A DNA stretch of 30,798 nucleotides from a virus: positions 1 to 30,798 of IMG/VR virus record IMGVR_UViG_3300009443_000021. One strand, written 5' to 3'. The position numbers and the translations under genes were made by a program. Positions within the stretch are counted from its first letter, which is position 1. The number at the start of each line of letters is the position of its first letter. Shown here piece by piece: positions 1 to 30,798 of the stretch. The notes below the pieces were generated by a model that was given only the letters and a program-made list of their open reading frames with translations, made no database searches and was not told the origin of the DNA.

Positions 1-918
1 AGAAAACTCGTATCCATCTTCGGGGTCAGCTTCAAGCGCTATTTGTTCTCCTACGGTAGCTGTAGATTCACTTGCGGTTTCAGTTCCGTTATCACCATTA
101 ACTGTTATGTCATACTCTATCGCGGTGTAAACTGCAGTAACGGTTACATTTCTAGGCGGCATAACAAAAGAACCTTGATTAACCTCAATAGGCGCTACAT
201 CAAACTCCCATCCATCAAAAGAATATCCAATTTTTTGATCCTCAAGTAGTGATATGCTGTCCCCCATTCTAAAAGGCCCGCCGTTAGTAACCGATCCAGA
301 ATTTACCGTAACACTGTATTCTGCCAATTTATAAGTCGCCTTAATTTTTACATCTTCTGCAGGCATTGTAAATTGACCATTTTCTACAATCGCCGCTCCT
401 TCTAGAACTTCCCATTTGTCAAAATCATAACCAGTTTTAGGAAATGCCCCCAACCGAACTTGATCATTAACATGGTATTCATCTCCACTCCCAGTCTCGT
501 TTCCATTACCGTCATTTTCTATTATGACCTTATAATTAATGGGTAAATAATTAGCCGTAATTTGCAAATTTCTAGAAGGCATAACAAAAGAATCGTTGGT
601 TACCACTAATTCATCAAAATCACTAGTCCATCCATCAAAATTATAACCAGGATTTGCCGACTGACTCAATAATACTTCTTGGTTAAAAGCATAAATTCCT
701 CCTCCAGACTGCTGTCCATTTTCACCAACAATAATAACTTCATAAGGAATTAAGCTGTATTTACCTATTACCTCAACATCTTCAGCAGGCATGGTGAATT
801 TGTTTTCTTTTATAGTCACATCGCCTTTAATTACCTCCCATGAATCAAACTGATGCCCTTCCTTATTTAAAGGTTTTAGCTCAACTATTCTTCCGTCTAT
901 ATGCTCAAAGTTTCTCAT
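1..918 (-). CDS. Tail-tip or fibre adhesin with InlB-type repeats (3' end off the window)
   Basis: The frame is open from ATG 918 to the left edge, giving 306 residues with no stop; the C-terminus lies outside. The start overlaps the stop of the upstream 360-residue gene as ATGA. The protein is almost wholly tandem repeats of about 70 residues. Each has a Gly-Tyr/His-x-Phe-Asp-x-Trp core, then an F-x-MP-x-x-(N/D)-V/L strand ending in A-x-Y or G-x-Y. The core tryptophans are at residues 27, 97, 169 and 237, and a fifth unit begins near the edge. This is the pattern of the divergent InlB B-repeat / Listeria-Bacteroides repeat family, small beta-rich modules used as stalks in surface adhesins. 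Position just after the tape measure and a tube-like paralogue fits a tail-tip or host-contact protein. The assignment to the tail is inference from gene order; the receptor-binding end is not in the window. Confidence 0.75.
   Translation of the reverse strand, partial: MRNFEHIDGRIVELKPLNKEGHQFDSWEVIKGDVTIKENKFTMPAEDVEVIGKYSLIPYEVIIVGENGQQSGGGIYAFNQEVLLSQSANPGYNFDGWTSDFDELVVTNDSFVMPSRNLQITANYLPINYKVIIENDGNGNETGSGDEYHVNDQVRLGAFPKTGYDFDKWEVLEGAAIVENGQFTMPAEDVKIKATYKLAEYSVTVNSGSVTNGGPFRMGDSISLLEDQKIGYSFDGWEFDVAPIEVNQGSFVMPPRNVTVTAVYTAIEYDITVNGDNGTETASESTATVGEQIALEADPEDGYEFS
1..918 (-). repeat. Tandem ~70-residue InlB-like protein repeats
   Basis: Four complete repeat cores are centred on codons at nt 838-840, 628-630, 412-414 and 208-210, spaced 210, 216 and 204 nt. 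The repeats are visible in the protein but the DNA has diverged, so they are old duplications. Confidence 0.8.
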
Positions 919-1997
919 GGCAGCTCTTCACTAAACTCATCATATATAGCAAGGTTGTACTTCTCAAGAAATCTATTATAATAAGATTTATATGACAAAT
1001 TTACAGTCATCCTTCCGCCTGTTGAGGAGGCCATGGTTTCACTCATTAGCCTTGCTGATTTTACTATGTATTTTTGTATCAATCTACCAAAGCAATCGTT
1101 TATAGTCACAGATATATCTTTGACGTGAGGGTTCCTTAAATATTTCCTCATGCTTTGGTATTGGTACTCGTCTATATCTAAATTAAACGAAGTTGTACTC
1201 ATGGTTGGCCAAATTACATCTACTTGCGCCGGAACAGAAGACCCAACCGTATATATTGGGGAAAGAGGAACCTCTATTGAGTGTGAGAAAGATGTGACTC
1301 TATCCGTGGAAGAGCCATCGCACTCTATTATTATTGAACCCTGATTCGTTAGCCTTATTTCTGGAAAACTGTTTTCCCCAGATGCGTTATAACCTCCACC
1401 ACTAGAGTCTTCGGTTGAAATTCTAAAACCTTCATTTTCTTGTAAAAACACACCTCCCCCGTCGTCCTGCTTCACGTAATCCGGCGAACCTCCAACGTCT
1501 CCAAAAACGGTAATAGATGTAGAAGTTGTCGGTAGCTGACCTACAGAGCAGGATATTGTGTGATTATTAATATAGCCATCGCTGAAACCAAAATACTTAT
1601 TCCCATGATGTATGCTTCCATTAAATGGTCTATCCCCAGTGTATTGAATAAAAAAGTCCTCACTAACTAGTATTGAATCTATAGAAAAAGAACCCTCCAG
1701 CGGGGAGTTTAATATAGCCATGCTTTCAGGAACCTTCCTGCCATCTATCTGCCTTGCGCAATCAAGAGTCTGTTCTCCAATTATATTAAATCCATTTTCA
1801 TCTAATATAAAAGACCCATCTGGCTGAGTAAAATTATCCAACCCTTGCTTGTAAAAATTACTGTTTACGTGACCCCATCCTAGGATGTTTATTGGCTTCT
1901 CGCTTATAGAGTAAGATCCGTCAACGCTTTGCACTCCGTGAACTTGAGTTCCATCAATAAAGAATTTCTGTTCATAACCTAATACAGCTTGCTTCAT
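915..1997 (-). CDS. Third tail tube-like paralogue, probable distal tail protein
   Basis: This 360-residue protein starts at ATG 1997, whose first base overlaps the tape measure stop (TAATG). Its C-terminal half follows the two larger tube proteins upstream: a Gly-Tyr-Ile-x-Asn-(H/D)-x-(I/V)-S strand and a V-G-x-(L/I/F)-P segment, then S-H-S-I-E-V-P-L, a D-I-S-V-T-I strand, and a closing V-K-S-A-R-L-x-S-E strand with an S-T-G turn and a T-V-N-L-S-Y strand. It lacks the N-terminal tube segment that contains R-Q-D in the other two. Being the shortest paralogue and lying directly after the tape measure gene, it may cap the distal end of the tube or be a distal-tail/baseplate hub protein. Homology to the tube proteins is judged by eye and is moderate; the exact role is inferred from position. 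Confidence 0.55.
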   Translation of the reverse strand: MKQAVLGYEQKFFIDGTQVHGVQSVDGSYSISEKPINILGWGHVNSNFYKQGLDNFTQPDGSFILDENGFNIIGEQTLDCARQIDGRKVPESMAILNSPLEGSFSIDSILVSEDFFIQYTGDRPFNGSIHHGNKYFGFSDGYINNHTISCSVGQLPTTSTSITVFGDVGGSPDYVKQDDGGGVFLQENEGFRISTEDSSGGGYNASGENSFPEIRLTNQGSIIIECDGSSTDRVTSFSHSIEVPLSPIYTVGSSVPAQVDVIWPTMSTTSFNLDIDEYQYQSMRKYLRNPHVKDISVTINDCFGRLIQKYIVKSARLMSETMASSTGGRMTVNLSYKSYYNRFLEKYNLAIYDEFSEELP

Positions 1998-4900
1998 TAG
2001 TTAAGCTCTCCTCCAATTCTTTTTTCTTGCCTGATCACATCCAGCACTGCTGTTTTTATTTTTAAAGATAAATTCTGCTCCTCCTCGTATGAACCACCAG
2101 AACTATCCGAAGAAACCTTTTCTTGTCCCGATTGATCTATGGTGACATTTACATTTATATTATTCGTTACGTCGCTGGTTTTGCCTTGCGTCTCTGCTTG
2201 AGGGCTTTGTGTTTTGGGGGCAGCTATACTGTTCAGCATTTCTGCTGGATTTTGCTGCTGTATTCTGTTTGTTGATCTTGGTTTTGCGGGTGGCGCTACT
2301 GTTGCCGGTGAAGAGTTGCCAACCACACCTCCTTCATAATAACCTCGCTCCCCTTTTTTGAATCCTTCTGGGTTCTGTAGGGCAAATTTCATCATTGATG
2401 GATTTTCCCTAAGAAGCTTATCTGTAGAATTTTTCTTGATTATAAAATCTCCTTCTGTCAAACCTACTGGTCCGACTTGATCTATTCCTGGCGCCCCCTG
2501 AACTGTTGGCAGGTTACCCGTTTTGTTCATTGTGTTTAAGTTTTCATAACCAATTCTCTTTGCTGTTTTTTCGGGTATAAAACCTTCCCCCGCCGTCAAC
2601 ATTGCTGGCACGGAACCTCCTGAAGCTTTTTTTACAACTTTTTTGCCTAAAATTTTCTCTCTCGCTGCGTCTTCGTTGAAGGCGGGAAACCTATGCGAGG
2701 GGTATTGTTCGGGGCCTTGCATTTTGCCGTTTGAAACCCTAGCTTTGTCCCATGTAAAACCACCCTCCTTTGTTCTCGCCGGAAAATACGAGCTTTCTCC
2801 GACAACAAGAGGTTTGTTATTTTTCATGCTATTCTTTACATCCCTGTAATTAACATTCAGCTTAGGGTCTTGTGCTCTTGCGGCCCTATAAGCTTTTGCG
2901 CTATCTGTGGGAGCGTACCTTCCGTATGTATTTTCAAGCCCTGTAACGGCCCCCTGTATAAATGGAGCGGCAATCGCTGTAACCCCAGCAATAGCCATGC
3001 TCTGCACAGCTCCTACTACTGTAGCCAAAGTCGCTTTTCTTTTTTCAAATTTTTCATTTTTCTTCTGTACGTCGTAAGCGGCTTTCTCTAAGAGAAAGTC
3101 CTTATACTGCTGCATAGCCGGATCTCTTGACAAAAATTTAGAGCTTAATCTAGGGTCACCCCTTTTTATGTTTACATCAGACCTTAAATCAAGGTTCTTG
3201 AATTTATTTTCGTCAAAGGTTGGAGGAGAATCAGTTTTTCCATCCAACGAATCAGCTACGGCACGGGAAACCTCATTCATTACTACTAAATTAGCTATAC
3301 CCTCCATGCCGGATTGGAATCTACTTTTTTCTTTTTTCTCTTTTGTCCCGCTGTCTTCTTGCTTTTGAGCTCCCTTGCTGCCCGTTCCATCCCTGAAGTG
3401 TTGAATCATTCCGCCTGCTTGCTTTAATTGAGATACTTTGTCTTTAGGTACGACATACTCTCCTGCCGTTAACATCGCAGGAACTTTATCTACGCCTGCT
3501 GGGCCGTCTACAAATCCGCCTTTCGCGAAGTGTTGTATTTTGCCGCCTGAATGCTTGTTGAGTAGAGCCACCACATCCATTTGCCCATCACGAGTTAATT
3601 TTGCTGGCGGTTCGTTCGATACATTTAATCTTCCGGCTAAATTCTCTACTACCGCCGAAAGCGACGCTAATTTTTTGGTTGCTGTATCGTATTCTGAGTC
3701 TAAACTAGCCAAAGTTTGGTCTGATTCTTTGAGTTGTTTTGAGAATTTATCAAATTCTTGGTTTGTTTTTTCTAGCTCACTCTGTAACCTTTTTTGTTCT
3801 TTGGACTCGGCCCTAGTTTCAGGCTCACCCATTTCGGATATTTTAGTTTTAATTTTTTCTGCCTTTTTCTCTTCTGCATACTTGTTAGAGATCAAGTCTT
3901 TCCGCTGCTTTTCTATTTCTTCTCTCTTTACCTCGTATTTATTTTGGGGGCCTTTTAGAAAATGATCAAACGAACTTTCCGACCCTCTTTGAGTTCTAGC
4001 AGTACTTAAAAGTGGCTGATCATCCTTGAAGGCTTGCATTTTATCCTGGGCTTCAAACAAGTCTTTGGGCCTTACTGGCCCTTGAATCATTGATGCTTTA
4101 GTCGCTTCTGTTGCTGCGGTTGCAAGTTGGTTTAGAGGGGTAATTGTTTTATATAAATTTTCTATAAACGAGGATACTTCCAAGTCCATCTTGTTTGATG
4201 TCTCCAAATCGGTCTGTATTTTAGCGGCATTCTCTTGGACATTTGTAAACGTATCTGGCGTCTTTCCTGCATTGGGTGCGATAAAATCGTCAACCTGCTC
4301 ATCTGGAGATCGGCTTAATTGTATTTTATTTCTTAATGCTTCTGATGCACTTCTTACTGCTGATGTTAAATCTTTATTCGAAGATATTATTCCCTCGTTT
4401 ATTCCAACCAGGTGGGCGGTCTCTTTGGCTATTTTAATCGCGTCAGACTCTCCACTCTCTCCAGTAAATGCAAATGTTAAATTCTTGATTATTTTATCTA
4501 CATTGTTTTGCATTAGTCGATCAAGCAATTCGTTAGCTAACCCAAGACCAAAGTCAGCCCATGCCTCAGATGCGCTCTTAGCTCCTGAACCAATATCCTT
4601 AAACATCTGAGTTAGGCCGCTTCTTGCGTTGTCTATTCCTATATTAACTAAATCCGCACCAAGATTCTCAGCCTCAACATTCATTTCGGCCATTCTTGCC
4701 CTAAACCTATCTATCGCCCTACTTCCATTTCCAAGCAGTTTGTTGGTTTGCTCAAGAGAGTTTGCGTAAGCAAGCATATTGTCAGCATTAGGCTCAACCG
4801 TAGCTTTCATACCCGCAGTTCTTGTTCCCAATATTGAATTAGCTTTTTCTATTCCAATATCCGCAGTGGTAGTCATGCGTAAAGTCTTATCGCTAACCCC

Positions 4901-7900
4901 AGCTTTTGTTACAGCATTCTGCAACTCGGTCAGCTTATTCGAGGCTTCTTGTAATTCGTTGGCTTCTTGTATTAATTTTACTTGCTTTGTTTTCCCGGTC
5001 AATAATAAAGCATTTTCTGCTGCCGTTAAAGCTTCCAGCCTAGAAGAATGAAGCGTCGCATTGAGCTGTTCCTCAACAAGCTGTCTCAGTTCTCCAGTCT
5101 TTGATAATTGAAGATTCTTTTCGGCCGCCAATAAATTACTAGTTTGTAAATCAGACATCTCTTTTGCGAGCTGGCGTTTAACTAATTCCGACCTCTTAGA
5201 CTGATCGCTCAAGTATTCCAATCTAAAATTAGATTCCTGTAGAGCTAATTTTGCATTTTCTGTTTCACTCTTAAGTTTTGCCTCTAAAATTATCAATGAA
5301 TTTTCTAATCCTTTAAGCGAACCAGTTTGAGCTTCGAGCATCCTAAGGGAATGTACTGCGGATATTGCGTCTGTTCGGTTCTTCTCTACTTGCTTTTGGA
5401 AACCTAACTCCATGGCTTCTGAGCTTTTAGCCAATATGGAAACATCTTTTTTATAAAAATCATTCAGCACCGCAAGGGTTGCAGCTTCGCCTTTTACGGA
5501 CTCTAATACGTCTTTTTCTTCGCGGCCTCTTGCTTGTAATATTTTATATAATTTAGCTGCGCCTGCTACTGTTTTTTCTTTTATGAATTTATGTTCTTCT
5601 TCTAGCTTTAGTAATTGTTGTGCTTCTTTATTGCCTGTATTTAAATATTCTAATTGTCTTTCTCTATCTAATAAGCCGGATTTTAATAGATTTAAATGCT
5701 CATCGGTTATTGTGACTAGTTTCTTTTCGTGCAAAGCCAGTAAGAGGGCAGAAGCAGTCGAACTATCTGTAGCTTTTCCAAATTTATTAAGCAATGAGGA
5801 GATGACTTCTAATGATGATGTTGCGTTTTTAGTTTCTGCGGATGTTTGCTCGAATGCTTCGGTCACTTTTGCCATTACTTCTGGATTCAGATTCATGCTC
5901 TTGCCGATTCCCGCAAAGTCTGCAGCGCTTACTCCTTTTTCGATATTCTCCTTGAGGGCTTGTACTGCGCCTGCCGCTGCTTGTCCATCTTTTTTAAATT
6001 GTTGAGCTAATTGATCAGTATTAAAATATGTATCTCTTAATTTATTCAAAGATTCAATAGTTTTCATCTCAACACCTTGCTTGTCTGAACTGAATTTAGC
6101 CTCCATCGCATTTCTTTTTCTTGCGAAGTCGGAAGAGATTGCGGCCTGTTTACCTATCGCACCGTATTCAAGCAGTAAACTTTGTTGGGATGAATTTAAT
6201 TTATTTTGATGGGCTAACGACGCAAGAGATAACTTGGTTAAGTGAGCTTCGTTTTTTCTAAATTGTTCGATATTAAATATGATATTTTTATATGCAGTTA
6301 CATATTCTTTTTTTAGTTGAGCTTCTTGTTGTCTATCTGATTCTCCTTCTAGGTTTTTCTTGAGCTTGTTTAGCTGAATAACCATTTGCTTCATTCCAGC
6401 GTTTACTGCTTTTGTCTCTCTAGGGTCTAAGCCAGATGTATTATCAATTGATTCATCTATGTTTTTAATAAAAGAATTTATTTGAGAAGCCATCATTTCT
6501 GCATCAAAATCTTCTGTACCCTGCAGGTTTTTTGCTAACCTATCGGTTAGTTTGGTCACATCACTCATACTTCTAAAACTTACAGTGGATGATTCTCTTT
6601 CAAGGGCGGCTATATTTTTGTTCAATATAGATAGTCTATCTTTAACATCCATATCGTCGCCACCTGCAGCTGCAGAAGAAAAGCCCATTCCTATCTGAGA
6701 TCCTCTAACTTTTGACGCTCCTTGGAGCAGCTTGATGTCGTCACTATCCGGATTAAACTTGTCAAGCTTCTTGTCTATCAAGTCTCCAAAACTTTTGGAC
6801 CCACTAAGAAATGCTGCCTGGTTCTTTTGCGCCTTTATTACTCTTTCTATTACTTTTACGTAGTCTTCGTTGCTGTTTGTGCCTTTCGACAGTTCTTCGA
6901 TAAATCTTTTTGATACTTTTGTTCCTACTAGATTTTCGTCCAAAAGACCAGATAAAGCGTCCTGAGCTTTTATATCTATGTCTAGCCCCTTCAGTTTTAA
7001 TTGCTGAAGTTCCAGCTCCTGCTTCTGAGTTCTTCTTGACCCTAAAATTTCAAGATCTGTAACTTTTTCTCTATTTTCTGTTTGGCTATTTAACGACTCA
7101 AGAGCTCCTTGCAATTTCTCAGTACTTTCTCCTAATTTTTCTAGTTTCTTTGCGGCTCTTTCTCCTTGGCTCGAGAGAAGATCCATAACCCCAGAGCCCT
7201 TTTCTAGGCCGAACATCTCACCTATATTAAACATCTTGAATGCTTCATTTACTACGGTGAAGCCAGTATACAGTTGACCAATAACTGGCAAGAATCGTCC
7301 GAACATTTTTCCTACCCCTGAAAGGTTTCTCATCAAGCCCCCCATTCTGCCGACTCCACTGCCCCTGGATCCTGCATCCGATGCTGCTGCAGCACTTCTT
7401 CTGGCGGCTCTAGCCTCTGGGTTAAACGCCTGACCAATCGAGAAGGACTCATTCCTTTTCACTCCAGCCATATTCATGCCTTCAGAAACTAGTTCTTTTT
7501 GCTGAATATAAGAAGCTGTCACATTGCTTATCGCCAACATTCCCTGTGCAAAGGTTTTGGTTAGTCCAGATGCGCCTTCAGCCAGCGTTTCAAATTGACC
7601 ATTAACTAAACTAATCGCCGACTGAAGATAAAACAAACGCTGAAGCCCACCTCCGTCATCCTCTGATTCCTCAGCAGATTTTGCGGATTCATCCAAAGCT
7701 ATCCTGAAATCTTGACTAGCCTTAGTTGCTTCTTTTAGAGATTTAAGATCTGTACCTCTTGCGGTAAGCATCTTTTTTATCATTGCGTTTTCGGACTTGA
7801 TTAATTGTGCCTTCTGAGCTTCGGGCTCACTGGATGATAAGTTTTTTACTGCTTTTGATTTTTGCGACTTTTCTTCTGTAGATTTTAATAGCGCTTCTCC

Positions 7901-10900
7901 TGATGACTTAGCCTTTTTTAGTTCGCCCAACCTTGTTTGGTCGCCTTTGGAAAGCTTACCTGTTTTTTCTGTTATGGAATTTATTTGCGCCTCTGTTCTT
8001 TCCAGTTTTTCATTTAATAAATCCTTGATTCCCTCAAAGTCTTTGGAAATATCAAAGCTAGCTATCTCGGCTAATGTCTCTTTGCCTTCCTTACCAAACT
8101 GGCTGGCTATTTTTGAAAACTCACTAAAGCTATCGGTGAAAGCCTTAGACATTTCAGACAATTCATTTTTAGCATTATTTAAAATTGCGTCTGGAATTTG
8201 TGGGCTAGCAAAGTTTGGAACCATACCCTTGCTCGCTCCATGCTTCTTTGGGTCTATACCCATAGTCTTGGCGCGCCTTATTCCCTGCTGTACTCCGGCC
8301 GGCTCATCTCTAGTATTAGTTACCGCAAGCCCCATCGGGTTTTGAGCACTTTTTAATTGAGAGCTTTTCTCTACCCTAATTCTGGCCTGAGGAACTCCTG
8401 CTGCTCGCTCTCTTGATATCGCCGCACTTAATGGATCTGCAAAATTAGGAACAAGACCCTCTGCGTTACCACTGCCTCGTCCAGCATGCTGTCCAGAAAA
8501 TTTATACAATTGGCCCATTAAGTTTTTATTACCTAAAGCCTTAATTGCTGCAATATTCTCAGGAGCATCGTCTATTAAATTGTATCGCCCTCCATTCTTC
8601 TTCTGCATGTTTTGAAGGATTGTGGCTTTTTTTTGCGCGGAAGTCTGGCCGTTCTGGATGCTTCCAGTTGTTATGATTCTGCCAGAATTTATACCCCAAG
8701 ACTTCAGTTTCTTGCTAATAAAAGGTTTTGATTCTCCAGCTCTTGCGGTGAGAATATCAAGGGTTCTACCTTTTAATGATTTAGCTAGATCAGTTGGCTC
8801 CGCAAGCGCGGCCGATTCTGCATTAAACAAATCAGCGGAAGTCACGCTACTAGGATAGGTAGCTAAAGTCTCGTCAAAGTCATAAAAAGTTTTTGCAAAA
8901 TTAGGCACAAAACCTCTTGCCGCGCTTAAATCCTTGTTGCCGTAATATTCTCCCTCTCCTGCCTGTTTTTTGTATTTCTTGAGGATTTTTGTTTTGTCGA
9001 TTGATTTTAAATTCTCGTAACCGGGAAGTTGAAGCTTCTCTCTTGTTTGAGCTACTGCGTTGATTGCGTTTTTTATATCCTCATCGCTTGGCTGAGTTTC
9101 TGGGGTTTTTCCTATTGGGATATCTAGATGCCTACTTATTTGAGCTGAGGTGATGTTGGCGGGAGATGGTGGCTTGTTAAATTTTATTCCCTTGTTCGAT
9201 GGGTCGGCCAATGTGTCCTGTATTTTTTGGCTGCGAGTTCTTGGGTCTGCGAAGTTTGGTATTAATCCGCCCGAAACATTTGCCGATGTAAGATTTTCTA
9301 ATTCTTTAACTTTTATTCCTGTTTTTGTTCTTTTGTCTATTGCTCCTAGATCTACATCATCTACAACATAATTAAAAGATATTATTTTTTTATCTAACTG
9401 TTTTTTTAATTGTAGTTTTTCGTTTTCTTCCTTTGTGGGTTTTTTTTTGTCTTTGGGTTTGAATTCTGACAATTCATCATATGTGTAACCATGATTAGCC
9501 ATTATGGATTCATTTATTGCTTTTCTTGCTTTTGGCTTTAACCCCCTAGGTTTCATAAGGTCTTTAATAGTAATTTTGGCAGGCTTGCTACTGTCCGACC
9601 CATTGTTCACTATATCGGGAAATTCATCACCCGGTAGATCCACTTGATCTTTTGAAAGTAGGCGCGCTAGTAATCCTTCACTGTGTACTTCCCTTATAAT
9701 CTTATCCCTCATTAATGGTATTTTATGCCCTGCTCCCGCATGAGCATCGCCATAAGTTGCTGCATCTTCTAAACCTATATCTTCCGCAGTCTTTTTGGGA
9801 ACCCGAAGAAGCCTACCTCTCTCTCTAGAAAAGTCCATGGCGTCTGGGTTTGTCTCAAACTTGACACCACCAAGATCCGATAATATTTCTTCAAATATTC
9901 TCCCCCTTTTTTGACTATTGCCTAGAAGCTTAGCTTTATCTGCGGCCCCGCCCGGAAGACCTAATAATAGTTCCTGAAAGTCTGCAAAATCTGTGGGACT
10001 TAACTGCTTTTCTGCAGCGTTTCTTGATGTTGATTTTTTATTACTCGTAACAAGCTGCTCAACGATTGTTTCAAGTCTGTTTGTTTTCTTGGCCAGATCA
10101 GCTCTGTTTTTATATTTTCCAGCTCTTAAGTTTTTCAAAATGTCTGGATAAGAAGTTTGCCCTTTCCTTGTAGTTGTTGCTGTTTTTTGATCTTTTATTT
10201 CTTGTATTTCTTGTTCGCTCAAATCTCTTTTTACGTTTTTCTGACCTAATGAAACACCTAAGTTGCTCACACCGTAAGCTTTATTAATTTCCTCAGTAGT
10301 ATTAAAAATTTTACCTTTGTTTCTTTTGTAACGATCTTCCCAGGATTCTTTAGCAAAATTAGGAACCAAACCTTCAGACATCCTATGGGCCAGCAAAGCT
10401 TGATGAGTCTGCCCAGAACTAGCATCCTTACCTATTAAGCCTTTTTTGGTTAATAGATTTGCGCCCTTTTTAAATTTTTCATTTCTAGCTTCGTTAATCA
10501 TTTCCTGGGTAGCCCCTTGGCTTTCTGCAAAACGCATCAATCCGTCATCGCTATAAAGACGCAAGCTTTTTAACAGTACATTTGGAAGCTTCCATTCTCC
10601 AGATTTAACTTCGATTGGATTCATACCTAACCCAACCAAATCAACAGGAAAAGTTGGATCGCCCGACCTTCCTCCAGTATTAAAATATTTCCCACCCTCG
10701 TCTTCTAGTACATCCGCTTCAGCTTGATCGGCCGTTTTTTTGCCCCTTTTGGGTAGTTTCTTTAACTTGAACTTACGCTCTATGCTTTGGACTCCACCCT
10801 CGTCCTGCAGGTACCTTATAACCTCTTTGACTTTTTTGGAATGGCTTCCCCCTGTATTTGACAAAAGTTGCTTTGTTGTAGCCTCCACGCTGATTGGCTG

Positions 10901-12961
10901 GCCGGTTGCTTCTAGCTCTGCATAGCTTTTAGCCAAATTTCTAGGGCCTTTAACTTTTCCAGGATTAGCGCTCAACTGAGTCAACGAAGGATCGAGCATT
11001 AATTTACCACCATTCATTGTTGCAAAATTGGGAACAAATCCGCCGCTAGCATATGGATCAAATCCGTGCTGACCAGCAAAAGCATCTTTGTATCCCTTTC
11101 CCGCCCTGCTCTCTTTTGGGGGCATGATTGCAGGCTGACTCATTCCAGGGAATTGCTTAACCTTTTCGGCTTTATTGTAAACAACAGTGCCGACCCCTTT
11201 TACGTTCATTGAGTCTATAGCTCCTGCGGCATAACCGCCCTGAGCGGCCCCTTGTCTTTCTTTCTTCTTAGAGGATTCGGGTATCATTCCTGATGCCGCA
11301 ACTGGAACCATTCCAGATGCTTCATTTTTTGAAAAATCAGGATTAATTCCAGCCCTAACCAATGGCTTGGCTAGCCTCGCAGCAAGATTAACCTGCTCGC
11401 TCATTGCGCTGTTTTGTTTTTCTATTATTCCTAATATAAACATTTCTTGAGCTTTTCTGTCGTCTTCTAGATTGCTTAGCCCTTCTTGTAGTTTTACATT
11501 TTCACCAAGAGCCTTAAGTATAGATTCCTCCATTGCCCTTATTTTATCTTTCTCATTGACTATGCCCAGAACATCCTTTAACGAGGTTCTAGCAAACTTA
11601 GCAATATTAACAAAGAGTTTTATAAAGATGGCCCCAAAAGCTATAGCTGCAGGCCCAGTTATTACATTACCTATGCCTTTAACTAATCCCTTCGCAAAAG
11701 TGCTACCCTCGTCTTCTCCTCCTCCTAGCGTGTTTTTTATGCCATCAATTCCGTCTTTTATAGACGACAAAAAGAAATCAATATCGGGAGCCAAACCAAT
11801 TGTCCCAAGTATCTCCGCAAGCTCCTGGATAGATGTGGTTGTTTGTGATGCCATTGCTGACATCGTTTTGTTTAGCATTTCATTCTTTTGCGCTGCATCG
11901 CCAGCTGCATTTCCTGCTATTTCAGTAGCCTGGGCTTGAATGCTTTGCTCCTTACCTAAGTCCCTTAACGCTGCTCTAAAAACATTGGCTTGAAATATTC
12001 CTGCTGAAAATTGAACAATATTGGATTGTTGCGACTGGCTTAAGTTATCGAACGATTTAGCCATGTTTATCATAATCTTATCTGCAGGCAATATGGATCC
12101 AGATAAATTCTTAACAGCGATACCTATTTCTTCTAGTTGTCTTATTGATTCAGGCCTCTGTATTCTTGTGAAAATTGTTTTTAATCCATTACCAATAACG
12201 GCTCCACCTCGAGCAGTTGTTTGTTGCAGCGCCGTTACCAAACCAATTAAACTGTCAATTTCAACACCTGCGTCAATCGCAACAGCCCCAGTTCGTTCTA
12301 AAGCTTTAATTAAATCCTCGGAGCTTACTGCGAATTTAACGTCAACAGCTGCCAATTTATCAATAATATCTGTGGTTGAAAGTCCAGCATCTCCAAAAGC
12401 ATTAACGGCTGCGGTTAAACCAGACACGGCTGAAGCCGCGTCCAGCCCAGTTAATCGAGTTAAAATTAAAGCATCATTAGTTCTTTTTAAAGTCTCCTCC
12501 ATAGTAAGACCTTGCCTGGAAAACTCAAGAGCAGCTTCGGCGGAAACCGTAAAAGCTTGAGCCGTATTTCTTGCTACGTCAAATAGTCCATCACCAAATT
12601 CTTGCAGTTTTCCCGCAGAAGCTCCAACAATAACATTTATATCTTGTAAGACCTTTTCAAACTTTACGGTTTCTACGACTAAAGCCTTAAAGGCTTCAGA
12701 TATTCCGTTAATTATTCCTACAGAAGCACCAAAAGCAATAACCCGAGCATTGGATGCCTCTAGTGATTTTGTAAATTCATTCGCGGATGCGGTTATTCTT
12801 CCAAGAGGCTGAGTAAAGCTTTTTCCATTAACATTGAATGAAATTTGCTTTTTACTTACTCCATTTATGGATCTATTTATCTCCGCAGCAGCGCGGTCCA
12901 TACTTCTCTTTGCCTTAGAAGTATTAACGTTAAGCGTTACATCTGCCCTCATTCCTACCAT
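1997..12961 (-). CDS. Giant tail tape measure protein with embedded enzyme-like modules
   Basis: This 3654-residue protein is expected to occupy the tail lumen, set tail length and be released on infection. Residues about 1-420 look like the TP901/lambda-type tape measure core, including the G-x-x-L-K-T-I-F-T-R-I segment after a T-T-A-R-G-G turn. Hydrophobic segments lie near 430-458, 1887-1917 and 3309-3343. Residues about 560-1600 form a separate region with six G-(F/L/M)-(V/I)-P-N-F-A motifs (ends at 647, 870, 1238, 1356, 1508, 1585) bounding discrete modules. These include a PD-(D/E)XK-like domain and a HAD-like domain. Residues about 1600-3100 are long, charged and helical/coiled coil. 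The C-terminus has G-x-I-Q-H-F and P-A-M-L-T-A-G-E motifs common in tape measure C-termini. Start: ATG 12961 has AAGG five bases upstream; an in-frame ATG at codon 4 has a poorer gap. No muralytic domain was recognised. Confidence 0.9.
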   Translation of the reverse strand: MVGMRADVTLNVNTSKAKRSMDRAAAEINRSINGVSKKQISFNVNGKSFTQPLGRITASANEFTKSLEASNARVIAFGASVGIINGISEAFKALVVETVKFEKVLQDINVIVGASAGKLQEFGDGLFDVARNTAQAFTVSAEAALEFSRQGLTMEETLKRTNDALILTRLTGLDAASAVSGLTAAVNAFGDAGLSTTDIIDKLAAVDVKFAVSSEDLIKALERTGAVAIDAGVEIDSLIGLVTALQQTTARGGAVIGNGLKTIFTRIQRPESIRQLEEIGIAVKNLSGSILPADKIMINMAKSFDNLSQSQQSNIVQFSAGIFQANVFRAALRDLGKEQSIQAQATEIAGNAAGDAAQKNEMLNKTMSAMASQTTTSIQELAEILGTIGLAPDIDFFLSSIKDGIDGIKNTLGGGEDEGSTFAKGLVKGIGNVITGPAAIAFGAIFIKLFVNIAKFARTSLKDVLGIVNEKDKIRAMEESILKALGENVKLQEGLSNLEDDRKAQEMFILGIIEKQNSAMSEQVNLAARLAKPLVRAGINPDFSKNEASGMVPVAASGMIPESSKKKERQGAAQGGYAAGAIDSMNVKGVGTVVYNKAEKVKQFPGMSQPAIMPPKESRAGKGYKDAFAGQHGFDPYASGGFVPNFATMNGGKLMLDPSLTQLSANPGKVKGPRNLAKSYAELEATGQPISVEATTKQLLSNTGGSHSKKVKEVIRYLQDEGGVQSIERKFKLKKLPKRGKKTADQAEADVLEDEGGKYFNTGGRSGDPTFPVDLVGLGMNPIEVKSGEWKLPNVLLKSLRLYSDDGLMRFAESQGATQEMINEARNEKFKKGANLLTKKGLIGKDASSGQTHQALLAHRMSEGLVPNFAKESWEDRYKRNKGKIFNTTEEINKAYGVSNLGVSLGQKNVKRDLSEQEIQEIKDQKTATTTRKGQTSYPDILKNLRAGKYKNRADLAKKTNRLETIVEQLVTSNKKSTSRNAAEKQLSPTDFADFQELLLGLPGGAADKAKLLGNSQKRGRIFEEILSDLGGVKFETNPDAMDFSRERGRLLRVPKKTAEDIGLEDAATYGDAHAGAGHKIPLMRDKIIREVHSEGLLARLLSKDQVDLPGDEFPDIVNNGSDSSKPAKITIKDLMKPRGLKPKARKAINESIMANHGYTYDELSEFKPKDKKKPTKEENEKLQLKKQLDKKIISFNYVVDDVDLGAIDKRTKTGIKVKELENLTSANVSGGLIPNFADPRTRSQKIQDTLADPSNKGIKFNKPPSPANITSAQISRHLDIPIGKTPETQPSDEDIKNAINAVAQTREKLQLPGYENLKSIDKTKILKKYKKQAGEGEYYGNKDLSAARGFVPNFAKTFYDFDETLATYPSSVTSADLFNAESAALAEPTDLAKSLKGRTLDILTARAGESKPFISKKLKSWGINSGRIITTGSIQNGQTSAQKKATILQNMQKKNGGRYNLIDDAPENIAAIKALGNKNLMGQLYKFSGQHAGRGSGNAEGLVPNFADPLSAAISRERAAGVPQARIRVEKSSQLKSAQNPMGLAVTNTRDEPAGVQQGIRRAKTMGIDPKKHGASKGMVPNFASPQIPDAILNNAKNELSEMSKAFTDSFSEFSKIASQFGKEGKETLAEIASFDISKDFEGIKDLLNEKLERTEAQINSITEKTGKLSKGDQTRLGELKKAKSSGEALLKSTEEKSQKSKAVKNLSSSEPEAQKAQLIKSENAMIKKMLTARGTDLKSLKEATKASQDFRIALDESAKSAEESEDDGGGLQRLFYLQSAISLVNGQFETLAEGASGLTKTFAQGMLAISNVTASYIQQKELVSEGMNMAGVKRNESFSIGQAFNPEARAARRSAAAASDAGSRGSGVGRMGGLMRNLSGVGKMFGRFLPVIGQLYTGFTVVNEAFKMFNIGEMFGLEKGSGVMDLLSSQGERAAKKLEKLGESTEKLQGALESLNSQTENREKVTDLEILGSRRTQKQELELQQLKLKGLDIDIKAQDALSGLLDENLVGTKVSKRFIEELSKGTNSNEDYVKVIERVIKAQKNQAAFLSGSKSFGDLIDKKLDKFNPDSDDIKLLQGASKVRGSQIGMGFSSAAAGGDDMDVKDRLSILNKNIAALERESSTVSFRSMSDVTKLTDRLAKNLQGTEDFDAEMMASQINSFIKNIDESIDNTSGLDPRETKAVNAGMKQMVIQLNKLKKNLEGESDRQQEAQLKKEYVTAYKNIIFNIEQFRKNEAHLTKLSLASLAHQNKLNSSQQSLLLEYGAIGKQAAISSDFARKRNAMEAKFSSDKQGVEMKTIESLNKLRDTYFNTDQLAQQFKKDGQAAAGAVQALKENIEKGVSAADFAGIGKSMNLNPEVMAKVTEAFEQTSAETKNATSSLEVISSLLNKFGKATDSSTASALLLALHEKKLVTITDEHLNLLKSGLLDRERQLEYLNTGNKEAQQLLKLEEEHKFIKEKTVAGAAKLYKILQARGREEKDVLESVKGEAATLAVLNDFYKKDVSILAKSSEAMELGFQKQVEKNRTDAISAVHSLRMLEAQTGSLKGLENSLIILEAKLKSETENAKLALQESNFRLEYLSDQSKRSELVKRQLAKEMSDLQTSNLLAAEKNLQLSKTGELRQLVEEQLNATLHSSRLEALTAAENALLLTGKTKQVKLIQEANELQEASNKLTELQNAVTKAGVSDKTLRMTTTADIGIEKANSILGTRTAGMKATVEPNADNMLAYANSLEQTNKLLGNGSRAIDRFRARMAEMNVEAENLGADLVNIGIDNARSGLTQMFKDIGSGAKSASEAWADFGLGLANELLDRLMQNNVDKIIKNLTFAFTGESGESDAIKIAKETAHLVGINEGIISSNKDLTSAVRSASEALRNKIQLSRSPDEQVDDFIAPNAGKTPDTFTNVQENAAKIQTDLETSNKMDLEVSSFIENLYKTITPLNQLATAATEATKASMIQGPVRPKDLFEAQDKMQAFKDDQPLLSTARTQRGSESSFDHFLKGPQNKYEVKREEIEKQRKDLISNKYAEEKKAEKIKTKISEMGEPETRAESKEQKRLQSELEKTNQEFDKFSKQLKESDQTLASLDSEYDTATKKLASLSAVVENLAGRLNVSNEPPAKLTRDGQMDVVALLNKHSGGKIQHFAKGGFVDGPAGVDKVPAMLTAGEYVVPKDKVSQLKQAGGMIQHFRDGTGSKGAQKQEDSGTKEKKEKSRFQSGMEGIANLVVMNEVSRAVADSLDGKTDSPPTFDENKFKNLDLRSDVNIKRGDPRLSSKFLSRDPAMQQYKDFLLEKAAYDVQKKNEKFEKRKATLATVVGAVQSMAIAGVTAIAAPFIQGAVTGLENTYGRYAPTDSAKAYRAARAQDPKLNVNYRDVKNSMKNNKPLVVGESSYFPARTKEGGFTWDKARVSNGKMQGPEQYPSHRFPAFNEDAAREKILGKKVVKKASGGSVPAMLTAGEGFIPEKTAKRIGYENLNTMNKTGNLPTVQGAPGIDQVGPVGLTEGDFIIKKNSTDKLLRENPSMMKFALQNPEGFKKGERGYYEGGVVGNSSPATVAPPAKPRSTNRIQQQNPAEMLNSIAAPKTQSPQAETQGKTSDVTNNINVNVTIDQSGQEKVSSDSSGGSYEEEQNLSLKIKTAVLDVIRQEKRIGGELN
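2510..3530 (-). repeat. C-terminal GG-x-V...PAMLTAGE motif repeats in the tape measure
   Basis: One full copy begins at residue 3148 (nt 3520 leftwards) with G-G-F-V, followed by V-P-A-M-L-T-A-G-E-Y-V-V-P. A second shortened copy begins at residue 3448 (nt 2620) as G-G-S-V-P-A-M-L-T-A-G-E-G-F-I-P. A third, degenerate copy follows about 45 residues later and ends L-T-E-G-D-F-I-I-K. A related I-Q-H-F pair flanks the first copy. Such motifs recur near tape measure C-termini in many siphophages; their function is unknown to me. Confidence 0.6.
8207..8437 (-). other. Short unrecognised module (77 residues) between PNFA motifs 5 and 6
   Basis: Residues 1509-1585 form the smallest interval. It starts D-P-L-S-A-A-I-S-R-E-R, contains an N-P-M-G-L-A-V-T-N-T-R-D-E-P strand, and then a basic Q-G-I-R-R-A helix ending K-K-H-G before the motif. 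It has no family I can name. Its compactness suggests a complete small alpha/beta fold. Confidence 0.5.
8477..8893 (-). other. HAD phosphatase-like domain inside the tape measure protein
   Basis: Residues 1357-1495 follow directly after the fourth PNFA motif and end before the fifth. All HAD motifs are visible in order: motif I D1361-F-D1363-E-T1365, motif II L-T1405-A-R, motif III lysine K1444 or K1445, and motif IV D1464-D1465 followed by A-P-E-N. The spacing is normal for a compact HAD domain. HAD enzymes of this type act on phosphomonoesters, including nucleotides and nucleic acid ends; the substrate here is not known. Presence of the catalytic residues argues that it is active and not a structural relic. 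Confidence 0.75.
9248..10351 (-). other. Unrecognised large module (368 residues) between PNFA motifs 2 and 3
   Basis: Residues 871-1238 include a basic N-terminal helical part, a segment with R-G-R-I-F-E-E-I-L followed by L-G-G-V-K-F (near residue 1017), a Y-G-D-A-H-A-G-A-G-H stretch (near 1070), and a Lys/Glu-rich C-terminal part. The R-I-F-E-E start followed by a strand resembles the first helix of some PD-(D/E)XK nucleases, but I cannot complete the motif, so no function is assigned. There may be two domains here. Confidence 0.4.
10382..10714 (-). other. PD-(D/E)XK nuclease-like domain inside the tape measure protein
   Basis: Residues about 750-860, between PNFA motifs 1 and 2. The segment P-V-D774-L-V-G-L-G-M-N-P-I-E784-V-K786 has the D...E-x-K arrangement on two predicted strands, with acidic residues in the helix before it (near 750) and a helix after it. 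This is the signature of the PD-(D/E)XK nuclease fold (restriction endonuclease-like, Holliday junction resolvase-like). It is supported only by the motif and local pattern; structure prediction would decide. Confidence 0.55.
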
Positions 12962-12984
12962 ATTACCTTATACCTTGTTTATTG

Positions 12985-12990
12985 ATTATA
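12985..12990 (-). promoter_or_regulatory. Possible -10 box ahead of the tape measure gene
   Basis: A TATAAT lies on the minus strand in the 71-base gap before the tape measure start. The best upstream hexamer (TGTACA with a 16-base gap) is poor, so this is only a weak promoter candidate in AT-rich DNA. Confidence 0.25.
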
Positions 12991-13032
12991 TTAATAACCA
13001 TCTGTATGTACACCTAAAAGGCGCATTATTGC

Positions 13033-14409
13033 CTATTGATCCACAACAAGCGAGCCGTCCCCAAGTTGCAGTATGCTCTGCTGCTCCATTGCTAGATAAT
13101 AGTCCTCAAAAGATCCACTCATAAAGAATCCGTTATTGGGGCTTACCCCGAAACTAAAACTACAATCCACCGTAGCTATTGAACCTATAGATTCGCTAAA
13201 AGAATAACTCTCAAATCTAGCGTTATTAATAATGTACTTGATATATGACTCATGCTCAGAAGATGCGGAGCAAAAATAATCGCAATGATTATTTAAGCTA
13301 ATTTCTATCTTGTAATCTTCATCTTGGCAGAATATTTTCCTAAAATCCCCACTGTTAAAAGCGCTAGCGAGCAAAGAAAATGATATACTTCCAATTTGTG
13401 GGTACTTCATTTTTCTTCCGTAAACATGCATTGACTCAAAGCCGTACAAATCTTCCCTCGCAAACGGTAGGTTGATGTTAAAGCTTTGTATGTTTGCGGA
13501 ACCCTCTATGCATGTCCCTTCATTCTTTCCTGAAAGTATCGGCCCACCCACATTAAGGTTTCTTAAATTAACATTAATGCCTCCAGGAGCAATTGCCGCA
13601 ACGGGAGATTTGTACATTTTGGGATTAAATTCAATACCAGTACCTAGGGCTATTTCCCCTCCATGTCTTTCTATTTTTGGCCCAGTTAAATCCGCTCCTT
13701 TATTCGCTAAGTCTAATGATGGATTCTGAACCCCAGCTTTGTAGAATTTTTGCTCACTTGACCCGAGTCCAATATTCTGACCATTCTGCAGTTCAATAAA
13801 TGCATTTAATTGAGTTAAAAGTACAGCTACTTCGTTTACATTGTCTAGCCAGTAGTGGCCACCGTAGCCGGAACCATTACAGGAATGCCTTAAATTTGAA
13901 GCGGCGTAAGAAACTGAGGCTTTAGGAAACTCTCCAACACCGGCCGATATAGAATAATCAGTTATGTAACAATTACCTATGCCTATGACATCTATGCCCG
14001 AGTAATGATTATTCCTATTCTCATATCCAGTCAAATCAAAAGGCTCTGCCCCAACAGCCATCAATATAGTCTTATCTTCCTTTAAATCGTAATAAGCGCT
14101 TTTACCTTGAGATGATGGCATTTCCTGCCCCTTGCTAAGAATATTCAACCCAAGAAGATTCTCTTCGTATCCGTCTGTAAGCAGATACTCCAAACTTAAT
14201 TTAGTGCTTAGCTCTGAAACTACTTTTCTATCTAGAAAATCTTCACTCCCGATGTGTTGTATGTCCTGCCTGCCTACATCAACAGAAACACTTGCTGATT
14301 GAACCCTATTGAAAAAATATAATACATCAGCGCCAGGTTTAGCTGCCGGAGAATCAGTTAGGAATATTCCGACTGAATTGTATTTGATTGCATTTCTTTT
14401 ACCGGACAT
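13033..14409 (-). CDS. Tail tube paralogue (second tube-like protein)
   Basis: This 458-residue protein is clearly related to the 720-residue tube protein just upstream. Shared blocks in order: a Q-(S/T)-A strand then G/S-R-Q-D; Y-L-L-x-D-G-Y-(E/N)-E; G-N-x-Y-(I/L)-T-D-Y-S with V-G-x-(F/I)-P-x-A-S-V; S-A-x-(I/V)-Q-S-x-x-I-N-(L/V)-P-x-A-R; A-R-x-E-S-x-x-F with S-I-G or T-I-G; and N-G-x-F-(M/I)-S-G near the end. It lacks the tandem-repeat insertion of its neighbour. The start at ATG 14409 has no Shine-Dalgarno and lies seven bases from a hairpin, so translation may be weak, which would fit a minor tube or tail-tip-proximal subunit. The role as a structural tail protein is well supported; the exact place in the tail is inferred. 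Confidence 0.7.
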   Translation of the reverse strand: MSGKRNAIKYNSVGIFLTDSPAAKPGADVLYFFNRVQSASVSVDVGRQDIQHIGSEDFLDRKVVSELSTKLSLEYLLTDGYEENLLGLNILSKGQEMPSSQGKSAYYDLKEDKTILMAVGAEPFDLTGYENRNNHYSGIDVIGIGNCYITDYSISAGVGEFPKASVSYAASNLRHSCNGSGYGGHYWLDNVNEVAVLLTQLNAFIELQNGQNIGLGSSEQKFYKAGVQNPSLDLANKGADLTGPKIERHGGEIALGTGIEFNPKMYKSPVAAIAPGGINVNLRNLNVGGPILSGKNEGTCIEGSANIQSFNINLPFAREDLYGFESMHVYGRKMKYPQIGSISFSLLASAFNSGDFRKIFCQDEDYKIEISLNNHCDYFCSASSEHESYIKYIINNARFESYSFSESIGSIATVDCSFSFGVSPNNGFFMSGSFEDYYLAMEQQSILQLGDGSLVVDQ

Positions 14410-14415
14410 ATAAAT

Positions 14416-14448
14416 AAATACACCCCAGTCAATGACTGAGGTGTATTT
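14416..14448 (-). terminator. Hairpin between the major tube gene and its paralogue
   Basis: Arms 14416-14430 and 14434-14448 form a 15-bp stem with a three-base loop. The only imperfect pair is C25:A39 on the plus strand, which becomes a G-U pair in minus-strand RNA. The minus-strand 3' arm ends in TTT followed by ATTTATATG, so the U tract is short. It lies 23 bases after the tube gene stop (14472) and may partly terminate transcription or protect the abundant upstream message. It also has a T-run on the plus side. Confidence 0.65.
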
Positions 14449-14471
14449 TTATTCAAAGTATGAGATTTATT

Positions 14472-16634
14472 TTATGCTCTGTACCCCATGAGTTCGTTCG
14501 CTGCTGGAATATTTTCAACACCTCCGACTCCGGTCCATGCTGGTGGTAATCCAAGATTACCTTCAGCAGCTTCTTTTCCAGAAATAAACAATCCGTTATC
14601 AGGATCATCTGCTCCTGCGATCTGAGCGATAAAGGTTAAGTCTACTGACTTGTTGTCTCCGATAGTGCTTGTGAAGTTTTCGGATTCAAGACGTGCTCCT
14701 TTTAATTCGAAAATCATAGCAACAGGTCCATCTTTTGTGTCACACTCAACACACTCAGGATCCATCATCTTGACTGTTGCATTGATTCTATCGCAACCAC
14801 AAAGTAAGTCGGCCATGTTGCCCTCCTTAAGGTCTGAAAGTGTAGCACTAACTGACATTGTTATATTGATTGGCACATCAAGAGTTTTAGAGAACCCAAA
14901 AGTAGAACCAAGTCGTTGAAGAGTTGTTCTAGCCATAGGAACATTAATACTAACAGATTGAACGTGCGCGCTTCCAACAGTTGGAGTAGAAACATTCAAA
15001 CCACTAACCTGTTTAGAGATTAAACCTGCGCCTTGAAGATCAAGAATAACATCTCCTGGCCTAAGTGCTGCCACATCGCCACATCCTGCATAACCACTTT
15101 CTGCAGCTGGAAGAGAATACAATCCAGTACATCCATTCTCTTTTGCAATTCTTTCTCCTGCAGCATTCTTGCCCCACGCATTACTCATAAAGCTTCCGTC
15201 GGTCATTTTGATTGCTGGCAAGTCGTTTCCGGTTTCGCCAATATCACTCTTGATATTCATTCCCTCAACTGTAACGCTTGCTGTGGGAATTGCTCCCACA
15301 GATATATCAACGCTATAGTCGGTAAGATAACCGTTTCCTAAAGAAATAACAGACTTTTTATCATCATTACCTGCTGCGTTTTCGTTAACGTCTCCGTTTA
15401 CTGCGTCTCCAGCTTCTGGCATTGTCAAGATAAAGAAGTTACTTCCTGCTTGATAAAGTTCAGGTGAAAATCCTCCGCTCAAAGCATTGGTTGTACCATT
15501 TGTAATGAACTCAATCATTCGTTCATTGTATCCATCTAAAAGATAATAACTGAAGTCTAAATTAACAGTAGGAGCTTCAATAACTACAGAATCAAGACGT
15601 GACAAATGACCGAATTGATTAACGTCTTGCCTACTGATGGTGAAACCATAGTTTGCAGTTTGAATACGCTTTAGTTGCTTGATGATTGTTCCGTGACTTT
15701 TCGCATAACTAACTCCATCAAACCCACCAGCGGTAACGCCAGTGGAAATTTCTGGAGAGTCGGCTCCTGCAGAAGCAATAGTACCAACAGTAGCTGCGTC
15801 TGTACCATTACCACTTAGAGTGGCAGTAAACCCACCAGCTGAAAGTAGTGCTGCTGTACCACCCGCACTCGCAAGCGTAGCAAGAACATCATTAACAGTT
15901 GCGCCACCGCTAATATCAGCTGCTATAGTAAGAGTTCCGGCAGCAAAGTTCGCGCTTGATACAGCATTATCAACAACTTCAAAATTAATTCCATTTTTTG
16001 TAGCTCCTTTATCTTGAGCTGTGAAAGTAATACCATTTCGCGTTGCAGTTGCAAGTGGATCAGCCCCTTTGGCAACACTAAATCCTCCAGCGCTAGAAAG
16101 AGCGTTTACTCCGTCTGGAGTGGCAAAAATAGCAAGAAGTTCGTCGTAAGTTACTCCGGCTCCAAAATCAGCCCCTACAGTTAAAGTTGTACCAGCAAAG
16201 GCTACAGTGCTTACTGTTGCTTGCGTAAGTGCTAGCGTTATTCCGTCGTAACTGTCGCCTGTTCGGTCTGCTTCAAAAACTATCTCTCCGATAGCGTTGG
16301 CTCCATTAATTGAAACTTTAGATTTTACTCCAGCTGTTCCAGCTTCGCCTTTTCCGTTCCATTGTGGCCACGTATCACCTGGCAACCATCCAACCACTTC
16401 ATTCCGTTTGTTCTTGGCTGGAGCTGCTGCTGTGCCACCAAATACTTGCCGGCTCCCCGTCGGAGGAGTCATTAGTCCAAATGGACCGTCTCCAATTGTT
16501 GAGCTTATTGAAGCGTAGTCTGCTGGCACTTCTGCGTTAGATATAGCGGAACCAGTAAAGTGGTATCCTGTTGAATCTGGGCTCACAAATAAAGCCTCTG
16601 ATTGATAAATTACTCGATTTCTATGTACTGCCAT
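14472..16634 (-). CDS. Major tail tube protein with inserted tandem repeats
   Basis: A 720-residue protein placed between the tail completion genes and the tape measure gene, where phages keep the major tail protein. The strong AGGAG site at 16644-16648 is the best in this region, as expected of an abundant virion protein. Residues about 1-115 are an N-terminal part, 116-275 an insertion of two repeats of about 85 residues ending in S-A-G-G-F, and 320-690 the tube-like core shared with the 458-residue paralogue. The core has S-R-Q-D-V near 334, G-N-G-Y-L-T-D-Y near 433, V-P-M-A-R near 565, and N-G-L-F-I-S-G near 680. Four cysteines lie as C612-x-C614 and C628-x-x-C631. It is far longer than usual tube proteins (150-450 residues); the insertion may decorate the tail surface. 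A sheath role is less likely because no separate tube gene of typical form is seen. Confidence 0.65.
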   Translation of the reverse strand: MAVHRNRVIYQSEALFVSPDSTGYHFTGSAISNAEVPADYASISSTIGDGPFGLMTPPTGSRQVFGGTAAAPAKNKRNEVVGWLPGDTWPQWNGKGEAGTAGVKSKVSINGANAIGEIVFEADRTGDSYDGITLALTQATVSTVAFAGTTLTVGADFGAGVTYDELLAIFATPDGVNALSSAGGFSVAKGADPLATATRNGITFTAQDKGATKNGINFEVVDNAVSSANFAAGTLTIAADISGGATVNDVLATLASAGGTAALLSAGGFTATLSGNGTDAATVGTIASAGADSPEISTGVTAGGFDGVSYAKSHGTIIKQLKRIQTANYGFTISRQDVNQFGHLSRLDSVVIEAPTVNLDFSYYLLDGYNERMIEFITNGTTNALSGGFSPELYQAGSNFFILTMPEAGDAVNGDVNENAAGNDDKKSVISLGNGYLTDYSVDISVGAIPTASVTVEGMNIKSDIGETGNDLPAIKMTDGSFMSNAWGKNAAGERIAKENGCTGLYSLPAAESGYAGCGDVAALRPGDVILDLQGAGLISKQVSGLNVSTPTVGSAHVQSVSINVPMARTTLQRLGSTFGFSKTLDVPINITMSVSATLSDLKEGNMADLLCGCDRINATVKMMDPECVECDTKDGPVAMIFELKGARLESENFTSTIGDNKSVDLTFIAQIAGADDPDNGLFISGKEAAEGNLGLPPAWTGVGGVENIPAANELMGYRA
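15810..16289 (-). repeat. Two ~85-residue tandem repeats in the tail tube protein
   Basis: Residues about 116-190 and 201-275 align as G-x-I-x-F-x-A-x-x-x-G, then G-I-(T/N)-(L/F), then G-T-x-L-T-(V/I)-x-A-D, then a D-(E/V)-L-A helix ending L-S-S/L-S-A-G-G-F. The DNA copies are diverged. They look like surface-exposed beta/alpha modules. Confidence 0.7.
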
Positions 16635-16643
16635 TTTATTTTT

Positions 16644-16648
16644 CTCCT
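16644..16648 (-). promoter_or_regulatory. Strong ribosome binding site of the major tube gene
   Basis: AGGAG on the minus strand lies nine bases before ATG 16634 and fixes that start. It contrasts with genes here that have no such site. Confidence 0.8.
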
Positions 16649-16710
16649 ATATTTTGTTGAAAAGTTGTTATCTCTTATTACATTCCTTATTTTGTATTGG
16701 GAAATTTTTT

Positions 16711-17625
16711 TTAACAAGCTCTTGGGAATCTTGCTTGATTAACTTCAAAATCAACGAATCCTAAATATAAATCGGGATTAGTTGTCTTGGATAATCTGTC
16801 GCTAATCTTGGACGCCTTTGCGTCATCAATAAACATCATTAATCCATTATTTTTGCAATTTTTTACTGTTTCACTATAACTAAAGTATCCAGTTTTAAGG
16901 TCTCCATATTCATCAAGCGGGTAATTATCATAACCTACATTTACTATACCTCTATTAAATGCGTCAGCACACAAAGACATTGCGCCATCAAGCTGATAAA
17001 GATTCTCTGCGAAAAATATTACCCTATAATACAAATGAGTTAAATCCTCTCCTCCGAATGCGAATGGAGTATTCTGAGTTCTTTCCATAGATACAAATGC
17101 AGCCGGAGCTACTTGTTGATAAGGCGCCAACCCAGTGCCCTGGCCCAAGTCGGGAGTAGTTCGACTATTTACATTGTATTTATTTTGTATAACTAAATTT
17201 TCTTCCGTATCATCGGCTAAATATATATTTATATCTTTAACTGAAAAGTCACCACTAATTCTCAAGTCTGCATAGTTTGTTGGAAAAAATATTCCATCCA
17301 AAAGAACTCTTCCGTTTTCAAAATCTAAAGATAACCCACTCTCTCCTCTTTTACAAAAGTTATAAACTCCATCTCCGGTATCTATATAAACTCCACTTGG
17401 TATTACCGCTTCAGTTATGTCGCTATCACAAACCCATTGCTTGTATTCGCTATTGTACGAAACTAGTCCATTTACTGGATCATCTGGATACATCGGCAAT
17501 CTTTCATCAGGTACATAATAAAAATTACCCTGCTTGTTGGAGTAAGCCTCTCCGTTATAAACAAGATAATGATCAAGCCATAAAGCAAAGCTGCTTGTTG
17601 CGTCGTGTTGAAATTGCGGTTTCAT
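16711..17625 (-). CDS. Unrecognised tail-completion candidate, 304 residues
   Basis: The start at ATG 17625 overlaps the stop of the 215-residue gene (ATGA), so the two are probably translated together. The protein is rich in Tyr, Phe and Asp with alternating hydrophobic strands, suggesting a beta-rich soluble structural protein. No signal peptide or membrane segment is seen. It sits directly before the major tube gene, where tail terminator or tail-joining proteins are often coded, but it is longer than a usual terminator (about 130-200 residues), and I recognise no motif. Other possibilities are a neck whisker or decoration protein. Confidence 0.4.
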   Translation of the reverse strand: MKPQFQHDATSSFALWLDHYLVYNGEAYSNKQGNFYYVPDERLPMYPDDPVNGLVSYNSEYKQWVCDSDITEAVIPSGVYIDTGDGVYNFCKRGESGLSLDFENGRVLLDGIFFPTNYADLRISGDFSVKDINIYLADDTEENLVIQNKYNVNSRTTPDLGQGTGLAPYQQVAPAAFVSMERTQNTPFAFGGEDLTHLYYRVIFFAENLYQLDGAMSLCADAFNRGIVNVGYDNYPLDEYGDLKTGYFSYSETVKNCKNNGLMMFIDDAKASKISDRLSKTTNPDLYLGFVDFEVNQARFPRAC

Positions 17626-18269
17626 AATCCTCTTCCTACCGAAATGTCTCTATCTATTTTCTCAAACACCTTTGCCCATTTGCTTAAAAACGCAGATATA
17701 TAAGAAGTGTTGCTGAATTTTCCTGTCCTGATTTTGTTGTCTGCTTGAACTCCTCGTCCTGATCTACTATTCTTGCTGCTTGTATTCAAATACATGCCCA
17801 ATCCAGACATTCCTTTCTCTATTCTTTCTGCCCAACTTATTCCGCTGGCCCAAGGCAAAGGCGTGACCGCAAATATATCCTTGCTGCTTGGCATGTCTAT
17901 CGTCAATTTGGCTAATCCATTTTGATTGAATCTAGTCACCCTATAATTAGTTTGAGATAAAAGCTGAACAATTGGATCAATAGGCCTATCTCCTTGATTA
18001 AAACCTATAAACGTAAAAAGATTACCATAGCCCCCTAGTGTGCCGCTTATATTGCTTGATGTTGATCCGGCTAATATCTCCTTGGTTACCGGTAATCTTA
18101 AAAAGTTTGCCATCATTTCTTTCTTTAGTTTTTCTATTTTCTTGTAAACTAATTCTCCGTTTTTTAATTTTAAATTGTTTAATATAGCTTTTTGTGAATT
18201 TTTTGAAGATAAAGATCTTTTTATTTCTTTATCGAAAGCTGCACTATCAACTGAGAATCTTACGGGCAT
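17622..18269 (-). CDS. Probable neck / tail completion protein, 215 residues
   Basis: Start ATG 18269 shares its first base with the stop of the preceding gene (TAATG). The N-terminal 55 residues are basic and helical; a Gly-rich turn G-T-L-G-G-Y-G-N-L-F near residue 77 is followed by G-F-N-Q-G-D-R-P-I, and the C-terminus is a Ser/Gly/Lys-rich stretch and a final helix. Size and order (after a connector-like gene, before tail genes) fit the HK97 gp10-like or neck proteins that join head and tail. The assignment is from position and general form; no diagnostic motif is visible. Confidence 0.4.
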   Translation of the reverse strand: MPVRFSVDSAAFDKEIKRSLSSKNSQKAILNNLKLKNGELVYKKIEKLKKEMMANFLRLPVTKEILAGSTSSNISGTLGGYGNLFTFIGFNQGDRPIDPIVQLLSQTNYRVTRFNQNGLAKLTIDMPSSKDIFAVTPLPWASGISWAERIEKGMSGLGMYLNTSSKNSRSGRGVQADNKIRTGKFSNTSYISAFLSKWAKVFEKIDRDISVGRGL

Positions 18270-18718
18270 TAATCTGTTGGTCTTAAATAATAAGTAAAGA
18301 ATTTAGGGCGGAATAGTCCGTGCTTCCTGACATCTGTAACTTTAAACATCAAGCGGCCATCTATTTCTACACGCTTTGCATCTTTAAAATACTCGTACCC
18401 TTCTGAGTCAAGCTTTATTCTAACTTCTCCAATGTCGTGGCTTACTTTTATTGTGCTGTTTACTTCTGAATCAAAGTTTACTTCTGTTTGTTTATCTGAG
18501 TATAGTATTCTAGCCTTAAGGGCGCTAAACTGACTTTTTCTTATTGTCTGACTAACTCCCCTGACGTTGTTGTATAGATAATTAAAGTTCGGATCAGTAC
18601 TTACTATAACCTTCTGGGATTCTTTATAAGCAAATATACTGCGTGCAAATGTATCGTGCATGTCTTGCATTACTGATTCGTATTCTGCCTTTTGGGCCGC
18701 TGTTAAAAAACTCGCCAT
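18269..18718 (-). CDS. Probable head closure / head-tail joining protein, 149 residues
   Basis: A small protein with an N-terminal helix (residues 5-35) and then a beta-rich body, as in the SPP1 gp16-like stopper and related joining proteins. It is the first gene of the left minus-strand operon. A TATAAT at 18729-18724 ends just before ATG 18718, placing a likely transcription start at or next to the A of the ATG, so the message may lack a leader. It overlaps the next gene by one base. Function is inferred from length and place in the head-to-tail order. Confidence 0.4.
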   Translation of the reverse strand: MASFLTAAQKAEYESVMQDMHDTFARSIFAYKESQKVIVSTDPNFNYLYNNVRGVSQTIRKSQFSALKARILYSDKQTEVNFDSEVNSTIKVSHDIGEVRIKLDSEGYEYFKDAKRVEIDGRLMFKVTDVRKHGLFRPKFFTYYLRPTD

Positions 18719-18723
18719 AAAGT

Positions 18724-18729
18724 ATTATA
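18724..18729 (-). promoter_or_regulatory. -10 box for a possibly leaderless transcript
   Basis: A perfect TATAAT on the minus strand ends six bases before the A of ATG 18718. No good -35 hexamer is found at 16-18 bases (GAGTAT at 17), so recognition would rest on the -10 or on an activator. There is no Shine-Dalgarno, consistent with a leaderless start. Confidence 0.45.
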
Positions 18730-18737
18730 CACTTTCT

Positions 18738-18766
18738 TTGAAAAAAATACTCTCGCATTTTATAAT
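18738..18766 (+). promoter_or_regulatory. Sigma-70-type promoter of the plus-strand cassette
   Basis: TTGAAA at 18738-18743 and TATAAT at 18761-18766 are separated by 17 bases. Transcription would start near 18773, leaving a leader of about 20 bases before ATG 18794. It lies back to back with the minus-strand -10 box at 18724-18729. This is the best promoter in the window. Confidence 0.8.
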
Positions 18767-18793
18767 AAGATACAACGAGCAAACACAAACTAC

Positions 18794-19078
18794 ATGAACC
18801 CAGACGAATCAGTACATTCATTCTACAGTAAAAACACAAAGATACTTTTTAAATCTTTCTTGATTATGATTGAAGATCTAAATAACGATCATCTTCGCAA
18901 CTTCGAGAAACTTCGTAATTCTGTCCCCAAAGAATATCAACCGTTAATCGACCAAGCAGACTACTTCGATCAAACAAAACTACAATACCTAAGAAAGAAA
19001 ATACTAGACCTAGGTAATGAAAGCATAAGAACTACTGAAAATTCACTAGAAAATTTTACTATAAGTTTTAAATTTTAA
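18794..19078 (+). CDS. Small hypothetical protein, first gene of the plus-strand cassette
   Basis: A 94-residue, highly charged, probably all-helical protein with no motif I recognise. It begins about 20 bases after the predicted transcription start of a near-consensus promoter, which is the main reason to accept it as a gene. No clear Shine-Dalgarno precedes ATG 18794. It may be an assembly factor or a regulator of the cassette; neither is shown. Confidence 0.6.
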   Translation: MNPDESVHSFYSKNTKILFKSFLIMIEDLNNDHLRNFEKLRNSVPKEYQPLIDQADYFDQTKLQYLRKKILDLGNESIRTTENSLENFTISFKF

Positions 19079-19117
19079 ATATATAATACATTAAGCAATT
19101 AAACAACATATAAAAAT

Positions 19118-19882
19118 ATGAGCAAAAAAACAATCTACAAGTTTACTGTCAATAAAGAAGAAGAAGTTGAAGAACAAGAAGTTTCCGAAATCGTAAACAA
19201 AGAAACTAAAGAAAAAGAAAAAGTTACAAAGACTAAGACTGTAAAAAAACCAGTACAGCATACAATTAGAATCGCCTCCCCCTCACGCAGACAGGTGGAA
19301 GACGCGGACATGGAGTTCAGCATCGAAATGAGCAAGTGTATTAAAAAAGGCATTCTTACAAAAGCTATGCTTGCAAAAAAATACAGCGATAGCGGAGGAT
19401 TACTCTCAGAAGAAGACTCAACAGAACTAATACGCCTTTACAGGGAACTTACCGAAGTTCAAAACGATCTTGGCCGCTCAATGAACAAGAAAAACAAAAA
19501 CGACAAAGAAGCCAAAAAAGAAGAAGAACTAACCGAATCTTTTGCGGCTATCAGAAAGCGTATTGTTGATCTTGAGACAAGCTATCAAAACGTATTCAAT
19601 CATACAGCAGATACTAAAGCTCAAAACAAAACCATACTATGGTACATGCTTAATCTTTCTCATGTTACCGCTCCAGGCGAGGAAGAAGCCCCTTTGTTTG
19701 CTGGAAAAACCATCGAGGAAAAAGAAGAATCTTACTATGAGCTTGACGAAAACGAAGACGAAGTTTTTGACTTGGCTCGAGAAAAACTTATGACCTTTAT
19801 TAGTTTTTGGTATTTTAGCCAAAACGCATCCGAGGAAGATTTCTCCAATCTTGAGAAAGATATCGATTCTGGCGAACTCTAA
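19118..19882 (+). CDS. Possible tail assembly chaperone, first ORF of an in-frame pair
   Basis: A 254-residue acidic protein. Residues 10-50 are Glu/Lys-rich and disordered in appearance, 60-130 are helical (S-K-C-I-K-K-G-I-L-T-K region), and 140-254 are helical and acidic. It ends at TAA 19880-19882, after which the same frame stays open for 327 more codons. A shorter ORF followed by an extension, in the middle of head-tail genes, is the layout of lambda G/GT-type chaperones, which elsewhere is made by frameshifting. Here no shift is needed. The chaperone label rests on layout only; sequence similarity is not visible by eye. No Shine-Dalgarno precedes ATG 19118. Confidence 0.4.
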   Translation: MSKKTIYKFTVNKEEEVEEQEVSEIVNKETKEKEKVTKTKTVKKPVQHTIRIASPSRRQVEDADMEFSIEMSKCIKKGILTKAMLAKKYSDSGGLLSEEDSTELIRLYRELTEVQNDLGRSMNKKNKNDKEAKKEEELTESFAAIRKRIVDLETSYQNVFNHTADTKAQNKTILWYMLNLSHVTAPGEEEAPLFAGKTIEEKEESYYELDENEDEVFDLAREKLMTFISFWYFSQNASEEDFSNLEKDIDSGEL

Positions 19883-19885
19883 TGG

Positions 19886-20866
19886 GTGGACTTAAAGGAG
19901 CATAGAAGACTATTCAAAGAAATAGTTGATGGATTCTCTGCCTATTATGTGGGTGAAGAAAAAAGATATATAAAACATCAATGCGTTTCAGATCTTGTTG
20001 ATTTTGATCAAGTTTACCAAATGCACTTTGATCGCGCCAAAGCAAGAGGGCTCCCCACTGAAGAGGAAATATTTGCCGACCTAGAAGAGCAAGGCATCTG
20101 GTCCAAGTCAGACGATTCAGAAATAGAGACTCAAAAGTTTTATGTCCAAAGCTTGATAAAAAATAAAAAAAACTTGGTACTGAAAAGCGCCACGGACAGA
20201 ATAAACAAACAAATAAAAGAAGCCCAGGAGAAGTTGAGTAACCTAGCCAAACAGAAGGCGGACCTCATAACAAACTCCTGCGACAACTACGCCCTCAACA
20301 GAGCTAATGACTTTTATATGTTTAATAGTTTCTATAAAACTCAAGATCTAGACGAGCCCCTGTATACTCAAGAAGAATTCGAAAATACAAGCACACAAGA
20401 AGTTACCGCCCTAGTAAGAATATACAATAGCTTTCATGAAAAATTTTCAGAAAAAAACATACAGCACCTAGCTGTACAAGATTTTTATAAAATATATTAC
20501 TCGTTTTCGGAAAGCACCATGGATTTCTTTGGCGTACCAGTAGTCAAGTTAAATAACTTCCAACTTAATCTTTTAATATACACTAGAATATTTAAAAATA
20601 TATTTGAAATGAATGAAGATATTCCAGATAAGATAAAAAAAGACCCAGAAGCATTACTTGATTACGCGAACTCTTCAGAGGCAAGAGATGAAATAAAAAG
20701 TAAGATGAACAACTCATCATCAGCTTCAACAATTGTCGGAGCCACAAAAGAAGACCTAGAAGAACTAGGAATGAATACCCCCCAGAAAGATGGACTTCAT
20801 GAAGCAGCAAAGAAAAAAGGCGGATCACTCTCAATGAAAGATTTGATGGATATGGGTGGAGTTTAG
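19886..20866 (+). CDS. Possible tail assembly chaperone extension, second ORF of the pair
   Basis: The ORF is in the same frame as the preceding one, separated only by TAA and one sense codon (TGG). The first start codon is GTG 19886, without a Shine-Dalgarno, so translation would need reinitiation after the TAA or readthrough of it; a later internal start is also possible. The 326-residue product is helical, with a coiled-coil stretch near residues 95-130 and a C-terminal Lys/Gly-rich tail ending M-D-M-G-G-V. No family is recognised. If readthrough occurs, a 581-residue fusion would be made. The stop may instead be a sequencing error; read evidence would decide. Confidence 0.5.
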   Translation: MDLKEHRRLFKEIVDGFSAYYVGEEKRYIKHQCVSDLVDFDQVYQMHFDRAKARGLPTEEEIFADLEEQGIWSKSDDSEIETQKFYVQSLIKNKKNLVLKSATDRINKQIKEAQEKLSNLAKQKADLITNSCDNYALNRANDFYMFNSFYKTQDLDEPLYTQEEFENTSTQEVTALVRIYNSFHEKFSEKNIQHLAVQDFYKIYYSFSESTMDFFGVPVVKLNNFQLNLLIYTRIFKNIFEMNEDIPDKIKKDPEALLDYANSSEARDEIKSKMNNSSSASTIVGATKEDLEELGMNTPQKDGLHEAAKKKGGSLSMKDLMDMGGV

Positions 20867-20879
20867 TGTACATATATTT

Positions 20880-22808
20880 ATGTCATATATAAAAATAAGA
20901 AATTTAGATTCCGCTTCAGACGCAGAAATTACTGGTAGCAATTATATACCCACTGCCTTGGAGGGCTCAAGTCTTTCGACCAGAAAGGTAACTTTTGATC
21001 AGGTTATATCGGGAGGAGCTCCAAATTATTCAGGAAATTTCATTTATGGCAGTTTTACAGGAGGCTTGTCGGCAATTGGTGATATAAAATTTACTGGAGA
21101 TACTTTTTTTGATGGAAACCCAAGCATAGCTGGATCTCTAAATGTCACAAGTACTGTATCTGCTAATGCCGGAATCTTTCAAATTTTAGCCTCGGACAGT
21201 ATGACTGCTGAAACCGCTGTTATACAGTCCATCTTAAATTTTGATGACCTAATGAATGGTTACAGCCAAGGATTGTCAGAAGCCACGGAAGGCGAGCCAG
21301 ACACAGTTTTTGACTCAGAAGGCAATGAAGTTCAGAATCCAAACAAAAACGCTTCCTCGACGGTGCGGTATGTGGATACAGACGGGGACGGAATTGCTGA
21401 TTCCCAAGTATTAGTAAACACAACGCCAGTAACTGCCGAAAACCTAGATTCACTAGTTCAACCTGGAGGAGGGCTAGAAGTTACAGAAGTTTGCCAAAAC
21501 GAAACTTTTGACATTGTTGAATGCGAACAGAATGGAATCCCAAATCCAGACGTAAAATATAAAACAAAAAAATTATCTTTAGCAACCTCTGCCGCCTCAA
21601 ACACTATAGTTATAGAAATACATGATACCGATGGGGTCGAGTACAGGAGCGGAATTTCCGTTGGCATCGATGGAAAACTAACAGCCAAGCTCAAAAGGCT
21701 CCGTGACGCGTTTACATACATAAGAAATGATGTAGCATCCAGCGATGCAATCATTAATATTTATCTACAAACAGATACAGACGAAGGGGAAATTGAAAAT
21801 TCCAATGGAGTTTTTGCTAGCCACGCAAACCTCGAAATCAACAAATGCTACATCAATATATATGGTGATTCTGCAAAATACTGGACGGGCGGCTTAACTA
21901 AAGTGAAAATGAAAGCAAAGCGTGACCCTGCTGCAAACGCATACGTACCCATGTGGTTTAACTCAAAAAACATATTATTCAGCTTGGTTAATCTTGCGTT
22001 TGATCTTGATGATAGCGGCGGGGTTCACTCAGTGATAAGGTCACACAATTCGTGCACTCTCAATCTTATTGGTTGTAAAATCAATGCCAGAGGATCAACA
22101 CACTGCCTTATTGAAGCTTCCAGAGGGGCAACCGTTCAAGTCCAAAATTATAATGACGCGTCTACTCTCCTAGACCCTCTGAACAAAGGTTTCTGGGCGC
22201 CAGCTTTAGAGCTTGACTTCGGGCCCAGAAAAGCTACCTCTTCAACAGCAGTCGGCAACGTAGGGGATGATTTTTATTGTGACTATTTGTTTCAAGCTGA
22301 TACAGGAGGAGTTATTAGGTTTCCTGAGTACGGACCCCATATACCATTCAACAGCAATCCTCGTACTTATTTTCAATCTAGAATTCATTTTTGCTCAAGC
22401 AGAATAAAAGTCGGGAGTTCAGTTTTATCCTTATTGTCTAATTGTGTGGTCGATATAATCGGTTTATTTACAGCCGCTAATGGCCTTTCGTTTACCAGTG
22501 ATAATTTTCCTTTCTTTCTTCGAGCCTCAGCATTTAATGCCGTTGCGACGAGAAATGGGAGTCATATGGTAGGAGCAACTCAAGATGGTCTAGCCGAAAT
22601 AGCAAATTATATTCCAGGAAACGCCTTGGCGGCTCCAACTACTCAATTAGGAGGTTCGACTGTCCAAGGTCAAGATTACGTTATGGCAAATAATATTACT
22701 CCTACGTTAAACCTCTTAACAACCTACAAAGGACGAGATGCCTTAGGCAATGATACAAGCGGTAATATTGAAAACTATTGGGACGATTTCGACTGGGACG
22801 CGTTTTAA
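20880..22808 (+). CDS. Fibre-like or virion appendage protein with beta-helix character
   Basis: The chosen start is ATG 20880 (M-S-Y-I-K); a longer form from GTG 20856 would overlap the previous stop. The 642-residue product has an N-terminal segment of the type found on phage fibres and appendages (I-K-I-R-N-L-x-S-A, then I-T-G, then T-R-K-V-T). Next is a Gly/Ser/Thr-rich strand region with S-G-N-F, G-S-L-N-V and I-G-D-I repeats. A D166-T-D168-G-D170-G-I-A-D174 calcium-loop motif follows. Residues about 230-560 look like a right-handed beta-helix (short strands, N/G/S turns). It ends in an acidic aromatic tail. It may be a tail fibre, tailspike or head fibre; no depolymerase active site is recognised. 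Its stop overlaps the stop of the converging connector gene at TTAA 22805-22808. Confidence 0.55.
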   Translation: MSYIKIRNLDSASDAEITGSNYIPTALEGSSLSTRKVTFDQVISGGAPNYSGNFIYGSFTGGLSAIGDIKFTGDTFFDGNPSIAGSLNVTSTVSANAGIFQILASDSMTAETAVIQSILNFDDLMNGYSQGLSEATEGEPDTVFDSEGNEVQNPNKNASSTVRYVDTDGDGIADSQVLVNTTPVTAENLDSLVQPGGGLEVTEVCQNETFDIVECEQNGIPNPDVKYKTKKLSLATSAASNTIVIEIHDTDGVEYRSGISVGIDGKLTAKLKRLRDAFTYIRNDVASSDAIINIYLQTDTDEGEIENSNGVFASHANLEINKCYINIYGDSAKYWTGGLTKVKMKAKRDPAANAYVPMWFNSKNILFSLVNLAFDLDDSGGVHSVIRSHNSCTLNLIGCKINARGSTHCLIEASRGATVQVQNYNDASTLLDPLNKGFWAPALELDFGPRKATSSTAVGNVGDDFYCDYLFQADTGGVIRFPEYGPHIPFNSNPRTYFQSRIHFCSSRIKVGSSVLSLLSNCVVDIIGLFTAANGLSFTSDNFPFFLRASAFNAVATRNGSHMVGATQDGLAEIANYIPGNALAAPTTQLGGSTVQGQDYVMANNITPTLNLLTTYKGRDALGNDTSGNIENYWDDFDWDAF

Positions 22809-23341
22809 GAATAATACCCAGAACCAGTAACAGTCCATCCATCATTTCCAGCAACCTGTCTGGGTTGAGCGCCATACATATTATATGCGCCCACAAGCTC
22901 TGTAATTTTCTTGTCTGCTTCTTCTGCTAATTCTTTATAATTTCTTGACGCACTGACTCTATCCTTGGCTGAAAAGACTCCTCTTTTTATTGTGGTATCT
23001 CCTTCGCGTAGTTCAGTCCATTCGCTTTCATTAAAGGCTGAGGCCGAACTTGCGTCGTAAAGGCTTCTAAGCACCCTTCTTGCCTCTTTAAAGTAATAGT
23101 CCTTGATATAAAGCTGAACGAGTATTTCTTTTTCTTCTTCTTGAAGTGGCGGGTTTACATCTCCTTCTGAGCCAGTGTATCCAAATGATTGGTTGATTAA
23201 GACATTTAATTGTCCTACATGCCCGCTCAGGCTACCAGATATGGTCAACAGCTCAGCAGCTTTCTCTGTAGTGCCGGTAATGAAATCAAAATCGTACAGA
23301 AGTACGCCGCTAGCTATTTGACCTATCTGATTAAAAGACAT
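22805..23341 (-). CDS. Probable head-tail connector (adaptor) protein
   Basis: A 178-residue protein with three or more amphipathic helices (for example E-E-K-E-I-L-V-Q-L-Y-I-K-D-Y near residue 70, and a Y-K-E-L-A-E-E-A-D-K helix near 140), the form of the HK97 gp6 / SPP1 gp15 adaptor family. Its start shares one base with the previous stop (TAATG). It follows the capsid gene in the usual place for the adaptor. Its stop overlaps the plus-strand fibre gene stop. The family is inferred from helical pattern and order. Confidence 0.5.
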   Translation of the reverse strand: MSFNQIGQIASGVLLYDFDFITGTTEKAAELLTISGSLSGHVGQLNVLINQSFGYTGSEGDVNPPLQEEEKEILVQLYIKDYYFKEARRVLRSLYDASSASAFNESEWTELREGDTTIKRGVFSAKDRVSASRNYKELAEEADKKITELVGAYNMYGAQPRQVAGNDGWTVTGSGYYS

Positions 23342-23733
23342 TAGAATTGTTCTCCAAGTATCTTGAGTAATTTCTTACCTTGCTCTGATTCTGGATCAAC
23401 GATTGGTTTAGTGACTTGAACCACTTTGTTCGCGCCGCCAGTAGTATACTGGGAGTACGCCTTTTTGAGTTTTGTTTTCAACATTGCTTTTGTTCCCGAT
23501 GGAAACACCCCAGATTTAACTGCTAGTTCTTGCAAGCTGGTAATCGGCATGGTTTCTATTGCTGAGTCAAACGCTTCTGACGTATCGTATCCAAACGGAT
23601 TCTTTTCTTTGAAACCCATTAATTGCTCGAGGTCTCTTGCTTCTTTTGATTCCTCTTTTAAATGATCAACTCCGTCACTGAATTCCATCGGTGCTTTTGT
23701 TGCCTTTTTTCTTGTGTTTGTTTTTTTAGCCAT
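23341..23733 (-). CDS. SAP-like motif protein, possible DNA-binding head completion factor
   Basis: A 130-residue protein with a very basic N-terminus (residues 1-15) and a helix-loop-helix segment at about 64-93 (I-T-S-L-Q-E-L-A, then G-V-F-P-S-G-T-K, then L-K-T-K-L). This fits the SAP or Rho-N-like DNA-binding motif. It has a good AGG/AAGGAA ribosome site and its own promoter after the capsid terminator. It may bind DNA at the head-tail interface or in the capsid; it may instead be a small structural protein. Its stop overlaps the next gene start. Confidence 0.5.
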   Translation of the reverse strand: MAKKTNTRKKATKAPMEFSDGVDHLKEESKEARDLEQLMGFKEKNPFGYDTSEAFDSAIETMPITSLQELAVKSGVFPSGTKAMLKTKLKKAYSQYTTGGANKVVQVTKPIVDPESEQGKKLLKILGEQF

Positions 23734-23756
23734 GATTTTTCCTTTTTCCTTTATTT

Positions 23757-23785
23757 ATTATATAAATATATGTTAATATCCACAA
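23757..23785 (-). promoter_or_regulatory. Promoter restarting transcription after the capsid gene
   Basis: On the minus strand TTGTGG (23785-23780) and TATAAT (23762-23757) are 17 bases apart. Transcription would start near 23750, just before the Shine-Dalgarno of the SAP-like gene. It follows directly on the capsid terminator. Confidence 0.6.
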
Positions 23786-23816
23786 ACAAAAAATCCACCA
23801 TAAAGGTGGACTTTTT
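23786..23816 (-). terminator. Rho-independent terminator of the major capsid gene
   Basis: On the minus strand a TCCACC stem (pairing 23805-23810 with 23794-23799, five-base loop) is followed by six Ts (23793-23788). It begins 23 bases after the capsid stop at 23839. Flanking A and T runs also give a weaker plus-strand form. Confidence 0.85.
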
Positions 23817-23838
23817 GAAAGTTTCCTTTGAGACTCTA

Positions 23839-24921
23839 TTATAGAGTGATTCCAGTAAGAACTCTGTCATCAAGGATCATACGACCTTCTTCAAGAGAAC
23901 CGTAGTATCCAATTTTTTGCTGACGAATACTATACTGATCATCTGCCAAGAGAGTAAACTCGGATCCTGTTTCAGAATCAAGAGCAACTGCGCGGAATAA
24001 AGATTCACGTGAGCGATCAAGACCGATAACTAAATCATCATCGCTTCCGCTAGAAAGAGTATTCCACACCTTCGTGAATTTTTGATCTTTGCCAAGCTCG
24101 TTGATTTCCATGATGGAAATACCGTAGAACTCAGGAATACCAGCGTTTTGATAAATTGCGTTGCGCATTTCATCAGTAGCTGCAATTGGACCAGTGTCGG
24201 CAGGGTTGGTTCCGCCAACTTTGCTTACAGTATTAATAGGATTGTAAGCCATCGCACGAAGACCTTCAACAGCCTCAGGACTCATGATCATATCAGTGAT
24301 TCCTTTGATTCGGCCTTCTGGAGTTCCACCTGTCCATGCAGTGTTGATTCGTTTTGCTTTAGTTAAAAGCTTATTGAAATCATCAAGGATCAATGTGGTT
24401 CCATTAGCTGTGTTAGTGTGAGATACACCGTTTGTCTCAGCAGCAAATAATGCTCCCAAGATCAAGTTTGCAGAAGTAGATTCTTGACGAAGAAGAATTT
24501 CTTGAGCAATACGAGTAAATGATTTACCAACAACGTCTAAACGAGACTTAGCGGCGTAGCGTTTGTCGAAATCAACAGCGCTATCAAGACGATAAGTCGT
24601 GAACTTCATTTCTGAAGCAGTTGGTGTTACAGTATTGGTTGGAAGACCACCAGGAACTGATGTGCTGTAAACCTTTACGTAATCTGGAGCAGTAACATCA
24701 TAGTAAAGATCCAAAGGAATACTAGGACTGTCCATATCGTTAAACTGGAAGTTTGTGAATAAGTTACTAAGCGTAGGAGCTTGGTTTACAACCTCGGCCA
24801 AAACTGGTCCGATGAATTCTGCCAATGCCATTTGTGCTTCATAAGCAACTTCGCGATTTCGTGAAGCCATAGCCTTTACGAGCTCGACTTGTTCTTCTGT
24901 TCTCTTAAGTGTAATTTTCAT
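23839..24921 (-). CDS. Major capsid protein (HK97 fold)
   Basis: This 360-residue protein has the pattern of HK97-type capsid proteins. It has an N-terminal helix (residues 5-35), an E-loop-like strand region rich in Val/Thr/Pro (70-115), then a long helix with A-Q-E-I-L-L-R-Q-E near 140 (spine helix region). An A-domain follows with M-I-M-S-P-E-A near 213, and a C-terminal strand region. No long N-terminal scaffold (delta) domain is present, consistent with the separate scaffold fused to the protease upstream. It lies between the decoration gene and a strong terminator, as expected for the most abundant virion protein. The start ATG 24921 follows a GAGAG-containing stretch. Confidence 0.85.
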   Translation of the reverse strand: MKITLKRTEEQVELVKAMASRNREVAYEAQMALAEFIGPVLAEVVNQAPTLSNLFTNFQFNDMDSPSIPLDLYYDVTAPDYVKVYSTSVPGGLPTNTVTPTASEMKFTTYRLDSAVDFDKRYAAKSRLDVVGKSFTRIAQEILLRQESTSANLILGALFAAETNGVSHTNTANGTTLILDDFNKLLTKAKRINTAWTGGTPEGRIKGITDMIMSPEAVEGLRAMAYNPINTVSKVGGTNPADTGPIAATDEMRNAIYQNAGIPEFYGISIMEINELGKDQKFTKVWNTLSSGSDDDLVIGLDRSRESLFRAVALDSETGSEFTLLADDQYSIRQQKIGYYGSLEEGRMILDDRVLTGITL

Positions 24922-24947
24922 TTTTTTTGATACTCTCTAGTTAAATA

Positions 24948-25616
24948 TTAAAGGTCAAGTTTGATTACGTAGTAAGCGCCAGTTCCATTGGCAACCGATC
25001 CATCTCCAGCAAAATAATCATTTGAAGATAGTTCGCCAGAAGTAAGGTTGCGATCTCCAACTGCAAGACAAGTTCCAACAATTGTGTTCGTTCCGTTGTC
25101 GTCTCTGAATTTTCCTCCAGCTCCAAGTGCAACTTTAGCTCCAAATGTAGGCTCTGCTCCAACGATAACGCTTGCTGCGCCAACAGTAACAATACCCTTT
25201 GTTAAAACAGGAACTGCTTCGCCAGGAAGAACTCCGTAAAGCTCAAGAAGTTTTTGCTTGTAGTAAAGGAACTTCTCGCCATTTTCATCAAAAGCGATGG
25301 TCTGACGAAGAGTAACACCCAATGGGGTATCCGTACCTTGAGCGACGCTAACTTTTAAGGGCACTTCAGGGTAAGAATTTCCACCCACGTGAGGGTAGTC
25401 AGTTTTACCTAAGTAAGATTGTAATTGAGCTGTACCGTTTGCGATGGGCTCTTGAGTCATGTCGCCGTTGGTTACTTTTACGATAACGCCAGCGTCCCAA
25501 GCACCATTAGATGCGTGAGTCATGTCTGCCAAAGTTAACGCTGATGTATCAAGCGAAAACAAGTTGACAACGTCGTGTTCGTTGTATTGTCTGAATGGAA
25601 GTAGTCTATTAGCCAT
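24948..25616 (-). CDS. Probable capsid decoration / head stabilising protein
   Basis: A 222-residue beta-rich protein with many Gly, Thr and Val residues, no membrane segment, and the strong ribosome site AGAGG nine bases before ATG 25616. It lies between the scaffold and the major capsid gene, the place of lambda gpD-type and other decoration proteins. The N-terminus (L-L-P-F-R-Q-Y-N-E-H-D-V-V-N) precedes a body that looks like one or two small beta barrels. The position and gene strength support an abundant capsid surface protein; no family motif is certain. Confidence 0.55.
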   Translation of the reverse strand: MANRLLPFRQYNEHDVVNLFSLDTSALTLADMTHASNGAWDAGVIVKVTNGDMTQEPIANGTAQLQSYLGKTDYPHVGGNSYPEVPLKVSVAQGTDTPLGVTLRQTIAFDENGEKFLYYKQKLLELYGVLPGEAVPVLTKGIVTVGAASVIVGAEPTFGAKVALGAGGKFRDDNGTNTIVGTCLAVGDRNLTSGELSSNDYFAGDGSVANGTGAYYVIKLDL

Positions 25617-25625
25617 TTTATTTTT

Positions 25626-25630
25626 CCTCT
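25626..25630 (-). promoter_or_regulatory. Ribosome binding site of the decoration gene
   Basis: AGAGG on the minus strand lies nine bases before ATG 25616, within the short gap after the protease-scaffold gene is opened upstream. Confidence 0.7.
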
Positions 25631-25633
25631 ATT

Positions 25634-26356
25634 TTAGTATTGAATGTTTACGTTGTCCTTCGAGAAAGCTTGTTTAAATTTTTCCCTTAAAGTTAGTTGG
25701 TCTTGAGTTGCATCGCCATTATTGTTGGCAACCACCTCTTCTTCGATTTCTGCATTTTCGATAGCTTCTTCAACAACCTCTTCGGTTGATTCTTCTGCTA
25801 CTTCTTCTGTAGATTCGCTTGCGGAAGAAAGCTCAGAAATTCTCTTTTGAACTTGCTCTTCAACTTTAGCTGCAATAGCTTTTTGTTGTTCTTCCTTGAA
25901 AGATTTTGTTTTGTGCTTCCACATTACAGAAAGTTTTTCCTTATACTCAGCATAAGCTTCTTCTGTGGAATCAAGTGATTTAAGATCAGAAGCAAGAACG
26001 ACTCGATCTTCGTCTTCTAATTCGAAAAGATCATCAAGTGCGCTCATTCTGTCGTTAAACTTCTCGGAAGCTTCTTTTGCGGCTGCTTCAGTTTTGAGAA
26101 GCTCAACTTGCTGATTCATTGCTGCGATTTCTTCTTTTAAAGATTCAATGGTCTTCTTAGACTCTTCGGAAGCTTGAACGAGTTCTTCGTTTGCTTTTCC
26201 CATTTCTTCTTTGTCCGCTTGCCACTGGTCATTCTTTTGAATGATAGCGTCATGAAAAACTTTAGTGATGTTGGCAATAGCCTCTTCAGAAAGTTTCTTA
26301 GACGAAGCTTGAGCTTCTAAGGTTTCTTTTACTTGGTTTAAAATTTCTTGTTCCAT
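25634..26356 (-). CDS. Possible nested scaffold protein from an internal start
   Basis: In-frame ATG 26356 (codon 291 of the fusion) opens a 240-residue protein comprising only the coiled-coil, acidic and C-terminal parts. The residues before it (L-K-P-N-I-I) look like linker. The upstream bases (minus strand AACCTAATATCATT) have no good Shine-Dalgarno, so expression is uncertain. Lambda Nu3 is the known precedent for this design. Confidence 0.4.
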   Translation of the reverse strand: MEQEILNQVKETLEAQASSKKLSEEAIANITKVFHDAIIQKNDQWQADKEEMGKANEELVQASEESKKTIESLKEEIAAMNQQVELLKTEAAAKEASEKFNDRMSALDDLFELEDEDRVVLASDLKSLDSTEEAYAEYKEKLSVMWKHKTKSFKEEQQKAIAAKVEEQVQKRISELSSASESTEEVAEESTEEVVEEAIENAEIEEEVVANNNGDATQDQLTLREKFKQAFSKDNVNIQY

Positions 26357-27226
26357 AATGATATTAGGTTTTAAGTTCTTGCTTAAATTTACATCGTGTT
26401 TACGCAAATGGGAACTTTTTTTATTTTTTATTTCTATTTTTTCATAGCTGGAGCTTTCTCCGCTATCTTTTAGTTTAAATTCTCGGATGCTTTTTTCGTC
26501 TACAGTTAAACCCTTTACGGCGGCTGCTGGATTAGCTGTGAAGCCGATTCCAAGAGGATAAACATCTCCAACGATCAAGCGATGAACTTCTTCTCCGTCG
26601 TCGTTTCTTCCGTTTCCTCCATATGCCTTAAGAAATTGTTTATTTTCTTCTTTGCCTTCTTCGTCTTCGATAATTTTCGCATCTTTTAAATTGTCGCTTC
26701 CAATGGCAATTACATAATCATTGAATCCAATTTCCCAGCTCGCTGATACTTTTTGATAAAGCTCATTCTCTTCATCTACGGATTTCTGAACGAGTTCTGC
26801 AAATTCGGGGTTAACTGTTTTATATACAACAGAAGATAATGCAATATTAAAAGGCTCATCACTTGCAGCCGCTTCTTCTTCGCTCATCAATTCGTTTGTG
26901 CCAAACTTAGAGAATGAAGCTCCTACGACATGTCCAACCACTTTCTTTCTTTGATGCTCTATATTGGTGGGCTTGTGAATGAAGTAGTCCTTTATAGCTA
27001 TCGCGGTCTCGGTATCGATTCCATCTCCATTCTTATTGAACATGTTTGCTACAGCGCCGTTAAATGCTACTCCAACTAAATCAATGTTCTTTCCAAAATC
27101 AATATCTTCTGGTATCAAGTCCCTTAAAGATTCAACAGACGCTAAAGATTCAATCTGTTCGCTTTTCGGGCTAGAAGCTACAACACTTTCAGAAAACTTA
27201 CATATATACTTAAAAGGTAAACTCAT
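25634..27226 (-). CDS. Prohead maturation protease fused to scaffold protein
   Basis: This 530-residue protein has two parts. Residues about 40-230 resemble the phage prohead serine proteases: H91 in I-E-H-Q-R, H99 in V-V-G-H-V-V, and S163 in V-S-A-S-W-E-I-G would form the His/Ser active site. A basic linker (about 265-290) leads to a scaffold-like part: coiled coil from about 295 to 450, a Ser/Glu-rich acidic stretch near 470-500, and a C-terminal amphipathic helix (R-E-K-F-K-Q-A-F) that may bind the capsid protein. An in-frame ATG at codon 291 could give a separate scaffold, as in lambda C/Nu3. The start ATG 27226 has no Shine-Dalgarno and abuts a palindrome. The residue assignment is by pattern, not alignment. 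Confidence 0.75.
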   Translation of the reverse strand: MSLPFKYICKFSESVVASSPKSEQIESLASVESLRDLIPEDIDFGKNIDLVGVAFNGAVANMFNKNGDGIDTETAIAIKDYFIHKPTNIEHQRKKVVGHVVGASFSKFGTNELMSEEEAAASDEPFNIALSSVVYKTVNPEFAELVQKSVDEENELYQKVSASWEIGFNDYVIAIGSDNLKDAKIIEDEEGKEENKQFLKAYGGNGRNDDGEEVHRLIVGDVYPLGIGFTANPAAAVKGLTVDEKSIREFKLKDSGESSSYEKIEIKNKKSSHLRKHDVNLSKNLKPNIIMEQEILNQVKETLEAQASSKKLSEEAIANITKVFHDAIIQKNDQWQADKEEMGKANEELVQASEESKKTIESLKEEIAAMNQQVELLKTEAAAKEASEKFNDRMSALDDLFELEDEDRVVLASDLKSLDSTEEAYAEYKEKLSVMWKHKTKSFKEEQQKAIAAKVEEQVQKRISELSSASESTEEVAEESTEEVVEEAIENAEIEEEVVANNNGDATQDQLTLREKFKQAFSKDNVNIQY

Positions 27227-27240
27227 ATTAATATATTAAT
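27227..27240 (-). repeat. 14-base perfect palindrome at the protease start codon
   Basis: ATTAATATATTAAT lies directly upstream of ATG 27226, between portal and protease. In AT-rich DNA this could be chance; it occupies the position of the ribosome site. Confidence 0.5.
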
Positions 27241-27248
27241 ACACAAGA

Positions 27249-29372
27249 TTATTTATTATCAATATTTATTTTTTTACTATGATAAAGTATAGAAGCAGGA
27301 TAAGATACAATTTCATGCTGTTCAGAAATATCTAAAACATCAGATAAAATATTTAATTTTTCAATATTATTAAAATCTTCAATACAAGAGCTTAATGCTT
27401 TTTCCCATTGGTCATGTTCTGTTGACATAACTATGCTTTCTGTTAATGTATCTATAATTCCTTTATGTTCTTTAGATAATCTTTTCTTGCCGTAGTGGCT
27501 CTTTAGCGCCGATTCAGCTTGCTTGCGTAAAGCTTCAATGTTGTAAACCACTTCCTGGATATTCTTTCTACTGTGAACTTCGTCCGAGGCGAATACTCCA
27601 CTAGGCTTGGTTGTTGTTCCTGCTGGTCTGCCATTGTCTTTTTTTACAGCAGGCTTTCCTGGTTGAGGCTGTCCTGGCTGAGGAGGAGGCGGTCCCTTCT
27701 TCATTTGTTCCTGAGATACCTTTTGCTGCTCCATGCTCATTTCATGCTGCTCTTCCTTCATTTCTTGATCTTCTTCGTTTAGGATGGGCTGAGATGCAGA
27801 CAACGGAGTATAAAATCCTTTCTCTCTATCTTCGACAAATCTTTCTTGCGCTGGGCGAAGATCTTGAGGGTCTGGGTAAACGCCTTTCTTTAGGGCGGTC
27901 ATTCCTTGTTCTGGAGTTATGATTCCCATCTCGATTAACCTGGACGTTACTCTTTGTAGTTGCACTTCATCCTTGATATCTATCTCTACGAATTTCGCCG
28001 TTGGAAAATTCTTAAAACCCATTGCTTGACAAACTTTCTTTATCTGGGGCTGCATAAAGTCATTAAGAAATGCACTTCTAGCTTCTTTTAATCTCTCTAG
28101 AAATATCTGAGCTTTTACTTGAGTACTTGAGTAATTCTCTTTACCCACAATAATGTTCTGCAAACCTTCCTTGATGTCTTCGTTTACTATTTGGTACTTG
28201 GTCGGACCTAGAACCTTATTTAGATCAGGTATAACAAATTCCGCCTTGGTTGTGTAGTCCGCAATCAACGCACGCCCAATGCTTTCATTCTGGAAGAGGG
28301 ATTGCATTGCTTTTAAATTATTTGGATTAACTCCTCCTTTGTCTGGAGTATTCCCCATTGTCACCAATAAGATTACATTTTCAATGGTACGAGTTATAGC
28401 TTGATCTATTTTCTTTAACTCCATTTTCCAATTTATATCATCAAGTACAGAGAAACCAAAAGGAATAGCAAAAGGCTCATAATCTTGTTTTTTATAAAAA
28501 GAAAAAATTAATTTATTAGGATCTAAATCAACCATGATTCCGTCTGACATCCACTGGTTCTGCTTTATTTTATCTTTGGCGTCTTTAGGTAACGCATTAA
28601 ACATTTCCTGGTCGTAGTCAGACTGAGGAAACTTCAACTTCTCTATATCGTACTCACTTAGTATTTTTTTATAGATGCCATTCTTTGCGCTGAAAGTTAA
28701 GGCTCTGTCGGCCACAAAGTCATATGGGTTTAAAAATATGTAACCAACAGGTATTTTCTTGGATCCGATGTTTTTACTTTCTGCTCCATAAACCTGATTC
28801 AGTTTAATTAAATCTTCTGTAGTGAATTTGCCGTCCAGCTTATACATGAAAACATTCCCCGACCTATAATACTCCCTGAAGTATTGATCCTTTAACTTCC
28901 ATATGTTTATCTTCTGCATCCATTTGTCTATGAATATCTTGGCTTTCTCTGAACCTCCGTCTAAATAAATGTCTGAATTTGAGAACTCAGCCATTACGTC
29001 TATAGCGTTCCTAAAGATTGGTACGTTCGCATAAGCCTTCTGACAAAGCTCAATAGAAATCCTTGGGCTTACATAAGAATCCTTGTACGAGTACGGCAAT
29101 CCCAGACTGTCGATATTCGCATACTTGTTTGCCTTGGGTGGTTTTGTTGCCCTGTTTGATCTGTAACGAGTTCCTTCTTCTCCTTCTATTTGGCCTACGT
29201 TTCTAGAGTAATTTGCCTCGGCATAATAAGACTCTCCCGCTGTAGCTGGTTTAACTTCTTGAGTACTTTCTGCTTTGCTTAATAAAGAATTTAGATCTTC
29301 TTTTTCTTCCTGACCTGCGCTTGCGTTGAATTTACTCCAGTATTCTGATTTCTTATTATATTTTCTTGGCAT
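27249..29372 (-). CDS. Portal protein
   Basis: A 707-residue portal protein that forms the dodecameric DNA channel at one capsid vertex. It has the usual portal layout: a disordered N-terminus, then a helical/strand body with I-D-K-W, Y-F-R-E-Y-Y-R-S-G-N-V-F near residues 157-177 (the conserved segment in which portals carry G-x-x-(F/Y)), and a long clip/stem region with helices near 320-420. The C-terminal part has a Pro/Gln/Gly-rich stretch near 558-575 and a further helical extension to 707, longer than most portals (about 450-550). It lies between terminase and protease, as in most tailed phages. The start ATG 29372 lacks a clear Shine-Dalgarno. Confidence 0.85.
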   Translation of the reverse strand: MPRKYNKKSEYWSKFNASAGQEEKEDLNSLLSKAESTQEVKPATAGESYYAEANYSRNVGQIEGEEGTRYRSNRATKPPKANKYANIDSLGLPYSYKDSYVSPRISIELCQKAYANVPIFRNAIDVMAEFSNSDIYLDGGSEKAKIFIDKWMQKINIWKLKDQYFREYYRSGNVFMYKLDGKFTTEDLIKLNQVYGAESKNIGSKKIPVGYIFLNPYDFVADRALTFSAKNGIYKKILSEYDIEKLKFPQSDYDQEMFNALPKDAKDKIKQNQWMSDGIMVDLDPNKLIFSFYKKQDYEPFAIPFGFSVLDDINWKMELKKIDQAITRTIENVILLVTMGNTPDKGGVNPNNLKAMQSLFQNESIGRALIADYTTKAEFVIPDLNKVLGPTKYQIVNEDIKEGLQNIIVGKENYSSTQVKAQIFLERLKEARSAFLNDFMQPQIKKVCQAMGFKNFPTAKFVEIDIKDEVQLQRVTSRLIEMGIITPEQGMTALKKGVYPDPQDLRPAQERFVEDREKGFYTPLSASQPILNEEDQEMKEEQHEMSMEQQKVSQEQMKKGPPPPQPGQPQPGKPAVKKDNGRPAGTTTKPSGVFASDEVHSRKNIQEVVYNIEALRKQAESALKSHYGKKRLSKEHKGIIDTLTESIVMSTEHDQWEKALSSCIEDFNNIEKLNILSDVLDISEQHEIVSYPASILYHSKKINIDNK

Positions 29373-29415
29373 ATTATATAGTACACCAAATCCATTGAAA
29401 GTCTATCCAAAGTTG

Positions 29416-29429
29416 CAAAGTTAACTTTG
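29416..29429. repeat. 14-base palindrome in the terminase-portal gap
   Basis: CAAAGTTAACTTTG is a perfect palindrome with outer AAAGT/ACTTT arms that extend it imperfectly (29409-29434). There is no U tract in the minus direction, so it is not a convincing terminator. It may be a protein-binding or processing site. The 66-base gap has no other feature. Confidence 0.45.
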
Positions 29430-29438
29430 ACTTTACTT

Positions 29439-30798
29439 TTAAACCATTATCGGAGTAAACGTTGCATCTACATGTGCCTCTTTAGCATTCATCATGTCGT
29501 AATACGTCTTGATCATCCAATTCCCAAGAACCAAAGCTGAATAAGAATCCTTCCTTGTTTTACTTGGTCCGCTTTGCCTTCTTAGGTTTGACGGCAATCC
29601 AAAAGTTTGAGTTCCTTGGGGCGTAGAAGTTACCTGTATCAATGCACATTGATTTTTAGTATAGTTAACCATATCCCATTGATGATCCAGGAAATCTATT
29701 AGCTTTGCCCCACCGCTACTTTTCAAAAACTCTTTCTGATTGGGCACAAATGTCAAATCGTCTATAGGTACTTTTTTCTTTAATTGCATATGATAATTAT
29801 CATCCAATGGCCTAGAGCCAAACCATATTCTTTTGTGGTCTAAGTTGGCCTGTAAAAGTTCATTCGACTTTCTAATCCAGTCAGAATTGGCTTTCCTCAG
29901 TATACATATTTTTCTATCTTTTAAATTGTATTGCATTTTGAGCTCTCTGAGTCCTTCTTGGTAATGCTCGGTATTATCAAGGTCAGCAGAGATTTCCTGT
30001 ATATTTATATTACTTTTATTGAATTGCTCACTAGCATTAGCTCCCTGTAAAAATTGTACACCTCCACCATAGTCACCAACAATAGCAACAATATTAAAAT
30101 GAGTCAACAAGTAATGAAAATAATTAATATGATCCTGCATCTTTAAACCAGGAACAGCATAACTATGAATTAAAGTACCAGATTTTGTATTATCATTTAA
30201 TTTAAATAATTGCATAGCGAAATCGTCAGAGCTTTCACTCTCCGCCCAACTTGGGTCAAATGCTAACAAATATTTACAATCTCTGTCTCCAGCAAGCTCC
30301 ATGCAAGGAGTCTCTCCATCAGGAACAGTGCATGCAGCCATTGTAGATGTTTTAAAGAACCCTGAGCTGTCGTCCGTGAATATAGCATTAAACTCTCGAT
30401 CAAACTGAGACTGACTCATTGTTTGCTTTGATTGATTGATCAAGTTTTGATCGTAAAGAGCTTCGGGGGCCACATCATAACTAAAATGCATTATAACCCT
30501 TTTTGATGTATCTATAGAGCCAGGGTGGGTTCCGTCTAGAATTAGATTCTCAAATGTTTCGTATACCTTATATAAATATTCAAACTTATAACTAGCCGAG
30601 GATAATGCTATCAATTTATTGTTTGGCCACTTGTACCTCTCTTCTTCCTTCATTTTGCCCTTAGCTATCATTTGATCTTCTAGCTTTCTTACCTTCTCTC
30701 TTTCGGTAGGGTTTTGAACAACACTAAGGAACGGCAAAATAACCTCATTGTAAATATGCTCTGGCATCAAAAGAAACTCATCAATAATAATTCTATGA
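29439..30798 (-). CDS. terL: Terminase large subunit (5' part off the window)
   Basis: The frame is open to the right edge, beyond the TTG at 30770 that could be mistaken for a start. Upstream in-frame codons read R-I-I-I-D-E-F, the Walker B motif of the packaging ATPase, so the ATPase N-terminus is missing. The rest is the RNase H-like nuclease that cuts concatemers: D in L-A-F-D-P-S-W (codon 30257-30255), a second D in I-V-G-D-Y-G-G-G (near 30075), and a third D in K-D-S-Y-S-A-L-V-L (near 29545). These are the expected three metal-binding acids. The protein pumps DNA into the prohead through the portal coded next. Confidence 0.9.
   Translation of the reverse strand, partial: HRIIIDEFLLMPEHIYNEVILPFLSVVQNPTEREKVRKLEDQMIAKGKMKEEERYKWPNNKLIALSSASYKFEYLYKVYETFENLILDGTHPGSIDTSKRVIMHFSYDVAPEALYDQNLINQSKQTMSQSQFDREFNAIFTDDSSGFFKTSTMAACTVPDGETPCMELAGDRDCKYLLAFDPSWAESESSDDFAMQLFKLNDNTKSGTLIHSYAVPGLKMQDHINYFHYLLTHFNIVAIVGDYGGGVQFLQGANASEQFNKSNINIQEISADLDNTEHYQEGLRELKMQYNLKDRKICILRKANSDWIRKSNELLQANLDHKRIWFGSRPLDDNYHMQLKKKVPIDDLTFVPNQKEFLKSSGGAKLIDFLDHQWDMVNYTKNQCALIQVTSTPQGTQTFGLPSNLRRQSGPSKTRKDSYSALVLGNWMIKTYYDMMNAKEAHVDATFTPIMV

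Follow-up and report, generated by a model that had tools for sequence, protein, structure and literature searches.

A tape-measure protein (TMP, the ruler of tail length) of an uncultured tailed phage probably carries a cargo array, in which fixed caps enclose exchangeable modules, a short peptide motif forms the joints, and the enzymes among the modules are delivered into the host. The layout begins with a constant N-terminal TMP domain. Next come the invariable opening module (C1), exchangeable modules in varying number, an invariable closing module (C0 or C2), and finally the tape, with each module border marked by (A/S)xG(F/L/Y)(I/V)PNF(A/S). Such an array suggests that the phage delivers enzymes to its host in modular form, alongside its DNA.

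The window, meaning the whole stretch of DNA analyzed here (IMGVR_UViG_3300009443_000021; 30,798 nt, 30.8 kb), is a piece of the phage genome with terminase-, portal-, capsid-, and tail-type genes, all identified by eye except the TMP gene. The TMP gene is very long and lies within this structural operon, together with tube-like genes. Its product matches TIGR01760 (E 1.3e-27, 96.7 bits against a curated cut-off of 28.8) and PF10145 (E 7.7e-23, 81.8 bits against a curated cut-off of 33.2), and the dN/dS of its N-terminal domain is near 0.1. A comparable set of structural genes is present in the related contig L264. Three seemingly related tail-tube-type proteins flank the TMP (positions 915-1997, 13033-14409, and 14472-16634, all on the minus strand), and the 720-aa member of the three has a tandem-repeated insert at aa ~130-300. 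Another protein of the tail operon (1-918, minus strand) contains InlB-type repeats of the form GYxFDGWxxxxxxVxxxxFVMPxxxVxVxAxY.

The original prediction that six motif copies divide the TMP into intervals of 77-368 residues was borne out. Six in-frame copies of G(F/L/M)(V/I)PNFA span aa 641-1585, with copy-to-copy distances of 223, 368, 118, 152, and 77 aa, where 2.7e-5 copies would be expected in random sequence of matching composition; no copy occurs in the other ~2,070 aa. A degenerate copy, SGMIPESS, occurs at aa 557-564, where relatives read GFIPNFA, and a conserved 75-aa end module follows it directly, so the array begins earlier than copy 1. The consensus over 339 copies is (A)(A/S)xG(F/L/Y)(I/V)PNF(A/S), about 10 residues with a hydrophobic, uncharged F-(I/V)-P-N-F core, and information drops to background right outside it on both sides. 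Because the tally demanded G and PNF, their invariance is built in; A/S at position -2, F/L/Y, and the closing A stand out even though the tally left these positions free. Most loci were recovered through the motif itself, and its frequency is thus a biased estimate. A G-Q-(T)-H element proposed to precede three of the copies did not hold up: SGQTH in the window corresponds to SEQTH in L002 and L016, and the 339 copies show no comparable element upstream of position -3.

Codons of the motif vary between copies in the window, and codon use in the window's clade is indistinguishable from background (p 0.08-0.36), so conservation acts at the protein level, as had been claimed. In the clade spanning L185-L263, motif codons are biased relative to the background of the same genes (GGA 69%, CCT 75%, p down to 4e-12 in a phylogenetically related sample), possibly through gene conversion between copies. 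The original prediction had set against modularity a motif embedded in one continuous fold. On this point, two structure models give weak evidence: the one for the window array has a mean pLDDT of 46 and the one for a minimal array 54, and both place all motif copies in low-confidence loop. Searches of PDB and viral folds with these low-confidence models returned no usable match.

Table 1. Features of the TMP gene and its module array in the window
Feature	Position in TMP	Position in window	Strand	Basis
TMP gene	3,654 aa	1997..12961	-	TIGR01760, PF10145, and several PHROG TMP families
TP901-type TMP N-terminal domain	aa 86-412	11726..12706	-	Profile match
Fixed first module C1, after SGMIPESS	aa 565-640	11042..11269	-	Homologous to C1 in 23 arrays
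Motif copy 1, GFVPNFA	aa 641	11041-11021	-	Sequence
Module 1 (cluster C5), putative PD-(D/E)XK nuclease		10373..11020	-	Residue motif
Motif copy 2, GLVPNFA	aa 864	10372-10352	-	Sequence
Module 2 (cluster C7), fast-evolving		9269..10351	-	G..FE..D..DAHAGxGH; dN/dS
Motif copy 3, GLIPNFA	aa 1232	9268-9248	-	Sequence
Module 3 (cluster C10), no assigned family		8915..9247	-	Also in L001, L002, L016, L081
Motif copy 4, GFVPNFA	aa 1350	8914-8894	-	Sequence
Module 4, HAD-superfamily phosphatase		8459..8893	-	DFDET ... LTAR ... LIDDAPEN
Motif copy 5, GLVPNFA	aa 1502	8458-8438	-	Sequence
Fixed last module C0	70 aa	8228..8437	-	Cluster of 44 modules
Motif copy 6, GMVPNFA	aa 1579	8227-8207	-	Sequence
Tape after array	~2070 aa	1997..8206	-	Length compared among close relatives

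Comparisons of close relatives give good support, at the level of sequence, to a rack of exchangeable modules that come and go, substitute for one another, and change order at the motif. This agrees with the original prediction of interchangeable domains between fixed linkers and runs counter to the fixed module order that it had named as the opposing outcome. When the N-terminal TMP domain was used alone as the query, six further contigs were retrieved, and the array was present in all of them (6/6). Although the N-terminal domains of the window, L001, L002, and L003/L016 share 98-99% identity, their arrays differ. After C1, the order is C5-C7-C10-HAD-C0 in the window and C5-C7-C10-C32-C14-C0 in L002; L016 has both the HAD module and C32-C14, and L001 has additional modules. 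The DNA of L016 follows that of the window until the fifth motif is complete; over the next two modules the sequences have no relation, and the match resumes at a later motif. Between L002 and L016, the HAD module is a clean insertion that brings its own motif copy. Clusters C5, C10, C13, C14, C19, and C33 are common to L001 and L081 and occur in a different order.

At 51 junctions shared on their left side, residue identity is ~0.5 before the motif and ~0.07 beyond it; 140 junctions show the reverse step. Because modules had been cut at the motif beforehand in this comparison, DNA breakpoints were mapped again without knowledge of the motif. Of 232 ungapped DNA-homology ends, 43% are no more than 24 nt from a motif edge, compared with 12% of random positions; the associated p value (1e-31) is indicative only because the compared pairs are related and their breakpoints phylogenetically non-independent. 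Within the window's clade, the tape that follows the array is nearly constant in length (2010-2166 aa) while the array spans 677-1286 aa, a pattern that fits a passenger and not a part of the ruler.

The proposed search for the motif across phages revealed a large family in uncultured viruses. A scan of IMG/VR with one codon version of the motif identified at least 120 stretches, and at least 71 ORFs carry two or more copies; a reversed control pattern had zero matches in 50 of the motif-bearing contigs. With a minimal-array profile, which picked the motif itself as the most conserved peptide, at least 481 encoding places were identified in IMG/VR (481 of 599 among the matches listed). For comparison, 72 arrays were collected; their 297 modules fall into 91 clusters, of which 47 are singletons. 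Arrays mostly start at aa 538-640, and their usual length is about 430 aa, or three modules, ranging up to about 1,680 aa; L150 is unusual, with an array of 3,534 aa and additional motif copies close to its C-terminus. A second array or extra copies occur 760-940 aa beyond the first array in L150, L159, and L147, giving nine or ten copies per TMP. The minimal array consists of C1 or C8 (~75 aa), a putative nuclease module (~200-300 aa), and C0 or C2 (~70 aa), and longer arrays have extra cargo inserted between these caps. Motif copies also border the fixed end modules, and across arrays the distance from copy to copy varies irregularly, from about 50 to >900 aa.

No array was found in 50,697 cultured-phage records at the sensitivities used. 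The genome collection yielded two matches, both in Flavobacteriales MAGs, and the larger lies on a phage contig of 77 kb that also has a tail-tip block of the lambda-like K-I-J type. The hosts are likely Flavobacteriales. About 790 genomes sampled from the order and phylum of the MAG include no other array, so these phages are not common prophages. Several candidates were rejected: a PNFA-bearing tail-fibre-like protein in G034 (L161) and a weak match in a Yersinia phage were chance matches, and many ORFs of ~515 aa with a single GLVPNFA from the DNA scan were unrelated single matches.

The original prediction that at least two modules in the window are enzymes, a nuclease and a phosphatase, is borne out for the phosphatase, and the nuclease stands as a motif-level call. 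Module 4 has the residues of the HAD pattern DxDx(T/V), T/S, K, DD (DFDET, LTAR, KK, and LIDD) and matches the polynucleotide kinase family phrog_415, with E values of 9e-4 for the window and 3.7e-5 for L001. It is present in L016 and L001, missing in L002, and under strong purifying selection (dN/dS 0.03-0.09). Module 1 has D127/E137xK139 invariant in 10 relatives and a dN/dS of 0.135 against L016. Module 2 evolves faster (dN/dS ~0.7-1.2), which is compatible with diversifying or relaxed selection, and its conserved DAHAGxGH sits at the expected (D/E)xK position; it is possibly a diverged PD-(D/E)XK-like domain that lacks the catalytic Lys.

A putative PD-(D/E)XK module is common among the arrays. 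The core module of minimal arrays keeps D...(D/E)xK in all aligned members (alignment A6), as does module 1 (alignment A1); in alignment A8, members were picked by regular expression and invariant residues are partly built in. Profile and fold searches returned no confirming match for the PD-(D/E)XK fold with either module 1 (C5) or the core module, and PDB profile-search matches for both were spurious, so the assignment remains at the motif level. A profile-profile comparison of C5 with the core nuclease family found no match, and homology between the two is therefore not claimed. Matches exceeding curated Pfam cut-offs identified SNase modules in L004, L131, and L166 (the L131 module also matches solved thermonucleases, E 2e-4), GNAT modules in L145 and L164, a PcfJ module in L146, and HIGH_NTase1_ass (nucleotidyltransferase) modules in L171 and L183. 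A GHKL ATPase-like module in L054 falls slightly under the Pfam cut-off. Assignments by sequence motif only include an ART-like module (L002 module 4), a kinase-like module (L001 module 5), and zincin plus HAD modules in L145 and L164; the ART-like and kinase-like modules had no match in PDB. HExxH occurs in 4 modules from two distinct families, compared with 0.3 in shuffles. Most modules have no detectable family in Pfam and profile searches, and PADLOC returned nothing meaningful.

TMP ejection and proteolysis have been documented in other siphophages, DT57C/T5 and JBD30; ejected TMPs may form a membrane channel, and a T5-like TMP is proteolytically processed (PMC10713586, PMC11445458). From the behavior of these proteins, we infer that array modules are injected as well. 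Because a TMP leaves the virion before the DNA, the modules would reach the host at the first moments of infection, where nucleases, a HAD phosphatase, acetyltransferases, probable ADP-ribosyltransferases, and kinases could act in takeover or counter-defence. Whole in-frame modules can be added, removed, or rearranged without disturbing their neighbors because the motif is short and has no detectable fold of its own. Counting against delivery, folded modules in three copies do not obviously fit a tail lumen of ~4 nm, so that delivery requires the modules to unfold, to sit close to the head, or to be processed beforehand.

We favor recognition of the motif by one trans-acting partner, and the favored partner would be a peptidase that frees modules from the membrane-inserted tape after ejection. 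For an enzyme held mid-tape in a membrane, cleavage at its borders would be the simplest logic of release, and such a peptidase is a serious contender as the motif reader, although short of probable. The contigs of five relatives, those followed far enough, encode a lambda-K-like JAMM peptidase; this gene is general to such tails, which counts against a motif-specific role, and no motif-specific protease was identified. Cleavage before ejection is opposed by the fact that cutting every copy would sever the tape. The fuller scenario, in which the motif is the cleavage site of a phage or virion peptidase and a string of unrelated enzymes is threaded through the tail within the tape, freed singly, and exchanged as cassettes to match host defences, is unlikely. 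Docking is almost as likely as release by cleavage and would itself be a somewhat unlikely explanation: here the motif binds a common partner (a tail chaperone, C1/C0, the neck, or the tube wall) and packs the array while the modules stay covalently joined. The ~10 conserved residues with their hydrophobic, uncharged core and the presence of the motif around fixed end modules are as expected for docking, as are two probable chaperone genes conserved in the window, which in L167 immediately precede the TMP. These genes (254 and 326 aa; 19118-20866, plus strand, opposite to the TMP) probably encode tail-assembly chaperones and are candidate motif partners. The irregular spacing of the motif is unlike that of a periodic tube wall, however, and no docking partner was identified.

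If the modules served the TMP as structural spacers and the motif were a plain flexible linker, a convenient joint inherited and duplicated together with each module, then its low-confidence loops in both models and the many modules lacking a recognizable enzyme family would be expected. This is improbable given a motif sharply bounded over 339 copies with random flanks (G and PNF having been demanded by the tally and the other positions not), modules that retain active sites and exceed Pfam cut-offs, and the constraint on the HAD module. Less probable still is a motif kept mainly as a DNA recombination joint, providing short homology for module shuffling. The coincidence of DNA breakpoints with the motif and the codon bias of the L185-L263 clade point in that direction, whereas copies in the window's clade vary at third positions with no codon bias, and amino-acid conservation reaches the A/S at -2.

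In a large group of uncultured phages, the tail ruler appears to double as a carrier that can be extended by means of a standard joint. Since this joint lets the cargo be listed from sequence alone, it offers a way to mine for new enzymes of early infection and for counter-defence proteins. It also poses a sharp, testable question about TMP processing, which is documented and poorly understood, namely what reads the motif. Virion-delivered enzymes are known singly or in head proteins. A literature search, with subscription journals and preprints outside its reach, found no paper that pairs "tape measure protein" with the motif or describes such modules.

Known TMPs carry one or two cell-wall enzymes, and some have a muralytic or peptidase domain. 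The array-bearing proteins resemble TP901-type TMPs (TIGR01760/PF10145; SPbeta YomI; T5 pb2) in their N-terminal domain and tail-operon position and differ in having up to about ten bordered modules of nucleic-acid- and protein-modifying types. Polymorphic toxin systems join exchangeable effector domains to a fixed delivery part, and the arrays are similar in effector exchange and in the dN/dS near 1 of C7. In contrast to these toxins, the modules are in tandem, exchange occurs mid-protein, and the vehicle is a phage virion instead of a secretion system; no immunity gene lies beside the array, which is internal to the TMP and followed by a gene for a tube-like protein. T4 Alt and MuF-fused effectors are likewise virion-carried, injected enzymes, but they are head proteins with one or few effectors and no motif-bordered array (PMC5512222). 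In content, the arrays resemble polyvalent proteins (Iyer et al. 2017, PMC5512222), in which many disparate enzyme domains occur in one polypeptide predicted to be injected, and for which polypeptide processing has been proposed. Several domains are likewise combined here, PD-(D/E)XK-like and HAD in the window and SNase, GNAT, PcfJ, nucleotidyltransferase, and GHKL-like in relatives. Enzyme classes appear to overlap (ART, kinase, GNAT, zincin, and nucleotidyltransferase); among families from the founding paper, GNAT was identified by Pfam and the ART-, kinase-, and zincin-like modules by motif only. The term "tape measure" is absent from that paper (PMC5512222), and the arrays differ in having a TMP as carrier, a single short border motif, and exchange at the motif. 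On these sequence features, we read the array as a tape-measure-borne analogue of polyvalent proteins with a standard border motif.
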